The notes under the pieces: generated by a model
Seen by the model: the letters and a program-made list of their open reading frames with translations, nothing else
The model's database searches: none
Told to the model about the DNA's origin: nothing
Source: Qipengyuania marisflavi
GTDB taxonomy: Bacteria; Pseudomonadota; Alphaproteobacteria; Sphingomonadales; Sphingomonadaceae
Assembly (NCBI RefSeq): GCF_005884405.1
Contig: NZ_VCAO01000001.1
Coordinates: 62,001-126,000 of the forward strand
Reading direction: 5' to 3'
Length of the DNA: 64,000 nt
In this document: positions 1-64,000 of the stretch, in pieces
How the letters are laid out: each line of letters starts with the position of its first letter
Position numbering within the stretch: position 1 is the stretch's first letter
Made by a program: the position numbers and the translations under genes

Positions 1-639
1 GCTGGCAGCGTAATTGCCGCCGGTCTTAGCAGCACCGGTGCCGCCCTTTGCGGCGCGAACGTAGTCGCGGGCGACCCAGATTTTCACAGCGGGCGCGCCT
101 GATTTGAAATAGCCACCGACCGGGCTGGCGATAAGGATGTATTTGTACTGCCGCGCCGGACGCACGCCCAAAAATGCCTCGGATGCGAACATGAAGGGGC
201 GCAGGTACAGTGCCCCGCCGGGAATGGTTGGCACCCACTTGCGGTCCACCGCGACCAGCTGGCGGATCGAATCAAGGAACAGAGCTTCGGGCAGTTCAGG
301 CATCGCCATGCGCCGCGCGCTGTCATTGAAGCGGCGCGCATTGGCATCGGGCCGGAACAGCGCAATCGCACCGTCTTCCTGCTGATAGGCCTTCATGCCC
401 TCGAATATTTCCTGCGCATAATGCAGCACCGCCGCAGCGGGATCGAGCGTGATGGGGCCGCGCGGGCCGAGCACGGCCTGATGCCAGCCGCCTTTGTCCG
501 CGTCATAATCCACCACCACCATGTGATCGGTGAACAGCGTCCCGAACCCGGGATCTTTCAGCGCCTCGTCGCGCGCAGCGTCAGGAGTGGGGGCGGGGTG
601 GGGCACATGTTCGAAATCGGGTGTCGGCGCATCGGCCAT
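1..639 (-). CDS. ilvE: Branched-chain amino acid aminotransferase, 5' part (cut by window edge)
   Basis: The reverse strand reads into the window edge from an ATG at 639 and gives 213 residues with no stop. They begin [14 protein letters not shown] and contain the EIFEGMKAY and [18 protein letters not shown] segments typical of fold-type IV (PLP-dependent) branched-chain aminotransferases, which interconvert Leu/Ile/Val and their 2-oxoacids. The catalytic Lys region lies further downstream; the C-terminal third is outside the window. A Shine-Dalgarno AGGAGAG sits at 647-653. Known family biology links this enzyme to the branched-chain oxoacid dehydrogenase and propionyl-CoA genes elsewhere in the window. 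D-amino-acid transaminase or 4-amino-4-deoxychorismate lyase share the fold, but the motifs favour IlvE. Confidence 0.9.
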
Positions 640-738
640 CTGGCATCTCTCCTGCTCGCCAAGCCGATATTAGCGCGAAGCCGCGAGGGCAAGGGTGCGG
701 ATGCCCGGCGGCTCAGGAAAATTGCGCTCAGATATGAG

Positions 739-771
739 AAAGGCGGCCCCGCCGAAACGAGAACCGCCTTT
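739..771. terminator. Symmetric hairpin, probable bidirectional terminator
   Basis: AAAGGCGG at 739-746 is complementary to CCGCCTTT at 764-771, giving an 8-bp stem with A and T runs on both flanks. On the minus strand it lies downstream of the 18-codon ORF and about 100 nt upstream of ilvE, so it could end that short transcript or act as an attenuator for ilvE. Confidence 0.55.
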
Positions 772-780
772 CACATGGTC

Positions 781-799
781 AGCGGCCGGAAGTGCCGCT
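781..799. other. Small GC hairpin downstream of the 18-codon ORF
   Basis: AGCGGC (781-786) pairs perfectly with GCCGCT (794-799) around a 7-nt loop. It stands between the 18-codon ORF and the hairpin at 739-771, so the short minus-strand RNA would have two consecutive stem-loops at its 3' end. Confidence 0.5.
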
Positions 800-825
800 C
801 ACAAAGCCTTACTCGGCAAGGAATG

Positions 826-882
826 TTACCGAATATGCTCCGTAGGGATCTTCACCGACCTCGCTACTGAACCATGAGACAT
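826..882 (-). CDS. 18-codon ORF with perfect anti-SD complementarity
   Basis: An ATG at 882 opens MSHGSVARSVKIPTEHIR and stops at 826. Immediately upstream, positions 884-898 carry 15 nt on the plus strand equal to the conserved 3' tail of 16S rRNA, so on the minus strand this is a full-length Shine-Dalgarno (GAAAGGAGGTGATCC) with 7 nt between GGAGG and the ATG. That is far stronger than any other ribosome binding site in this window. Two hairpins follow. The peptide is basic, lacks a signal or membrane segment, and I do not recognise it. It holds two Val and two Ile, so an ilvE leader-peptide role is conceivable but not compelling. It may be a real micropeptide, a leader, or an RNA that binds 30S subunits. 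Confidence 0.5.
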   Translation of the reverse strand: MSHGSVARSVKIPTEHIR

Positions 883-883
883 C

Positions 884-898
884 GGATCACCTCCTTTC
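884..898 (-). promoter_or_regulatory. Extended Shine-Dalgarno, complete complement of the 16S 3' tail
   Basis: The minus strand reads GAAAGGAGGTGATCC directly before the CGATG of the 18-codon ORF. Pairing would involve 15 consecutive bases of the 16S rRNA 3' end instead of the usual four to six. On the plus strand the same bases look like a 16S tail, but no rRNA gene is attached. Confidence 0.7.
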
Positions 899-1036
899 AA
901 GCTTGTGAGCTGGAGCCCGCGCTTCACCGGGGCCCGGGATCCGCGTGTGCCGCTGATCCTGCCTTCAATTTGTTGCGCCGGGCGCGTTAAAACAAGTCTT
1001 GTAAAAAAGTTTTCCCATGTCAGAATTGTCCTTTGT

Positions 1037-1064
1037 GGCCTGGCAGACTTGCTGGGCCTTTTTT
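1037..1064 (+). terminator. Terminator-like hairpin with T6 tract, plus strand, no gene in front
   Basis: GGCCTGGCA (1037-1045) pairs with TGCTGGGCC (1050-1058) using two G-T wobbles and a GACT loop, and is followed by TTTTTT (1059-1064). The T tract makes it a plus-strand terminator, yet I see no plus-strand coding gene between the window start and here. It lies just beyond the 3' end of the minus-strand lipoprotein gene. Confidence 0.5.
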
Positions 1065-1071
1065 GCGAGCT

Positions 1072-1623
1072 TCAGCGGCAATCCTCGATCACGCGGGTCA
1101 CTTCGGCCCAGGCCGGGATGTACAGCGCTGGCTGGCCGGGTACTTCCACCGCAAATCGCCCAATCGTCAGCGCCATCGCATCCAGCAGCGGATCTGCTGC
1201 CGTAACAGAAGCGCTGACAGCGCCGCCGCCATTTGCGGCCTTGGCAGCAAGCGCGCGGGTGGTGGTTTCGGTTCTGATGATTACGCTGCTGTCGCTGCGC
1301 TGGTCAGGCAGATAGCGAATCATGGCGATCTGGCGCGAATTGCTGGTGCACCCCAGCGCGAACAGCGGCGTGTCATTGCTGGAGCCGAATCGTGCCATTG
1401 TCCCACCATTCACGGCGCCATAGGTCCAGTTGCCCACGCTTTGCGGGGCATCAAGCCAGCTCGACATGGTCGGCACAGGTACGGGCGGCGGAGGCGGGGC
1501 GGGGCGCGGTGCAGGCACAGCGGCTGTCTCCGGGACCGGCGTCGGCTCGGGTGCCGGCACACAGGCCGCGATGGTGAAGGATAGCGCCAGCGCGCCGCCG
1601 AGATGGACATAGATCGGTTTCAT
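1072..1623 (-). CDS. Putative lipoprotein with Pro-rich linker
   Basis: The ATG at 1623 starts MKPIYVHLGGALALSF, a short basic-hydrophobic leader ending in a lipobox (TIAAC), so the mature protein should be lipid-anchored at Cys20. A Pro/Ala-rich stretch (about residues 22-52) follows. The rest, about residues 53-183, is a compact domain with a MSSWLDAPQSVGNW start and two further Cys, including the C-terminal VIEDCR. An in-frame start 15 codons upstream would put charged residues before the leader, so the inner start is preferred. I do not recognise the domain. It is divergent from tlyA with 34 bp between the starts, so promoters must be very short or overlap. Confidence 0.8.
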   Translation of the reverse strand: MKPIYVHLGGALALSFTIAACVPAPEPTPVPETAAVPAPRPAPPPPPVPVPTMSSWLDAPQSVGNWTYGAVNGGTMARFGSSNDTPLFALGCTSNSRQIAMIRYLPDQRSDSSVIIRTETTTRALAAKAANGGGAVSASVTAADPLLDAMALTIGRFAVEVPGQPALYIPAWAEVTRVIEDCR

Positions 1624-1657
1624 GTCCCACCAATGATCGCTAACGCACTTGTTTCCA

Positions 1658-2395
1658 ATGCCTATCAAACGCCGCCTCGATCAAATGCTGGTAGACCGCG
1701 GGCTCGTAGAGAGCCGCACGCGGGCGCAGGCGCTGGTAATGGCGGGGCTGGTGTTCTCTGGCGAAACCAAATTGGCCAAGCCGGGGCAGCAGCTCCCCGA
1801 GGATGCGCCGCTGGATGTGCGCGGCCGCGATCACCCCTGGGTGTCGCGCGGCGGTATCAAACTGGCGCATGCTATCGAACATTTCGGACTGGATCCGTCG
1901 GGCGTCACCGCGATGGATGTGGGCAGCTCAACCGGCGGGTTTACCGACGTTTTGCTGCAAGGCGGGGCGGATCATGTCTTTGCAGTGGATAGCGGCACCA
2001 ACCAGCTGGCATGGAAACTGCGGCAGGATGAGCGCGTCACGGTGCTCGAACAGACCAGCGCGCGCATTCTGACGCCCGAGATGATCGACCGGCCCTGCAA
2101 CTGGGTGGTGTGCGACGCCAGCTTTATCGGGCTGGCCAAAGTCCTCGCCCGCCCGCTGGAACTGGCGGCACCGCAATGCCGATTGGTCGCGCTGATCAAA
2201 CCGCAATTCGAGGTTGGGCGCGAGGAGGTCGGCAAAGGCGGTGTGGTCCGCGATCCGGCGCTGCATCAGCGCGTCTGCGAGGAAGTGCGCAGCTGGGCCG
2301 AGGGGCTGGGCTTTACCGTCCAGGGCATCAACCGCAGCCCGATTACCGGGCCTGAAGGCAATGTGGAATTCCTGATGTCTGCGCAGAGAGAATGA
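1658..2395 (+). CDS. tlyA: TlyA-family 2'-O-ribose rRNA methyltransferase
   Basis: The product is 245 residues. It has an N-terminal S4-like RNA-binding segment (KRRLDQMLVDRGLVESR, about residues 3-20) and an FtsJ-like SAM-dependent methyltransferase domain with AMDVGSSTGGFTDVLLQGGA as motif I. Members of this family methylate 16S/23S rRNA cytidines and were first named hemolysins. The ATG at 1658 is used because it gives the family-typical MPIKRRLDQM start; a TTG at 1649 would add three residues. No clear Shine-Dalgarno is visible. The next gene, pccB, is 69 bp away. Confidence 0.9.
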   Translation: MPIKRRLDQMLVDRGLVESRTRAQALVMAGLVFSGETKLAKPGQQLPEDAPLDVRGRDHPWVSRGGIKLAHAIEHFGLDPSGVTAMDVGSSTGGFTDVLLQGGADHVFAVDSGTNQLAWKLRQDERVTVLEQTSARILTPEMIDRPCNWVVCDASFIGLAKVLARPLELAAPQCRLVALIKPQFEVGREEVGKGGVVRDPALHQRVCEEVRSWAEGLGFTVQGINRSPITGPEGNVEFLMSAQRE

Positions 2396-2464
2396 CGCCG
2401 CGACATTGACGCTGCCGCAACCCGCTGGCTAGGCGCATTGGCGAGAGACTTCTTTGGAGAGAGT

Positions 2465-3993
<1,529 letters not shown>

Positions 3994-3997
<4 letters not shown>

Positions 3998-4251
3998 TCT
4001 TCGTTAAGCTGTTCCTAGCTGCCGTTTTCGCGCTGATTGGCCTCTGGCTTTGGAGAATGGCGAATAGGTGGTCGATGGACGGAGAAATCCCGAAAGAATG
4101 GGTGAAATCAATCGATCCGCAGCCAGTGGCCCGCGATGATACTCACTTTGGGAAAGTTGTCGCTTGGCAAAAGCTAATGGCACTCATGGCATGGTTCTTC
4201 GCTGGGCTCTTCGTCCTCTCGATTGGCTTTGAATTGACAGGAAATCTCTGA
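3994..4251 (+). CDS. Small two-TM membrane protein
   Basis: This 85-residue product starts at an ATG overlapping the pccB stop by 4 nt and ends on the base that opens the next ATG, so translation is probably coupled on both sides. Hydrophobic helices are visible at about residues 5-21 ([15 protein letters not shown]) and 60-80 ([19 protein letters not shown]), with a polar, Trp-containing segment between. I do not recognise a family. Its GC content is lower than that of pccB and mce. The location suggests an accessory role in propionate metabolism, but nothing in the sequence shows it. Confidence 0.75.
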
Positions 4252-4712
4252 TGAAACTCGGCCGTCTCAACCATATCGGCGTCGCAACGCCATCCATTGC
4301 TGACAGCATCCGCTATTACCGCGAGGTGATGGGCGCCACCGAAATTACCGAACCGTTCGACCTGCCAGAGCAGGGTGTGAAGGTCTGCTTCGTGTCGACG
4401 CCCGGCGAAACAGGTGTCAATGAAGCGCTTCATTCGGCGCTGAACGGAACGCAGATCGAGCTGATCGAGCCGCTGAACAGTGAATCGCCCATCGCAGGTT
4501 TTCTCGCCAAGAACCCGGCGGGGGGGCAGCACCATCTGTGCTACGAGGTTCCCGACATCGCTGCGGCCCGCGCGTGGTTCGAGGGGCTGGGCAAGCGCAT
4601 CCTTGGCTCCACGCGGATCGGAGCGCACGGCACGCCGATCTTTTTCCTGCATCCGAAGGACATGATGGGCCAGCTGACCGAGATCATGGAAACCCCGAAG
4701 GCGGGGCATTGA
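4251..4712 (+). CDS. mce: Methylmalonyl-CoA epimerase
   Basis: The 153-residue protein opens KLGRLNHIGVATPSIADSI, the first half of a glyoxalase/VOC fold, and ends with IFFLHPKDMMGQLTEI. Metal ligands expected for the family are visible: His in LNHIGVA, His in GGQHHLCYEV, and Glu in QLTEI. It converts (S)- to (R)-methylmalonyl-CoA between propionyl-CoA carboxylase and the mutase. The start overlaps the preceding stop by one base. Length and context (pccB upstream, scpA downstream) both fit. Confidence 0.93.
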   Translation: MKLGRLNHIGVATPSIADSIRYYREVMGATEITEPFDLPEQGVKVCFVSTPGETGVNEALHSALNGTQIELIEPLNSESPIAGFLAKNPAGGQHHLCYEVPDIAAARAWFEGLGKRILGSTRIGAHGTPIFFLHPKDMMGQLTEIMETPKAGH

Positions 4713-4758
4713 CCAAACCGCCCTCTCCCCGCACGGGGAAAGGGCCAAGGGAGAACGA

Positions 4759-5541
4759 ATGAGCTACCAGCATATCCTCACCGAAACCGATGGTGCAGTG
4801 ACCACCATCACGCTGAACCGGCCCGAGCGGCTCAATGCCTGCGCGCCAGATATGGCGGTGGAAATCCGCGATGTGCTGGCCGATCCGGGCGCGGTGCGGT
4901 GCTTTGTCATCACCGGGTCAGGGCGCGCGTTCTGTTCTGGTGCGGATTTGTCGGCGCGCGGCGAGCGCAGCGTGGGCGGCGGGCGCGGGGCCTATGATGC
5001 GCTGTCGATGAGCTACAACCCGCTGATGATGCACATGGCGCAATGCGCGGTGCCGATAGTGGCGGCGGTCAACGGTCCGGCGGCGGGCATCGGCTGTTCG
5101 ATTGCGCTGGCGGCGGATTTCGTGCTGGCAGGCAAGAGCGCCTATTTCCTTCAGGCCTTCGTCAATATCGGGCTGGTCCCCGATGGCGGTGCCAGCTGGA
5201 TGCTGCCGCGCCTGATCGGCAAGGCACGCGCCACTGAAATGATGATGCTGGGCGAGAAAATCGGCGCCGAAAAGGCCGAGGATTGGGGCATGATCTACAA
5301 ATGCGTCGAGGATGCGGTGCTGATGCAAGAGGCCAAGGCGGTGGCGCAGCGGCTGGCCGGCGGCCCAACATTGGCGCTGGGCGCAATGCGCGAAAACATC
5401 TTCAAGGCGCTGGAAATCAATTACTCCGCCGCGCTGCATCAGGAGGCCCTGGGCCAGCGCCGCGCGGGCGAGAGCAAGGATGCGGTAGAGGGCGGCATGG
5501 CCTTCCTGATGAAGCGCAAACCCGAATTCAAGGGCGAGTGA
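4759..5541 (+). CDS. Enoyl-CoA hydratase/isomerase family protein
   Basis: A 260-residue crotonase-fold protein. The oxyanion-hole segments are SGRAFCSGADLSA (about residues 53-66) and NGPAAGIGCSIALAADF (about 105-121), followed by FVNIGLVPDGGASWMLPRLIG. The Glu normally found in the first catalytic position of hydratases appears replaced (GPAAGIG region, then PDGG), so it might be a PaaG-like isomerase or another crotonase activity; the exact substrate cannot be read from sequence. It follows mce by 46 bp and abuts the GST gene with a TGATG overlap. In this operon it most likely serves acyl-CoA degradation. Confidence 0.85.
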   Translation: MSYQHILTETDGAVTTITLNRPERLNACAPDMAVEIRDVLADPGAVRCFVITGSGRAFCSGADLSARGERSVGGGRGAYDALSMSYNPLMMHMAQCAVPIVAAVNGPAAGIGCSIALAADFVLAGKSAYFLQAFVNIGLVPDGGASWMLPRLIGKARATEMMMLGEKIGAEKAEDWGMIYKCVEDAVLMQEAKAVAQRLAGGPTLALGAMRENIFKALEINYSAALHQEALGQRRAGESKDAVEGGMAFLMKRKPEFKGE

Positions 5542-6152
5542 TGCTGTTCTACGATAGCCCCAACCCGGCCCCCAACCCGCGCCGCGTGCGTATCTTCGCC
5601 GCTGAGAAGGGTGTGGAACTGCCCGCCCGCGAAATCTCGATCCCCAAGCGCGAGCAGAAGTCCGAAGAATTCCTCGCCATCAATCCGCGCGGGCAAACCC
5701 CGGCGCTGGAACTGGACGATGGCACGGTCATCACCGAAAGCGTTGCGATCTGCCGCTATCTGGAGGGTCTGCACCCGCAGCCTCCGCTGTTCGGCAGCAG
5801 CCCGCTGGAAAGCGCCCAGATCGAAATGTGGAGCCGCCGGGTGGAGATGATCCTGATGGCCCCCGTGGGCGCAGTGTGGGTGCACACGCATCCCTTCACA
5901 GCCGCCATTCCGGGCCGCAACAGCGACTATGGCGAGGCCAATCGCCCGCGTGTTGCAGAGGCGTTTCGCTTTTTCGACAGCGCGCTGAAAGACCGCGAAT
6001 TTCTTGCCGCCGATAATTATTCGATGGCGGACATCATCCTGCTGACCACGATGGACTTCGCCGGATTTGCAAATTGCCCCGCGCCCGACGATTGTGCAGC
6101 GCTGGCGGCATGGCACACCCGCGTTACCGCGCGGCCCAGCACGGCCGCCTGA
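5541..6152 (+). CDS. Glutathione S-transferase family protein
   Basis: The 203-residue product has an N-terminal thioredoxin-like domain ([22 protein letters not shown]) with [14 protein letters not shown] and [11 protein letters not shown], the usual cis-Pro and glutathione gamma-glutamyl contact segments. A helical C-terminal domain follows (about residues 90-200) with the [20 protein letters not shown] motif that caps the fold. The ATG overlaps the enoyl-CoA hydratase stop by one base, so it is co-translated with the operon. Substrate is unknown; a role in detoxifying reactive acyl or aldehyde intermediates is inference. Confidence 0.9.
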
Positions 6153-6162
6153 AGGATTGATG

Positions 6163-8307
6163 ATGATCGATAAGCCCAGCACCGCCGACTGGCAGGCCCT
6201 TGCCGACAAGGAATCGCGCGGACGCGATTTGACCCGCGAAATGCCCGAAGGCTTCGCGATCAAGCCGCTCTATACTGCCGATGATGCGGGCGATCCCGGA
6301 CTGCCCGGCTTTGCCCCGTTCACTCGCGGTGTGAAGGCCACAATGTATGCGGGGCGTCCGTGGACGATCCGGCAATATGCGGGTTTTTCAACCGCTGAGG
6401 AATCCAACGCCTTCTATCGCCGCAATCTGGCGGCGGGACAGAAGGGTCTTTCGGTCGCGTTCGATCTGGCAACGCACCGTGGTTATGATTCCGACCATGC
6501 CCGCGTGGTGGGCGATGTCGGCAAGGCGGGCGTCGCCATCGATACCGTGCGCGACATGGAAATTCTGTTCGACCAGATCCCGCTCGATACCATGAGCGTC
6601 AGCATGACGATGAACGGCGCGGTGATTCCGATTTTGGCGTTTTATATCGTCGCGGCAGAGCGGCAGGGGGTGCCGGCAAGCGCGCTGTCGGGGACCATCC
6701 AGAACGATATTCTCAAAGAGTTCATGGTCCGCAACACCTACATCTATCCTCCCGAACCCAGCATGCGGATTGTCTCGGACATTATCGCCTATACCTCTGC
6801 CAACATGCCGAAATTCAACAGCATTTCGATCAGCGGCTATCACATGCACGAAGCCGGGGCGACGGCGGTTCAGGAACTGGCATTCACGATTGCCGATGGC
6901 AAGGAATACGCCAAGCGCGCGATGGCGACCGGGCTGGACCTGGATGCCTTTGCGCCGCGCCTGTCGTTCTTTTTCGGCATCGGGATGAACTTCTTCATGG
7001 AAGTTGCCAAGCTGCGCGCGGCGCGCAAGCTGTGGCATGATGTGATGGCCGGGCTGGGCGCGCAAACGCCCAAGTCCAAGATGCTGCGCACGCATTGCCA
7101 GACCAGCGGCGTGTCCTTGCAGGAGCAGGACCCGTACAACAATGTGATCCGCACCACGGTGGAAGCGATGGCGGCGGTGCTTGGCGGCACACAAAGCCTG
7201 CACACCAATGCGCTGGACGAAGCGATTGCGCTGCCCACCGATTTCTCCGCCCGCATTGCCCGCAATACGCAGCTGGTGTTGCAGGAAGAAACCGGCATCA
7301 CCGATGTCGTCGATCCGCTGGGCGGCAGCTATTATATCGAGGCGCTGACCGCCAAGCTGGTCGAGGAAGCCGAAGCACTGATGGCCGATGTTGACGCAGT
7401 TGGCGGGATGACCGCCTATGTCGCCAGCGGCAAGCCCAAGGCGGCAATCGAACAGGCCGCCGCCGCCAAGCAGGCCAGCGTCGACAAGGCCGAAACGGTG
7501 ATAGTTGGCGTGAACAAGTATCGCCGCGAAACCGAAGACGCGATGGATACGCTGGATATCGACAATCACGCGGTTCGTAAAAGCCAGATTGCGCGGCTTG
7601 AAAAGGTCCGCGCCGGGCGTGATGAGGCGGCCTGTCAGGCTGCGCTCAAGGCTTTATCGGATGGCTGCAAGGAGGGCGGTAACACGCTGGCGCTGGCCGG
7701 GGATGCGGCGCGCCACGATGCCACTCTGGGCGAGATATCCTCCGCGATGGAGGATGTGTTTGGCCGCTATGACACGGTGCCGACACCGGTGCGCGGGGTG
7801 TTTACGGCGGCCTATGCCGATGATGCCCGCTATGCTCAGGTGATGCGCGGGGTGGAAGCGGTGAGCCGCAGACTGGGCCGCGCGCCCAGGCTGATGGTCG
7901 CCAAGATGGGCCAGGACGGCCACGACCGCGGCGCCAATGTCATCGCCAGCGCTTTTGCCGACATGGGCTTCCAAGTGGTCAGCGGCCCGCTGTTCCAGAC
8001 GCCGCAGGAAACCCGCGATATGGCGCTGGCGAATGACGTGGACGCCATCGGCGCGAGTTCGCTTGCGGCAGGTCACAAGACGCTGATCCCCGAACTGATC
8101 GGCTTGCTGCGAGAATCCGGGCGGAGTGATATCAAGGTCGTGGCGGGCGGCGTAATCCCGCCGCAGGATTACGATTTCCTGCGCGATGCCGGGGTGCAGG
8201 GGATCTATGGACCGGGCAGCAATGTGGTGGAATGCGCGGCAGACGTTCTGCGCCTGCTCGGCCACAACATGCCGCCTGTGGGTGAGGATCTGGAGGTGGT
8301 GGGATGA
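6163..8307 (+). CDS. scpA: Methylmalonyl-CoA mutase (single-chain, B12-dependent)
   Basis: About 714 residues, matching the single-polypeptide mutases. Residues up to about 540 form the substrate-binding TIM barrel ([23 protein letters not shown], then [19 protein letters not shown]). The C-terminal part carries the cobalamin-binding signature [16 protein letters not shown], where the His is the lower axial ligand, and [12 protein letters not shown]. It isomerises (R)-methylmalonyl-CoA to succinyl-CoA. Two adjacent ATGs exist at 6160 and 6163; AAGGA at 6152-6156 is better spaced for 6163. No meaB-type GTPase chaperone gene was seen next to it. Confidence 0.95.
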
Positions 8308-8855
8308 GACACTTATGGCTCAGTGGTCGACGCATCCCTTCTGGTCGAGATTTTCAGTTTTTGGATCGGTTGGTGGGTGGAGTTGGACATGTCTGCAAAG
8401 AGTTGGCTGACTATGCAGTCGAGTTCCAACCAATGCACGATACGGAGAATTGTGGCGTAAGCGTGCTGCTTGCCGGTGCAGTCAAAGCTGGAATGTTTGG
8501 TGTGTGTGAATACAGTATTGAACGTGTTTCTGAGGAGGATTGCGCTCCAAAGGCTGGTCAGAAAGCTGACTTGTGGTTGCTTGATAAGGGTCGGGGATAT
8601 GGGTTCGAGTTCAAACAATACTGCGCTCACAAACCCAACAACAGGGACTTAGGCGGTCAAATGCACTTGGCAAAACTGGCCGCAAAAACACTGCCTGACG
8701 AACAAGATCGCGTTTTTGGCGGCGTGATTGCGCCTGTTTTTCCTGACGATTTGGAGGAGGAACTTATTGAGTTTGCACAATATGTTGACTATCCGGTGCA
8801 ATTGAACTCGGCGGCCGGTTGGAGCGCGTTCATATTTTTCGACGAGGTGAGGTAG
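8304..8855 (+). CDS. Unknown protein with PD-(D/E)xK-like motif, inserted in propionate operon
   Basis: A 183-residue ORF whose ATGA overlaps the scpA stop by 4 nt and which ends one base before bioB. Codon use is clearly less GC-rich than in scpA and bioB, which suggests later acquisition. A helix-rich N-terminal part is followed by [20 protein letters not shown] (about residues 87-106), where an Asp on a hydrophobic strand followed by ExK on the next strand resembles the core of restriction-endonuclease-like folds. I recognise no named family. It could be a DNA-acting or anti-phage gene or an unrelated cargo; the motif reading is inference. Confidence 0.7.
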
Positions 8856-8856
8856 A

Positions 8857-9873
8857 ATGCAAGTCCGCACCGACTGGACCCGCGCAGAAATCGCGGCTCT
8901 TTTCGACCTTCCCTTCACCGAGCTGCTCTTCCAAGCCGCCACCATCCACCGCGAGTTCCATCCGCCCGAGCAAATCCAGCTCTGCACCTTGCTGTCGATC
9001 AAGACCGGCGGGTGCCCGGAGGACTGTGGCTATTGCTCGCAATCGGTGAAGGCGAACTCTGGCGTCGAGGCGACCAAGCTGATGGATGTTCAGCAGGTGC
9101 TCCAGCGCGCGGCGCAGGCCAAGGATGCGGGCTCGCAGCGGTTTTGCATGGGTGCCGCATGGCGCAACCCCAAGGACCGCGACATGCCCGCCATCGTCGA
9201 GATCGTGAAAGGCGTGCGCAGCATGGGGCTGGAAACCTGCATGACACTGGGCATGCTCGAACCGCATCAGGCCGATATGCTGGCCGAGGCGGGGCTGGAT
9301 TATTACAACCATAATGTGGACACCGGCCCCGAATATTACGAGCGCGTGATCACCACCCGCAATTATCAGGACCGGCTCGATACGCTGCGACACGTCCGCG
9401 ATTCGGGCATCAATGTTTGCAGCGGCGGGATCGTCGGAATGGGCGAAACGCGCGCCGACCGGGTGGGCTTCGTCCACACCCTCGCCACGCTACCGCAGCA
9501 TCCCGAAAGCGTTCCGGTCAACGCGCTGGTGCCGGTCAAGGGCACGGTGCTGGGCGACATGCTGGCCGACACTCCGCTGGCCAAAATCGACGACATTGAA
9601 TTTGTCCGCACCGTCGCGGCGGCGCGCATCACGATGCCGCTGAGCATGGTGAGGCTTTCCGCAGGCCGCGAAAGCATGAGCGAAGCCACGCAGGCGCTGT
9701 GCTTCCTCGCCGGCGCGAACTCGATCTTCACCGGTGACAAACTGCTGACCGCCCCCAATGCGGGCGACGACAGCGACGCCGCGCTGTTCGCCAAGCTGGG
9801 CCTGACAGCGCTGAAGGGTGAAGAACCGCTGCGAGCGGCGAAGTGTGGCGCACTGGAGACGCCGGAATGTTGA
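8857..9873 (+). CDS. bioB: Biotin synthase
   Basis: The 338-residue radical-SAM enzyme has the CxxxCxxC cluster motif as [14 protein letters not shown] (about residues 52-65), then [18 protein letters not shown] and [13 protein letters not shown], followed by [26 protein letters not shown] near residue 270. It inserts sulfur into dethiobiotin. The other bio genes are absent here. Its position inside the operon for biotin-dependent propionyl-CoA carboxylase suggests local supply of the cofactor of PccA. The gene lies between two AT-richer unknown genes, the second overlapping its end by 7 nt. Confidence 0.95.
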
Positions 9874-10367
9874 GAGAGAAATTTTACCTGCCTGATGCGG
9901 TCGGTCAAATCGCGCGTGCTAGGAACGACTTAATCGATCATTATTCAGATAGTGGATTGAAATTCACGCCAGACGGAAAGCTAGTTGGTGATCTGGGGGA
10001 GGCAGTCGCTGCCCAGATGTTCGATATTGACATTGTCCAACAAAATTACATCGACGGATATGCTCGACACGACAGGCGCCCAGTTCAGATCAAAGCGACA
10101 GGGCGGGCAAACGGATCATTTCTTTTTCGACCTTGCGCTTACGAATCTGCTTCGGAAATTCATTTGATCGCCCTGATATTTTGCTGGGATGAATGCACGT
10201 TCAGCGTTGCTTATAACGACCGAGAGGAGCTAGTCCGTCCCAAGTATCTTGAAGGGCAAAGCGGTCAAAAGTCATTAACCGTCTCATCTTTGCTGAAGCG
10301 AAGCGGTGTCGCAATTAATCCGCTTCCAGCAAATCAAGATTTTATAGCAAAATATCGAAAGATCTAA
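9867..10367 (+). CDS. DUF6998-like protein, possible nuclease fold
   Basis: A 166-residue product starting at an ATG inside the last codons of bioB and ending on the first base of the pccA start. It contains [15 protein letters not shown] (about residues 34-48) and, after a His/Asp-rich loop, [10 protein letters not shown] (about 70-79). The D...E followed by QIK on a strand resembles a PD-(D/E)xK nuclease core and is what I recall of DUF6998 proteins. The region is AT-rich relative to bioB and pccA. As with the gene at 8304, it is placed seamlessly between metabolic genes. A function cannot be assigned. Confidence 0.7.
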
Positions 10368-12388
10368 TGTTCTCCAAAATCCTCATCGCCAACCGTGGCG
10401 AAATCGCTTGCCGGGTCATCAAGACCGCGCGCCGGATGGGTATTGCGACCGTCGCGGTCTATTCGGATGCCGATGCGCGTGCGCCGTTCGTGCGGATGGC
10501 CGATGAAGCCGTGCACATCGGCCCGGCGCCTGCGGCGGAGAGCTACCTGGTCGCGGACAAGATCATCGCGGCGGCCAAGCAGACCGGGGCTGAGGCGGTG
10601 CATCCGGGTTACGGCTTCCTCTCCGAACGCACCAGCTTCGCCGAGGCGCTGGCCGCCGAGAACATCGCCTTTATCGGCCCGCCGGTGAACGCGATCGCGG
10701 CGATGGGCGACAAGATCGAGTCCAAGAAGCTGGCCAAGGAAGCGGGCGTCAACGTCGTCCCCGGCTTCGTGGGCGAGATCGAGGATACCGAGCACGCAGT
10801 GCGCATCGCCAACGAAGTCACATATCCGGTGATGATGAAGGCCAGCGCTGGCGGCGGCGGCAAGGGGATGCGGCTCGCCTATAACGAACAGGACGTGCGC
10901 GAAGGGTTCGAAGCGACCAAGCGCGAAGGACTGAACAGCTTTGGCGATGACCGCGTGTTCATCGAGAAATTCATCCTCAATCCGCGCCATATCGAAATCC
11001 AGATCCTGGGCGATAAGCACGGCAACATCCTCTACCTCAACGAACGCGAATGCAGCATTCAGCGCCGCCACCAGAAGGTGGTCGAGGAAGCGCCGTCACC
11101 TTTCGTCACGCCCAAGATGCGCAAGGCGATGGGCGAGCAATGCGTCGCGCTGGCCCGTGCGGTGGATTATCACAGCGCCGGTACTGTCGAACTGATCGTC
11201 AGCGGCGCGGATGAGACGGGGGAGAGTTTCTACTTCCTCGAAATGAACACAAGGCTTCAGGTGGAGCACCCGGTCACCGAAGCGATCACCGGCGTCGATC
11301 TGGTGGAGCAAATGATCCGTGTGGCCGCTGGCGAGAAGCTCGCCATGACGCAGGATGATGTGACAATCGACGGCTGGGCCATCGAGAACCGCGTCTATGC
11401 CGAAGACCCCTATCGCGGGTTCCTGCCCAGCACCGGACGGCTCGTCCATTACCAACCCCCGGTTGAACCCTGGGCCGATGACGGTGACGCAAACGGCCGG
11501 CGCGGTATTGGAGGCGTGCGCGTTGATGATGGTGTGTACGAAGGCGGCGAAGTGTCGATGTTCTACGATCCGATGATCGCCAAGCTGATAACTTGGGGCG
11601 AAACGCGTGACGAAGCTGCTGACCTGCAAGTTCAGGCGCTCGACGCCTTTCGCATCAATGGGCTGGGCCACAATGTCGATTTTCTCAGTGCTATCATGCA
11701 GCATCCCCGGTTCCGCTCGGGCGAATTGACGACGGGCTTCATTGCCGAGGAATACCCTGACGGTTTTGCAGGTGCGGCGGCACCGGATGAATTGCTGCGC
11801 GGACTGGCTGCGGTGGGCGGCGTGATCGCCACCGTCGATGCCGACCGCGCGCGGCGGATCGACCAGAAACTGGACGACACTTTCTATGCCCCCGGTGACT
11901 GGACAGTGCGGATCGGCGGCGTGGATTACCGCGTCGCGCTGGAGGAAGATGACATCACCGTCGATGGTGCCTCCGTCGATCTGGAAATGGAATACACGCC
12001 GGGCGAGCCGATGGCTGAGATTGCTCTGGGGGATGACACGCTGACCCTGCAATTGCGCCCCACTCGCGCGGGCTACGCCATCACAACGCGCGGCGCGACG
12101 CACGATCTGCGTATTCTCCAGACGCGGGTTGCGCATCTGGCCGATCACATGATCGAGAAGATACCGCCGGATCTTTCGAAATTCCTGATCTGCCCAATGC
12201 CCGGTCTGCTGGTGAAACTGCATGTCGCCGAAGGCGAGGAGGTCCAGCCGGGCCAGCCGCTCGCCACTGTCGAAGCAATGAAGATGGAAAACATCCTGCG
12301 CGCCGAAAAGCAGGCGGTTGTGGCGAAGCTCAATGCAGTGGAAGGTGACAGCCTGGCGGTGGATGCGGTTATTCTCGAAATGGAATAG
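10367..12388 (+). CDS. pccA: Propionyl-CoA carboxylase, alpha (biotin carboxylase/carrier) subunit
   Basis: The 673-residue protein starts FSKILIANRGEIACRVIKTAR, typical of the biotin carboxylase domain, has the ATP-grasp Gly loop KASAGGGGKGMR near residue 160, and FLEMNTRLQVEHPVTE near residue 290. A linker domain (about 480-590) is followed by the biotinyl domain with the EAMKMEN motif near residue 637, whose Lys carries biotin. It carboxylates biotin with ATP and bicarbonate and works with PccB at the start of the operon. The ATG overlaps the previous stop by one base. Confidence 0.95.
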   Translation: MFSKILIANRGEIACRVIKTARRMGIATVAVYSDADARAPFVRMADEAVHIGPAPAAESYLVADKIIAAAKQTGAEAVHPGYGFLSERTSFAEALAAENIAFIGPPVNAIAAMGDKIESKKLAKEAGVNVVPGFVGEIEDTEHAVRIANEVTYPVMMKASAGGGGKGMRLAYNEQDVREGFEATKREGLNSFGDDRVFIEKFILNPRHIEIQILGDKHGNILYLNERECSIQRRHQKVVEEAPSPFVTPKMRKAMGEQCVALARAVDYHSAGTVELIVSGADETGESFYFLEMNTRLQVEHPVTEAITGVDLVEQMIRVAAGEKLAMTQDDVTIDGWAIENRVYAEDPYRGFLPSTGRLVHYQPPVEPWADDGDANGRRGIGGVRVDDGVYEGGEVSMFYDPMIAKLITWGETRDEAADLQVQALDAFRINGLGHNVDFLSAIMQHPRFRSGELTTGFIAEEYPDGFAGAAAPDELLRGLAAVGGVIATVDADRARRIDQKLDDTFYAPGDWTVRIGGVDYRVALEEDDITVDGASVDLEMEYTPGEPMAEIALGDDTLTLQLRPTRAGYAITTRGATHDLRILQTRVAHLADHMIEKIPPDLSKFLICPMPGLLVKLHVAEGEEVQPGQPLATVEAMKMENILRAEKQAVVAKLNAVEGDSLAVDAVILEME

Positions 12389-12405
12389 CGGGCTGTGGGG
12401 GCGCT

Positions 12406-12444
12406 ATGACGACTGATACCGGGCACAGGGCCAGCTCAAAGTGA
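12406..12444 (+). CDS. 12-codon ORF overlapping the MBOAT start codon
   Basis: An ATG at 12406 opens MTTDTGHRASSK and stops at a TGA that shares GTGA with the GTG start of the acyltransferase gene. A GGGGGCG stretch lies just upstream. Such an arrangement would allow translational coupling to a gene that otherwise has a weak ribosome binding site. It may also be chance; the only evidence is the exact overlap. Confidence 0.3.
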   Translation: MTTDTGHRASSK

Positions 12445-13874
12445 GCTTTCACAGCATAGAATATCTGCTGTTCCTGCCGCTGGCGGTTGCGGTGTTTTTC
12501 TTCACACCGCATCATTGGCGCTGGCTGGTGCTGGTCGTCCTGAGTATGCTTTTCTACGCCAGTTGGCGCGTTGAATTCCTGTCGCTGCTGTTGTTCTCAA
12601 CCACGCTGGATTATGGCGCCGCGCGGTTGATGCCGCATGCGCGCAGGCCGTGGAAAATGGCCCTGATGGGGCTGAGCATGGCAGGAAATATCGGCCTGCT
12701 GATTGCATTCAAATTCTTTACCCAGATTGCCAACGACTGGTTCAGCGCGGCTTTGATGCCTGATCAGTCCAGTTCGACGCCGATGCTGTTCTTGCTGCCT
12801 CTGGGTATCTCGTTCTACACCTTCCAGACGCTCAGCTACACCATCGACGTCTATCGCGGGAAGCGCCTGCCGGAACGGCACCTTGGCCATTTTGCAGCCT
12901 ATGTGATGTTCTTCCCGCAGCTGATTGCCGGCCCGATCGAGCGGTTTGGAACGCTGATGCCGCAGCTAAAGCGTGAACAGGTTTGGGACTGGAACCGCTC
13001 CGCAGCGGGCGGGGGTCTCTTCCTGATTGGGTTGTACAAAAAGCTGGTGATTGCCGACGGTCTGGGCCCCTTGTTGACGGTCTGGGTTGCGGGTGCGCAG
13101 ACCAATGGCGGGGCCTATGTACTCACGATCGCGGGCGGGACCATGTACCGCTATTACGCCGATCTTTCGGGATATGCCGATATGGCGATTGGTTCGGCAT
13201 TGCTGATGGGGATCAAGCTTACGCAGAATTTCCGGCGTCCGTTCGCGGCCAAGTCGGTGGCTCAGTTTTGGCAGCGCTGGCACACGACAGTATCGAACTG
13301 GTTCAGGGATTATGTTTACGTCCCTTTGGTCAAAAAAATGCCAGCGGTGCCGGGTGCACGCTTTGCCGCGATCATGTTGACGATGATCCTGGTTGGGATC
13401 TGGCATGGTGCGACGGCCAACTGGATTGCGATCGGGATTATTTCGGGCTTTCTGATAGCTTTCTCAAATCGCGGCAGGAAAATCCTCGTTTCACACACTT
13501 CCAATTCACCTCTATTGCGCAGATCATTTGACCACATTGATCGGGTGTTGTTGTGGGCTGCGATATTGGTGTTTGGGACGCTGGTAGCCTTTCGTGAAGT
13601 GGATCCGGCCCTCGCGGCGCTGGCCAGACTGCCTCAGGCACCGGCAGAAATCTTTCTGGCTCCGCGAGAGGTGTTTCCGTTCATACCCATGTATCTGCTC
13701 GGAGCGATCATGTTGCTGGAAATCTATCAGTGGCTCGATGCACGGGCTTCCGTCCATGAGCGGCTGATCACCCGGCCCCGCTGGATTTCCTGGGGCTTCT
13801 ATCTTGCGCTGATTGCAGCGATCATCATGTTTGGCAGCTATGACAACCCAAGCTTCCTCTACTTCCAGTTCTAG
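12441..13874 (+). CDS. MBOAT-family O-acyltransferase (AlgI/DltB type)
   Basis: A 477-residue polytopic membrane protein with about ten hydrophobic segments. It carries the family landmarks LLPLGISFYTFQTLSYTIDVYRG (about residues 115-137), FFPQLIAGPIERF and FWQRWHTTVSNWFRDYVYVPL, plus the near-invariant catalytic His in GIWHGATANW (about residue 320). These proteins transfer acyl groups across the membrane onto cell-surface polymers. The start is GTG at 12441 with no strong Shine-Dalgarno. The following SGNH-like gene overlaps its 3' end, as in alginate/peptidoglycan acetylation pairs. The acceptor polymer is unknown, since no polysaccharide synthesis genes lie nearby. Confidence 0.9.
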   Translation: MSFHSIEYLLFLPLAVAVFFFTPHHWRWLVLVVLSMLFYASWRVEFLSLLLFSTTLDYGAARLMPHARRPWKMALMGLSMAGNIGLLIAFKFFTQIANDWFSAALMPDQSSSTPMLFLLPLGISFYTFQTLSYTIDVYRGKRLPERHLGHFAAYVMFFPQLIAGPIERFGTLMPQLKREQVWDWNRSAAGGGLFLIGLYKKLVIADGLGPLLTVWVAGAQTNGGAYVLTIAGGTMYRYYADLSGYADMAIGSALLMGIKLTQNFRRPFAAKSVAQFWQRWHTTVSNWFRDYVYVPLVKKMPAVPGARFAAIMLTMILVGIWHGATANWIAIGIISGFLIAFSNRGRKILVSHTSNSPLLRRSFDHIDRVLLWAAILVFGTLVAFREVDPALAALARLPQAPAEIFLAPREVFPFIPMYLLGAIMLLEIYQWLDARASVHERLITRPRWISWGFYLALIAAIIMFGSYDNPSFLYFQF

Positions 13875-14892
13875 GATCGGCTGGCGCAGCGCGCTGGGCT
13901 ATATGGCGGCGGTCGTTATGGTCGTTCTGGTGCTGAACGTCGTAGCCCGGCTTGCCGAGCCGCCAAATTATATTGGTGAAATGCGCGCCAAGCTCGGCGG
14001 AGTACCTGGATCAGAGGCAGTCGTCCTTGGCCCGTCTGTGGCCAAGCACCTTGTCCCGGCCGCCATGTGTCTGAAAGGGGCGAATATCGCCGAATCTGCA
14101 ATGGATGTATTCGAAGCTGAGGCTTTGGCGCGCCATCTTGTGGCACGCGGCGAAGTTCCGCCGGTGTGGATTATGGGTGTGATCCCAAGCTTCCAATTGG
14201 CGGATAACGGCAGCAAAGGGTCAAGCACGCTTGGCAGGCGATTGCTGACTTACCGCACGCTGCAATCGCTGGGCGATCCTCGATTGATTGGCGACGATGT
14301 CCGCTCGGCGCTTCGCTCGCTAATTTTTCCGGCACTTGGGCATCAGGAATGGCGATTGCGCCTGAGAATGATGGAGCAGCAAATGCGCGGTGTGGGATGG
14401 GCAAGGCCAGACGTCACGGTTTCGCAGAAAGCAATTGCCAATGAGGCAGAGGACCAGAGAATGGCTACCGAGTGGGTGGCTACATATTCCGCAGCCGCCT
14501 CTGGTATAGCTGCTTACGACAATACAATTGCAGACCGATCACTGGCAAGCTTGCTGCGGCTTAATCGATTGCTAAACGACAGCGGTGCGCGTCTGGTGAT
14601 TGTGGTGATGCCAGTGTCGCCTGCCACTACGGCTTATTTTAAATCCGACGAGTCTGTAGCCGTGACAGGCATGGATATGATCGAGCAACGCCTCACTGCA
14701 GATGGAGCTGTGATCATCAATGATCTGACCGATGCGCAATCAGAGCGGGCGCATGGTGAATTCCGTGACGCAGTGCATTTCAACCGTTCTGGAGGACTGC
14801 GGTATTCTCGCGATCTGGGTGAGAGATTGACTGAGGCAGGAGTCATCCCGAATCTGGAATGTCCATCGCTCAAGCCAGATTCTGACCAGTGA
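13840..14892 (+). CDS. Membrane-anchored SGNH/AlgJ-like acyltransferase partner
   Basis: The ATG at 13840 lies inside the 3' end of the MBOAT gene (35-nt overlap in another frame) and gives 350 residues. One membrane anchor (YMAAVVMVVLVLNVVARL, about residues 22-39) is followed by an extracytoplasmic domain with a VLGPSVAKH-type strand (a GxSxxK/H nucleophile region, about residue 63), LVIVVMPVSP (about residue 255), and DAVHFNRSGG near the C terminus, which supplies the D..H pair seen in SGNH esterases. The partner gene and this domain order suggest the second, extracellular step of polymer O-acylation. Identification is by motif only. Confidence 0.7.
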   Translation: MTTQASSTSSSRIGWRSALGYMAAVVMVVLVLNVVARLAEPPNYIGEMRAKLGGVPGSEAVVLGPSVAKHLVPAAMCLKGANIAESAMDVFEAEALARHLVARGEVPPVWIMGVIPSFQLADNGSKGSSTLGRRLLTYRTLQSLGDPRLIGDDVRSALRSLIFPALGHQEWRLRLRMMEQQMRGVGWARPDVTVSQKAIANEAEDQRMATEWVATYSAAASGIAAYDNTIADRSLASLLRLNRLLNDSGARLVIVVMPVSPATTAYFKSDESVAVTGMDMIEQRLTADGAVIINDLTDAQSERAHGEFRDAVHFNRSGGLRYSRDLGERLTEAGVIPNLECPSLKPDSDQ

Positions 14893-14950
14893 TATCAGAA
14901 GCGCGAACGTAATCGCTTCAAATCGAACTCGCCACGATAGAAAACACGAT

Positions 14951-16060
14951 TCAAGCGCTCCGAAGCTCTTTCTCCAGAAACGCTGCGACATCGTTCAGCG
15001 CCACATCCTTGGCCAGAAATGCTGCACCAATGCTGCGCAGCAAAACGAAGGGCAGGGTGCCTGCATCCATCTTCTTGTCGTGCAGCATATGCGCGACCAA
15101 TGTCTTGCCATCGCAGCCCAGTTTGAGCGAGCCGATATCCGCTGGTAAGCCTACAGCACTGACTGCCTCAGCGACCTGTTCGGCTTCGTCCGGCCCCATG
15201 TGTCCACGGCGCGCGGAATAGCGCGCAGCCAACACCATACCCAGTGCCACGCCTTCGCCGTGCAGCAAGCGGTTCGAGAAGCCGGTCTCTGCTTCCAGCG
15301 CGTGGCCGAATGTATGGCCCAGATTGAGCAGGGCGCGCGTGCCGCTGGTTTCGCGTTCGTCCTCGGCCACGATCCGCGCCTTCATCGACACGCTGGTGGC
15401 CACGGCGTGTTCCAGAGCAGCGGTTTCCAAGGCAAGCACTGATGTTCCGTTTTCAGTCAGCCAGTCGAAAAATACACGGTCGCCAAGCACCCCGTATTTC
15501 AGGACCTCGGCATAGCCGGCCCGCATTTCGCGCGCGGGCAATGTGGCGAGCGTGTCGAGATCGGCCAGCACCAGCGCCGGTTGATGGAAGGCACCAACCA
15601 AATTCTTGCCAGCAGATGTGTTGATGGCAGTCTTGCCGCCAACCGAGCTGTCCACTTGGGCCAGCAAGGTGGTGGGCAGCTGCACGAAGCCGCACCCGCG
15701 TTTGAGAATGGCGCAGGCAAAACCGGTCAGATCCCCGACCACGCCGCCGCCCAGCGCGAAGACATGATCGCCGCGTTCTGTGCCCTTTTCCAGCAACCAG
15801 TCGGTCAGTCTTGCCAGCTCGGCCCAGCTCTTCGATCCTTCGCCCGGCGCGACATCGTACCAGGCGATTGTGCAGTCTTGCGCAGCGAAGGATTGCGCCA
15901 GCCTCTCACCATGCAATTGGCGTGCATTTTCGTCGGCCACCACCGCCACACGGTCCTTGCGGATGAAACGTGATGCCAGCGTAGCGGAATTTTCCAGTAA
16001 GCCACGGCCGACATGGACTTCATACCTGCGGCCAGACAAATCGACAGGTATTACAGCCAT
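14951..16060 (-). CDS. aroB: 3-dehydroquinate synthase
   Basis: The 369-residue protein has the NAD-binding LGGGVVGDLTGF segment (about residues 103-114), the PTTLLAQVDSSVGGKTAIN motif (about 127-145) and zinc ligands in GYAEVLKYG and NLGHTFGHALE. It converts DAHP to 3-dehydroquinate in the shikimate pathway. Its start overlaps the end of aroK by 10 nt, so aroK-aroB form a minus-strand operon. The C-terminus is 58 bp from the convergent SGNH-like gene; that gap shows no clear terminator. Confidence 0.95.
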   Translation of the reverse strand: MAVIPVDLSGRRYEVHVGRGLLENSATLASRFIRKDRVAVVADENARQLHGERLAQSFAAQDCTIAWYDVAPGEGSKSWAELARLTDWLLEKGTERGDHVFALGGGVVGDLTGFACAILKRGCGFVQLPTTLLAQVDSSVGGKTAINTSAGKNLVGAFHQPALVLADLDTLATLPAREMRAGYAEVLKYGVLGDRVFFDWLTENGTSVLALETAALEHAVATSVSMKARIVAEDERETSGTRALLNLGHTFGHALEAETGFSNRLLHGEGVALGMVLAARYSARRGHMGPDEAEQVAEAVSAVGLPADIGSLKLGCDGKTLVAHMLHDKKMDAGTLPFVLLRSIGAAFLAKDVALNDVAAFLEKELRSA

Positions 16061-16620
16061 TTGCCGATTGCCTCGATAATGCGCAGCGCGGTGTCATGCT
16101 GCGGTCCATTATTGGTGACGACGCGGATTGGCGCCTCTGCATAGGCTTCGTTGCGGGCTTCTTTCAGCTCTGACAGGATCGCTTCAGGATCGCCATCGCG
16201 CAGCAGCGGGCGGGTGTCGCGGCGCGATGTGCGTTCGACCAGTGTGGCGATGTCGCAGTCCAGCCACACGGCGATCCCTTTTTCGAGCACCAGCGTGCGT
16301 GTCTGGTCATCGACAAAGGCCCCGCCGCCGGTGGCGATCACGCCGGATTCCTCGCCGATCAGCCGGGCCAGCACGCGCCTTTCGCCATCACGAAAATAGA
16401 CCTCGCCATGCGCGGCAAAGATTTCCGCAACCTTGCGATTGGCGGCGCGTTCGATCTCCTCGTCGGCATCGACGAACTTGCGGCCCAGCAGCGCAGCGAC
16501 TTTTCGCCCCACGGTGGTCTTGCCCACGCCCATCAGACCCACCAGCACAATCGGGCGATCAATGCGCAACGCGATTGTCGCAATCTCCATATCGGACAGC
16601 GAAGGGGTGGTCTGGGTCAT
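16051..16620 (-). CDS. aroK: Shikimate kinase
   Basis: 189 residues starting MTQTTPSLSDMEIATIA. The Walker A is GLMGVGKTTVGRKVA (about residues 28-42), followed by FVDADEEIE for shikimate binding and IATGGGAFV. LID Arg residues lie in RTSRRDTRPLLR. It phosphorylates shikimate using ATP. Upstream in-frame starts would add an Arg/Gln-rich stretch outside the family length, so the inner ATG at 16620 is used. The start is 60 bp from the plus-strand small gene, a divergent promoter region. Confidence 0.95.
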   Translation of the reverse strand: MTQTTPSLSDMEIATIALRIDRPIVLVGLMGVGKTTVGRKVAALLGRKFVDADEEIERAANRKVAEIFAAHGEVYFRDGERRVLARLIGEESGVIATGGGAFVDDQTRTLVLEKGIAVWLDCDIATLVERTSRRDTRPLLRDGDPEAILSELKEARNEAYAEAPIRVVTNNGPQHDTALRIIEAIGKWL

Positions 16621-16680
16621 TGCCGCCCGGCCTATAGATGGGCTAGTGGCTGGGCAAGATATGACGATTTGCAGTGGGAC

Positions 16681-16830
16681 GTGAAAAAGTTGGCAATAAA
16701 GGGCACGCGGATCGGATGCATTCTGGTGATTGTGCTGCTGGCGGCGCTGGTCGCCGCATGGGTCGATGGCGGCGAAGAGCCGCTGCGCCCGATCGAAGAA
16801 CCTGTCGCAATGCCGGAGAGCGCACAATGA
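16681..16830 (+). CDS. Small single-TM protein (49 aa)
   Basis: A GTG at 16681 opens VKKLAIKGTRIGCILVIVLL and the ORF ends at 16830, its stop overlapping the next ATG by 4 nt (ATGA). A Lys/Arg-rich N terminus, one membrane helix (about residues 12-28) and an acidic tail (DGGEEPLRPIEEP) suggest an inner-membrane anchored peptide with the tail outside. Overlap with the exported protein gene and the clean codon frame support it as real. No family is recognised. It is too short to say what it does. Confidence 0.6.
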   Translation: MKKLAIKGTRIGCILVIVLLAALVAAWVDGGEEPLRPIEEPVAMPESAQ

Positions 16831-18719
16831 AAACATCATGGCTGATTGGTGCCGCCGTTCTGGCGCTGTCATCGACGCTGGTGCTGGCGCAGGAAGCGCC
16901 GGTGGATCTGTTGCCGCCAGGTTTCAGCGATCCCGCACCCACGCCGACACCGCGGCCCACGTCCAGCACACCGGCTCCGCGCCCCAGCCGCGCACCTGCT
17001 CCAAGTGCGACATCCGCGCCCGGCACTCCGTCGCCTCCGGTGCCGACCAATTCTGGCGAGGTGGTCCAGCAACTGCCGGGTTCGTATCAAGGCCCGCAAA
17101 GGACGCCTGCCGCCGCGCCTGCACAGCCTGATCTGTCGCGGCTGCCAACGTTGCGCGAGCTGGAGGCAATGAGCACCGACGAACTTGACGAATTCTTGGG
17201 GCTGAAGCCCAAAATCGATATCCCCGCTGGTGCCCAACGGTCAATGGCCCAGGTGGGAGTGATTGCGCCAGCGGAAGGCGGCCTGCCCGTCGGATCTTTG
17301 GCTAAACAGCCTGCATCTTTGGTCCGCGCCGCCCTGAAAGGCGCGACCGGGCCGGTGATATCGCGCTGGGGACATATCCTCATGCGCCGGGCGCTTGCCA
17401 GCCGGCTCGAAGCCCCGCAGGCTATGGACCCGGCAGAGTTTGCTGCGCTGCGGGCAGGCGCGCTCAATGCAATGGGCGAATTTGGACCAGCCCGCGCGCT
17501 GGTGCAGGATGTCGACACTGGCAATTACTCGCCCGCGCTGACCGATGCCGCGCTGACCGCTTATGTGGGCACAGCGGACGTCCTCGGGGCGTGCCCGGCG
17601 GTGCAGCTTGGCAAGAGCAAGCGCGACGATCCCGAATGGAAAATGCTTGCCGGAATTTGCAACGCCTATGCCGGCGAAACCGCACGGGCGCAGACCGACC
17701 TGAGGCGTTTGCAGACCCGCGGTGAGGGCGAACGTATCGATGTCCTTCTGGCGCAGCGGCTCGCTGGCGCAGCGGGACGCGGGCGGCGCGGCGTCACGAT
17801 CGAATGGGACGGAGTCGAAGCGCTCACGCCGTGGCGGTTCGCGCTGGCGAATGCGGTAGGCGAGGATGTGCCTGAAGCACTGCTGAGCAATCTGGCGCCA
17901 TCCTATCTGAGCGCATCGGCCAATGCCGCGATGCTGCCGTTGCCGAAACGTGTTCGCGGGGCCGATCTGGCTGCACAGGGCGGTATTCTGTCAGCCGCTG
18001 CGATGGTCGATCTCTACTCGCAGATATTTGCCGATCAGGCCGATGATGGTGCCGCGATGTTAACCGCCTCGCGCCTGCGGGAAGCTTATGTCGCTCCGGC
18101 AGCGGCGCAGCGGGTCGAAGCGATCCGCGATGTGTGGAGCGGCGATAAAAAATATCGTTATGGCCGAATGGTCCTGACTGCCTATGCGGCGGCGCGGGTG
18201 ACGCCCAGCAACGAATTTTCCGATGATGCGGGACAGCTTATCGCTTCGATGCTGACCGCTGGGCTGGACCGCGATGCTATGCGCTGGGCTGGCGTGGTCG
18301 ATGATGGCAGCCTTGGCTGGGCCTTGCTGACACTGGCTGCGACGGGCGAAAATAGCGCTTCGGGCGGCGACATCGACAGCTTTATTGATGATGACGAATC
18401 GGCGGGACAGCGCAAATCGCGGATGCTGCTGGCGGGCCTGGCAGGACTGGGCCGCGTCGGGCGCGGCGATATCGCGAGTTACAGCAGCCGGTTGGGCGTG
18501 GATTTCTCCTCTCCAACGCGCTGGACGCGGACTATCGGACAGGCGGCAGAATTTGGCAATCCGGCGCTGGTTGCGCTGCTGGCCGGGCTGGGGATGCAGG
18601 GCGACAGCTGGGATCGGATGACCGCGCGCCACCTTTTCCACATTGTTTCTGCGCTCAATGAAGTGGGCCTGAAAGCCGAGGCGCGGATGATCGCCGCCGA
18701 GGCGGTCGCACGCGCGTGA
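16827..18719 (+). CDS. Exported Pro-rich helical protein of unknown function
   Basis: The 630-residue product begins MKTSWLIGAAVLALSSTLVL, a signal peptide cleaved near AQ-EAP (about residue 22). Residues 30-100 are very rich in Pro, Thr, Ser and Ala and should be unstructured. Most of the remainder (about 110-630) is Ala/Leu/Gly-rich and looks like an alpha-solenoid of TPR-like repeats, for example MLAGICNAYAGETARAQTDL. It sits between a small membrane protein and xerD with 4-nt overlaps on both sides. I recognise no named family; a periplasmic scaffold role is inference. Confidence 0.8.
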   Translation: MKTSWLIGAAVLALSSTLVLAQEAPVDLLPPGFSDPAPTPTPRPTSSTPAPRPSRAPAPSATSAPGTPSPPVPTNSGEVVQQLPGSYQGPQRTPAAAPAQPDLSRLPTLRELEAMSTDELDEFLGLKPKIDIPAGAQRSMAQVGVIAPAEGGLPVGSLAKQPASLVRAALKGATGPVISRWGHILMRRALASRLEAPQAMDPAEFAALRAGALNAMGEFGPARALVQDVDTGNYSPALTDAALTAYVGTADVLGACPAVQLGKSKRDDPEWKMLAGICNAYAGETARAQTDLRRLQTRGEGERIDVLLAQRLAGAAGRGRRGVTIEWDGVEALTPWRFALANAVGEDVPEALLSNLAPSYLSASANAAMLPLPKRVRGADLAAQGGILSAAAMVDLYSQIFADQADDGAAMLTASRLREAYVAPAAAQRVEAIRDVWSGDKKYRYGRMVLTAYAAARVTPSNEFSDDAGQLIASMLTAGLDRDAMRWAGVVDDGSLGWALLTLAATGENSASGGDIDSFIDDDESAGQRKSRMLLAGLAGLGRVGRGDIASYSSRLGVDFSSPTRWTRTIGQAAEFGNPALVALLAGLGMQGDSWDRMTARHLFHIVSALNEVGLKAEARMIAAEAVARA

Positions 18720-19597
18720 CGGCAAGCGCGGCCGAGGATTTCCTCGCCATGCTCGCCTCGGAACGCGGGGCAGCGCGCAATACCTTGCTGGCATATGGCC
18801 GTGACCTTGCACAAGCCGAGGAATTGCTTGGCGATCTGGCCACGGCGACGCCTGCACAACTCGCCAAACTAGGGCAAAGCTGGTCCGCACTCGCGCCGTC
18901 CACAGTGTCACGCAAGGCGTCGGCTCTGCGGCAGTTCTATGGCTTCCTGATCGACGAAGGCCTGCGTGAAGATGATCCGTCGCAAGCCTTGCCGCGCCCA
19001 GCCGCGCGGCGGCCACTGCCCAAGATCCTCTCGCATGGCGAAGTGGAGGCGTTGTTCCAGCAAGCGGAGCGCGATGCGGCAGGTGACGCACCTGCGGCAG
19101 TGCGGCTGCTTACTCTACTCGAACTTCTCTATGGCTCCGGCCTGCGCGCGACCGAGCTGGTTTCCCTGCCGCTTTCCGCCGTGCCGCGCGATGCTCCGTT
19201 TTTGACAGTCACGGGGAAGGGTGGGCAGGCCCGGATGGTACCGGTCAGTGGTCGTGCCAAAACCGCCATCGCGCGGTGGCTGCCACTGCGGGTGGGCGCC
19301 AGCGCATGGCTGTTCCCGTCTCGTCAGGCGCATCTTACACGCATCCGGCTCTATCAAATGCTCAAGGAATTGGCTCTGCGCGCGGATTTACCGCCTGAAA
19401 AGCTCAGTCCGCACGTCCTGCGGCACGCCTTTGCCACGCATCTGCTGGAGGGCGGGGCTGATTTGCGCGCGCTGCAAACACTGCTTGGTCATGCCGATAT
19501 CGCGACCACGCAGATCTATACCCACGTCGATGCGGCGCGGCTGGTGAAACTGGTTAATGAACGTCACCCGCTTGCGCGCGGACGCGCTTCGGACTAG
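18716..19597 (+). CDS. xerD: Tyrosine recombinase XerD
   Basis: 293 residues. An N-terminal SAM-like core-binding domain (about 5-85) is followed by the catalytic domain with the expected residues: Arg in GLRATELVSL, Lys in TVTGKGGQ, H-x-x-R in SPHVLRHAFATHLLEGGA, His in LLGHADIATTQ and the nucleophile Tyr in IYTHVD. It resolves chromosome dimers at dif with XerC. The GTG start overlaps the upstream stop (GTGA). The next gene is accA, 10 bp away. XerC is the alternative name; the accA neighbourhood favours XerD. No att-like repeats flank it, so it is not a mobile-element integrase. Confidence 0.9.
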   Translation: MTASAAEDFLAMLASERGAARNTLLAYGRDLAQAEELLGDLATATPAQLAKLGQSWSALAPSTVSRKASALRQFYGFLIDEGLREDDPSQALPRPAARRPLPKILSHGEVEALFQQAERDAAGDAPAAVRLLTLLELLYGSGLRATELVSLPLSAVPRDAPFLTVTGKGGQARMVPVSGRAKTAIARWLPLRVGASAWLFPSRQAHLTRIRLYQMLKELALRADLPPEKLSPHVLRHAFATHLLEGGADLRALQTLLGHADIATTQIYTHVDAARLVKLVNERHPLARGRASD

Positions 19598-19607
19598 CGA
19601 CTTCGCG

Positions 19608-20552
19608 ATGATTTCTTACCTCGAATTCGAGAAACCTGTCGCCCAGCTCGAGCAGCGCATCGCAGACCTGCGCGCTGCGTCCGAAGGGGACGAGGTCGAT
19701 ATTGCCAACGAGTTGCAGCGGCTTGAGCTCAAGAGCGCCGAATTGCTTGCCAGCACTTATGCCGCGCTGTCGCCGTGGCAAAAGACGCAGGTCGCCCGGC
19801 ATCCTTCGCGCCCGCATTTTCGTGATTATGTCGAATTTGCTTTCGATGAGTTCGTCCCGCTGGGCGGTGATCGTTGTTATGGCGATGACGAGGCCATTCT
19901 GGGCGGCTTTGCCAGCCTGAACGGTCGCAAGCTGGTGCTGATCGGTCATGAGAAGGGCAATGACACTGCCAGCCGCATCCGGCATAATTTCGGCATGGGC
20001 AAGCCCGAGGGTTATCGCAAGGCGATCCGGCTGATGGAACTGGCGGGACGTTTTGGCCTGCCGGTGGTTACTCTGGTCGATACTTCGGGCGCGTTTCCGG
20101 GGATCGAAGCTGAAGAACGCGGCCAGGCCGAAGCGATTGCCCGTTCGACCGAGGCGTGTCTGGCGCTGCCTGTACCAATGGTGTCCACAATTGTGGGCGA
20201 GGGCGGGTCAGGCGGCGCGGTCGCGCTGGCCAGTGCCGAACGTGTCCTGATGATGGAGCACGCGGTCTATTCAGTGATCAGCCCCGAAGGGTGCGCCTCG
20301 ATCCTGTGGCGCACTGCGGAAAAGGCGCCTGAGGCAGCCGAGGCGATGAAGATCACCGCACAAAATCTTGCGGCAATCGGAGTGATCGATCGCATTGTCA
20401 CCGAACCGGTCGGCGGCGCACACCGTGATCCTCGCGGTGCGGCAGAGATGCTTGGCGTGGCAATCGGAGAGGAGCTCGACATGCTATCGAATCGCTCCGC
20501 AACTGAGCTGCGACGGATGCGTGAAGAGCGGTTTTTGACAATGGCTGGCTGA
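19608..20552 (+). CDS. accA: Acetyl-CoA carboxylase carboxyltransferase, alpha subunit
   Basis: 314 residues. It begins MISYLEFEKPVAQLEQRIADL, the usual helical hook, and contains NFGMGKPEGYRKAIRLMELA and LVDTSGAFPGIEAEERGQAE, followed by the oxyanion turn GEGGSGGAVALA near residue 200. With AccD it transfers carboxyl from carboxybiotin to acetyl-CoA for fatty acid synthesis. A longer in-frame start at 19557 lies inside xerD and is rejected. The stop region (20544-20560) holds a small GCTGGC/GCCAGC hairpin that might help termination. Confidence 0.95.
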   Translation: MISYLEFEKPVAQLEQRIADLRAASEGDEVDIANELQRLELKSAELLASTYAALSPWQKTQVARHPSRPHFRDYVEFAFDEFVPLGGDRCYGDDEAILGGFASLNGRKLVLIGHEKGNDTASRIRHNFGMGKPEGYRKAIRLMELAGRFGLPVVTLVDTSGAFPGIEAEERGQAEAIARSTEACLALPVPMVSTIVGEGGSGGAVALASAERVLMMEHAVYSVISPEGCASILWRTAEKAPEAAEAMKITAQNLAAIGVIDRIVTEPVGGAHRDPRGAAEMLGVAIGEELDMLSNRSATELRRMREERFLTMAG

Positions 20553-20668
20553 CGGCCAGCACACGCACGCGGGAACAAAGCCTGCGGTCCCCCTGTTTCT
20601 CCTCATGTACATGAGCTTGGTCGCGCGCCTCGGTATGTGGTTGCGCGCCGAGATTTGGGAGCCCGCAC

Positions 20669-22144
20669 ATGACACCGATCAAAACAGCCGCAATTTCCAC
20701 CACCGCTCTGCTTTCGCTCACCCTTGCCGGGTGCGGACCATTGGGCGGGGCAAATATTCCCAGCGCCTCCGCGCCGATTACCCAGACTGAAGCACAGCAG
20801 GGTGCGCAGGCACATCCGCAGCTGCTGAATGAATTTGGCGGCGCGATGACCGGCTCGCAGGCGCAATATGTCGAACAGGTTGGCAAGAATATCGCGGTCC
20901 AGTCGGGCCTCGGCAATGCGCGCGAATCCTTCACCGTGTCGCTGCTCAACAGCCCGGTGAACAATGCTTTCGCGATTCCCGGCGGATATATTTATACCAC
21001 GCGCCAGTTGGTCGGCCTGATGAACAATGAAGCCGAACTTGCCGGTGTGCTGGGGCATGAGGTCGGCCATGTTGCCGCCCGCCATTCGCAGCGGCGCCAG
21101 GCCAAAGCACAACAAAACTCGCTGCTCGGCGCCGCTGGTGCGATTCTTTCAGGTGTGCTGCTCGGCAATTCGGGGATTGGTCAGCAGATCGGCCAGACCC
21201 TGATGCAGGGTTCGCAGTTGTTGACGCTGAAATTTTCGCGTTCGCAGGAGCTTGAAGCTGATGATCTGGGTATCCGTTATCTCAATCAGGCGGGTTACGA
21301 TCCCCATGCCATGGGCACCGTGCTGCGCAGTCTGGCGATGCAAAACTCGCTAGACGCCCGTGTGCAGGGCCGCGATGACGCACGCATTCCAGCGTGGGCT
21401 TCGACTCACCCCGATCCGGCGAGCCGGGTCCAAAGCGCGCTGGCGAAGGCGCAAGGCGGCACAGGCGTCACCAATCGTGACACCTTCCTTACGCGTATCG
21501 ACGGCCTGTTGTATGGCGATGATCCCAAACAGGGCGTCATCGAGGGACGCCAGTTCATCCATCCCGATATGCGCTTGTCCTTCACTGCACCGCAGGGTTT
21601 TTACATGGTCAATGGCACACGGGCCGTAACAATCAGCGGCCAGTCTGGTCGTGCGCAGCTGACCCTGGCGCCGTATAATGGCAACCTCAACAATTACGTT
21701 GGGACCGTTTTTGCCGGATTGAGCAAGGAACAGCAGGTTCAGCCGCAGGGCATCCAGCGTACCACAGTCAACGGCATCCCAGCAGCTTACGGTACGGCGC
21801 GCGTGAATTCGGGCAATGGTCAGGTGGATGTGACGGTGTTTGCTTATGAGTTCGCCAATAATCAGGCGTACCATTTCCTGGCAATCTCACCCGCAGGCCA
21901 GGCGAGCGCGTTCAATTCCATGTTTGGATCGATGCGCAAGATCAGCGCACAGGAAGCGGCGAACGTAATCCCGCGCGTTATCGACGTGGTGACGGTGGGC
22001 GCGAATGATTCCACCCAGTCGCTCGCGAGCCGGATGGCGTACACCGACAATCAGCTGGAACGGTTCCGTGTGCTCAATGGTCTGAGCGGCAATGAAAATG
22101 TGTCCCGCGGCCAGAAGGTCAAGATCGTCGTTCGCGGACGCTAA
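20669..22144 (+). CDS. M48-family zinc metalloprotease lipoprotein
   Basis: 491 residues. A lipobox LTLAGC at about residues 17-22 predicts a lipid-anchored periplasmic protein. The M48 domain shows NAFAIPGGYIYTTRQL and HEVGHVAARHSQR, in which HExxH binds zinc, and SRSQELEADDLGIRYL, which supplies the third ligand Glu. The middle (about 275-400) is a beta-rich domain. The last 50 residues (STQSLASRMAYTDNQLERF to VKIVVRG) resemble a LysM-type module. Families such as BepA and LoiP survey outer-membrane proteins, and a similar role is inferred. GGGAG-like Shine-Dalgarno precedes the ATG. It ends 27 bp before a strong bidirectional terminator. Confidence 0.9.
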   Translation: MTPIKTAAISTTALLSLTLAGCGPLGGANIPSASAPITQTEAQQGAQAHPQLLNEFGGAMTGSQAQYVEQVGKNIAVQSGLGNARESFTVSLLNSPVNNAFAIPGGYIYTTRQLVGLMNNEAELAGVLGHEVGHVAARHSQRRQAKAQQNSLLGAAGAILSGVLLGNSGIGQQIGQTLMQGSQLLTLKFSRSQELEADDLGIRYLNQAGYDPHAMGTVLRSLAMQNSLDARVQGRDDARIPAWASTHPDPASRVQSALAKAQGGTGVTNRDTFLTRIDGLLYGDDPKQGVIEGRQFIHPDMRLSFTAPQGFYMVNGTRAVTISGQSGRAQLTLAPYNGNLNNYVGTVFAGLSKEQQVQPQGIQRTTVNGIPAAYGTARVNSGNGQVDVTVFAYEFANNQAYHFLAISPAGQASAFNSMFGSMRKISAQEAANVIPRVIDVVTVGANDSTQSLASRMAYTDNQLERFRVLNGLSGNENVSRGQKVKIVVRGR

Positions 22145-22171
22145 TCACGGTGTAAAGTTCGGGCAAAGAAA

Positions 22172-22199
22172 AAGGCGGCGGGGATAGCCCCGCCGCCTT
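22172..22199. terminator. Bidirectional rho-independent terminator
   Basis: A perfect 12-bp stem (AAGGCGGCGGGG and its complement) with an ATAG loop stands between the M48 gene and the convergent pilin gene, with A and T runs on both sides. It can end both transcripts. Confidence 0.85.
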
Positions 22200-22221
22200 A
22201 ATCAATTACTTAACGCTTGAA

Positions 22222-22401
22222 TTATGCGCCAGAATTAGTGGCGCTCATCGTGGTCTTGACCGTGTCGAAGGTCGTCGACAGCTCGGTGCCGAGGCTCTGC
22301 ATTGCAGTGATTGCAGCAACTGCGATGAGGGCAGCGATCAGACCATATTCAATGGCAGTGGCGCCCTGTTCGTCGCGAGCAAGCTTGTTGAAGAATTTCA
22401 T
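22222..22401 (-). CDS. Flp/Fap-type pilin
   Basis: The 59-residue protein begins MKFFNKLARDEQGATAIEYG, a class III (type IVb) prepilin leader with cleavage expected after Gly13 and the Glu5-like EYGL motif, followed by a hydrophobic helix LIAALIAVAAITAMQSLG. Flp pilins are processed by TadV/CpaA and assembled by the Tad machine for surface adherence. No tad/cpa genes lie in the window. The spacing to the second pilin gene upstream is 121 bp. Confidence 0.93.
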   Translation of the reverse strand: MKFFNKLARDEQGATAIEYGLIAALIAVAAITAMQSLGTELSTTFDTVKTTMSATNSGA

Positions 22402-22522
22402 GTTTCGTCTCCTGGTTGGTTTTCGGTACCCGGCTCGTCCCGTAGAGCCGGACCGAGCAATTCGCATTGTGTCTTCGAGAGGTTGAGAAATCCCTAACTC
22501 GCAACCCCAGTTTCTTGTCTCA

Positions 22523-22705
22523 TTACGCGCCTGTAGCGGTGGTGACCTTGGACGAAACTTCCGTCCACATAGCGATCGATTCAGTCCCGAGGGCCTGAAC
22601 AGCTCCCACCATCGCAAGGAATATAAGAGCAAGAATCAGCCCGTATTCAACAGCCGTTGCACCGCGTGTGTCGCGCCCCAGTTTTTTGAGGAAATCGATC
22701 ATCAT
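22523..22705 (-). CDS. Second Flp/Fap-type pilin
   Basis: 60 residues, MMIDFLKKLGRDTRGATAVE then YGLILALIFLAMVGAVQALG, the same leader, EYGL and helix plan as the adjacent pilin but well diverged in the C-terminal part. Tandem, same strand; duplicates of this kind are common in alphaproteobacteria. Two Met codons lie at the start (22705 and 22702). The intergenic region to mutT (22706-22790) must carry its promoter. Confidence 0.9.
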   Translation of the reverse strand: MMIDFLKKLGRDTRGATAVEYGLILALIFLAMVGAVQALGTESIAMWTEVSSKVTTATGA

Positions 22706-22790
22706 GTGTTGCCCTGTTTGTCGAAGTCAAAGCTGACGATGCAGAGATACCGGCGAGCCAGTTAAGAAAGTGTTGAAGGGAGCGAAAGAA

Positions 22791-23213
22791 TTGGAAAAAA
22801 TTCCGACATGGCGCTGTGTCGTCGCGCTGGCTTTGGCCGATAATCAGGGGCGCTGGTTGATGCACCAGCGCCCCATCAGCAAACATCACGGCGGCTTGTG
22901 GGAATTTCCTGGCGGCAAGGTCGAACCAGGCGAAACCCCTGCAAATGCGTTGGTTCGAGAGAGCGAAGAGGAGCTGGGGATCGTATTGGCGCCCAGTGAG
23001 CTTGCTCCACTCGCCTTCGCTCAGGAGGAAGCGGACGCCGTGCCAAACCCGATTGTCATCCTGCTTTACACTTCGCGCATCTGGAGCGGCACACCGCTGT
23101 CCAGAGAGGGCGGGGCAGTGGACTGGTACACGCCGTTGCAGATTGCCGAACTGGCCCGTCCGCCGCTTGATATCGCGCTGTGTGAAAAGCTGTTCGGTGA
23201 AAGCGCGACTTAG
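22791..23213 (+). CDS. mutT: MutT-type Nudix hydrolase (8-oxo-dGTP diphosphatase)
   Basis: About 140 residues with a complete Nudix box GGKVEPGETPANALVRESEEEL (Gx5Ex7REUxEExGU spread over 23 positions). It should hydrolyse oxidised nucleotides such as 8-oxo-dGTP. The TTG at 22791 is favoured because AAGGGAG at 22776-22782 is well placed; a GTG at 22770 would add seven residues. The stop at 23213 lies 4 nt before the -35 element of tRNA-Arg. Confidence 0.85.
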   Translation: MEKIPTWRCVVALALADNQGRWLMHQRPISKHHGGLWEFPGGKVEPGETPANALVRESEEELGIVLAPSELAPLAFAQEEADAVPNPIVILLYTSRIWSGTPLSREGGAVDWYTPLQIAELARPPLDIALCEKLFGESAT

Positions 23214-23216
23214 GGA

Positions 23217-23245
23217 TTGCCAAGCTGGCGGGACCTACCTATGTG
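23217..23245 (+). promoter_or_regulatory. Promoter of tRNA-Arg
   Basis: TTGCCA at 23217-23222 and TATGTG at 23240-23245 are separated by exactly 17 bp, followed by the GC-rich GCGCCC discriminator, and the tRNA starts 13 nt beyond. The same layout precedes the other tRNA genes in the window. Confidence 0.7.
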
Positions 23246-23258
23246 GCGCCCTCCAAGT

Positions 23259-23335
23259 GCGCCCGTAGCTCAGCTGGATAGAGTACCTGACTACGAATCA
23301 GGGGGCCGGAGGTTCGAATCCTTCCGGGCGCACCA
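23259..23335 (+). tRNA. tRNA-Arg (ACG)
   Basis: 77 nt including an encoded CCA. Acceptor GCGCCCG pairs with CGGGCGC; D arm GCTC...GAGT; anticodon stem CCTGA/TCAGG around CTACGAA with anticodon ACG at 23293-23295; T arm GGAGG-TTCGAAT-CCTTC. A34 would be converted to inosine, reading CGU/CGC/CGA. Confidence 0.97.
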
Positions 23336-23337
23336 CT

Positions 23338-23372
23338 AAACAGGCCTCTCCTTGATCAGGAGGGGCCTGTTT
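23338..23372 (+). terminator. Terminator after tRNA-Arg
   Basis: AAACAGGCC (23338-23346) pairs with GGCCTGTTT (23364-23372), and inner CTCCT/AGGAG extends the stem. It lies 3 nt after the tRNA CCA end. Confidence 0.85.
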
Positions 23373-23427
23373 GCGTTTGGGGGTCCGACATTATTCGCTG
23401 CGTCGGTCGATTTTCCCCAGCACGCTG

Positions 23428-23826
23428 CTACTCGGCATCATCCTCAAGCCGGTGCATATCGTCATCGCTGAAGCCGAAATGATGCCCCGCTTCATGCACA
23501 ACGACATGGCGGACAAGATCGTCCATGCGAACTCCGGTCTCTCGCCACTCGGCAATCAATGGCTGGCGAAACAGCCATATCTGCGCGGGCATCCTTCCGC
23601 TTGCCCAGATCGAGCGATCCGGGAGCGCCTCGCCTTCATACAGACCGCTCAATTGCCAGCGGTCCGTCAAATCTACAGCCGCCAGCTGTTCCGCAGTTGC
23701 AAACTCTTCGACCCTCAGAACGACTTCGCCCAGCTTGGTGCGGAACTCGGCGGGAAGGGCGGCAAGCGAGGCTTCTGCCATGGCTTGCATCGTTTCCAGA
23801 GTTGGCGGGTGGGCGGACCGGAGCAT
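23428..23826 (-). CDS. Metallopeptidase-like zincin (DUF1025/MMP-like)
   Basis: 132 residues from the ATG at 23826. The C-terminal half contains VRHVVVHEAGHHFGFSDDDM (about residues 100-122), an HExxHHFG zinc motif of the small minimal-zincin family. The N-terminal segment (PPTLETMQAMAEASLAALPA) also matches the family. An upstream TTG would add 12 residues without a ribosome binding site. Substrates of the family are unknown. It is convergent with tRNA-Arg and divergent from the hemerythrin gene. Confidence 0.85.
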   Translation of the reverse strand: MLRSAHPPTLETMQAMAEASLAALPAEFRTKLGEVVLRVEEFATAEQLAAVDLTDRWQLSGLYEGEALPDRSIWASGRMPAQIWLFRQPLIAEWRETGVRMDDLVRHVVVHEAGHHFGFSDDDMHRLEDDAE

Positions 23827-23914
23827 CCCGCCGGATATGGGAAGGCTGCCAGCACGGGGCAAGTCATTGGAACTACGCCCGCTGTCACCTGTTCATCTGA
23901 CAAAGGAGAAAACT

Positions 23915-24406
23915 ATGGCCGAAACACAGGAAATTTTCGCTCGTTTGAAGAAAGATCATGATCGCCACCGCGAACTGCTCGACCAGATCCTTGCCACCAG
24001 CGGCGAGAGCGACGAGCGAGAAAAGCTGTTTGTCCAGCTGACGAAGGAGCTCAAGGGGCACGCGTCGGCCGAAGAGCAGGCGCTGTATTCAACCATGCTG
24101 CGCAAACCCCCGACCACCGATGACACGCGCCATTCGGTGGCTGAGCATCACGAAATCGAAGAAGCGCTCAACGATCTTGCCGCCACCGATATGGCAACCG
24201 GCGGATGGTTGACCAAGTTCAAGACATTCGACCATGACTATCGGCACCACATCGACGAGGAAGAGCAGGACCACTTCCCCGAATTTGCCAAACATCTGGA
24301 CGAAGCGGATATGGAGCATATGCGGAGCGTCTTCGAAAAGCGTAAGAAGGCCGAGAAGGCCGCCGCCGAGGTGACGCCAGAGAAGAAAGAGGCAGCCAAG
24401 GAGTAG
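23915..24406 (+). CDS. Hemerythrin-domain protein
   Basis: 163 residues, a four-helix HHE bundle. Iron ligands are visible as His in KKDHDRHREL (about residues 13-21), HASAEEQ (about 49-55), HHEIEEAL (about 79-86), and FDHDYRHHIDEEEQDHFPEF (about 105-124). The C-terminal tail is Lys/Glu/Ala-rich and probably disordered. AAAGGAGA provides a strong ribosome binding site. Such proteins sense or carry oxygen/NO or store iron. The phospholipase-D gene follows by 25 bp. Confidence 0.9.
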   Translation: MAETQEIFARLKKDHDRHRELLDQILATSGESDEREKLFVQLTKELKGHASAEEQALYSTMLRKPPTTDDTRHSVAEHHEIEEALNDLAATDMATGGWLTKFKTFDHDYRHHIDEEEQDHFPEFAKHLDEADMEHMRSVFEKRKKAEKAAAEVTPEKKEAAKE

Positions 24407-24431
24407 CTTGCTGCCGAGGGGGAATTAAGAC

Positions 24432-25967
24432 TTGAGTGACAATGAAGACCCGCGATGCGTGTCGCGTCTCGACCCGAGTGAAGAGCCAGGCGTATGGCGC
24501 TTTGCCCGGGCCACGCGGGCGCGCGTGGTCATCGATGGCGAGGATTATTTCGCTTGTATGCAGCAGGCCATGCTGCGTACCCAGAAGCGGATCTTACTGG
24601 TCGGCTGGGATTTCGATACCCGCATCCATCTGGGGCAAGGCCGCAAGTGGTGGCAGCGCAGTTACCGCAATGATCATCCTGCGCGGCTGGGCAGCTTCTT
24701 CGCGTGGCTGGTGCGGCATCGTCCGGGGCTGGATATCCGCATCCTCAAATGGAGCTATGGCCTGCTGACGTTTTTCAAACGCGGCGCCATGTGGATCGAT
24801 GTGATCCGCTGGATGATCCACAGCCGCATAACGTTCAAATTCGATACAGCGCATCCGGTTGCCTGCAGCCACCATCAAAAAATCGTAGTGCTGGATGACC
24901 GCATGGCAGTGTGCGGCGGCATCGACATGACCGATGGCCGCTGGGATACGCGTGAGCATGTAGAAGACGACCCCAAGCGCAAGAGCCCCTGGGGAATTGC
25001 CTATGGCCCGTGGCACGATGCCTCGATGATGATGGAGGGCGATATTGCATTGGCCTTGTCCGAACTGTGCCAGGATCGCTGGATCCGGGCAGGTGGCGAG
25101 CCGCTGGAGCAAATTGAGCCGCCCGAGGAAAGCCCGTGGCCTGAAGGGCTGGAAGCGCATTTCAAGAATGTCGAAATCGGGATTGCCCGGACCCGCGCGA
25201 AGTTCCGCGAGTGGGACGGCGTCGATGAAATCGAACAGCTCTATGTCCAGCATATCAAGCGCGCCAAGCGGCTGATCTATGCCGAAAGCCAGTATTTCGC
25301 ATCACGTGTGGTGGCCGAAGCCATCCTCTCGCGTGTGCAAGAAGACGATCCGCCCGAAATCGTGGTGGTCCATCCCGCCCATGCCGATGGCTGGCTGGAG
25401 ATGCAGGCCATGGACCATGCTCGTGCCGAACTGGTCCGGTGCATCGAAGAGGCTGATCACAAGGGACGGTTTAGCATCTGGAACCCGTTTACCGGCGAGA
25501 CAGCAATCTATGTCCACGCCAAGATCATGATCGTCGATGACGAGATATTGCGCATCGGGTCGGCCAATCTCAACAACCGTTCAATGGGCCTCGACAGCGA
25601 ATGCGACGTGTTCATTGATGCTGCGCGTGAGGGCAATGGACACGCGGCGGAGGAAATCGGCAAGCTGCGCCATTCGCTGCTGGGCGAGCATTGCGGGTTG
25701 GATTACGATGACGTGCCGGAGATGCTCGAACGGTTTGGTTCGATGGCGACGATGATCGACCATTCGCAGGAGGATCAGTCCCGGCGGCTGGTCCGCTACC
25801 ACCCGCCAGACCTCAACGACGCGGAAGAGAATCTGGCGGAGTCGCAGTTTCTCGACCCCGAAAGCCCCGACGAGATGTTCGAGCCATTTGCCAAAGGCGG
25901 TCTATTCCGCAAAGGATCGCGTCTGGACAATATCCGCAGACGCATGACGAGGAATTCGCAAGGATGA
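24432..25967 (+). CDS. Phospholipase D-like/cardiolipin synthase-type protein
   Basis: 511 residues, TTG start at 24432 preceded by GAGGGGG. Two HKD motifs are present: HHQKIVVLDDRMAVCGGID (about 149-167) and HAKIMIVDDEILRIGSANLN (about 362-381). The spacing is that of bacterial PLD/cardiolipin synthases. There is no signal peptide or N-terminal membrane helix, which fits PLD-family transferases/hydrolases in the cytoplasm better than classical ClsA. The C-terminal 90 residues are acidic and unassigned. folE follows with an ATGA overlap. Confidence 0.88.
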   Translation: MSDNEDPRCVSRLDPSEEPGVWRFARATRARVVIDGEDYFACMQQAMLRTQKRILLVGWDFDTRIHLGQGRKWWQRSYRNDHPARLGSFFAWLVRHRPGLDIRILKWSYGLLTFFKRGAMWIDVIRWMIHSRITFKFDTAHPVACSHHQKIVVLDDRMAVCGGIDMTDGRWDTREHVEDDPKRKSPWGIAYGPWHDASMMMEGDIALALSELCQDRWIRAGGEPLEQIEPPEESPWPEGLEAHFKNVEIGIARTRAKFREWDGVDEIEQLYVQHIKRAKRLIYAESQYFASRVVAEAILSRVQEDDPPEIVVVHPAHADGWLEMQAMDHARAELVRCIEEADHKGRFSIWNPFTGETAIYVHAKIMIVDDEILRIGSANLNNRSMGLDSECDVFIDAAREGNGHAAEEIGKLRHSLLGEHCGLDYDDVPEMLERFGSMATMIDHSQEDQSRRLVRYHPPDLNDAEENLAESQFLDPESPDEMFEPFAKGGLFRKGSRLDNIRRRMTRNSQG

Positions 25968-26572
25968 GCAGCCTGGCAGGACCAGACGAAGACGATCCCC
26001 GCGGCAAACCGCCGGTGCCCGAGGAAGTGCAGGATGCAATTCGCACGCTGATCCGCTGGACTGGCGATGATCCGGAACGTGAGGGCCTGCTCGATACGCC
26101 GGCCCGCGTTGCGCGTGCGTGGAAGGAATATTGCCTCGGTTATAAAGAAGACCCGGCGCATCACCTCAGCCGTATTTTCGAGGAGGTTGGCGGCTATAAC
26201 GAGATCGTCCTGCTCAAGGATATTCCGTTCCAGTCGCATTGCGAGCATCATATGGCGCCGATCATCGGCAAGGCTGCGATTGCCTATCTGCCGACCGACC
26301 GCGTCGTGGGGATTTCCAAGCTGGCCCGCGTATTGCACGGCTTTGCGCGGCGGTTACAGGTTCAGGAACGCCTGACCGCAGAGGTCGCGGATTGCATTTG
26401 GGACCATCTCAAACCGCAAGGCGTCGCGGTGGTTATCGAGGCATCACACGCCTGCATGACCGCGCGCGGCGTCCGCACGCCTGGTGTGGCCATGACCACC
26501 AGCCGGATGATGGGGACATTTCTGGAAGACTCCCGCAGCCGTGAAGAAGTTCTCAAGCTGATGGGATATTGA
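25964..26572 (+). CDS. folE: GTP cyclohydrolase I
   Basis: 202 residues. It has FQSHCEHHMAPIIGKAAIAY with zinc ligands Cys and His (about residues 89-108), VVGISKLARVLHGFARRLQVQ, and SHACMTARGV for the third ligand Cys. It makes dihydroneopterin triphosphate for folate synthesis. Its start overlaps the PLD gene by 4 nt. Confidence 0.95.
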   Translation: MSSLAGPDEDDPRGKPPVPEEVQDAIRTLIRWTGDDPEREGLLDTPARVARAWKEYCLGYKEDPAHHLSRIFEEVGGYNEIVLLKDIPFQSHCEHHMAPIIGKAAIAYLPTDRVVGISKLARVLHGFARRLQVQERLTAEVADCIWDHLKPQGVAVVIEASHACMTARGVRTPGVAMTTSRMMGTFLEDSRSREEVLKLMGY

Positions 26573-26591
26573 AGCGGGCCTGACGCCGCTT
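26572..26591. terminator. Small hairpin between convergent genes
   Basis: AAGCGG (26572-26577) pairs with CCGCTT (26586-26591). It lies over the folE stop and the end of the opposite gene and has AT-rich flanks, so it may act in both directions. Confidence 0.4.
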
Positions 26592-26865
26592 AACCAAACA
26601 ATCTTTCGAAAAAGCCGGGCCGCTTGCGCCGGGGTGCGGTTTCACCGGCCAGCGTATAGAGATAATTGCCCAGCAGCACCGCCTGCTCCTTGCTCAGGAA
26701 ATAGCGATATTCGCGGACATCTTCGGCATCGTCGGGGCGTTTGCTGGCACTTTGCAGTTTAAGCGCGACACGTTCGCCCGCAGGATCGGCAGTCCACCCC
26801 AGCAGGATACCGAAATCCTGGTCTGCGGCGCCGGGAGTGCGCGGTTCTGGATCGCTGCGTGCCAT
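26590..26865 (-). CDS. Small conserved-looking protein, unknown
   Basis: 91 residues from ATG 26865, MARSDPEPRTPGAADQDFGI. The body (about 18-75) looks like one alpha/beta domain ending in REYRYFLSKEQAVLLGNYLY, followed by a basic linker and a C-terminal aromatic amphipathic end, FFERLFG. I do not recognise a family. It is on the minus strand between folE and the peroxiredoxin gene, separated from the latter by a terminator. Confidence 0.7.
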   Translation of the reverse strand: MARSDPEPRTPGAADQDFGILLGWTADPAGERVALKLQSASKRPDDAEDVREYRYFLSKEQAVLLGNYLYTLAGETAPRRKRPGFFERLFG

Positions 26866-26877
26866 ATCCAAAAGACT

Positions 26878-26912
26878 GCGCCCCGCATTGCGAGTCGGGC
26901 AAGGCGGGGCGC
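26878..26912. terminator. Terminator of the peroxiredoxin gene
   Basis: GCGCCCCGC (26878-26886) pairs perfectly with GCGGGGCGC (26904-26912). On the minus strand it follows the peroxiredoxin stop and is followed by AGTCTTTT; on the plus strand TGGTTTTT follows, so it may be bidirectional. Confidence 0.75.
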
Positions 26913-26936
26913 TGGTTTTTCCGCAGTTATGTGCGT

Positions 26937-27416
26937 TTAAAGTTGGCCGAGCAGATGCTCTGCGCTGGACACCGAGAAGCCGCCTGGTTCTTCGACGTTC
27001 AGCTCTTTCACGACACCGTTTTCGACAATCATCGAATAACGTTGCGCACGCTTGCCCATTCCAAAACCCGAAAAGTCGGCAGCCAATCCCACTGCCTCGG
27101 CAAAATCGGCATTGCCGTCTGCGAGCATGGTGACATCATCGGATCCGGCGGCTTCTTTCCACGCGCCCATCACGAATGCGTCATTGACCGATGTGGCGAC
27201 AATTTCGTCCACGCCCTTGCCTTTAAGCTCGGCAGCCTTGTCGACATAGCCGGGCAGGTGGCGGGCGGAGCACGTGGGCGTAAATGCCCCGGGTACAGAG
27301 AACAGCGCAACGGTCTTGTCCTTGAAATATTCGCTGGACTGGACCTGTTCTGGTCCGCCCTCGGTCACTTTGACCAGCTTAACGTCGGGTAGTGTGTCGC
27401 CCACCGAAATTGTCAT
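26937..27416 (-). CDS. Peroxiredoxin, Prx5-like
   Basis: 159 residues starting MTISVGDTLPDVKLVKVTEG. The peroxidatic Cys lies in VPGAFTPTCSARHLPGYV (about residue 47), the pattern of the PRX5/hybrid peroxiredoxins that reduce H2O2 and alkyl hydroperoxides with glutaredoxin or glutathione. A longer reading frame starts further upstream but would add a Cys/Arg-rich leader not seen in the family. The 222-bp region to ahcY is non-coding. Confidence 0.92.
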   Translation of the reverse strand: MTISVGDTLPDVKLVKVTEGGPEQVQSSEYFKDKTVALFSVPGAFTPTCSARHLPGYVDKAAELKGKGVDEIVATSVNDAFVMGAWKEAAGSDDVTMLADGNADFAEAVGLAADFSGFGMGKRAQRYSMIVENGVVKELNVEEPGGFSVSSAEHLLGQL

Positions 27417-27560
27417 CTTGAAACTCCTGAATGATCCCGTCCTGTGCCCCCGATGTAAGGGGCAGCAGGCACAACGCAAGCCGTGGGCGTTTCGCAAGCA
27501 GGAAAACCGCTTCCGGTGGTACGGGTGTGGCAGTTGCCTTCTCACCCATGAAACGCTAGG

Positions 27561-27590
27561 GGCGGCGCCGAATACGGCGTCGCCTTATTT
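27561..27590 (+). promoter_or_regulatory. Terminator-like hairpin in the ahcY leader
   Basis: GGCGGCGCCG (27561-27570) pairs with CGGCGTCGCC (27575-27584) over 10 bp with one G-T wobble and a 4-nt loop, followed by TTATTT. It stands 48 nt upstream of the ahcY start. It may be an attenuator, a 5' stabiliser, or the end of another transcript. A weak TTGCCT-17-TAGGGG promoter-like pair precedes it at 27534-27562. Confidence 0.45.
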
Positions 27591-27638
27591 CGCGCGCGCG
27601 CCGCGCCTGTTTATCTCCCCCCGGACAAGGACTACCCC

Positions 27639-29048
27639 GTGACCGAATTTACCGACTACGTCGTCAAAGACATTGCGCTTGCCGATTTTGGCCGCGCCGA
27701 AATTGATATTGCCGAAATCGAAATGCCGGGCCTGATGGCTCTGCGCGAGGAATATGGCGCTGCACAGCCGCTCAAGGGTGCGCGGATCACCGGTTCGCTG
27801 CACATGACGATCCAGACCGCAGTGCTGATCGAAACACTGACGGCGCTGGGCGCCGAAGTGCGCTGGGCAACCTGCAACATCTTCTCGACCCAGGATCACG
27901 CTGCTGCGGCCATCGCGGCCAGCGACATTCCCGTATTTGCTATCAAGGGTGAAAGCCTGGCCGATTATTGGGACTATGTCGGCAAGATTTTCGACTGGTC
28001 GACCGAAGACGACGCCGATCGCACCAGCAACATCATTCTGGATGATGGCGGCGATGCGACCATGTTCGCGCTGTGGGGCGCACGCATCGAAGCGGGCGAA
28101 GAAATGCCCGAGCCGGCCAATGCCGAGGAAGTGGAATTCCAGCGCGCGCTCAAGGCGTTCATCAAGGCCAAGCCGGGCTATCTGACCAAGTCGGTTGAAA
28201 ACATTGTTGGCGTTTCGGAAGAAACCACCACCGGCGTCCATCGCCTTTACCAGCTGGCCAAGCAGGGCAAGCTGCCTTTCCCCGCGATCAATGTGAACGA
28301 CAGCGTGACCAAGTCGAAGTTCGACAATCTTTACGGCTGCCGCGAATCACTGGTCGACGCGATCCGCCGCGCGACCGACGTGATGCTTTCGGGCAAGGTC
28401 GCCTGCGTCGCCGGTTTCGGCGATGTCGGCAAGGGCAGCGCGCAGAGCCTCCGCAACGGCGGCGCCCGCGTGCTGGTGACCGAAATCGATCCGATTTGCG
28501 CGCTTCAGGCCGCAATGGACGGCTTTGAAGTTGTGACGATGGAAGAAGCGGTCGGCATTGCCGACATCTTCTGCACCGCCACCGGCAATGAACACGTCAT
28601 CACCGCCGAGCACATGAAGGCGATGAAGAACATGGCCATCGTCTGCAACATCGGCCATTTCGACAGCGAAATTCAGATTTCGGCGCTCGACAATTACGAA
28701 TGGAATGAACTCAAGCCGGGCACCGATCTGGTCAAGTTCCCCGACGGCAAGCAGGTTATCGTGCTGGGCATGGGCCGCCTGGTCAATCTGGCGTGTGCCA
28801 CCGGCCATCCCAGCTTTGTGATGAGCTTCAGCTTCACCAACCAGACGCTGGCTCAGATCGAGCTGTGGACCAAGGGCGAAGAGTACAAGAACGACGTTTA
28901 CGTCCTTCCCAAGCACCTCGACGAAAAGGTCGCGGCGCTGCATCTCGACAAGCTGGGCGTTAAGCTGACCAAGCTGAACAAGGTGCAGGCCGATTACATC
29001 GGTGTGCCGGTCGAAGGCCCCTACAAGCCTGAACATTACCGGTATTGA
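27639..29048 (+). CDS. ahcY: Adenosylhomocysteinase
   Basis: 469 residues, GTG start at 27639 preceded by ACAAGGA. Conserved segments include [38 protein letters not shown], the NAD-binding [13 protein letters not shown] (about residues 257-269) and the C-terminal YKPEHYRY. It hydrolyses S-adenosylhomocysteine to adenosine and homocysteine, sustaining all methylation. The length with the internal insertion is typical of bacterial AhcY. Confidence 0.97.
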
Positions 29049-29090
29049 TCCGGAGCTTGCCGGTACTCTGGCGAGCAATTGAACAGTCGA

Positions 29091-29123
29091 AAGCGGCGGC
29101 GAGGCATTGCATCGCCGCCGCTT
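29091..29123 (+). terminator. Large inverted repeat after ahcY
   Basis: AAGCGGCGGCGA (29091-29102) and TCGCCGCCGCTT (29112-29123) form a perfect 12-bp stem with a 9-nt loop. No long T tract follows, so termination would depend on the stem or Rho. It lies 20 nt before the divL start. Confidence 0.6.
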
Positions 29124-29142
29124 GCCGCATAGCTGGCAAGTG

Positions 29143-31485
29143 ATGGAAAACTCACCCGCCCTGCTTGCGACCATTGGACTGCTGCTGGCGCTGTGGACCG
29201 CCGGTGCCGTGTGGGCGATGCTGCGCGCCAGCAACCGCACGCAGAAGGCAGAGGGCAGCCGCAAGGCGGTGGTCCGCCTGTCCCGCATGATCGAGGAAGC
29301 GCCTGCGATCCCGCTGCTGGTCCGCAGCGACGGACGGATCGAGGCGCCGGATCGGCTGGCCCGCTGGTTCGGGCTGGAAAAAGTGCCCGAATATCTCAGC
29401 GAACTGGCCGGTAATGACGAGAGCGGCCTGAGCGAAGAGCAGACCGACGAGCTGACCCGGCAGGTGCGCCGCACGCAAAAGACCGCCAAACCGTTCCGTA
29501 TGGCAGTGGTCCCTCCAGGTTCGAGCCGGGCGCTCGCCTTGCAGGGCACGCTCGCCGATCCTTCAGTCTCACCTTCTGGTGCGGCACTGGTGTGGGTGTT
29601 CGATTTCACCGAAAGCGAAGGCGAGCTGTCGAAGCTGCGCGAAGAAGCCGCCCGGTCGCGCGATGATTTCGGGGCGCTGGTGGGCCTGATCGAAGCCGCG
29701 CCGATGCCGATGTGGTTTCGCGGCGCGGATATGCACTTGCGGCTGGTGAACCGCGCCTATGTCGAAGCGGTAGGTGCGGAAAGCGCCGACAAGGTGGTCG
29801 CCGACCAGATTGAGCTGGTCGAAACCGTCGGCGGCAAGACCGCTGCGCAAGTCGCCCAACAAGCCGCAGACCGCCGCCAACCGATCGAGCGCATCCTGAG
29901 CGCCACTATCGACAATGCTCGGCGCACTGTTCGCGTTACTGATCTGCCATTGGTGGGCGAGGGGATCGCCGGATACGCGGTCGATATCGAGGAAATGGAA
30001 GAACAGGCGCGCGAATTCCGGGCCTTCCGCGAAGCGCAGCGCTCAATGCTCGATCAACTTTCCATTGGTGTCGCGCAATTCGATTCGCAGCACCGCATGA
30101 CCTTTGCCAATCAGCCGTTCCACCGGGTGTTTTCGTTGCCGCCGGGCATGGTCAATGATCGCACCACATTCGAACAGATGCTGATGGTCGCACGTGAAAA
30201 CGGGCGCATTCCCGAGCTTCGCGACTTCCCGGCGTGGCGCAAGGAGCTGGGCGAGTGGTTTCTGGCGGACGAGCCGCATGAAGAGGCCTGGCCGCTATCC
30301 GACGGCACACATCTTCGCATTGTCGCGCAGCCGCTGCCCGATGGCGGGCTGGTGCTGATTGCCGAGGACCGGACCGAACAACTCGCGCTTTCCGCCACAC
30401 GCGACACGCTGCTGCGCACGCGCACAGCGTCGTTTGACAGTTTGTTCGAAGCTTTGGCCGTATTTGCGCCAGATGGTCATCTTGAACTATGGAACCGCGG
30501 TTTTGCAGGGGCTTGGGGCATTGATCCAGAAGTTCTCGACGGACATCCACAGGCCGAGGATCTGCTTGAAGCGATTGCCGGAAACCTTGCCGATCCAAAG
30601 GCGATCACCGGGGTCAATCACGTCATCCGCTCTGCCACGCTGGATCGCAAGAAACGCGAAGGCAGTGTCGAGCTTGCCGATGGCCGCACTCTCGATTTTG
30701 CGGGCGTGCCGCTGCCCGATGGTAATGGCTTGCTGACCGTGCTCGATGTGACCGCCTCACGGCAGGCCGAAGAGGCCCTGCGCGAACGCAATCGCGCACT
30801 TGAGGAGGCCGACGCGGTGATGACCCGCTTCCTCGCCAGCATGAGCTATGAATTCCGCACCCCGCTCACCTCAATTGGCGGCTTTGCGGAATTGCTCAGC
30901 AGCGGCGTGGCGGGCGACCTTGGCCCGCAGGCGCGCGAATATGTGCAGGCGATTTCGCTGTCGGTCGGCAAGCTGACCGAACAGGTCGAAAATGTGCTCG
31001 ATCTCTCGCAATCCGAAGCTGGGTTGATGCCACTATCGAAGGTCAAGCTGGAGCTGATGCCCTTCGTCACCGAGATCGTCCGTAATCGTGAGGCGGTTAT
31101 TCTGGAAGCTGGCCTGTCGCTGGACCTGAAAGGCGATGCTGGCAAAATCGTTCAGGCCGACAAGCAGCAATTGCGCCGGGCGCTGGGCCATTTGTTGGAC
31201 AATGCCATTGCCGCCACCCCGCGCGGTGGGAAGATCCTGATCGACATCGGCCGCAAGCGGGATACGACACGCATCGTGGTGTCCGATAACGGTCAGGGTA
31301 TGAGCAAACATGAACTGGCCCGCGCGGTGGAAGGTATCCGCATGAGCGCCGACGGCAAGGGGATTGAGCGCCGTCAGGGCCTTGGCATCCCGCTCGCGCG
31401 GCAATTGGTCGAGGCACATGGCGGGACGCTTGAAATCGTCAGCCGCAAGAATGCCGGCACCACTGCGACTGTCACCTTGCCGTGA
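29143..31485 (+). CDS. divL: DivL-type pseudo-histidine kinase (Tyr in place of His)
   Basis: 780 residues. One N-terminal membrane helix (LLATIGLLLALWTAGAVWAML, about 7-25), then three to four PAS-like domains up to about 540, a DHp helix pair and an HATPase domain (IVVSDNGQGMSKHEL, GLGIPLARQLVEAHGG). The DHp box reads ASMSYEFRTPLTSI, so residue 569, where histidine kinases have the phosphoacceptor His, is Tyr (codon 30847-30849). The Caulobacter cell-cycle protein DivL has the same substitution and a similar length and PAS layout; there it controls CckA. The gene is followed by tsaE with a GTGA overlap. Assignment rests on the motif and architecture. Confidence 0.85.
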   Translation: MENSPALLATIGLLLALWTAGAVWAMLRASNRTQKAEGSRKAVVRLSRMIEEAPAIPLLVRSDGRIEAPDRLARWFGLEKVPEYLSELAGNDESGLSEEQTDELTRQVRRTQKTAKPFRMAVVPPGSSRALALQGTLADPSVSPSGAALVWVFDFTESEGELSKLREEAARSRDDFGALVGLIEAAPMPMWFRGADMHLRLVNRAYVEAVGAESADKVVADQIELVETVGGKTAAQVAQQAADRRQPIERILSATIDNARRTVRVTDLPLVGEGIAGYAVDIEEMEEQAREFRAFREAQRSMLDQLSIGVAQFDSQHRMTFANQPFHRVFSLPPGMVNDRTTFEQMLMVARENGRIPELRDFPAWRKELGEWFLADEPHEEAWPLSDGTHLRIVAQPLPDGGLVLIAEDRTEQLALSATRDTLLRTRTASFDSLFEALAVFAPDGHLELWNRGFAGAWGIDPEVLDGHPQAEDLLEAIAGNLADPKAITGVNHVIRSATLDRKKREGSVELADGRTLDFAGVPLPDGNGLLTVLDVTASRQAEEALRERNRALEEADAVMTRFLASMSYEFRTPLTSIGGFAELLSSGVAGDLGPQAREYVQAISLSVGKLTEQVENVLDLSQSEAGLMPLSKVKLELMPFVTEIVRNREAVILEAGLSLDLKGDAGKIVQADKQQLRRALGHLLDNAIAATPRGGKILIDIGRKRDTTRIVVSDNGQGMSKHELARAVEGIRMSADGKGIERRQGLGIPLARQLVEAHGGTLEIVSRKNAGTTATVTLP

Positions 31486-31916
31486 CCATCGCGCTGCCGG
31501 ACCTCGCAGCGATGACGGCCTTTGGCGAGCGGATCGCACGCGTGCTGAGAGGTGGCGATGTGGTTGCTTTGACTGGCGGATTGGGCGCCGGGAAGACAAC
31601 GCTGGCCCGCGCTATTCTGGCCGCGCTGGGGCATCAGGGTGAGGTGCCTTCTCCCACATTCACCATCGTCGAAACTTACGATGCGCTAAGTCCGCCAGTT
31701 GTGCACGCCGATTTCTATCGCTTGAAATCGCCAAATGAGGCGGCTGAGCTGGGCCTCGACGATTATCGCGAGGGTGCGGCCTTGATCGCCGAATGGCCCG
31801 ATCATGCGGGCGGCTTCGCAGATGAGCCAGCCTGCCTTTCAATTGCGCTGGAAACGGTGGGCGATGGGCGGCAGGCCATTGTCGAAGCCGGTCCGGATTG
31901 GCAAAGCCGCTGGTGA
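31482..31916 (+). CDS. tsaE: tRNA threonylcarbamoyladenosine synthesis ATPase TsaE
   Basis: 144 residues with the Walker A GGLGAGKTTLARAILAALG (about residues 29-47), SPTFTIVETY, and HADFYRLKSPNEAAELGLDDY. TsaE is the small ATPase that works with TsaB and TsaD to form t6A37 in ANN-decoding tRNAs. The GTG start overlaps divL by 4 nt and the stop overlaps the next ATG by one base, within a tight operon. Confidence 0.92.
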   Translation: MTIALPDLAAMTAFGERIARVLRGGDVVALTGGLGAGKTTLARAILAALGHQGEVPSPTFTIVETYDALSPPVVHADFYRLKSPNEAAELGLDDYREGAALIAEWPDHAGGFADEPACLSIALETVGDGRQAIVEAGPDWQSRW

Positions 31917-32905
31917 TGACAGACGCGCTTCCAAACGACATTCACGATTTCCTTGGTGACACCGAGTGGGAGGGCGCAGAAATCGCGCCTCTGGTCGGCG
32001 ATGCCTCGTTCCGCCGGTATTTTCGCCTGAAAATGGGCGGGAAAACCGCGATGCTGATGCATGCGCCGCCGCCGCACGAAGATCCAAAGCCGTTCCTGTA
32101 TGTGGCGCATTGGCTGGACAGCAATGGAATGCGGGCGCCGCATATCCTTGCCGAAGACGCCGCCACGGGCTGGGCACTGATCGAAGATTTCGGCGATCAG
32201 CGGATGCGCGAATGGGTCGATGCGCACCCGCATGACGAGCACGATACCTACGCGCAGGCGATAGATGCGCTGGTGCGCCTGCACCGCCTGCCGCCGGGGC
32301 CATTTGAGCCTTACGATATGGCGGTTTACCAGCGCGAGGCGGCGCTGTTCACCGAATGGTATTGCCCGGCAATGGGGCTCACCGTCGATAATGATGGCTG
32401 GCACACTGCGTGGGAAGCCGCGCTGGGGCCAATGATGGTGCGCCAGCAGCCGGGCGTTACCGTGCTGCGCGATTACCATGCCGAGAATATCATGCTGCTC
32501 GAACCGGGCAGGCTGGCGGGGCAGCAGGGGCTGATCGATTTTCAGGACGCGCTGGTTGGGCACCCCGCCTATGATCTGGTGAGCCTGTTGCAGGATGCGC
32601 GGCGCGAAGTGTCGCAGCAATTGGAGCATGATATGCTTTGCCGTTACCGCGCCGCTGCGCAGCCGGGTGAGCATTTCGAGGCTGATTATGCCCGCCTTGG
32701 TGCCCAGCGGAATGCCAAGATTGTTGGCATCTTCACCCGCCTGTGGAAGCGCGACGGCAAGGCCCGTTATCTCGGCATGATCCCGCGTGTGTGGCAGGCG
32801 ATGGAGCGCGATCTGGCGCATGCGGCGATGGCACCGGTTGCAGACTGGTTTGCGGCCAATATCCCGCAGGAATTGCGCGCTGCACATGGAGGAAAAATCC
32901 AGTGA
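31916..32905 (+). CDS. amgK: AmgK-like sugar kinase (aminoglycoside phosphotransferase fold)
   Basis: 329 residues. It has the APH-type catalytic segment RDYHAENIMLL (about 186-196) and IDFQDALVGHPAYDLVSLLQD (about 206-227), with Asp ligands for Mg. The nearest named relative I recall is AmgK, which phosphorylates N-acetylmuramate at C1 in the alternative cell-wall recycling route. The gene directly before a MurU-like nucleotidyltransferase, with a 4-nt overlap, matches that pathway. Antibiotic resistance is not implied by the fold. Sequence alone does not prove the sugar. Confidence 0.75.
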   Translation: MTDALPNDIHDFLGDTEWEGAEIAPLVGDASFRRYFRLKMGGKTAMLMHAPPPHEDPKPFLYVAHWLDSNGMRAPHILAEDAATGWALIEDFGDQRMREWVDAHPHDEHDTYAQAIDALVRLHRLPPGPFEPYDMAVYQREAALFTEWYCPAMGLTVDNDGWHTAWEAALGPMMVRQQPGVTVLRDYHAENIMLLEPGRLAGQQGLIDFQDALVGHPAYDLVSLLQDARREVSQQLEHDMLCRYRAAAQPGEHFEADYARLGAQRNAKIVGIFTRLWKRDGKARYLGMIPRVWQAMERDLAHAAMAPVADWFAANIPQELRAAHGGKIQ

Positions 32906-33624
32906 GCAAGCTCGCTTCCGATACCGCGATGCTGATGGCGGCGGGGCTGGGCAAGCGGATGCGCCCGTTGACCGCCAGCCAGCCCAAGCCGTTGGTACGG
33001 GTGGCGGGGCAGCCGCTGATCGACCGGGCGCTTGACCGGTTGGAAGACGCCGGGATCGCGCGGGCAGTGGTCAATGTCCATTATCTCGCCGATGCGATCG
33101 AAGCGCACATCGGCCCGCGCAAAGCGCCAAAGGTGACATTCTCTGACGAGCGTGAGCTGCTGCTGGAAACCGGCGGCGGGATGGTCAAGGCGCAGGGTGC
33201 CGGGCTGCTTCCCGACCCCGTGTTCGCCTGCAATGCGGACAGTATCTGGCTGGATGGTCCGCGCAATGCCTTTGCCGATCTCTCCTCGCAGTGGGATGTG
33301 GGCAAGATGGACGCGCTGCTGCTGGTGGTCAGCCATGTGCAGGCGTTCAATTTCGACGGCACAGGCGATTTCTATATGGACCCGGCAGGCCAGCTGACCC
33401 GCAAATTGCCCGGACGCATCGCACCATTTATCTACACCGGCATCCAGTTGGTATCGCACCGCCTTTTGCGCGATGCGCCGGAGGGCAAATTTTCCACCAA
33501 TGTGCTGTGGGACCGCGCAATTGCAGAAGGGCGGCTCTACGGCGTCGCCTTCACCGGGCAATGGTACGAAGTTGGCACTCCGGCACATATTGGCCCGACC
33601 GAGGAGGCGCTGCGGGGTGGCTAA
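32902..33624 (+). CDS. murU: MurU-like nucleotidyltransferase
   Basis: 240 residues from GTG 32902, with GGAGG at 32888 as ribosome binding site. The signature is AMLMAAGLGKRMRPLTASQPKPLVRVAGQPL, a nucleotidyltransferase Gly-rich loop over 30 positions, and an Asp in FACNADSIWLDG for metal. Related enzymes are GlmU/RfbA-type; the AmgK-like neighbour suggests MurU, which makes UDP-MurNAc from MurNAc-1-phosphate. Mannose-1-phosphate guanylyltransferase is a common automatic label for such proteins and remains possible. Its stop overlaps addB by 8 nt. Confidence 0.75.
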   Translation: MSKLASDTAMLMAAGLGKRMRPLTASQPKPLVRVAGQPLIDRALDRLEDAGIARAVVNVHYLADAIEAHIGPRKAPKVTFSDERELLLETGGGMVKAQGAGLLPDPVFACNADSIWLDGPRNAFADLSSQWDVGKMDALLLVVSHVQAFNFDGTGDFYMDPAGQLTRKLPGRIAPFIYTGIQLVSHRLLRDAPEGKFSTNVLWDRAIAEGRLYGVAFTGQWYEVGTPAHIGPTEEALRGG

Positions 33625-36600
33625 CGCTCCGCGGGTCTATTCCATCGCCGCGCACCGCGGATTCGCCGATGCGCTGGTAGCCGGGCTGGTCCCGCGTTAC
33701 GGTGATGGCGAGCTTGGATTGGCCCGCCTCACTCTGCTGCTCCCCAGCAGCCGCGCCCGACGCGCGATCAGTGAAGCCTTTATTCGCCACATGGGCGCAG
33801 CGGGGCGCGCCGGGATGTTGATGCCGCGTATGGTGGTGGTTGGCGATCTGGATCTGGATGAAGCGCTTGGGCCGCTGCTTGACCCGCTGGGCGCGACCGA
33901 CATCCCGCCCGCAGTTGATCCGCAGCGGCGCTGGTTTGCGCTCGCCCGGCTGATTTCAGAAGAACTGGGCGTCGATGCGCCCAAGGGGGCGACCCTGCTG
34001 CGGCTTGCGCGGGAAATCGGCGCGACGATGGACCGTCTGCTTGTCGAAGATGTCGCGCCTGAAGAACTCTACGGCGACAGCGTGCTCGAACTGGTCGGCG
34101 ATTTGTCGGGTCACTGGCAAAGCGCGTTGCGGCTGTTCGCGCGGGTGCAGGCACGGTGGCTGGCGCAATTGCAGGAATGGGGCGCGCTGGACGCTGCTGC
34201 CAGGCGCAACCGTCTGTTCGATCATGCGGCACGGCGGTGGGAGGCTGCTCCGCCAGACGCTCCGATTGTGGCAGCTGGCGTTACCAGTGCCGCCCCGGCA
34301 CTGGCGCGGTTGCTGCGCGTGGTGAGCGAATTGCCGCAGGGGGCGGTTATTCTTCCCGACTTCGATCTGACGATCCCGGACGCGGTGTGGGATGAGTTGG
34401 GGCGGGCGGGCAATCGGCCAACCCCCGCCGACACACCATTCGCGCGTGATGACGCGGTTACGCATCCGCAATACCATCTCAAGCTGCTGCTCAACCGCAT
34501 GGGCGTGGCGCGAGCAGAAGTGCTGCCGTGGCACCGCAAGGGCCTGACCGCCGCTCCGCCAGAGCGCAGCCATGCCATCGGATCGCTGTTCCTGCCGCCT
34601 GAGGCAAGCAAGATCTGGGTGGAATTGCCTCCTGAAAAGCGCCGCTTCTCCAAAGTACGAATCATGCAGGCGGCAAACCCCGAGGAAGAGGCGCAGGCGA
34701 TAGCGCTGCTGGTTCGTCAGGCGCTGGAGGAACCCGAACGCCGTGTTGCGGTGGTGACGCCCGACCGGGCCTTGGCGCGGCGTGTTGTCCATCACCTCGA
34801 CCGCTGGAATATTCTGGCCGACGATTCGGCGGGGCGGCCCTTGTCGCAAACCGCTGCGGGCCGGGCTTTCCTGCTGCTGGCCGAGATTATGGGAGAGGAT
34901 GCTGCGCCCGTACCATTGATGGCGCTGCTGGCACACCCGTTGGTTGATGGCGGGATGGAGCGCGGGCAATGGCTGCGGCAATTGCGCAGGGTTGAGCGTG
35001 AATTGCGCGGACATCGGGTTAAGCCTGGCCTAGAACCTGTGGCAGAAATCGCTGCTAAACTCTCGCAGAATAACAGCAAAGTTGGTGAGTGGTGGACGAT
35101 TACCGAGAATGTGCTGGCACCGCTCATTGCGCTCGGAGCGGCAGACAGCGCCCCGCTTGCCGACCAATTGGATGCATTGGCCGCAGCGGGAGAGGCGCTG
35201 TGCGGCGAAAAATTGTGGGCGCGCGAGGATGGCCGCGCGCTGGCGCAATTTATCGAGGATATGCGCCTGCACGCCCGCGAGGCCGGGTTTGCATTGCCGC
35301 CAGCAGACATCGCCAATGCATTGGCGGAGGCGATGGACAGCATCGCGGTGCGCCCGCCCTATGGCGGCCATGCGCGGATGCAGATCCTTGGCCTGCTCGA
35401 ATCGCGCATGACCCGCGCTGAGCTGGTGATCTGTGCAGGTTTGAACGAGGGCATTTGGCCCGCACGCGGCAGCGTCGATGCCTTGCTGGCCGCGCCGGTC
35501 TTGCGGACGCTGGGCGTGCCGGGGTCGGATTTCCGCATCGGCTTGTCGGCACACGATCTGGCGGGCGCATTGGGCGCTCCCGAAGTGGTGTTGAGCCGGG
35601 CGGCGCGCGATGAAAGCGGACCGGCCATCCCTTCGCGCTTCCTGCTGCGCGTGCAGGCTCTGCTGGGTGAGCTGTTGCCGCGCCATGAGGAGACGCGCGC
35701 GATCGCATTGGCCCGCGCAATGATCCGTGCGCCCGAAGCTGCGCCCTATCCCCGGCCGCATCCGATGCCGAGCGCTGAGCAGCGCCGTGTCGATATCAGC
35801 GCCACCGCGCTCGACCGGCTGCGCGGTGATCCATACCAGTTTTACGCGTCCAATATCCTGCGCCTGTCCGATCTCGATGCGCTGGACGCCGATCCCTCGC
35901 CCGCGTGGCAGGGGCAGATTGCGCACACCATTCTTGAACGCTGGCACATCGCGCGGCGCAGCGTTGCCACTGCAACGCTCGCACCTATCATGGATGCGGT
36001 GATGGATGAGGAGAACGTCCACCCACTGATGCGTGCCCTGTGGCAGCCGCGATTGCAGGCCGCGCTCGAATGGATCGAGGATCAGGTCGACAGCAACCCG
36101 GACCGCGAAATTGCGGCGGTCGAGGCGTGGGGCGATATGCACGTCGAGGGTGTGCGAATCCATGGCCGCGCCGACCGGATCGACCGCTTGCCAGACGGCG
36201 GACTGTCGATTGTCGATTACAAGACCGGCCGCCCGCCTTCCGGTGCGATGGTCAGCCAGGGCTATGCGTTGCAGCTTGGCCTGCTGGGCATGATGGCGCG
36301 CGATGGCGGGTTCAAGGATGTGCAGGGCGAACCGACCGCGTTTGAATATTGGTCCTTGGGCAAGGCCAAGGCGGACAGCAATCCGTTTGGCTTTGGCTAT
36401 GTCGAAACCCCGCTTAAAATCCCGCCCAAACGTAGCGGTATCGAACCGGAGGAATTCCTCCCGATTACCGATGGGTTTCTCAAAGGTGCGATTGCTGCCT
36501 GGATCACGGGGGAGGAGCCATTCACCGCGCGGCTCAACCCCGATTATCCCGGATATGACACCTATGACCAACTGATGCGGCTGGACGAATGGTTGCCGCG

Positions 36601-36631
36601 GATGGACGAGGAAGAGGAGCGGAGCGCATGA
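33617..36631 (+). CDS. addB: Double-strand break repair protein AddB
   Basis: 1004 residues, GTG start inside the last codons of the nucleotidyltransferase gene. The C-terminal part has the RecB-type nuclease core IHGRADRIDRLPDGGLSIVDYKTGRPPSG (about residues 845-873: D, D and K ligands) and a YAVNLQL-like helix afterwards. The N-terminal Walker A is not obvious (LLLPSSRARRAI), as usual for the alphaproteobacterial type. AddB with AddA processes DNA ends for RecA recombination. AddA follows with an ATGA overlap. Confidence 0.93.
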   Translation: MANAPRVYSIAAHRGFADALVAGLVPRYGDGELGLARLTLLLPSSRARRAISEAFIRHMGAAGRAGMLMPRMVVVGDLDLDEALGPLLDPLGATDIPPAVDPQRRWFALARLISEELGVDAPKGATLLRLAREIGATMDRLLVEDVAPEELYGDSVLELVGDLSGHWQSALRLFARVQARWLAQLQEWGALDAAARRNRLFDHAARRWEAAPPDAPIVAAGVTSAAPALARLLRVVSELPQGAVILPDFDLTIPDAVWDELGRAGNRPTPADTPFARDDAVTHPQYHLKLLLNRMGVARAEVLPWHRKGLTAAPPERSHAIGSLFLPPEASKIWVELPPEKRRFSKVRIMQAANPEEEAQAIALLVRQALEEPERRVAVVTPDRALARRVVHHLDRWNILADDSAGRPLSQTAAGRAFLLLAEIMGEDAAPVPLMALLAHPLVDGGMERGQWLRQLRRVERELRGHRVKPGLEPVAEIAAKLSQNNSKVGEWWTITENVLAPLIALGAADSAPLADQLDALAAAGEALCGEKLWAREDGRALAQFIEDMRLHAREAGFALPPADIANALAEAMDSIAVRPPYGGHARMQILGLLESRMTRAELVICAGLNEGIWPARGSVDALLAAPVLRTLGVPGSDFRIGLSAHDLAGALGAPEVVLSRAARDESGPAIPSRFLLRVQALLGELLPRHEETRAIALARAMIRAPEAAPYPRPHPMPSAEQRRVDISATALDRLRGDPYQFYASNILRLSDLDALDADPSPAWQGQIAHTILERWHIARRSVATATLAPIMDAVMDEENVHPLMRALWQPRLQAALEWIEDQVDSNPDREIAAVEAWGDMHVEGVRIHGRADRIDRLPDGGLSIVDYKTGRPPSGAMVSQGYALQLGLLGMMARDGGFKDVQGEPTAFEYWSLGKAKADSNPFGFGYVETPLKIPPKRSGIEPEEFLPITDGFLKGAIAAWITGEEPFTARLNPDYPGYDTYDQLMRLDEWLPRMDEEEERSA

Positions 36632-39600
36632 GCGGGCAGGTCTATCCGCTGCAAGGCGCCCAGCGCGACGCGGTCGATCCGCAGGAAAGCGTGTGGCTGT
36701 CGGCCAGCGCAGGGACTGGCAAAACGCAAGTTCTGTCCGCGCGGGTGCTGCGGCTGCTGCTGGAACCCGCTGGCGATCCGTCGCAGATCCTGTGCCTGAC
36801 CTTTACCAAGGCCGGTGCGGCAGAGATGGCGGTGCGCGTCAATGAAGTGCTCGCCCGCTGGGTGCGGATGGGCGATGCCGATCTGGCGCGTGAGCTTGAT
36901 CATCTGGGCGCACCGACCGATCCGGAAACGCGCGCGCGTGCCCGATCCCTGTTCGCAAGGGTGCTCGACTGTCCCGGCGGCGGGCTGAGGATCGACACCA
37001 TCCACGCCTTTGCGCAATATTTGCTGGCAGCTTTCCCGACAGAAGCGGACATCCTGCCCGGCGCGCGGCCAATGGAGGACCGCGAACGGGACCTGCTGAG
37101 CCGCGATGTGCTGGCCAATCTGTTGGCGCAGGGCGATCCCGGCATTCTGGCCGCTGTGTCAGAACTCAGCCGCAGCAAAGGCCCCGATGCGGTGCGCGAC
37201 TGGCTGATGCGCTGCGCCGGGTACATGGACCTGTGGCAAGGCCCGGCGGCGTGGCAGCCGCCAATGCGCCAGCGTGTTCACCAATTGCTCGGAATTCCGG
37301 CGGATGCTAACCAGGATTGGGTTGCGCAGGCGTGTTCGGACAGAGATTTTCCAGTCGCTACCCTGCGCGCTTTAATGCCTGCGCTCGATGGCTGGAAAGC
37401 GCAGAACGCTGACAAAGTGCGCGAATTCGTGCCGCACTGGCTCACTCTAGATCCCGCAGCGCGGCTGGCGGCACTGGGCGGCTTTTTCGACACGCTGCTT
37501 AAGAAAGACGGCACCCCGCGCGTGATGAAGGGTGCGGAAAAGAACGATCCTGATTTCCCCGCCAAGCAGGAAGAAATTGCCGAAGCCGTTGCGCAAATTG
37601 CCGAGCGTTTGGCTCTGCTTGATCTGGCTGGTTTCCTCGCCCCACTGCTCGAAGCCGGACGTGCCTTTGCGCTGAAATGGGACGAGGCGAAGGAGCGCGA
37701 AGGGCTGGTCGATTTCGATGACCAGATTGCCCGCGCGGCGAAGCTGCTGGCCAATTCGGACATGGCGGCGTGGATCCGCTACAAATTGGACCGCAGTTTC
37801 GACCATATTCTGGTCGATGAGGCGCAAGACACAAACCGCGCGCAATGGGATATTATCGAGGCGCTGATCGATGATTTCTTCAGCGGCGAAGGCGCGCGCG
37901 GTGACACGGTCCGCACCATCTTCACGGTTGGTGATTTCAAGCAGGCAATATTCGGCTTCCAAGGCACCAGCCCGGAAAATTTCCGCGATGCGCGCGAGCG
38001 GGTGCGCGAGAAAATGCGCCAGACTGCCGATGCCGCAGGCGAATTGCGCGGCGGACCAAAGCCCCGCAAATTGCAGGTACACGGCCTCGACCGCAGCTAT
38101 CGCACTGCTGAAAGCGTCCTCGATTTTGTTGACCGTGCGGTGGCGGAGGTCGGGCCGGAAAATCTGGGGCTGGAAGACCCCTATGCGCAGCATGTCGGGC
38201 AAGCCCGGCCCGGTCTGGTCACGCTGTGGAATACGGTCCACGCCGCCAGCGATGCCGATGACGACGGCGGTGAGGGCGAACAGGAAGAGGGCTGGCTCGC
38301 CCGCCACGATCGCAAGATGGCGGACAATATCGCGCGGCAGGTAAAGGCCTGGATGGACGAAGGGTTCACGCTGGCAAAGGGTGACACCCCGCGCAACGCC
38401 GCGCCCGGCGATATCATGGTGCTGGTGCGCAAACGCCGCGAGCTGGCGGCGCTGATCGTCGCGCGGCTGCACAAACACGGCGTGCCGGTGGCCGGGGTGG
38501 ACCGGCTGCGGCTGGGCAATCCACTGGCGGTTCGTGATCTGATGGCAGCGATCCGCTTTGCTGCGCAGCCGCTGGATGATCTGACGTTCGCCAATGTGCT
38601 CGTCTCGCCTTTGATCGGCTGGACGCAGGAGCAATTGCTCCAGCACGGTTATCGCGACAAGGGCGTGCGGCTGTGGGAGCATTTGCGCAAGAGCGCACAC
38701 CCTGATGTCGTGGCCACGCTCGATATCTTGCGCGAAATCCTGCGCCGCGCGGATTACGACAGCCCACAGCAATTGCTGCACTGGATCCTGGTCGGCCCGA
38801 TGGATGGCAGGCGGCGGCTGGTTGCCCGGCTGGGGCGCGAAGCCAATGATCCTATCGACGAGCTGCTCAATGCCGCCAACGCCTTCGCCAGCACCCATGT
38901 CGCCAGTCTGCAGGGCTTTATCCGCTGGTTCGATGCGGGTGAGGGCGAGCTGAAACGCGATGCAGGAGCGGCCGCTGATCAGGTGCGGGTGATGACCGTG
39001 CATGGTTCCAAAGGCTTGCAGGCGCCGATTGTCATTCTGGCCGATGCGGCAATCGGGCCAGACGGCGCGGGTGAGCTGACTTTGGAGGACACACCGCCCG
39101 GCGCGCTGCGCGGGCGTGCGGTTCCATTGCCGGGGTTAAGCAAACAAGAGCGGGTCGGACCGGTCCGCGATGCCGAGGCGATTGCGGCGCAGGCCGCGCT
39201 GGAGGAGCATTGGCGACTGCTCTACGTCGCGATGACACGTGCTGAAGAGGCGCTGTTTGTCGGCGGCTCTCTGGGGCCGCGCGATGCCAAGAAGGGGCCG
39301 CCCGAAGACAGCTGGTATGCGCGGCTGAAGCCGGTGTTCGATGAAGATGCGCTGGAGGACCCGCTGTGGGGATCGCGCTGGGAATGGGGCGAGCGGGCCG
39401 ATCCGGTGCCGGTTCAGACGATGGCATCCTCTGGCACTTTGCCGGACCTGCCCGACTGGGCAACGACGCCAATCGGCCCGGAACCACGGCCACCGCGCCC
39501 GCTGGCTCCGTCCGGTCTGGGCGAGGCCGAGGGTAGCGATCCGCCATTACCATCCGATCAGGCAGCCATTGCGGCGAGGCGCGGGGTGTTGATCCATGCG

Positions 39601-40107
39601 CTGTTGGAGCGATTGCCAGCGGTGCCGACCGGCGACCGTGCTGCGCGTGCCAAGGATTGGCTGGCGCGGCAGGCTGGCGATCTCGATGAGTCTACGCGCA
39701 GCGAAATGGCGGAGCGCGCTTTGGCGGTGTTATCGGACCCTGACTTTGCTGCGATCTTTGGACCCGAGGCGCTTGCGGAAGTCCCGCTGGCCGCCAGTTT
39801 TGACGGCCATGTCGTTGCCGGCACCGCCGACCGACTTTTGGTCACAGCGGACAGTGTCACCGTGGTGGATTTCAAGACCGCAAGGCGCCCGCCAGCTGAT
39901 GCCGACGGTATTCCCGAGAGCACATTGCGGCAGATGGCCGCCTATATCGCGGCGCTTGAAGTGATCTACCCAGAGCGCGCGGTGAGTGCGGCTGTGCTCT
40001 ATACCCAGACACCGCAGCTGATCGCCTTGCCGCAGGCGATTATCGATCGCTACAAGGCCTCATTTGCTGCGCGGCAGGAAAGCTTTGCCCTGCCACCCGT
40101 TGAGTAG
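36628..40107 (+). CDS. addA: Double-strand break repair helicase-nuclease AddA
   Basis: 1159 residues. UvrD-like helicase motifs are SASAGTGKTQVLSARV (Walker A, about residues 28-43), FDHILVDEAQDTNRAQWDII (Walker B, about 390-409), TVGDFKQAIFGFQGT (motif III) and MTVHGSKGLQAPIVIL (motif V). The C-terminal nuclease core is GTADRLLVTADSVTVVDFKTAR (about 1065-1086). The intact nuclease in both subunits indicates a two-nuclease AddAB. It is the last large gene of the divL-addA block. Confidence 0.95.
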   Translation: MSGQVYPLQGAQRDAVDPQESVWLSASAGTGKTQVLSARVLRLLLEPAGDPSQILCLTFTKAGAAEMAVRVNEVLARWVRMGDADLARELDHLGAPTDPETRARARSLFARVLDCPGGGLRIDTIHAFAQYLLAAFPTEADILPGARPMEDRERDLLSRDVLANLLAQGDPGILAAVSELSRSKGPDAVRDWLMRCAGYMDLWQGPAAWQPPMRQRVHQLLGIPADANQDWVAQACSDRDFPVATLRALMPALDGWKAQNADKVREFVPHWLTLDPAARLAALGGFFDTLLKKDGTPRVMKGAEKNDPDFPAKQEEIAEAVAQIAERLALLDLAGFLAPLLEAGRAFALKWDEAKEREGLVDFDDQIARAAKLLANSDMAAWIRYKLDRSFDHILVDEAQDTNRAQWDIIEALIDDFFSGEGARGDTVRTIFTVGDFKQAIFGFQGTSPENFRDARERVREKMRQTADAAGELRGGPKPRKLQVHGLDRSYRTAESVLDFVDRAVAEVGPENLGLEDPYAQHVGQARPGLVTLWNTVHAASDADDDGGEGEQEEGWLARHDRKMADNIARQVKAWMDEGFTLAKGDTPRNAAPGDIMVLVRKRRELAALIVARLHKHGVPVAGVDRLRLGNPLAVRDLMAAIRFAAQPLDDLTFANVLVSPLIGWTQEQLLQHGYRDKGVRLWEHLRKSAHPDVVATLDILREILRRADYDSPQQLLHWILVGPMDGRRRLVARLGREANDPIDELLNAANAFASTHVASLQGFIRWFDAGEGELKRDAGAAADQVRVMTVHGSKGLQAPIVILADAAIGPDGAGELTLEDTPPGALRGRAVPLPGLSKQERVGPVRDAEAIAAQAALEEHWRLLYVAMTRAEEALFVGGSLGPRDAKKGPPEDSWYARLKPVFDEDALEDPLWGSRWEWGERADPVPVQTMASSGTLPDLPDWATTPIGPEPRPPRPLAPSGLGEAEGSDPPLPSDQAAIAARRGVLIHALLERLPAVPTGDRAARAKDWLARQAGDLDESTRSEMAERALAVLSDPDFAAIFGPEALAEVPLAASFDGHVVAGTADRLLVTADSVTVVDFKTARRPPADADGIPESTLRQMAAYIAALEVIYPERAVSAAVLYTQTPQLIALPQAIIDRYKASFAARQESFALPPVE

Positions 40108-40156
40108 CGCATCACGCTGCCTACATTGGCGGCATAGAATTTCAGGAGAACTATCG

Positions 40157-40477
40157 ATGTCCACGATCGCTGTAACCGACGCAGGCTTCAAAGCCGATGT
40201 GCTGGAATCCGACAAGCCTGTGCTGGTTGATTTCTGGGCCGAATGGTGCGGGCCATGCAAGATGATTGCCCCTGCGCTTGAGGAATTGAGCGACGAGATG
40301 GCGGACAGCGTCACCATTGCCAAGATGGACATCATGGGAAATCCCGGTGTTCCGGGAGAGATGGGGGTTCAGTCGATACCTTATCTGGTGGTGTTCAAAG
40401 GTGGTGAGGCCGTTGCCGAAATGCGCGGTGCTGCCCCCAAAGGTCAGCTGAAACAGTGGCTTGAAAGCGTCCTTTAA
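40157..40477 (+). CDS. trxA: Thioredoxin
   Basis: 106 residues with AEWCGPCKMIAP active site (about 28-39), MDIMGNPGVPGEMGVQSIPY with the cis-Pro, and a clear AGGAGAA ribosome binding site. It is a cytoplasmic disulfide reductase. Its stop TAA overlaps, in a 4-nt TTAA, the stop of the opposite-strand inositol monophosphatase gene. Confidence 0.96.
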   Translation: MSTIAVTDAGFKADVLESDKPVLVDFWAEWCGPCKMIAPALEELSDEMADSVTIAKMDIMGNPGVPGEMGVQSIPYLVVFKGGEAVAEMRGAAPKGQLKQWLESVL

Positions 40478-41280
40478 GACAAAGACTGATATCGGGTGGC
40501 CAGCGCGTTCCACAGGGCCGGGCTGGCTGCCCCGATCAGGCCTGTGCTGTCCTGCTCATCAACCCGGTAAGCTGATCCGTCCATCCGTGCGACCTTGCCG
40601 CCCGCTTCGTTGAGAAACAGCACGCCAGCGGCATGATCCCAAGCCAGCGTGCGCTCGAAAATCGACACGTCGTTCTGGCCCAGCACCAGCCGCGGATATT
40701 GCTCCGCAGCACAGCGCGGGGTGTCGACAAGCGTATAGTGCGGGGCGATGTGCGCCTTGACCTGTGTGCGCTGCTCCGGGTCCATGAAAATGACGGAGAT
40801 GGCGGCGACTGGCGGCGTCGCGCCGGTGGTTTGCGCCTGGATCTGCTCGCCGTTGATATAGGCGCCCTTGCCCTGATGGGCTATGCACAGCCGTCCGGTC
40901 AGGCAGTCAAATATCCAGCCTGTATGGGCAATACCGCCACTGACCATCGCAATCAGGATCCCGAACGGCGGTTTGCCAGACGCGAAATTGTGCGTTCCGT
41001 CGATGGGATCGATGATCCAGCAATCTGACTTCAGGCGGTCCAGTACAGTCGGATCGGCATCCGCCGCCTCCTCACCGACAATCGGCAGGCCGGGAACCAA
41101 TGCGGTGAGCCCTTCGGCCAGCATCACCTCAGCCTCTCGGTCGGCAATCGTCACCAGATCATCCTCGCCCTTCTGAATAATCTCATCGGCAGCGAGTGTC
41201 TGGTAACGCGGCATGATCACGCTCTGCGTGACCCGGCGCAGCAGCGCCTCCATCTCGGTGTGCAGGCGGGTGGGGGTCAC
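40474..41280 (-). CDS. Inositol monophosphatase family protein
   Basis: 268 residues from a GTG at 41280 that overlaps the argJ stop by 4 nt. The metal-binding motifs are LPIVGEEAAD (about 68-77), WIIDPIDGTHNFASG (about 91-105) and AWDHAAGVLFLNEAGG (about 211-226). Members hydrolyse inositol, histidinol or related phosphates, and the substrate cannot be told here; the histidinol-phosphatase type is an alternative. Convergent with trxA, sharing the TTAA stop overlap. Confidence 0.88.
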   Translation of the reverse strand: MTPTRLHTEMEALLRRVTQSVIMPRYQTLAADEIIQKGEDDLVTIADREAEVMLAEGLTALVPGLPIVGEEAADADPTVLDRLKSDCWIIDPIDGTHNFASGKPPFGILIAMVSGGIAHTGWIFDCLTGRLCIAHQGKGAYINGEQIQAQTTGATPPVAAISVIFMDPEQRTQVKAHIAPHYTLVDTPRCAAEQYPRLVLGQNDVSIFERTLAWDHAAGVLFLNEAGGKVARMDGSAYRVDEQDSTGLIGAASPALWNALATRYQSLS

Positions 41281-42503
41281 GAGCGGTAGTCCGCGTTGAT
41301 CGCGATGTAGCCATGCGTCAGATCGCAGGTCCACACAGTGGCGCGGCCATCGCCGATGCCCAGATCCACCTCGACCGTTATCTCCTGCCCCTCCAGATGC
41401 CGTGCGACCGGGGCTTCGTCATAATCGGCCAGCGGCTGTCCGTCACGCGCGGCCCAAATGCCGCCAAAGCCGATGGACAGCCGGTCACGGTCGGCAGGTT
41501 CCCCGGCCTTGCCCACCGCCATGACCACGCGCCCCCAATTGGCATCACCCCCGGCAATGGCGGTTTTGACCAGCGGCGAATTGGCAATCGAGAGGCCTAC
41601 ACGCCGCGCGCTGTCGTCGTCCGCAGCGCCAGAGACGCTCACGGCGATGAATTTCTGCGCACCTTCGCCATCGCGCACCACCAGCTGCGCAAGTTCGCGG
41701 CACACTTCCAGTAGCGCGGCATAGAACGCATCCGCACCGGCATCGTCCCATCCGGACAACAGATCATTGCTTGCCTTGCCAGTCGCAAAGGCCAGCACGG
41801 TGTCGCTGGTCGAGGTATCGCCATCCACAGTAATGCACGAAAATGTCGCGCGGTTTGCCGCCTCCAGCATCTCTTGCAGGAAGGCTGGCGCGATGGTGGC
41901 ATCAGTGAAGATATAGCCCAGCATGGTGGCCATATCTGGCGCGATCATGCCGCTGCCCTTGATAATGCCCGCCAGTTCGGCACGCGTTGCGCCCAGCATG
42001 GCAGACGCGCCTGCGCCCTTTGCAAAGGTGTCGGTGGTGGCAATCGCGTCGGCTGCCGCTTCCCAGTTGCACGGCTCAGCGGTCAGCACAGCGGCGACCC
42101 CGGCGCGTGCCTTGTCCTTGGGCAGCGGCACACCGATGACGCCGGTGGAAGAGACGAACACATCGCTCGGCTGGCAACGCAGCCCCTCGGCTACTTGCGC
42201 CATGATCTGCTCGACCGCCTCACGCCCGCGGTGGCCGGTAAAGGCGTTGGAATTGCCGGCATTGACGACCAGCGCCCGCGCACTGCCCAGTATGACCTGC
42301 TCGCGTCCAAGCTCGACTTCGCTCGACGCACAGGCGCTCTTGGTGAACACCCCGCCAACTGCTGTTCCGTCTGTCAGTTCGGCAAATGTCAGATCGCAGC
42401 GATCCCAGTCCTTATAACTAGCGCGGGCCGTTCGCAGGGTGACGCCAGCGATCTGTGGCAAGTGCGGGAAGGGCCGGGCGAGGGGCGAGCGGGTGATGTC
42501 CAT
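41277..42503 (-). CDS. argJ: Bifunctional ornithine/glutamate N-acetyltransferase
   Basis: 408 residues. The autocatalytic cleavage site is at ...APDMATMLGY, with Thr as the new N-terminal nucleophile (about residue 192), preceded by the KGSGMIAPD segment. The protein ends ATVWTCDLTHGYIAINADY. ArgJ recycles acetyl groups from N-acetylornithine to glutamate in arginine synthesis. The ATG at 42503 is used; a TTG three codons upstream is not needed. Its promoter region (42504-42577) is shared with the divergent TonB-domain gene. Confidence 0.95.
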   Translation of the reverse strand: MDITRSPLARPFPHLPQIAGVTLRTARASYKDWDRCDLTFAELTDGTAVGGVFTKSACASSEVELGREQVILGSARALVVNAGNSNAFTGHRGREAVEQIMAQVAEGLRCQPSDVFVSSTGVIGVPLPKDKARAGVAAVLTAEPCNWEAAADAIATTDTFAKGAGASAMLGATRAELAGIIKGSGMIAPDMATMLGYIFTDATIAPAFLQEMLEAANRATFSCITVDGDTSTSDTVLAFATGKASNDLLSGWDDAGADAFYAALLEVCRELAQLVVRDGEGAQKFIAVSVSGAADDDSARRVGLSIANSPLVKTAIAGGDANWGRVVMAVGKAGEPADRDRLSIGFGGIWAARDGQPLADYDEAPVARHLEGQEITVEVDLGIGDGRATVWTCDLTHGYIAINADYRS

Positions 42504-42577
42504 CCGTGGCAATTAGAGCCTCGTGGTCATGGCGGCAACGCCTTGCCTGTAAGGACATAAGCGATTATGAATTGCCA

Positions 42578-43030
42578 ATGCGTTATGTCGTAATCTTGAG
42601 CGTATTGGCCCTCTGCAGCAATCCAACGGCAGCATCTGCGCAGGAAGCCGAAGACACGGTTTTATCCGAGGCGCCGATTACAGCGTCGGAGCCAGCGATG
42701 TCGGACACGATGCGATGCCCAAGCGGCGGCGCGCTTGTATCCTCGGCTGGTGCAAGTGAAGAAGCGCGGCCAACCGGCCGCATGAGAGTTGATTACCCGC
42801 GCGCGGCCGAAAGTCGCAGAATGACCGGAAAAGTGAAGATGCAGTTGGTTGTGGGCTGTGATGGAAGAGTTAAACAATGCACGGTGCTCCAATCCAGCGG
42901 GCATGCCATTCTCGACAGTTCCGCATGTCAGAGCATGCTCAAATACGCCGTGTTCAGGCCAGCAACCGATGAGAATGGCAATACAATCGAGAGCACTACC
43001 GAAATGACTCAGCCGTATGCGTTGCGCTGA
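42578..43030 (+). CDS. TonB C-terminal-domain exported protein
   Basis: 150 residues. The leader MRYVVILSVLALCSNPTAAS ends near AQ-EAE. The C-terminal domain (about 75-150) has RVDYPRAAESRRMTGKVKMQ, then VGCDGRVKQCTVLQSSGHAI, LDSSAC and a F-P-like end, the pattern of TonB-like energy-transducer C domains. Two Cys in the domain may form a disulfide. It lacks the membrane anchor plus Pro-rich spacer of true TonB, so a soluble periplasmic role is more likely. Confidence 0.8.
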   Translation: MRYVVILSVLALCSNPTAASAQEAEDTVLSEAPITASEPAMSDTMRCPSGGALVSSAGASEEARPTGRMRVDYPRAAESRRMTGKVKMQLVVGCDGRVKQCTVLQSSGHAILDSSACQSMLKYAVFRPATDENGNTIESTTEMTQPYALR

Positions 43031-43086
43031 TTTTTTACTGTGCTTACTGGATATGTTCTGAATTTTGGGCTAGGGCGCTGATTGTA

Positions 43087-43359
43087 ATGTTTCGCCGTAT
43101 TCTCGCCTGCCTCGTGCTCATCACCGGCCTCGCCGCTGCTGGCGCACCTGCGCACGCTGGATTTACCGAAGCGCTGAACGCTCGGCTTGAAATGACGCAG
43201 AAGCGTGACGAGACGCAGAAAAGTGATGAACAGCTATGCGCTGAACGTCAGCGTCAGCAGCGCCTCAAGGGTGAGCGGGCCAAGCCGTGCCAGCCCTCGG
43301 CGCCCATTACGATTATCATTCCGACCGTCCAATTCGGAGCCGACCGCGCTTTCGAGTAG
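43087..43359 (+). CDS. Small exported basic protein, unknown
   Basis: 90 residues with a clear signal peptide (MFRRILACLVLITGLAAAGA, cleavage near AHA-GFT). The mature part is very polar and Gln/Arg/Lys-rich (LEMTQKRDETQKSDEQLCAE) with two Cys, then a short hydrophobic ITIIIPTV strand. No family recognised. It lies between the TonB-domain gene and secA on the same strand. Confidence 0.65.
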   Translation: MFRRILACLVLITGLAAAGAPAHAGFTEALNARLEMTQKRDETQKSDEQLCAERQRQQRLKGERAKPCQPSAPITIIIPTVQFGADRAFE

Positions 43360-43451
43360 AGCGCGTTTCGATTTTCTGACCCCGGTCCTGGCCCGGCACC
43401 AATCGTGTGCGCGGGCATTTCTCACATAAATCCACGCAAGGCCCACGCCCC

Positions 43452-46211
43452 ATGATGAATTCGCTGATGAAGGCCGTCTTCGGTTCTTCAAACGACCGTT
43501 ACGTAAAATCGATCGGCAAGGTTGTTGAAAAAATCAACGCGCTCGAACCGCAAATCCAGGCGCTGAGCGACGAGGAACTGGCGGCGCAGACCGACAAATT
43601 CCGTGCACAATTGGCCGATGGCAAGAAGCTGGACGACATTCTTCCTGAAGCCTTCGCCACGGTGCGTGAGGCATCGGTTCGTGTGCTCGGCATGCGGCAC
43701 TTCGACGTGCAGATGGTTGGCGGCATCGTGCTGCATCGCGGCGAAATCGCCGAGATGCGCACGGGTGAGGGCAAGACGCTGGTCGCTACGCTGGCATCCT
43801 ATCTGAACGCGATCGAGGGCAAGGGCGTCCACGTTGTTACCGTGAACGATTATCTGGCCCGCCGCGATGCGGAATGGATGGGCCGTCTGCACCAGTTTCT
43901 GGGCCTGACCATCGGTGTCATCGTCCCGGACATGAGCGAGTATGACCGCCGCGACGCCTATAATTCCGACATCACCTATTCGACCAATAACGAACTCGGC
44001 TTCGATTATCTGCGCGACAATATGAAGCACGAGCGCAGCCAGATGGTGCAGCGCCCCTTCAATTTCGCAATTGTGGATGAAGTCGATTCAATCCTGATCG
44101 ATGAAGCGCGTACGCCGCTGATCATTTCCGGTCCAACCGAAGACAAGCAGGAACTTTATCTGTCGATTAATGCGGTGGTGAAAACCATCCCTGAAGAATG
44201 GTACGAAAAGGACGAGAAGGCCCGCAATATCCAGCTGACCGAAGACGGTACGGAAGAGATGGAAAAGCGTCTGGTCGAAGAGGGCCTGCTGGCGACCGAC
44301 AATCTCTATGACGTCGAGAACACGCAGGTGGTCCATCATCTGGATCAGGCGCTGCGTGCGGTGCACATGTTCAAGCTGGACACGGATTACATCGTCAAAG
44401 ACGGCAAGATCGTCATCATCGACGAGTTCACCGGACGTATGATGGACGGTCGCCGCTGGTCTAATGGCTTGCATCAGGCGGTTGAGGCCAAGGAAGGCGT
44501 CAAGATCGAGCCTGAGAACCAGACTCTGGCTTCAATTACCTTCCAGAACTATTTCCGGATGTATCCCAAGCTGTCGGGCATGACCGGCACGGCGGCCACA
44601 GAAGCCTCGGAATTCTGGGACATTTACAAGATGGGCGTCGTCGAAATTCCGACGAATGTCGACGTGCTGCGGATCGACGAGGACGACGAGTTTTACAAGA
44701 ACACCCTCGACAAATTTGCCGCCATCGCCAGCGCGATCAAGGACAAATACGAAATCGGTCAGCCGGTGCTGGTTGGCACCGTGTCGATCGAGAAATCGGA
44801 ATTGCTGAGCGAGTTCCTCGAGAAGGAAGGCGTCAAGCACGAGGTGCTTAATGCGCGTTTCCATGAACGTGAAGCGCATATCGTTGCGCAGGCGGGCCGC
44901 CTGAATGCGGTCACAATCGCCACCAATATGGCGGGCCGCGGCACCGATATTCAGCTGGGCGGCAATGTCGATTTCCGGATCAATGACGAATTGAGCGAGA
45001 TCCCGGAAGGGCCGGATCGTGACGCGGCAATCGAACGCATCAGGGCCGTGGTCGCCGCCGAGCGCCAGAAGGTGCTCGACGCTGGCGGCCTGTTTGTGTT
45101 GGGCACTGAACGCCACGAAAGCCGCCGCATCGATAACCAGCTGCGCGGCCGTTCTGGCCGCCAGGGCGATCCGGGTCTGAGCCGGTTCTACCTATGCCTT
45201 GAAGATGATTTGCTGCGGATTTTCGGCCCCGACACGCTGTTCTCGCGGATGATGAATTCCAACCTTGATGACGGTGAAGCGATTGGCTCCAAATGGCTTT
45301 CAAAGGCCATCGAAACCGCGCAGAAAAAGGTCGAGGCGCGCAATTATGAGCAGCGCAAGCAGGTCGTCCAATATGATGACGTGATGAATGACCAGCGCAA
45401 GGTGATCTACGAGCAGCGCGCCGAGATCATGGACAGCGAGTCGGTCGATGATGTGGTGGTCGATATGCGCCACGATGCGATCAACGCCATCGTTGGCGAG
45501 GCGTGCCCTCCCGGCTCCTATCCCGAGCAGTGGGATGTCGACGGGCTGAAGGAAAAGGTGACCGACGTGTTCGGCTTCACCCCGCCGATCGAGGATTGGC
45601 TGGATGAGGACCATGTCGAGCCGGAACTGCTCGAAGAACGCATCCGCCTTCAGGCCGATACGATCATGGAAGAAAAAATCGCCAGGGCTGACCCGGAGAT
45701 GTGGCGCCGGATTGAAAAGAGCCTGCTGTTGCAGGAGCTTGATTTCGAATGGAAAGAGCATTTGTCCACGCTCGATGCATTGCGTCAGGTGGTGTGGCTG
45801 CGCGCCCATGCGCAGAAGCAGCCGATCAATGAGTACAAGCAGGAAGCGTTCGGCCTGTTTGAAAAAATGCTCGATGCGCTGCGTGTTACAGTGACCAACA
45901 AGCTGATGCGGCTGGACCTGCGTGAGCCGGAGCCAATGCCGCAGATCGACCTGCCAGAATTGCCCGATTTCCTCACCGGCCATATTGATCCGCTTACCGG
46001 CCTCGACAATTCCAATGATGGCGACGGATCGGCATCGCAGGCGGCGCTGTTCGGCTCGCTGGCCGGCAGCCCGCGTGCTGCGGCAGGCCCCGGCGGCTCG
46101 GTGAGTGAGAACCCCTATGCCGACAAGGAAGTCAGCCGCAATGCCCCGTGCCCATGCGGTTCGGGCAGCAAGTACAAGCATTGCCACGGTGCCATCGGCG
46201 CTGGCGCCTGA
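43452..46211 (+). CDS. secA: Preprotein translocase ATPase SecA
   Basis: 919 residues. Walker [18 protein letters not shown] (about 104-120), the DEAD-like [31 protein letters not shown] and the C-terminal zinc-binding SEC-C tail [19 protein letters not shown] (about 895-913). It drives protein export through SecYEG and is essential. Two adjacent ATGs (43452 and 43455) are possible starts. The terminator at 46233-46275 follows the stop. Confidence 0.97.
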
Positions 46212-46232
46212 CAGGCGGCTTTGAGATAATGC

Positions 46233-46275
46233 AAAAGGCGGCGCGGGCATGATTTGGCTCGTCGCCGCCTTTTTT
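46233..46275 (+). terminator. secA terminator overlapping the next start codon
   Basis: AAAAGGCGGCG (46233-46243) pairs with CGCCGCCTTTTTT (46263-46275), leaving a 19-nt loop that contains the ATG (46249) of the TauE/SafE-like gene and its GCGCGGGC upstream bases. The descending arm lies inside its coding sequence. Confidence 0.75.
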
Positions 46276-46983
46276 GTGACCGCGCTGCTGTACGCCAGTG
46301 TCGGATTCGGCGGCGGATCGACATACAGTGCGCTGCTGGCGCTTTCCGGGGTCGATTATCGGATACTGCCGCTGTTGGCACTGGCCTGCAATATCGTGGT
46401 GGTCGCGGGGAGCACACTGCGCTTCGCCCGCGCAGGCATCACCCCGTGGCGCGGTGCAATTGCGCTGACTGCGGTTGGTGCACCAGCGGCGCTTCTCGGA
46501 GGCCTGACACCGATTGGTGAAAGCCGTTTCCTGATGATCCTGGGGGCCAGTCTGGTCCTGACCGGGCTGACACTGTTTATTCCAGTGCGGCAATCGGAGG
46601 AGGGCGGGCCATCGCCCAGCGCGAAGTGGATGCCGCTGGCCGCAGCCCCGCTGGGCTATCTTGCCGGACTGGTGGGCATTGGCGGCGGGATATTTCTGGC
46701 GCCGCTGCTGCATCTTACACGCTGGAATTCGCCTCGCGCAATTGCGGCAACGGCGAGCGTGTTTATTCTGGTGAATTCGCTGTTCGGCCTCGTCGGACAG
46801 ATCCTCAAGGGCGGGACCGGGCGCTTGTCAGCTGCGATCGACTTGGGGCTGCCGCTGCTGGTGGCGGTTGCGATTGGCGGGCAGATCGGCAGCCTGATCG
46901 CGCTGCACTATCTGCCGCAGCGGGGCATCCGCTGGCTCACCGCAGCGCTGACCCTGTGGGTCGGCCTGCGGCTATTGATCTGA
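46249..46983 (+). CDS. TauE/SafE-family membrane exporter
   Basis: 244 residues, almost all hydrophobic, with about eight helices in two repeats. Each half has the family Gly-rich signature: LLYASVGFGGGSTYSALLAL (about 13-32) and YLAGLVGIGGGIFLAPLLHL (about 138-157). Members export sulfite, sulfoacetate or other anions. The substrate is not apparent. Its ATG lies in the loop of the secA terminator, so translation may depend on transcripts that start inside or pass the terminator. Confidence 0.85.
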   Translation: MIWLVAAFFVTALLYASVGFGGGSTYSALLALSGVDYRILPLLALACNIVVVAGSTLRFARAGITPWRGAIALTAVGAPAALLGGLTPIGESRFLMILGASLVLTGLTLFIPVRQSEEGGPSPSAKWMPLAAAPLGYLAGLVGIGGGIFLAPLLHLTRWNSPRAIAATASVFILVNSLFGLVGQILKGGTGRLSAAIDLGLPLLVAVAIGGQIGSLIALHYLPQRGIRWLTAALTLWVGLRLLI

Positions 46984-46997
46984 AAGCTAAGGAAATG

Positions 46998-47072
46998 TGG
47001 CTCCCCGAGTTGGATTCGAACCAACGACCAAGTGATTAACAGTCACCTACTCTACCGCTGAGCTATCGGGGA
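46998..47072 (-). tRNA. tRNA-Asn (GTT)
   Basis: 75 nt on the minus strand including CCA. Acceptor TCCCCGA pairs with TCGGGGA; anticodon GTT in CTGTTAA at 47038-47040; T arm GTTGG-TTCGAAT-CCAAC. Promoter TTGCCA-17-TATAGG lies upstream on the minus strand. Confidence 0.97.
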
Positions 47073-47095
47073 GCAGCCAGATCGGCAGGGGTGCG

Positions 47096-47124
47096 CCTAT
47101 ATGGGTGGTGTCCGGGTTTGGCAA
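47096..47124 (-). promoter_or_regulatory. Promoter of tRNA-Asn
   Basis: On the minus strand TTGCCA (47124-47119) and TATAGG (47101-47096) are separated by exactly 17 bp. A GC-rich discriminator GCGCAC follows. Confidence 0.75.
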
Positions 47125-47169
47125 GCGGGCAATCGCGAAAATTTGCTGCTGTGCGCAATCGCGGCGTGA

Positions 47170-47949
47170 TCACACCAGAAATTGTTCAGCGACGATGCGT
47201 TCGTCCAGCGCATGGCCGGGATCGAACAGCAGCGTCAATTCGGCATCGCGCGCGATTTCCAGACTGATGCTGGCGACATTGCGCAGCTCTTTCTGGTCCG
47301 CCACGACCGAGATCGGGCGCTTGTCCGCTTCGCGCACGCGGAATTCGATCTTGCTGCGGTCGGGCAGGATGGCACCGTGCCAGCGGCGCGGGCGAAACGG
47401 GCTGATCGGTGTGAGTGCGAGCAGCTGTGAATCGAGAGGCAATATGGGCCCATCAGCTGACAGATTGTAAGCGGTCGATCCCGCAGGGGTGGCCACCAGA
47501 ACGCCGTCGCACACCAGTTCCGGGATGCGCACCTTGCCGTCCACGCTAACTTCGATCTTGGCGGTCTGCCGGGTTTCGCGCAGCAGCGAGATTTCGTTGA
47601 TTGCGCAAAACCGGTGGCATTCACCATCCTGCGTGATCGCTTCCATCTTGATCGGTGCGATATTGAGCGAGCGGCTGCGGGCAATCCGGCCGAGCAATTT
47701 GTCGGGCGCGCGGTGGCGGTTCATCAGGAAGCCGACCGTGCCAAGATTGACGCCATACGCCGGAATGATCCGGCCACTGTCGAGCATGGTGTGCAGGCTT
47801 TGCAGCATGAACCCGTCACCGCCGATCACCACGACCGCCTCGGCATCCTCCAGTGGCACCCAGTCGGTAATCTCGGCAAAGATGGCAGCAGCGTCCTGCG
47901 CCCGTTCGGAATCGGACACGACCAGAGCCAGGCGATTGAATTGCGGCAA
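47170..47949 (-). CDS. nadK: NAD kinase
   Basis: About 259 residues from a TTG at 47949 that has GGAGGGG about 10 nt upstream; GTG starts at 47985 or 47973 are in frame and possible. Motifs are VVVIGGDGFMLQSLH (GGDG, about 46-60), NLGTVGFLMN and ATPAGSTAYNLSADGPIL (about 152-170). It phosphorylates NAD to NADP. The stop is followed by the tRNA-Asn promoter region 46 bp away. Confidence 0.92.
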   Translation of the reverse strand: MPQFNRLALVVSDSERAQDAAAIFAEITDWVPLEDAEAVVVIGGDGFMLQSLHTMLDSGRIIPAYGVNLGTVGFLMNRHRAPDKLLGRIARSRSLNIAPIKMEAITQDGECHRFCAINEISLLRETRQTAKIEVSVDGKVRIPELVCDGVLVATPAGSTAYNLSADGPILPLDSQLLALTPISPFRPRRWHGAILPDRSKIEFRVREADKRPISVVADQKELRNVASISLEIARDAELTLLFDPGHALDERIVAEQFLV

Positions 47950-48075
47950 GTGGCTTTCCCCTCCGCTGATCACAGCGTTGCCCACGTCGCGGCCCTATCT
48001 ATGGCTGACTGTCCCATTTGGCAACAAACGGTAATTTCTGGCATTCTTTGCCCGCCACGCCGATAAGGGCGCCAC

Positions 48076-49395
48076 ATGGCCACGATGCCCCACGATATGC
48101 AAGACGAGTCGCGAGACAGCCTTACTGGACTTGCCGACCCTGACCGGGCGCGCAAGGTGATTGCCCAATGGCAGAACGATTGGCCGTCGGGTACGATATC
48201 GTGCCCGATGCACGCGATGCTGATTTCGCTGGGCCGGATAGAGACAGTCAATGTCGCTTTCGGCGAAAGTGCGGGCGACGGCGCGCTGGTCGAAGTGGCG
48301 CAGCGGATCAAGCATTTCGCCGGAGACGAGCTGGAAAGCAGCGTCTGGCTGGCTGCACGCATGGGCGGCGGGACTTTCCTGCTGGTCGCTCGCGAAGAAT
48401 GCAGCCGTGAACGCTGGCAATGGTTGGCAGAGGCGCTGGCCGATGCCATTGCCATGCCGATTACCAATCCGGCAGGCGGGGCCAGCCTGAGGCTGTGGCC
48501 ACGCATCGCGCTGATGCGGGCGACCGATACCGACAGCCCGGTCACCATGTTCGATCGTTTGTCCGAGACATCGGCGCTGATGCGTGAGAACAATGGCCGC
48601 CGGATTGCCTGGTCGACCGGCGCGATTGCCCGGTCGGGGCGTTCCAACCAGCAGCTCGAAGCCGATTTGCTCGCCGCGATTGATCGCGATGAGATCGAAA
48701 TCCTTTTCCAACCGCAATACTCGCTGGCCGATGATAAATTGGTGGGCGCAGAGGCGCTGGCGCGGTGGCACCATCCGGTGCTGGGCCGCATCGGTGCCGG
48801 GGTGCTGTTCCAGATTGCCGAGCGGGCAGACCATATCGCGCATCTATCGCGCCACATTGCGGAGCGTGCCTTGCAAGCGGCGGTTCATTGGCCTGAGACG
48901 ATACGCCTCTCGCTGAACATCACGCCGGCGGATTTGGCCGCCGACAGCTTCGCGCCTGAATTTGCGCGGCTTGCCGAACGCATTGGCTATCCACTGGACC
49001 GCCTGACGCTGGAGATTACCGAGCAGGTCCTGCTCGCCGATTTGGACCGTGTGGGCGTGGTTCTGGAGCAGTTGCGGATTTACGGCATCCGTCTGGCGCT
49101 TGACGATTTCGGGGCTGGCTTCTGCAACTTCCGCTATCTGAAGATCCTGCCGCTCGATCACATCAAGCTCGACCGGTCGATGATCGACGATGTGCTGGAT
49201 GACGACCGCGACCGGGCGGTGTTTCGCGCCATTGTGGCAATGGCCCAGGCGCTTGATCTGAAAGTTGTGGTCGAAGGTATTGAAACCGCTGCCCAACGCG
49301 AATTCGTTGCAGCGGAAGGCGCGCAGGATTATCAAGGTTTCCTTCGTTCGGAGCCACTATCCGCGCAGGAATTCCTCAAGCTCGCCGCGACTTAA
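48076..49395 (+). CDS. Degenerate-GGDEF/intact-EAL c-di-GMP phosphodiesterase
   Basis: 439 residues without a membrane segment. In the N-terminal GGDEF-like domain (about 15-185) the active-site signature reads GGGTF instead of GGDEF, so cyclase activity is probably lost. The EAL domain (about 200-435) keeps EALARW (about 225), DDFGAGFCNF, and VVEGIET with the metal and base residues expected. It should hydrolyse c-di-GMP. Its stop overlaps the opposite-strand mfd stop in a 4-nt TTAA. Confidence 0.85.
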   Translation: MATMPHDMQDESRDSLTGLADPDRARKVIAQWQNDWPSGTISCPMHAMLISLGRIETVNVAFGESAGDGALVEVAQRIKHFAGDELESSVWLAARMGGGTFLLVAREECSRERWQWLAEALADAIAMPITNPAGGASLRLWPRIALMRATDTDSPVTMFDRLSETSALMRENNGRRIAWSTGAIARSGRSNQQLEADLLAAIDRDEIEILFQPQYSLADDKLVGAEALARWHHPVLGRIGAGVLFQIAERADHIAHLSRHIAERALQAAVHWPETIRLSLNITPADLAADSFAPEFARLAERIGYPLDRLTLEITEQVLLADLDRVGVVLEQLRIYGIRLALDDFGAGFCNFRYLKILPLDHIKLDRSMIDDVLDDDRDRAVFRAIVAMAQALDLKVVVEGIETAAQREFVAAEGAQDYQGFLRSEPLSAQEFLKLAAT

Positions 49396-52300
49396 GCCGC
49401 GACTTTCTGCCGCTTTTTCGCCTTCTGCACGATCCCCGACAGACCCTTGGTCAGCTGGTAAAGGCCATTGAGCCTGCTCTCCGGGCTGTTCCACGCGCGG
49501 CTGATCACCAGCTTCATGTCAGGCCGCAGCTTTGCAGTGCCCTGGAGCCGGTCGACATAAGCGAGTAGTCCCACCGGATCAGGGAAATTGTCTTGATGGA
49601 AGGTGACCAGAGTTCCGGCGGCTCCGACATCGATTTTGGCGATGTTGGCACCAATCGCCTGATGTTTGATCTCGATCAGCCGCACCAGATTGGCAGTGGC
49701 AGCGGGCAACTCGCCAAAGCGGTCGATCATTTCGGCGGCCATAGCTTCGATTTCGGACTTGTCGGCGGCATCGTTGAGACGGCGGTATAGCGCCATGCGA
49801 ACCGCCAGATCGGGGACGTAATCTTCCGGGATCATGATCGGCGCATCGACAGTGATCTGCGGGCTGACCGTATCGCGCTTGGCCTCCAGCCCCATCTCGC
49901 CCGCCTTGGCAGCCAGAATCGCATCCTCAAGCATGGATTGATACAGTTCGAACCCGACCTCACGAATGTGGCCCGATTGCTCGTCACCCAGCAGATTGCC
50001 TGCGCCGCGAATATCGAGATCGTGACTGGCAAGCTGGAAACCTGCACCCAGACTGTCCAGATCGCCCAGCACCTTCAGCCGTTTCTCTGCGATTTCGGAA
50101 AGCTGGGTATCCTTGGCGTAGGTGAGGTAGGCGTAGGCGCGTAATTTCGCGCGGCCCACGCGTCCGCGAAGCTGGTACAATTGGGCAAGGCCGAAAATGT
50201 CGGCGCGATGGATGATGATGGTATTGGCGGAGGGCAAATCCAGCCCGCTTTCGACGATCGTGGTCGCCAGCAGGACTTCGTATTTGCCTTCGTAAAAAGC
50301 GCTCATGCGCTCCTCGATCTCGCCAGCCCCCATTTGTCCGTGGGCGGAGATGGCTTTTACTTCGGGCACGTTCTCGCGCAGCCATGCCTCGACGCCTTCC
50401 ATATCAGCAATGCGCGGCACGACGATGAAGCTCTGCCCGCCGCGATGATGTTCGCGGAGCAGTGCCTCGCGCATCACCATATCGTCCCATTCCATCACAT
50501 AGGTGCGGACTGCCAGACGGTCGACTGGCGGGGTCTGGATGGTGGACAGCTCGCGCAGGCCAGTCATTGCCATTTGCAAGGTGCGCGGGATGGGCGTGGC
50601 GGTCAGCGTCAGCATATGGACGTCGGCGCGCAGCTGTTTCAGGCGTTCCTTGTGCGTCACGCCGAAACGCTGTTCCTCATCGACGATGACCAGTCCCAGA
50701 TCCTTGAACTTGGTCTGTTTGGACAGGATTGCGTGGGTGCCGACAACGATGTCGATTGATCCGCTTTCGAGGCCCTCACGGGTTTCCTTGATCTCCTTGG
50801 CAGGGACCAACCGGCTCAACCGTCCGACATTGAGCGGGAAGCCGGAGAAACGAGTCGAGAAATTTTCGAAATGCTGGCGCGCCAGCAGCGTGGTGGGCGC
50901 GACGATAGCAACCTGCTGGCCGTTCATCGCCGCTACAAAAGCGGCACGCATCGCAACTTCGGTTTTGCCGAAGCCGACGTCGCCGCAGACTAGCCGATCC
51001 ATTGGGCGGCCACTGTCCAGATCGCGCAGCACATCTTCGATCGCGCGTTCCTGATCATCAGTTTCCTGCCATGGGAAGCGGTCGAGGAATTGGTTGTAGG
51101 TGCCGGATTCGACTTCGTACCTGGGCGCAGTGCGTAAGGCGCGGGCGGCTGCGGTCTTGAGCAATTCACCTGCAATCTCGCGAATGCGTTCTTTCAGGCG
51201 CGCGCGGCGTTTTTGCCATGCTTCGCCGCCCAGCCGGTCAAGCTGGACCGCATGTTCAGACGAACCATAGCGGCTGAGCACGTCGATATTCTCGACCGGA
51301 ATGAACAGCTTGTCGCCGCCATGATATTGCAACATCACGCAGTCGTGTTTGCTCTTGCCCACGGCGATGGGTTCAAGGCCGAGATATTTGCCGATGCCGT
51401 GTTCGGTGTGGACCACCAGATCGCCGGGCGAGAGCGCGGACAGTTCGGCCATGAAGGCGTCGGCGTCCTTGCGCTTTTTCTTGCGGCGGACCAGCCGGTC
51501 GCCAAGAATGTCCTGCTCGGTCAGCAGTTCGATCTCGTCATTGGCGAAGCTGGCTTCCAGCGGCAGCACCATCGCAACCGGCGTGCCTTTGGCGGACAGT
51601 CCCAGGGCTTCCTGCCAGGTGTCGGCAAGCGCCACCGGCATTTTCGCTTCGTTGAGGATCGACGCTATGCGCGAGCGGCTACCAATTGAGTACGTCGCCA
51701 CCAGCGGTCGCTTGCCTGCTTTGCCCAGCGCTTTCAGATGCTCGGCTAGGACCGGGTAAATACTGTCGCCGCGCGCGCGTTCGGGCGCGAAATCGCGTCC
51801 CGAGCGGAACCCGAAATCGACAACCTTGTCACTCTCGGGCTCGGCAAAGGCGCTGGCGCGGTGCGCGGGGAGCGCGGCGAGCGCTGCTTTGACCTCATTT
51901 GCCGTGAGATAAAGCGCATCGGGCGCAAGCGGGCGGTAACTGCCCTTTTTCTGACCCGACGCCTGAGTGCGCTGATCGTAATAATCGACAATATCCTTGA
52001 TCCGCTCGTCAATCGAGGCGAGTGCGGCGGTGTCCATGACTACCAGATCACTGGTGCCCAGATGGTCGAAGAAAGTCGCCATCTTGTCTTCGAACAGTGG
52101 CAGCCAATGCTCCATGCCCGCCATTCGGCGCCCCTCGCTGACCGCCTCGTACAGCGGGTCCTGCGTGGCGTGCGCCGCGAACATTTCGCGGTAGCGGCTG
52201 CGGAAGCGCTTGATGCTGTCTTCGTCCAGCAGCGCTTCGGAGGCGGGAAGCAGCAGATGGCTGTCCAGCCGCCCCGTGCTCATCTGCGTATTGGGATCGA

Positions 52301-52883
52301 AACTGCGCAGGCTTTCCAGCTCGTCACCAAAGAAATCGAGCCGCAGCGCTTCGTCCATCCCGCTGGGAAAGACATCGACTATCGAGCCGCGAATCGCAAA
52401 CTCGCCCTTATCGATGACCGTATCGGTGCGGCCATAGCCCTGCCGTTGCAGCAGTGCCGCCAGACTGTCGCGCCCAATCTCGGCGCCGACCTTAAACTCG
52501 CGCACGCTTTCACGAATGCGGAACGGGGTCAGCACGCGCTGGAGAATGGCGTTGGCGGTGGTGACAACCAGCTGCGCGCCAGCCTTTCCGGTTTGCAGGC
52601 GGTGTAGTGCAGCCAGCCGCCGGGCGCTGATCGTCAGGGCGGGGCTGGCCCGGTCATATGGCAGCGAATCCCAAGCGGGAAATTCGATGACTTCCAGCTC
52701 CGGCGCGAAGAACTGCGCCGCCTCTGCCACTGCGCGCATCGCGGTTTCATCGGGTGCAACAAACACCGCGCGGCCAGTGCTGGCGCGCGCCAGATCGGCC
52801 ATCACCAGCGGCTGCGCACCGCGCGCAACTTGCGCCAGCGTCAGCGGGGTCTTGGCGGCAAGGATACGGGAAATATCGGGCAT
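49392..52883 (-). CDS. mfd: Transcription-repair coupling factor Mfd
   Basis: 1163 residues. UvrB-like N-terminal part, an RNA-polymerase interaction domain starting LSPGDLVVHTEHGIGKYLGL (about 467-486), and a RecG-like translocase with CGDVGFGKTEVAMRAAFVAA and IVDEEQRFGVTHKERL. It removes stalled polymerase at lesions and recruits UvrA. It is 37 bp downstream of sdhE, on the same strand. Confidence 0.96.
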   Translation of the reverse strand: MPDISRILAAKTPLTLAQVARGAQPLVMADLARASTGRAVFVAPDETAMRAVAEAAQFFAPELEVIEFPAWDSLPYDRASPALTISARRLAALHRLQTGKAGAQLVVTTANAILQRVLTPFRIRESVREFKVGAEIGRDSLAALLQRQGYGRTDTVIDKGEFAIRGSIVDVFPSGMDEALRLDFFGDELESLRSFDPNTQMSTGRLDSHLLLPASEALLDEDSIKRFRSRYREMFAAHATQDPLYEAVSEGRRMAGMEHWLPLFEDKMATFFDHLGTSDLVVMDTAALASIDERIKDIVDYYDQRTQASGQKKGSYRPLAPDALYLTANEVKAALAALPAHRASAFAEPESDKVVDFGFRSGRDFAPERARGDSIYPVLAEHLKALGKAGKRPLVATYSIGSRSRIASILNEAKMPVALADTWQEALGLSAKGTPVAMVLPLEASFANDEIELLTEQDILGDRLVRRKKKRKDADAFMAELSALSPGDLVVHTEHGIGKYLGLEPIAVGKSKHDCVMLQYHGGDKLFIPVENIDVLSRYGSSEHAVQLDRLGGEAWQKRRARLKERIREIAGELLKTAAARALRTAPRYEVESGTYNQFLDRFPWQETDDQERAIEDVLRDLDSGRPMDRLVCGDVGFGKTEVAMRAAFVAAMNGQQVAIVAPTTLLARQHFENFSTRFSGFPLNVGRLSRLVPAKEIKETREGLESGSIDIVVGTHAILSKQTKFKDLGLVIVDEEQRFGVTHKERLKQLRADVHMLTLTATPIPRTLQMAMTGLRELSTIQTPPVDRLAVRTYVMEWDDMVMREALLREHHRGGQSFIVVPRIADMEGVEAWLRENVPEVKAISAHGQMGAGEIEERMSAFYEGKYEVLLATTIVESGLDLPSANTIIIHRADIFGLAQLYQLRGRVGRAKLRAYAYLTYAKDTQLSEIAEKRLKVLGDLDSLGAGFQLASHDLDIRGAGNLLGDEQSGHIREVGFELYQSMLEDAILAAKAGEMGLEAKRDTVSPQITVDAPIMIPEDYVPDLAVRMALYRRLNDAADKSEIEAMAAEMIDRFGELPAATANLVRLIEIKHQAIGANIAKIDVGAAGTLVTFHQDNFPDPVGLLAYVDRLQGTAKLRPDMKLVISRAWNSPESRLNGLYQLTKGLSGIVQKAKKRQKVAA

Positions 52884-52920
52884 CTTGGGTCTCAGCGCAG
52901 CAGGCGTCAGGGCGTTCCCG

Positions 52921-53199
52921 TCAGCGCGGGATGTCGACGTAATCGAGTTGCTGCATCAATTCGAGCTGCGGCCCTGCAAAGCGCGGCGGGAAGGGCTGCG
53001 TCTTCAAAGCCCAAGCCATGATATCGACATCGTCTTCTTCAAGCAGCGCCTCGAACCAAGCCAGCTGCTCCTCCTTCCAACCGTCATGATAACGATCGAA
53101 GAAACCGCCGATCATATAATCGGCCTCACGCGTGCCGCGATGCCAGGCGCGGAATTTGGCACGCAGCAGGCGGCCGGCAAAAGTAAGAGCTTCGGGCAT
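52921..53199 (-). CDS. sdhE: Succinate dehydrogenase assembly factor SdhE-like
   Basis: 92 residues from ATG 53199. The hallmark RGxxE-type loop is WHRGTREADYMIGGFF (about 19-34), followed by EEQLAWFEALLEEDDVDIM, typical of the SdhE/SDHAF2 fold that promotes covalent FAD attachment to SdhA. A GTG six codons upstream is in frame. The order recG, sdhE, mfd with recG divergent is a recurrent alphaproteobacterial arrangement. Confidence 0.88.
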   Translation of the reverse strand: MPEALTFAGRLLRAKFRAWHRGTREADYMIGGFFDRYHDGWKEEQLAWFEALLEEDDVDIMAWALKTQPFPPRFAGPQLELMQQLDYVDIPR

Positions 53200-53253
53200 G
53201 GCGAGCGGGTAGGGCACTCGCCAAAACCGTGCAAGCGGCTATAGCGTGCAGCG

Positions 53254-55332
53254 ATGCGCCCCGATGCTCTCAATCCGCTGTTCGTCGAAATCGACGCGCT
53301 CGATGGGGTCGGGCCGAAGCTGAAGAAGCCGCTGGAAAAGCTTGGCCTGACGCGGGTGCGCGATCTGGATTATCATCTGCCGGACCGATTTGTAACGCGG
53401 CGCGCGGTGCAAAATCTGGACGAAGCAGGCGAGGGCGAACATATCGTTATCGCGCTGACCGTGACCGAGCACCGCGCATCGCGCAACCAGCGCGGCCCCT
53501 ACCGCGTGCTGGCACAGGATAGCATCGGCAATGTGCTGGCGATCACATACTTTGGGCGCGCATCCTATAGCGCGAAAAAGCTGCTGCCGGTTGGCGAATT
53601 GCGCTGGGTTGCGGGCAAGCTGGAACGCTATGGCGATATGCTGCAAATCGTCCATCCTGACCATGTGGTGGAGGAGGGCGGCGATACGTTGCAGCGGTTG
53701 TGCGAGCCGGTTTACCGCCTGTCGGAGGGGCTGACGCAGCCCAAGATTGCGGGCCTTGTCCGGCAATCGCTGGAACGCACGCCCGAACTGCCCGAATGGA
53801 TCGAGCGTTCGCAGGTCGATACGGCCGCATGGCCCGCATGGCGCGATGCGCTGGTGCTGGCGCACAAGGCCGAGCACGAGGGCGCGCGCGACCGGCTGGC
53901 CTATGACGAATTGCTCGCCAACAGCCTCGCGCTGATGCTGGTGCGCGCGGACAATCGCAAGCGCCGCGGGCAGGCATTGGTGGGCGATGGGAAGCTGCGT
54001 GACCGGCTTAATCTGCCGTTCCCGCTGACCGGCGCGCAAACCCGATCGATTGCCGAGATCGAGGGCGATCTGGCCCAGCAATCGCCCATGCTGCGTCTGC
54101 TGCAAGGCGATGTCGGCGCGGGCAAGACCGTGGTGGCGTTGGAAGCGATGCTGATAGCGGTCGAGGCTGGAGTGCAAGCGGCTTTGTTGGCGCCCACCGA
54201 AATCCTCGCACGCCAGCATTTCGACACAATCCGCAATCTCGTTGAGCCGACCGGCGCGCAGGTGGCCCTGCTGACCGGACGCGGATCGACGCGCGGCGGC
54301 AGCAAGGCGCGCGAAGCAACGCTGATGGGGCTGATGGATGGCAGCATCGACATTGTCATTGGCACGCACGCCATTTTTCAGGACAGCGTATCCTATCGCG
54401 ATCTGGCGATGGTTGTGATCGACGAACAACACCGCTTCGGGGTCGGCCAGCGGTTGATGCTGGCAAGCAAGGGCAAGCGCGCGCCGCATGTCCTGGCAAT
54501 GACCGCCACCCCGATCCCGCGCACGCTGACACTGGCGCAATATGGCGAGCTGGATGTGAGCAAGCTCGACGAGCTGCCACCCGGACGCCAGGCCATCGAT
54601 ACGCGCGTGATCGGGATGGAACGGCTGGCCGAAGTGGTCGAGGGGGTGGCCCGCCATGTCGGCGGCGGACAGCAGGCCTATTGGGTCTGCCCGATGGTGC
54701 GCGAATTGGACGGTCCGGGCGAAGACATCGCCGCTGCCGAGGCGCGCTATGCGTCGCTCAAGGAACGCTTCGGCAAGGATGTCGTGCTGGTTCATGGCCA
54801 GCTGTCGCCAGAGATGAAGGCGGCGGGAATGGAACGGTTTGCCAGCGGGGATGCCAAACTGCTGGTCGCTACCACGGTGATCGAGGTTGGCGTCGATGTC
54901 CCCAATGCCACGCTGATGGTGATCGAACAGGCTGAACGCTTCGGCCTCGCCCAGCTACACCAGCTGCGCGGCCGCGTGGGTCGAGGCAGCGAGAAATCTG
55001 TGTGCCTGTTACTGCGCGGCGGCGAACTGTCGGAAACCGCGCGCAGCCGGTTGGCGCTGATGCGCGAAACGCAGGACGGCTTCCGGCTGGCTGAGGAGGA
55101 TCTGCAATTGCGCGGCGGCGGTGAACTCTTGGGCACTCGGCAATCGGGCGATTCGCCTTTCAACATCGCCACGCTGGAACAGATTACCAAGCTGCTGCCC
55201 AAGGCCCATGATGACGCGCGGATGCTGATCGAGCGCGACGGCGGATTGTCCAGCCCGCGCGGAGAAGCGGCGCGGATGTTGCTCTATCTGTTTGAGCGCG
55301 ATTGGGGCGTGCAAATGCTGCGCGGGGGTTAG
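53254..55332 (+). CDS. recG: ATP-dependent DNA helicase RecG
   Basis: 692 residues. N-terminal wedge/OB domain (to about 230), Walker A QGDVGAGKTVVALEAML (about 285-301), DEQHRFGVGQR (Walker B, about 389-399), and the C-terminal RAREMRP-like QLRGRVGRGSEKSVCLLL (about 570-587). It reverses replication forks and resolves recombination intermediates. Divergent from sdhE by 54 bp. Its TAG overlaps the tyrosine phosphatase stop in 4 nt. Confidence 0.96.
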   Translation: MRPDALNPLFVEIDALDGVGPKLKKPLEKLGLTRVRDLDYHLPDRFVTRRAVQNLDEAGEGEHIVIALTVTEHRASRNQRGPYRVLAQDSIGNVLAITYFGRASYSAKKLLPVGELRWVAGKLERYGDMLQIVHPDHVVEEGGDTLQRLCEPVYRLSEGLTQPKIAGLVRQSLERTPELPEWIERSQVDTAAWPAWRDALVLAHKAEHEGARDRLAYDELLANSLALMLVRADNRKRRGQALVGDGKLRDRLNLPFPLTGAQTRSIAEIEGDLAQQSPMLRLLQGDVGAGKTVVALEAMLIAVEAGVQAALLAPTEILARQHFDTIRNLVEPTGAQVALLTGRGSTRGGSKAREATLMGLMDGSIDIVIGTHAIFQDSVSYRDLAMVVIDEQHRFGVGQRLMLASKGKRAPHVLAMTATPIPRTLTLAQYGELDVSKLDELPPGRQAIDTRVIGMERLAEVVEGVARHVGGGQQAYWVCPMVRELDGPGEDIAAAEARYASLKERFGKDVVLVHGQLSPEMKAAGMERFASGDAKLLVATTVIEVGVDVPNATLMVIEQAERFGLAQLHQLRGRVGRGSEKSVCLLLRGGELSETARSRLALMRETQDGFRLAEEDLQLRGGGELLGTRQSGDSPFNIATLEQITKLLPKAHDDARMLIERDGGLSSPRGEAARMLLYLFERDWGVQMLRGG

Positions 55333-55790
55333 CGCAGCCGTTCGATCAAGGCCGCTGCCCCAGCCGATACGTCGGACCAGGTTACGGCAAAGCCGTCCTG
55401 CTCTCCGTACCAGGGGTCGGCCACTTCCTGACCCTCACGGCCAGCAACCAGATCCAGCAACATCACGACATTTGCCGCGCTGTCCGCTGGGCGAATACGC
55501 TCGATATTGGCCATGTTGGCGTGATCCATGCCAACGATCCAGGCGAAGCGCTCGAAATCCGCCGGTTCCAATTGCCGTCCGCGATATTGCGTGATGTCGA
55601 TCCCATGCCGCTGGGCCTCGGCGACGGTGCGCGGATCAGGCGGCTCGCCCACATGGTAATCCGCAGTGCCCGCGCTGTCGGTAACCGCAGCCAGTCCAGC
55701 GCGCTCAGCAGCATCGCAAAATGCCGCTTCGGCCAGCGGAGAGCGGCAGATATTGCCAAGACAGACGAACAGGACGGAGGGTGCGCTCAT
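55329..55790 (-). CDS. Low-molecular-weight protein tyrosine phosphatase
   Basis: 153 residues with the P-loop CLGNICRSPLAEA (Cys, about 10-22) and the general acid DPWYGEQD (about 124-131). It is a cytoplasmic phosphatase; in many bacteria related enzymes regulate polysaccharide synthesis, but arsenate reductase is a relative with a different signature. No tyrosine kinase is nearby. The stop shares a TTAG with recG. Confidence 0.92.
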   Translation of the reverse strand: MSAPSVLFVCLGNICRSPLAEAAFCDAAERAGLAAVTDSAGTADYHVGEPPDPRTVAEAQRHGIDITQYRGRQLEPADFERFAWIVGMDHANMANIERIRPADSAANVVMLLDLVAGREGQEVADPWYGEQDGFAVTWSDVSAGAAALIERLR

Positions 55791-55831
55791 GGCTTATATC
55801 CTAGAACGGCTCGCTGCTGCCAGACAAGTGC

Positions 55832-57028
55832 TCAGGCGGCCAGCTGCACCTGATTACGCCCGCCGTTTTTCGCCGCATATAGTGCTGCATCGGCGCGGGC
55901 CATCAGTCTATCAAGATCGTCGCCTTCAGCCAGTTCGGCGATCCCGATACTGGCTGTAAATGGAATGATGGCATCCCCAAAGCGCAATGGATTTTCTGCA
56001 ATCGCCCAGCGCACACGCTCACAGACGGTGCGCGCAACGGCCAGATCCGCTGATGGCAGGATCACAGCAAATTCCTCGCCGCCGACCCGGCCAACCAGAT
56101 CGCGATTGCGCAGGGCATCGGAGGCACGCTGCGCGACTGCGCGAATAACCTGATCACCCGCTGGATGGCCAAAGTGGTCGTTGATCTTTTTGAAGTGGTC
56201 AATGTCGAAGATGGCCAGGCTCAGGCTGCGGCCCTTGCTTTCAGCGCGTGTGATCGATCGCTCCAACTCTATCATGAAGGCACGGCGGTTAGGCAATTCT
56301 GTCAGCACATCCGTTGTGGCGATGCGTTGCAATTCCCGCCGCGCTGCGGCTTCTGCCCCAACTGCGCGGCGCACAAAAATTGTTGCGCCAAGTGCCAGGG
56401 CCAGCAGCAACAATCCGACGGCGGCAAGGACGTATTGATATGCCTCGTTCGCGCTGGCCCAGCGTCGTGAGGTCGCTGTGCGGCGCGCAAGCAGAGTGCG
56501 CTCATGCGCCTCGATCTTGTCGATTTCGGACAAGATACGCTCTATTGCGCCGCGATCCTTGCCAGACCGGACCATGGACACAGCGGATGTGTGATCACCG
56601 CGACGTTCAAATTCAATCATCCTGGCCAGTGTCGTCTCAAGCATCGCGATATCTTGCTGCAAGCGACCAAGCCGTTCTTGTTGGGAGGGATCCTTCGCAG
56701 TCAGCTGATCCAGCGACGTATAGCTATGTGCGGCATTGGCACGTCCGGCAACGTAAGGCTCCAGAAACGCATCTTCGCTGGTAAGAAGATACCCGCGCTC
56801 ACCGCGCATCTGGTCCAGCAGCGATGCTCGCAATTTGTCAGTTTGGATCAGGACTTCAAGCGTACGGACCTGCCGCTCCTCTGCCGCCCGACGTTCCTGA
56901 GCGGAACGCCACGCACTGAAGCTGGCCCCGGCCAACATCAGGGCGAGCGCGGCGATACAGGCGATCAGGAAATAGCCACGCCAGTCCGAATGGCGCGAAC
57001 GGCGCGCGACTTGATCGACGATCCACAT
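55832..57028 (-). CDS. CHASE3-GGDEF diguanylate cyclase
   Basis: 398 residues from ATG 57028; a GTG four codons upstream is possible. Two membrane helices (about 20-40, YFLIACIAALALMLAGA, and about 205-225, VLAAVGLLLLALALGATIF) frame a periplasmic CHASE3-like sensor (QMRGERGYLLTSEDAF). The cytoplasmic GGDEF domain has FDIDHFKKINDHFGHPAGD and the intact GGEEF signature in RVGGEEFAVILP. It should make c-di-GMP in response to an unknown periplasmic cue. Confidence 0.9.
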   Translation of the reverse strand: MWIVDQVARRSRHSDWRGYFLIACIAALALMLAGASFSAWRSAQERRAAEERQVRTLEVLIQTDKLRASLLDQMRGERGYLLTSEDAFLEPYVAGRANAAHSYTSLDQLTAKDPSQQERLGRLQQDIAMLETTLARMIEFERRGDHTSAVSMVRSGKDRGAIERILSEIDKIEAHERTLLARRTATSRRWASANEAYQYVLAAVGLLLLALALGATIFVRRAVGAEAAARRELQRIATTDVLTELPNRRAFMIELERSITRAESKGRSLSLAIFDIDHFKKINDHFGHPAGDQVIRAVAQRASDALRNRDLVGRVGGEEFAVILPSADLAVARTVCERVRWAIAENPLRFGDAIIPFTASIGIAELAEGDDLDRLMARADAALYAAKNGGRNQVQLAA

Positions 57029-57139
57029 CAGAAGCGACACCCGTTCATGGGGCTATTATGCCAGAACACAGTTAACGGGCTGATAATGTTTGGGCTGAAA
57101 AACGCGCAGTCACTGCCCAAGCAGAGCACACGAGAAAAG

Positions 57140-57216
57140 TGGTCGGGGAGAGAGGATTCGAACCTCCGGCCCCTGCCTCCCGAAGACAGTGCTCTACCAG
57201 GCTGAGCTACTCCCCG
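57140..57216 (-). tRNA. tRNA-Pro (CGG)
   Basis: 77 nt on the minus strand including CCA. Acceptor CGGGGAG pairs with CTCCCCG; anticodon stem CTGTC/GGCAG around TTCGGGA with anticodon CGG; T arm GGAGG-TTCGAAT-CCTCT. Promoter TTGCCA-17-TATAGC upstream. Confidence 0.96.
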
Positions 57217-57264
57217 ACCGGATCGGCCCCGCGAAACCTGTCCGCGGGTCGAGGCAAGGCGCGC

Positions 57265-57293
57265 GCTATAGGTGTGGATTGCGGGGGTGGCAA
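57265..57293 (-). promoter_or_regulatory. Promoter of tRNA-Pro
   Basis: On the minus strand TTGCCA (57293-57288) and TATAGC (57270-57265) are separated by 17 bp. A GC-rich GCGCGC discriminator follows, as expected for stringently controlled stable RNA. Confidence 0.75.
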
Positions 57294-57352
57294 GCGGGCA
57301 TTTGTGCGCCTAGGCGGGTAGGCAGTTTCCGCCTCCAACAGCGAGTGAAGCC

Positions 57353-58297
57353 GTGACCCAGCCGCATCCAGAACAGCAGTATCTCGACCTGATGCGCCAT
57401 GTCTGGCTGGAAGGGGACGAACGGGTCGACCGGACCGGAATCGGCACACGCTCGGTGTTTGGCGCGACGCTGCGTTTTGATCTCTCGGACGGGGCCATGC
57501 CGCTGGTCACCACCAAGCGCGTTTATTGGAAAACCGCCACTCGCGAATTGCTGTGGTTCCTGACCGGTGAGACCAACATCCGCCCGCTGGTGCTTCAGGG
57601 CGTCAAGATATGGAACGAGTGGCCGCACGCTCGCTATGTCGAACAGACAGGCGACGATCTGCCGCTCGACGATTTTGTCGCGCGGATCGCCGGTGACGAG
57701 GGGTTCGCGGCGCAATGGGGTGATCTTGGCCCGGTTTATGGCAAACAGTGGGTGGATTGGCCGACCTATCGCCCGGTGGCCGGAGGGCTGTTCCGCAAGG
57801 GCCGCGGGGTCAACCAGATTGCCGAACTGGTCGATTCGCTGCGCATGAATCCGGGCAGCCGGCGGCATATCATCGAAGGCTGGAATGTTGCCGAGGTGCC
57901 GGAGATGGCGCTTCCGCCCTGTCACAAGACTTACCAGTTCCACGTTTCGAGCGGGGATACGGGCGAAATGGCGAAATTGAACGGCATATTGTATCAGCGC
58001 AGCTGCGACATCGCATTGGGGTTGCCGTTCAATTTATGGTCGGCTGCCCTGTTGCAGCGGATGCTGGCAGAGCAGGCCGATCTGGAACCGGGCGAGCTGG
58101 TCTGGATGGGCGGCGACACGCACCTCTATCTGAACCACGCGCACCTTATTGCCGAGCAGCTTTCACGGGAACCGCGCGGCCACCCGAGGCTTGAGATAGT
58201 GCGGCGGCCAGCGAGCATATTTGACTACCGGATTGAGGATTTCGCTGTTCACGACTACATGCCGCACGGCGCTATAAAGGCGCCGGTTGCGGTATAG
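57353..58297 (+). CDS. thyA: Thymidylate synthase (ThyA type)
   Basis: 314 residues, GTG start. Catalytic Cys in LPPCHKTYQFHV (about 184-195), substrate-binding RRHIIEGWN, and CDIALGLPFNLW. It methylates dUMP with methylene-THF. The protein is about 50 residues longer than E. coli ThyA, with the extra residues before the active-site segment, as in many alphaproteobacteria. No folA gene follows it. Confidence 0.95.
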   Translation: MTQPHPEQQYLDLMRHVWLEGDERVDRTGIGTRSVFGATLRFDLSDGAMPLVTTKRVYWKTATRELLWFLTGETNIRPLVLQGVKIWNEWPHARYVEQTGDDLPLDDFVARIAGDEGFAAQWGDLGPVYGKQWVDWPTYRPVAGGLFRKGRGVNQIAELVDSLRMNPGSRRHIIEGWNVAEVPEMALPPCHKTYQFHVSSGDTGEMAKLNGILYQRSCDIALGLPFNLWSAALLQRMLAEQADLEPGELVWMGGDTHLYLNHAHLIAEQLSREPRGHPRLEIVRRPASIFDYRIEDFAVHDYMPHGAIKAPVAV

Positions 58298-58308
58298 AAA
58301 GGGCGCAC

Positions 58309-58337
58309 TTGACCCTGTCGCTCCGTTGAAATAAAAT
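58309..58337 (+). promoter_or_regulatory. Promoter of the branched-chain dehydrogenase operon
   Basis: TTGACC (58309-58314) and TAAAAT (58332-58337) are separated by 17 bp, the best consensus-like pair ahead of a protein gene here. The gene starts 37 bp downstream with GGGAGAG as ribosome binding site. Confidence 0.65.
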
Positions 58338-58374
58338 AACGCGCAAGCGTAAGATTGCGTCTGGGAGAGTTTTT

Positions 58375-59676
58375 ATGGCCGACAGGCCCGACGGGGCGCC
58401 GCAGCAGGGCAGTAACAAGCCCGCGCTGTCGCTGCATGTACCCGAACCAAAGTATCGCCCCGGCGACGCGGTAGATTTTTCGCACATCGATGTGCCGCCT
58501 GCCGGTGAGCAGCCGCGGCCCGACGAAAATTGCGACACGCACGATATGCACGACCTTGCCTATGGGCTGGTGCGCGTGCTGGGCGAAGACGACAAGGCGC
58601 ATGGGCCGTGGGATCCCAAGCTGGACCCTGAAACACTGCGCACCATGCTGGGCCATATGGCGATGACCCGCGCGTTCGATGAACGCATGTTCCGCGGACA
58701 GCGGCAGGGCAAGACCAGCTTTTACATGAAGTGCACCGGCGAAGAGGCGACCAGTATTGCGTCGTCAATGGCGCTGGCGGCGGATGACATGGTCTTTCCC
58801 AGCTATCGTCAGCAGGGCATACTGATCGCGCGCGGATATCCGATGATCGAGATGATCAACCAGATCTATTCGAACAAGGGCGACAAGCTGAAGGGCCGGC
58901 AACTGCCCATCATGTATTCCAGCCGCGAACACAGCTTTTTCACTATCAGCGGCAACCTCGCCACCCAGACCCCGCAAGCCGTGGGCTGGGCGATGGCGTC
59001 TGCCATTAAAGGTGACAGCCGGATTGCGGCGACCTGGGTGGGTGAAGGCAGCACGGCGGAAGGTGACTTCCACGCGGCTTGCACCTTTGCCACGGTCTAT
59101 AACGCGCCGGTCATCCTGAATGTGGTGAACAACCAGTGGGCCATTTCCAGCTTCAGCGGCTTTGCCGGGGCGGAGCGGACGACTTTTGCCGCGCGCGCGC
59201 TCGGTTATGGCCTTGCCGGTTTGCGGGTCGACGGCAATGATGCACTGGCGTGTTATGCGGCGCAGCTGTGGGCGGCCAACCGGGCGCGTTCGAACGGCGG
59301 GCCGACACTGATCGAATACTTCACCTACCGCGCCGAAGGGCATTCCACCTCGGACGATCCCAGCGGTTATCGCAGCGCGCAAGAGCGGACCGAATGGCCG
59401 CTGGGCGATCCTGTGATGCGGCTGAAGAATCACCTAATCGCCCTGGGCGAATGGGATGAAGACCGGCAAGAAAAAATGGATCTTGAAGCGGCGGAGCACG
59501 TCAGGAAAGTGACCAAGGAGGCCGAACAGAACGGCATTCTCGGCCACGGCCTGCACCACCCGTTCCAAACCATGTTCGAAGATGTGTTTGAAGAACTTCC
59601 CTGGCACCTCAAGGAACAGAGTGAGCAAGCAATCCGCGAACGCGAGATCAAGTTTCCGGGAGGGCTCAAGCTGTGA
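58375..59676 (+). CDS. bkdA1: Branched-chain 2-oxoacid dehydrogenase E1 alpha
   Basis: 433 residues. It shows the TPP-binding motif GEGSTAEGDFHAACTFATVY (about 222-241) continuing to NNQWAIS, and HSTSDDPSGYRS, the phosphorylation-loop region of E1 alpha. The N-terminal 60 residues (PEPKYRPGDAVDFSHIDVPP) are characteristic of bacterial BkdA. With E1 beta it decarboxylates 2-oxoisovalerate, 2-oxo-3-methylvalerate and 2-oxoisocaproate. Pyruvate dehydrogenase E1 alpha is the alternative; the N-terminal extension favours Bkd. Confidence 0.88.
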   Translation: MADRPDGAPQQGSNKPALSLHVPEPKYRPGDAVDFSHIDVPPAGEQPRPDENCDTHDMHDLAYGLVRVLGEDDKAHGPWDPKLDPETLRTMLGHMAMTRAFDERMFRGQRQGKTSFYMKCTGEEATSIASSMALAADDMVFPSYRQQGILIARGYPMIEMINQIYSNKGDKLKGRQLPIMYSSREHSFFTISGNLATQTPQAVGWAMASAIKGDSRIAATWVGEGSTAEGDFHAACTFATVYNAPVILNVVNNQWAISSFSGFAGAERTTFAARALGYGLAGLRVDGNDALACYAAQLWAANRARSNGGPTLIEYFTYRAEGHSTSDDPSGYRSAQERTEWPLGDPVMRLKNHLIALGEWDEDRQEKMDLEAAEHVRKVTKEAEQNGILGHGLHHPFQTMFEDVFEELPWHLKEQSEQAIREREIKFPGGLKL

Positions 59677-60743
59677 GCGCCGATGTAACCGAAGCACCGC
59701 AGAACAAGGACGCGGGCGAGACCGGCAGCGAACGCCGTCTAAACATGATCGATGCGATCAACGATGCGCTGGATGTTGCGATGACGCGCGATCCCGACGT
59801 CATCGTGATGGGCGAAGATGTCGGCTATTTCGGCGGCGTGTTCCGCTGCACCGCAGGGCTTCAGGACAAGCACGGCAAGAACCGCGTGTTCGACACCCCG
59901 ATTTCCGAATGCGGGATCATTGGTGCGGCTGTAGGGATGGGGGCTTATGGCCTACGTCCGGTCCCTGAAATTCAGTTCGCGGACTATATTTATCCCGGGC
60001 TGGACCAGCTGATCAGCGAAGCCGCCCGGTTGCGCTATCGCTCGGCAGGCGAGTTCATCTCGCCGCTGACCATCCGTAGCCCGTTTGGCGGCGGTATTTT
60101 CGGCGGGCAGACGCACAGCCAAAGCCCCGAAGCGATTTTCACCCATGTCTCGGGCATCAAGACAGTAATCCCCGCTACGCCTTATGATGCCAAGGGCCTG
60201 CTGCTGTCCTGCATCGAGGACAATGATCCGGTCATCTTCTTCGAGCCCAAGCGCATTTATAACGGACCCTTTACCGGCTTCTATGACAAGCCGGTCGAGC
60301 CGTGGAAGAAGCATGCTGATTCGGTAGTGCCGGAAGGGCATTACACCATCCCGCTTGGCAAAGCGCGGCAGGTCCGCGAGGGTGAGGAACTGACCGTGCT
60401 GGCTTACGGTACGATGGTCCATGTTGCCGAGGCGGTTTGCGCCGCCAAGGGCGTGGATGCCGATATCCTCGACCTGCGTTCGCTGGTGCCGCTGGATATT
60501 GAAGCGATTGAAGTGTCGGTAAAAAAGACCGGGCGCTGCCTGATCGTTCACGAAGCCACGCGCACGTCGGGCTTTGGCGCGGAGCTGTCCGCACTGGTCA
60601 CAGAACGCTGTTTCTACCATCTCGAAGCGCCGGTCGAACGTGTTACCGGCTTCGACACACCCTATCCGCACAGCCTTGAATGGGCTTATTTCCCCGGTCC
60701 CGTCCGCATTGGCGAGGCCCTCGACAAGATCCTGAGCGAGTAA
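59673..60743 (+). CDS. bkdA2: Branched-chain 2-oxoacid dehydrogenase E1 beta
   Basis: 356 residues with GTG start overlapping the previous stop by 4 nt. Transketolase-like domain with MGEDVGYFGGVFRCTAGL and the ISECGIIGAAVGMGAYGLRPVPEIQF stretch, then FGGGIFGGQTHSQSPEAIF. The C-terminal transketolase half (about 225-356) includes IVHEATRTSGFGAELSAL. It forms the alpha2beta2 E1 with BkdA1. Confidence 0.92.
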   Translation: MSADVTEAPQNKDAGETGSERRLNMIDAINDALDVAMTRDPDVIVMGEDVGYFGGVFRCTAGLQDKHGKNRVFDTPISECGIIGAAVGMGAYGLRPVPEIQFADYIYPGLDQLISEAARLRYRSAGEFISPLTIRSPFGGGIFGGQTHSQSPEAIFTHVSGIKTVIPATPYDAKGLLLSCIEDNDPVIFFEPKRIYNGPFTGFYDKPVEPWKKHADSVVPEGHYTIPLGKARQVREGEELTVLAYGTMVHVAEAVCAAKGVDADILDLRSLVPLDIEAIEVSVKKTGRCLIVHEATRTSGFGAELSALVTERCFYHLEAPVERVTGFDTPYPHSLEWAYFPGPVRIGEALDKILSE

Positions 60744-60749
60744 AGCGAC

Positions 60750-62045
60750 ATGGCACGATTTACCTTCAATATGCCCGACATTGGCGAAGGCATCGCCGAA
60801 GCCGAGATCGTCGCGTGGCACGTAAAGCCGGGCGACATGATCGAGGAAGATCAGGAAATCGTCGACATGATGACCGACAAGGCGACGGTCCCCATGGAAA
60901 CGCCGGTATCGGGCAAAGTGCTCGAAATCGCTGGCGACGAGGGTGACATGGTCGCGATCGGATCAATGCTCGTGGTTGTCGAGGTCGAGGGCGAAATACC
61001 TAATGACGTAGAGGCCCACAGCGCTGCACCGGCACCGAACTCGGAGGCTATGGAAGAGCGGATCGAGGTCGAAAACCCCGATGCCAGCGATGCCGATGAT
61101 GCGATTGCGGCAGCACCGGCGGTTACGCCAGAGCCTGCACCGGCTCCAGAGCCCGAACCGGCCCCTACCGCACCCACTGCAAAGGTTCTCGCAACCCCGG
61201 CTGTGCGCGCGCGTGCCAAGGATCTGGGCATTGATCTGGCTCAGGTCAAACCCGCTGCCGATGGCCGCGTGCGGCATTCGGACCTCGATAGCTTCCTTTC
61301 TTACAATGGCGGCTACGCAGGTGCCGCTCCCGCCCGCGCCGACGAGCAGGTCAAAGTCATCGGAATGCGCCGCCGCATTGCCGAAAACATGGCCGCTTCC
61401 AAGCGCAACATTCCGCACTTCTCTTATGTCGAGGAATGCGATGCCACTGAACTGGAAGTCCTGCGCGCACAGCTCAATGCGGGCCGCGGTGACAAGCCAA
61501 AGCTGACGATCCTGCCGCTGCTAATCACAGCGATCTGCAAGGCGTTGCCCGAATATCCGATGATCAACGCGCGTTATGATGACGAAGCGGGCGTGGTGAC
61601 ACGTTCCGGCGCGGTGCATCTGGGTATGGCGGCGCAAACTGATGCCGGGCTGATGGTGCCGGTCATCCGTGACGCACAGGCAAAGAATTTGTGGCAGCTG
61701 GCAGGCGAGATTGGCCGCCTTGCGGACGCCGCGCGCAATGGCAATGCGAAGAGCGAAGAGCTTTCCGGCTCGACGCTCACCGTCACTTCGCTTGGCCCGC
61801 TGGGCGGGGTGGCGACCACGCCGGTCATCAATCGGCCGGAAGTTGCCATTATCGGCCCCAACCGGATTATCGAACGCCCGATGTTTGTTGCCGATGGCAT
61901 GGGCGGTGAACGGATCGAGAAGCGCAAGCTGATGAATATCTCGATCAGCTGCGATCACCGCGTGGTGGATGGCTACGACGCCGCCAGCTTCGTCCAGGCA
62001 GTCAGAAAGCTGATCGAGGCACCCGCGCTTCTCCTGATGAGTTGA
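60750..62045 (+). CDS. bkdB: Branched-chain 2-oxoacid dehydrogenase E2 (dihydrolipoyl acyltransferase)
   Basis: 431 residues. One lipoyl domain at about 1-80 with the lipoyl Lys in MTDKATVPME; an Ala/Pro/Glu-rich linker (about 90-150); a peripheral-subunit-binding domain TPAVRARAKDLGIDLAQVKP (about 150-170); and the CAT domain ending ISCDHRVVDGYDAASF, with the catalytic His and Asp. It transfers acyl groups to CoA. It starts 6 bp after the E1 beta stop. E3 (lpd) is not in the window. Confidence 0.93.
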   Translation: MARFTFNMPDIGEGIAEAEIVAWHVKPGDMIEEDQEIVDMMTDKATVPMETPVSGKVLEIAGDEGDMVAIGSMLVVVEVEGEIPNDVEAHSAAPAPNSEAMEERIEVENPDASDADDAIAAAPAVTPEPAPAPEPEPAPTAPTAKVLATPAVRARAKDLGIDLAQVKPAADGRVRHSDLDSFLSYNGGYAGAAPARADEQVKVIGMRRRIAENMAASKRNIPHFSYVEECDATELEVLRAQLNAGRGDKPKLTILPLLITAICKALPEYPMINARYDDEAGVVTRSGAVHLGMAAQTDAGLMVPVIRDAQAKNLWQLAGEIGRLADAARNGNAKSEELSGSTLTVTSLGPLGGVATTPVINRPEVAIIGPNRIIERPMFVADGMGGERIEKRKLMNISISCDHRVVDGYDAASFVQAVRKLIEAPALLLMS

Positions 62046-62158
62046 CCAAGGCAGGGTACCAGCTTGCCGCAAGCAAGGAGGTGCCTGCCAAGTTCGCCAT
62101 CACATCGGCGGGATTGTATTTTGCGGATTACCTAAGGCGAAGCGTGACGCAACGCAGC

Positions 62159-62575
62159 TCAGCGGACCACTGCGCTCCAGGTCAGCGTCCCGCGTTTGCT
62201 TGCCAGCGTCCAGCGCAGATCGGTGACATCACTGGCATCCGCCAGACGTCCATCGTGGCGCAATTCGCCCAGCTGGCCCCAATTCTCCCCGCCATCGGCA
62301 GACACCGCCTGCGGGGCACGGCCGCTGCCGCGATAGGTAAGCGTTTCGGGCACGCTGCTTGACAGCATTGTGCGGCGCGCTTCGTCGGCACCGCGCCAGT
62401 GGGTTACCAGCACCACCTTGTCGCCCTTGCGCAGCGTTGTGGCAGGCTCGAGCACGCGGGTGCCGTCTTCAACCGTTTCGATATAAACCGAACGTTGGAT
62501 ATGGAATGCCGACTGAGCGGCAAACGCGCCGCTGCCGAGCAAAGCCAGTGATGCTGCAAGAATTGCGCTACGCAT
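62159..62575 (-). CDS. Small exported protein of unknown function
   Basis: 138 residues with a signal peptide (MRSAILAASLALLGSGAFAA, cleavage near FAA-QSA). The mature protein is about 118 residues and appears beta-rich (VYIETVEDGTRVLEPATTLR, GDKVVLVTHWRG, SVPETLTYRGSG), perhaps a single beta domain. No Cys. I do not recognise a family. Convergent with bkdB, 113 bp apart. Confidence 0.75.
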   Translation of the reverse strand: MRSAILAASLALLGSGAFAAQSAFHIQRSVYIETVEDGTRVLEPATTLRKGDKVVLVTHWRGADEARRTMLSSSVPETLTYRGSGRAPQAVSADGGENWGQLGELRHDGRLADASDVTDLRWTLASKRGTLTWSAVVR

Positions 62576-62700
62576 TAAGAACCCCCCGATTCCCCGCTAA
62601 TGTGTCACTGCAAACTGTCTGAACGGGGTTAATTTGGGGTAAAAGCAGGCCTGCAAAAATCGCCTTTGCAAAAGAGGTGAAATTTCCGGTTGGACGGGCA

Positions 62701-62729
62701 TTGACACGATGCGGACCCTGCCTTAGTGG
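62701..62729 (+). promoter_or_regulatory. Promoter of tRNA-Asp
   Basis: TTGACA (62701-62706) and TAGTGG (62724-62729) are separated by 17 bp, the -35 being a perfect consensus. The GC-rich CGCGGC discriminator follows, with the tRNA 33 nt beyond the -10. Confidence 0.7.
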
Positions 62730-62761
62730 CGCGGCTCCCAAGCGGTGCAACACGCTTTCAA

Positions 62762-62838
62762 GCGGGTGTAGCTCAGTTGGTTAGAGTGCCGGCCTGTCAC
62801 GCCGGAGGTCGCGGGTTCGAGTCCCGTCACTCGCGCCA
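62762..62838 (+). tRNA. tRNA-Asp (GTC)
   Basis: 77 nt with encoded CCA. Acceptor GCGGGTG pairs with CACTCGC (one G-T); anticodon stem CCGGC/GCCGG around CTGTCAC with anticodon GTC; T arm GCGGG-TTCGAGT-CCCGT. Confidence 0.97.
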
Positions 62839-62895
62839 CTTGGGACATTTTCTTCTGGACAGATCACGCCGCGGCATTTGCCGTCAGGCGGCTGA

Positions 62896-63111
62896 TCAGC
62901 CCCAGCGCCCGGTCTCCATCCAGATCAGGAAGCGCTTGAGCGGCAGCAGCCAGGCAATCCCGAGCACAAGATAAACCGCGGTCTGTGCCAGCGTTGGCCA
63001 GCTGCCGATCAGGCCGGGCATATAGCGCGCAATGACGATGCCGTAGATCGTCAGCGCTAACAGCAGCCCAAGTATGCCGACCGGAATCCGCCAAGTGGGT
63101 TCGCTGCGCAT
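62896..63111 (-). CDS. DUF2842-type two-TM membrane protein
   Basis: 71 residues with two membrane helices (about 11-29, VGILGLLLALTIYGIVIA, and about 42-60, AQTAVYLVLGIAWLLPL) and a short polar C terminus containing MET and W. The size, the WRIPVG N-terminal motif and the helix pair match DUF2842 as I recall it. The start overlaps the fau stop by one base, so it is co-transcribed with fau. Confidence 0.75.
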   Translation of the reverse strand: MRSEPTWRIPVGILGLLLALTIYGIVIARYMPGLIGSWPTLAQTAVYLVLGIAWLLPLKRFLIWMETGRWG

Positions 63112-63680
63112 CAGAATGGTCCGTATATACGTGTGGGAGTGATGATTGCCGACAGACTGCGGTCATGCGGTTCAGTGGGCAATTGATCGACCAGCTGGCA
63201 ATCCCAGCCAAGGCCCACGGCGATGCCGTCAGGATGATCGGCCAGCCAGCGATCATAATGGCCGCCGCCTTGGCCCAAGCGTTCACCGCGCGCGGTAAAT
63301 CCGATCAGCGGGACCACGATCACAGCGGGCGTTATCGCTTCGGCCTCCGCCACCGGTTGAAGCAGGTCGAACGGGCCAGTTTCCAGATCGCTTTCCTCGA
63401 ACGGGTCGGTAAAGCGCGCAAACTCCATTGGCGAGGTGCTTTCGGCGAAGCGGGGGAGCCCCAGTTCGTGACCAGCCTCGAACAGGAATTTGGCATAGGA
63501 TGCCGTGGGAGCCTCATGAGGGTTTGCCCGATACAGGCCAATTGCCGCGCCTGGGGGGATCATCTGCAAAAATGGCGCAGGCGGGCGGTGGAAGACCAGC
63601 GCGCGCACTGCATCGGGCAGCGCATCAACATGGGTGTGCCGCGCGGCGCGCAGGGTCTTACGAAGGTCTTGCTTGGTCAT
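63111..63680 (-). CDS. fau: 5-formyltetrahydrofolate cyclo-ligase
   Basis: 189 residues. KQDLRKTLRAARH near the N terminus supplies ATP contacts, and the family signature GQGGGHYDRWLA lies near residues 132-143 with VVPLIGFTARGERLG before it. It converts 5-formyl-THF to methenyl-THF. The gene lies immediately downstream of the 6S RNA, the same linkage found in many proteobacteria (ygfA/fau). Confidence 0.93.
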   Translation of the reverse strand: MTKQDLRKTLRAARHTHVDALPDAVRALVFHRPPAPFLQMIPPGAAIGLYRANPHEAPTASYAKFLFEAGHELGLPRFAESTSPMEFARFTDPFEESDLETGPFDLLQPVAEAEAITPAVIVVPLIGFTARGERLGQGGGHYDRWLADHPDGIAVGLGWDCQLVDQLPTEPHDRSLSAIITPTRIYGPF

Positions 63681-63704
63681 ATCCCCCGGCCTTAGCGAGC
63701 GGGG

Positions 63705-63838
63705 CGGGTGGGGGGAAGTAGCGGAACCACCATGGGTCGTTTGCCGGAGAGATCCTCTGACGCCTTCACGTCAGGTGGGCACCATATGCCCAAGCCTCCA
63801 GGACGAACCCGCATGCTCAGGCAGGGACAGCACCCGAG
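63705..63838 (-). ncRNA. ssrS: 6S RNA
   Basis: Minus-strand RNA immediately upstream of fau. A TATAAG -10-like box at 63850-63845 predicts a start near 63838. CGGGTG near the 5' end pairs with CACCCG near the 3' end to close a long irregular hairpin. Inside are a GGGT-CGT/ACG-ACCC helix, a central asymmetric bubble, and apical hairpins GGGCA/TGCCC and CTGACG/CGTCAG. This is the 6S architecture that mimics an open promoter and binds RNA polymerase holoenzyme. End positions are approximate. Confidence 0.75.
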
Positions 63839-63901
63839 GATTTGCTTATAGCCTCAGGGATGTACATGCGGCTCGTGCCGGGCAGTCCCGCCAAGCACTA
63901 T

Positions 63902-64000
63902 CTAGGCGTTTGGCGCTGCACTCTCAAGTCCGCCGTCAAGCGTGGCTGCAACGTTTTCGATTGCGGTCGCCAGCCGCTCCAGACGACCGGCTATATGTTC
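63902..64000 (-). CDS. zapA: C-terminal end of a ZapA-like protein (cut by window edge)
   Basis: The last 32 codons of an ORF entering from the right edge on the minus strand, ending HIAGRLERLATAIENVAATL and then DGGLESAAPNA before TAG at 63902. The heptad-like Leu/Ile/Ala pattern is a coiled-coil tail. ZapA is the usual gene upstream of 6S RNA-fau in alphaproteobacteria, so it is the likely identity, but only the tail is visible. Confidence 0.5.
   Translation of the reverse strand, partial: EHIAGRLERLATAIENVAATLDGGLESAAPNA

Follow-up and report, generated by a model that had tools for sequence, protein, structure and literature searches.

A short reading frame behind an extended Shine-Dalgarno sequence in Qipengyuania marisflavi: a probable sphingomonad branch of the CC2171 (RF01867) RNA family

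Described RNAs of similar form

The described RNAs that come closest in form to the element reported here are rreB, from Bradyrhizobiaceae, and rreR, from Rhodobacter and Roseobacter, which were reportedly presented by Hahn et al. in 2017 as small mRNAs made up of an extended Shine-Dalgarno sequence (SD) and a very short open reading frame (ORF). In that work, membership is said to call for complementarity of 16 nt or more to the 3' end of 16S rRNA, placed upstream of a short ORF with a GTG start. The rreB RNA is said to bind the 30S subunit, to be weakly translated and to gain stability on removal of its start codon, and the accompanying survey of Hahn et al. 2017 reportedly named Caulobacterales, Rhizobiales, Rhodobacterales and Rhodospirillales but not Sphingomonadales. 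Attenuator leaders of the trpL type offer a second comparison, since they resemble the element in their short ORF, their hairpins and their terminator-like end. A third is family RF01867 (CC2171) of Rfam, which is typed there as an sRNA and in whose entry no ORF is apparent.

Two published data sets touch on this family. In an RNA-sequencing paper, MH_s33 of Mesorhizobium huakuii is assigned to RF01867 with a sequence length of 215 (PMC5596092). A ribosome profiling study of Caulobacter describes intergenic ncRNA regions as untranslated, but two formerly predicted ncRNAs as translated (PMC4117421). The literature search returned nothing that ties RF01867 to rreB or to sphingomonads, and most subscription papers lay outside it, so that this absence is unproven. 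The contrast described below, between a kept frame length and a mostly free peptide, was likewise not found there, though it may already be published elsewhere.

The locus and its relation to RF01867

The element was located on the minus strand of the window, by which is meant the whole stretch of 64,000 nucleotides of Q. marisflavi DNA that was analysed. Its features are listed in Table 1.

Table 1. Features of the element, with positions counted from the first nucleotide of the window
Feature	Position	Strand	Basis
Extended SD, 15 nt complementary to the 16S rRNA 3' end	884..898	-	Sequence and genome scan
18-codon ORF, ATG...TAA, MSHGSVARSVKIPTEHIR	826..882	-	Sequence; TAA at 828-826
P1 helix, 5' strand, ORF codons 2-6, TCTCATGGTTCAGT	866..879	-	Minimum-energy fold; class covariation
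P1 helix, 3' strand, GCTGACCATGTGA, abutting the terminator stem and overlapping it by two pairs	771..783	-	Fold; class covariation
Local hairpin, AGCGGC-ACTTCCG-GCCGCT	781..799	-	Sequence; genus alignment
Terminator-like hairpin, GAAAGGCGG...CCGCCTTTC	738..772	-	Sequence, genus alignment and P1 analysis
Match to Rfam RF01867 (CC2171)	740..906	-	38.8 bits against a gathering score of 75
Possible promoter, TTGTTT, 17 nt, CAAATT	967..995	-	By eye; largely conserved in the genus alignment

The SD, which reads GAAAGGAGGTGATCC from 898 to 884, was compared with the 3' end of 16S rRNA from the rRNA operon of the same genome and complements 15 nt of it, as an earlier note on this DNA had claimed. That note had also described an ATG at SD spacing opening an 18-codon ORF, and both hold: GGAGG is followed by 7 nt and then by the ATG at 882-880, and the frame closes with TAA. 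Two occurrences of the 15-mer were found in the 2.67-Mb assembly, one being the element and the other the reverse complement of the 16S gene, and a reversed-pattern control of the 15-mer had 0 occurrences in the same assembly. Chance would give about 0.005 occurrences (5.3 Mb of strands / 4^15), and in the rest of the window the longest run complementary to the anti-SD was 9 nt, at 5 places. A chance match to the 16S tail was ruled out by the uniqueness of the 15-mer, by the distribution of the element in a sample of the phylum and by this 9-nt maximum. A remnant of an rRNA gene was ruled out as well, since the similarity to 16S ends at 15 nt and an Rfam search of the window returned no rRNA. 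Most relatives read have an SD run of 11-18 nt, and in many members of the class (Alphaproteobacteria) the complementarity to the 16S 3' end extends to 16-18 nt. The length is uneven, with runs of 11-12 nt in several class members and an interrupted SD in one locus (L295).

The two hairpins of the earlier note are both present (799-781 and 772-738). The second is terminator-like in shape, as stated there, but has a poor T tract in Q. marisflavi (TCTCATAT) and was not listed by a simple terminator scan. The 3' strand of the first has three bases in common with the P1 helix (see below), so that the two compete there. Upstream, a consensus promoter scan of the window returned no site for the element, the candidate in Table 1 having been picked by eye. 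A near-palindrome, CAAGNCTTG, occurs in the window at about 1000-992 (minus strand) and also upstream of many family loci, where it falls on the presumed -35 region; it could serve as a -35 element or as an operator.

At the gathering threshold, Rfam placed no family at the element. Below that threshold, RF01867 matched with an E value of 8.2e-7 in a 441-base search and 1.2e-6 in a search of the whole genome, and model positions 1-159 of 159 were aligned, with the middle aligning poorly. The extended SD, the start, the long-range helix and the terminator hairpin follow one another in the same order in the element and in RF01867. Both have GAAAGGAGGUGAUCC, N-UG-UCUCAU and a similar length, and in the model, as in the element, a long-range helix (CAUuGuC/GaCaAUG in RF01867) stands just 5' of the terminator hairpin. 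They differ in the sequence of that helix, which in the element is CAUGGUUCAG/CUGACCAUG, and in the start, which is an ATG after G in the element and a GTG after A in RF01867. Across the class, 96 of 385 genomes matched RF01867 at E<=0.01 and 13 of them exceeded the gathering score; the matches span 22-91 bits, and the weakest are possibly due to chance. Intermediates were found among genomes of the family Sphingomonadaceae, two of which (G139 and G200) reach E values of 1.5e-8 and 3.0e-8, while another (G188) holds both types. Among 14 control genomes, matches were obtained in Caulobacter vibrioides and in the unrelated Deinobacterium chartae, and one of these two exceeded the gathering score, the Deinobacterium match apparently being the one below it. 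The family that the earlier note could not name is thus identified, on sequence grounds, as RF01867/CC2171.

Some of the loci read lie still closer to the described small mRNAs. Three of them (L291-L293), in genomes of 6.9-8.0 Mb belonging to one family (f178), have a GTG start, a 17-nt SD and 14 codons, and a fourth (L296), in a genome of another family (f29), has a GTG start, a 17-nt SD and 18 codons. We take these four to fit the description of rreB and rreR. RF01867/CC2171 is very probably the same as rreB/rreR, and the RF01867 match together with relatives that fit rreB would make the window element the sphingomonad branch of a known kind. It departs from the reported description of rreB and rreR in having 15 nt of complementarity where at least 16 are given, and an ATG where a GTG is given, and the sphingomonad peptide is unrelated to that of rreB/rreR.

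Distribution and gene neighbourhood

A blastn search with the 306-nt element matched 56 of 60 genus genomes, and the four misses were assemblies of 350-420 contigs that are 75-93% complete. In the 56 aligned members, the 28 nt that run from the SD to the end of codon 4 had zero substitutions, synonymous sites included. The earlier note had proposed conservation in related genomes as a check, and within the genus it was found. With a loose SD-ATG pattern, 224 of 298 family genomes were recovered, and the few matches with other spacing look unrelated. When the order was sampled, the pattern was present in 31 of 35 genomes of the family, once with three mismatches, and in 0 of 83 genomes of other families, and blastn with the 306-nt element matched 0 of 39 such genomes. 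At up to three mismatches, the pattern was found in 78 of 385 genomes of the class and, in a sample of the phylum, in 29 of 51 Alphaproteobacteria (10 at three mismatches) and in 3 of 149 other genomes, all at three. The one match outside the class that was read (L301) opens a long frame that looks, on inspection, like an oxidoreductase. An exact 25-mer, searched in named genomes, returned at least 119 loci; the 80 matches listed were Sphingomonadales or MAGs of broader name and included Sphingomonas, Novosphingobium, Sphingobium, Erythrobacter and Qipengyuania. The pattern searches in family and class usually gave one copy of the element per genome. Two copies, L299 and L300, were seen in one family genome (G188); they represent the sphingomonad type and the type found more widely in the class, the latter with a P1 sequence of its own.

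For comparisons across the class, 60 loci (L208-L267) were assembled from the best 30 of the 96 RF01867 matches and the first 30 of the 78 pattern matches. L240 and L243 (ORFs of 58 and 56 codons) and L258 (no SD) were removed by hand, and thinning by similarity and length left 39. Family loci were thinned to 44 and then to 42; L092 stands outside the ORF list because its frame ran off its contig, and L291-L302 were excluded from class and family counts. Most loci were gathered by patterns that contain the SD and the start, so the conservation of these two within the sets is in part a product of the selection. Two measures are free of this requirement for the exact SD, namely the blastn search of the genus and the RF01867 model (which itself includes the SD).

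The earlier note had suggested that the element might be a regulatory leader of ilvE. In 118 of 192 loci this gene was found downstream within 2.5 kb and in the same orientation (median distance 280 nt), and it was not found within 2.5 kb (or within the shorter stretch present) in 74 of 192, counts that are genus-heavy (56 or more of 206 loci) and that were obtained with the 213 ilvE residues inside the window as query. A transcription attenuator, in which translation of the short frame controlled read-through into ilvE, would be in keeping with this proximity and with a short ORF followed by a terminator-like hairpin, but we regard it as very unlikely: ilvE is missing downstream in those 74 loci, so its control is not the general function, the form of the element is kept in many families of the class, and the ORF has no run of branched-chain codons. 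The element also differs from leaders of the trpL type in its far longer SD and in lacking both a regulatory run of codons and a fixed gene downstream. It is therefore most likely not an ilvE leader.

Upstream of the element, on the same strand, a 183-residue protein was encoded in 150 of the 166 loci with at least 700 nt of upstream sequence, and in 119 of 135 such loci outside the genus set. In the window this protein (1072-1623, minus strand) is lipoprotein-like and has a proline-rich stretch, and Pfam returned no family for it. Elsewhere in the window, a 6S RNA was observed at 63720-63891 (minus strand; 47.3 against a gathering score of 46.4).

Reading frame, peptide and the P1 helix

Across relatives the start is NTG, usually followed by TCN, and the 39 class loci comprise 21 with GTG and 18 with ATG. 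In the family, all 42 thinned loci reach a stop after 15-20 codons (sd 1.0, against 22 and 39 in the other frames), and in the class all 39 do so after 20-30 codons (sd 2.0, against 30 and 70), with TAA, TAG and TGA all in use. Such a kept length, with scatter in the other frames, is expected of a translated frame whose length matters. Exceptions speak against a universal ORF length: L240 and L243 have an identical extended SD and an MSHGA start, yet ORFs of 58 and 56 codons. The 14-codon frames of L291-L293 also fall outside the class range of 20-30. By eye, the long frames of L240 and L243 resemble signal-peptide proteins.

Residues are kept far less than length. Between lineages those beyond the first few are not kept, and within the family most after codon 5 vary. 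Over codons 6-18 of the 95 distinct 18-codon family frames, the entropies at the three codon positions were 1.03, 1.10 and 0.78, so that the third position varies least. Close pairs of frames differed by 62 synonymous and 393 other changes, a synonymous share of 0.136 against 0.283 expected without selection, which indicates a direction and is not a test, as the 205 pairs have common history and are not independent. Two features of the peptide are more constant. Ser9 (TCG) is fixed in 95 of the 95 family frames, and a TW motif is common to 12 of the 39 class peptides (several in L208-L246), often continuing with I or V, any residue, A and S; the Ile and Ser codons of this continuation vary synonymously, and the Thr codon is ACC in 12 of 12. 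With respect to purifying selection on amino acids, the entropies and the synonymous share would argue against it, and TW and Ser9 leave room for it; the fixed ACC and TCG appear to point to the RNA as much as to the peptide. It was also observed that the hexamer GGTCGG (codons 8-10, about 859-854, minus strand) stays the same in all 95 family frames, synonymous sites included, and lies outside P1, and that two clearly different versions of codons 6-18 (VARSVKIPTEHIR and AERSASFRAEHYR types) occur inside the genus behind identical starts.

The first codons are constrained by pairing. The minimum-energy fold predicted for the RNA of the element in the window (-104.8 kcal/mol, z -3.5) includes P1, in which 879-866 pair with 783-771, and leaves the SD unpaired apart from three pairs within itself. 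Both strands of P1 covary in the class (CAUUGUC/GACAAUG, CAUUGCC/GGCAAUG, AUGAGAUU/AAUCUCAU, CAUGAAU/AUUCAUG and CAUGGU-UCAG/CUGACCAUG), and ORF positions 10-18 show several pair types across it. Duplex energies in the 39 class loci, with the 3' strand placed solely by the terminator-like hairpin, were -10.0 kcal/mol for own pairs and -7.34 kcal/mol for cross-paired strands, and 0 of 20000 permutations were as good. With an unanchored 180-nt target the signal was weaker (own -12.0, cross -11.1; 24 of 20000 permutations). When strands were shuffled, 0 of 300 shuffles reached the own value in either class or family. An automatic test found at least five contiguous P1 pairs in 34 of the 39 class loci and in 37 of the 42 from the family. 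The five family loci that failed all carry the GCTGACCATG strand, and the terminator was therefore wrongly picked there; the five class failures, unlike these, stand unexplained. A helix is already drawn at this position in the Rfam consensus (CAUuGuC/GaCaAUG), so P1 itself is no novelty. What is added here is that the length of the frame and its stop are kept while most residues are free, and that the helix between codons 2-6 and the terminator-adjacent strand carries compensatory changes throughout the class.

These observations bear on the micropeptide that the earlier note had proposed, taken here as a functional product of 14-30 residues for whose sake the gene would be kept. A strong SD and the retention of start, stop and frame length would suit such a product, as would TW(I/V)xAS in 12 of 39 class peptides, with its synonymous variation at Ile and Ser, and the family-wide Ser9. 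We nevertheless consider it unlikely, since the invariant Thr and Ser9 codons suggest the RNA as much as the peptide, the variation after codon 5 is least at third positions with a synonymous share below neutral, and codons 2-6 are accounted for by P1 pairing. The proposal retains the TW motif in its favour and is otherwise poorly supported, and the element is probably not a working micropeptide gene.

Proposed gating by the ribosome

On balance we favour, as reasonably probable from comparative sequence evidence, the reading that the element is an independent small mRNA or sRNA gene gated by the ribosome, that it forms the Sphingomonadaceae branch of the RF01867 family, and that its peptide is mostly a by-product. 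Under the proposed mechanism, the largely exposed SD would dock free 30S subunits. P1 would lie within the 30S footprint and mRNA channel, and the RNA would be in one of two states, closed so that initiation is blocked, or opened by a ribosome as it initiates; as codons 2-6 are part of P1, binding of the 30S subunit and formation of P1 should exclude each other. The long SD would hold the subunit on the structured start site until P1 opens, the short frame would then be crossed to a stop at a set distance, and the ribosome would be cleared and P1 re-form. The stability of the RNA, its hold on 30S subunits, or both, would in this way follow the availability of ribosomes. The behaviour reported for rreB, namely binding of 30S subunits, weak translation and stabilisation on loss of the start codon, would fit such a mechanism.

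Two other roles share parts of this scheme. One, likewise raised in the earlier note, has the RNA act solely as a decoy for, or a store of, 30S subunits or the anti-SD, with the ORF incidental. An RNA that grips 30S subunits fits an SD that is longer than translation needs and is kept in most relatives read, and this part of the proposal stands. An incidental ORF is contradicted by a stop position and frame length that are tightly kept while other frames scatter, and titration would require very abundant RNA, given that a genome usually carries a single copy; as a whole we judge the decoy quite unlikely. The other is a base-pairing sRNA acting in trans on mRNAs, as CC2171 was first classed in Caulobacter, with the ORF as a second function. 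This would agree with the sRNA type listed in Rfam and with the stand-alone layout, and would give a place to the family-wide GGTCGG at codons 8-10, which is otherwise unaccounted for; it is, however, also quite unlikely, because the most conserved stretch is taken up by the SD and P1.

The preferred reading, ribosome gating of a small mRNA, can tentatively be extended to the class, though we think this possible and not likely. The element would then be an RNA by which Alphaproteobacteria sense how many ribosomes are available, with the act of translation conserved and not its product. In it the extended SD would capture 30S subunits, P1 would report the loading of the channel, the fixed frame would time the departure of the ribosome, and the stability of the RNA or its hold on 30S subunits would adjust translation or the ribosome economy.

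The comparison links a database sRNA, RF01867, with small mRNAs that have an extended SD, and adds sphingomonads to them. It also gives an odd pattern of conservation a testable reason: RNA pairing fixes codons 2-6, and the length of the frame is kept while its peptide is kept little. If the proposal is true, many Alphaproteobacteria possess a small RNA that exists in order for a ribosome to bind and traverse it. This would bear on the sensing of free 30S subunits by cells and on the reason why selection keeps an over-long SD.
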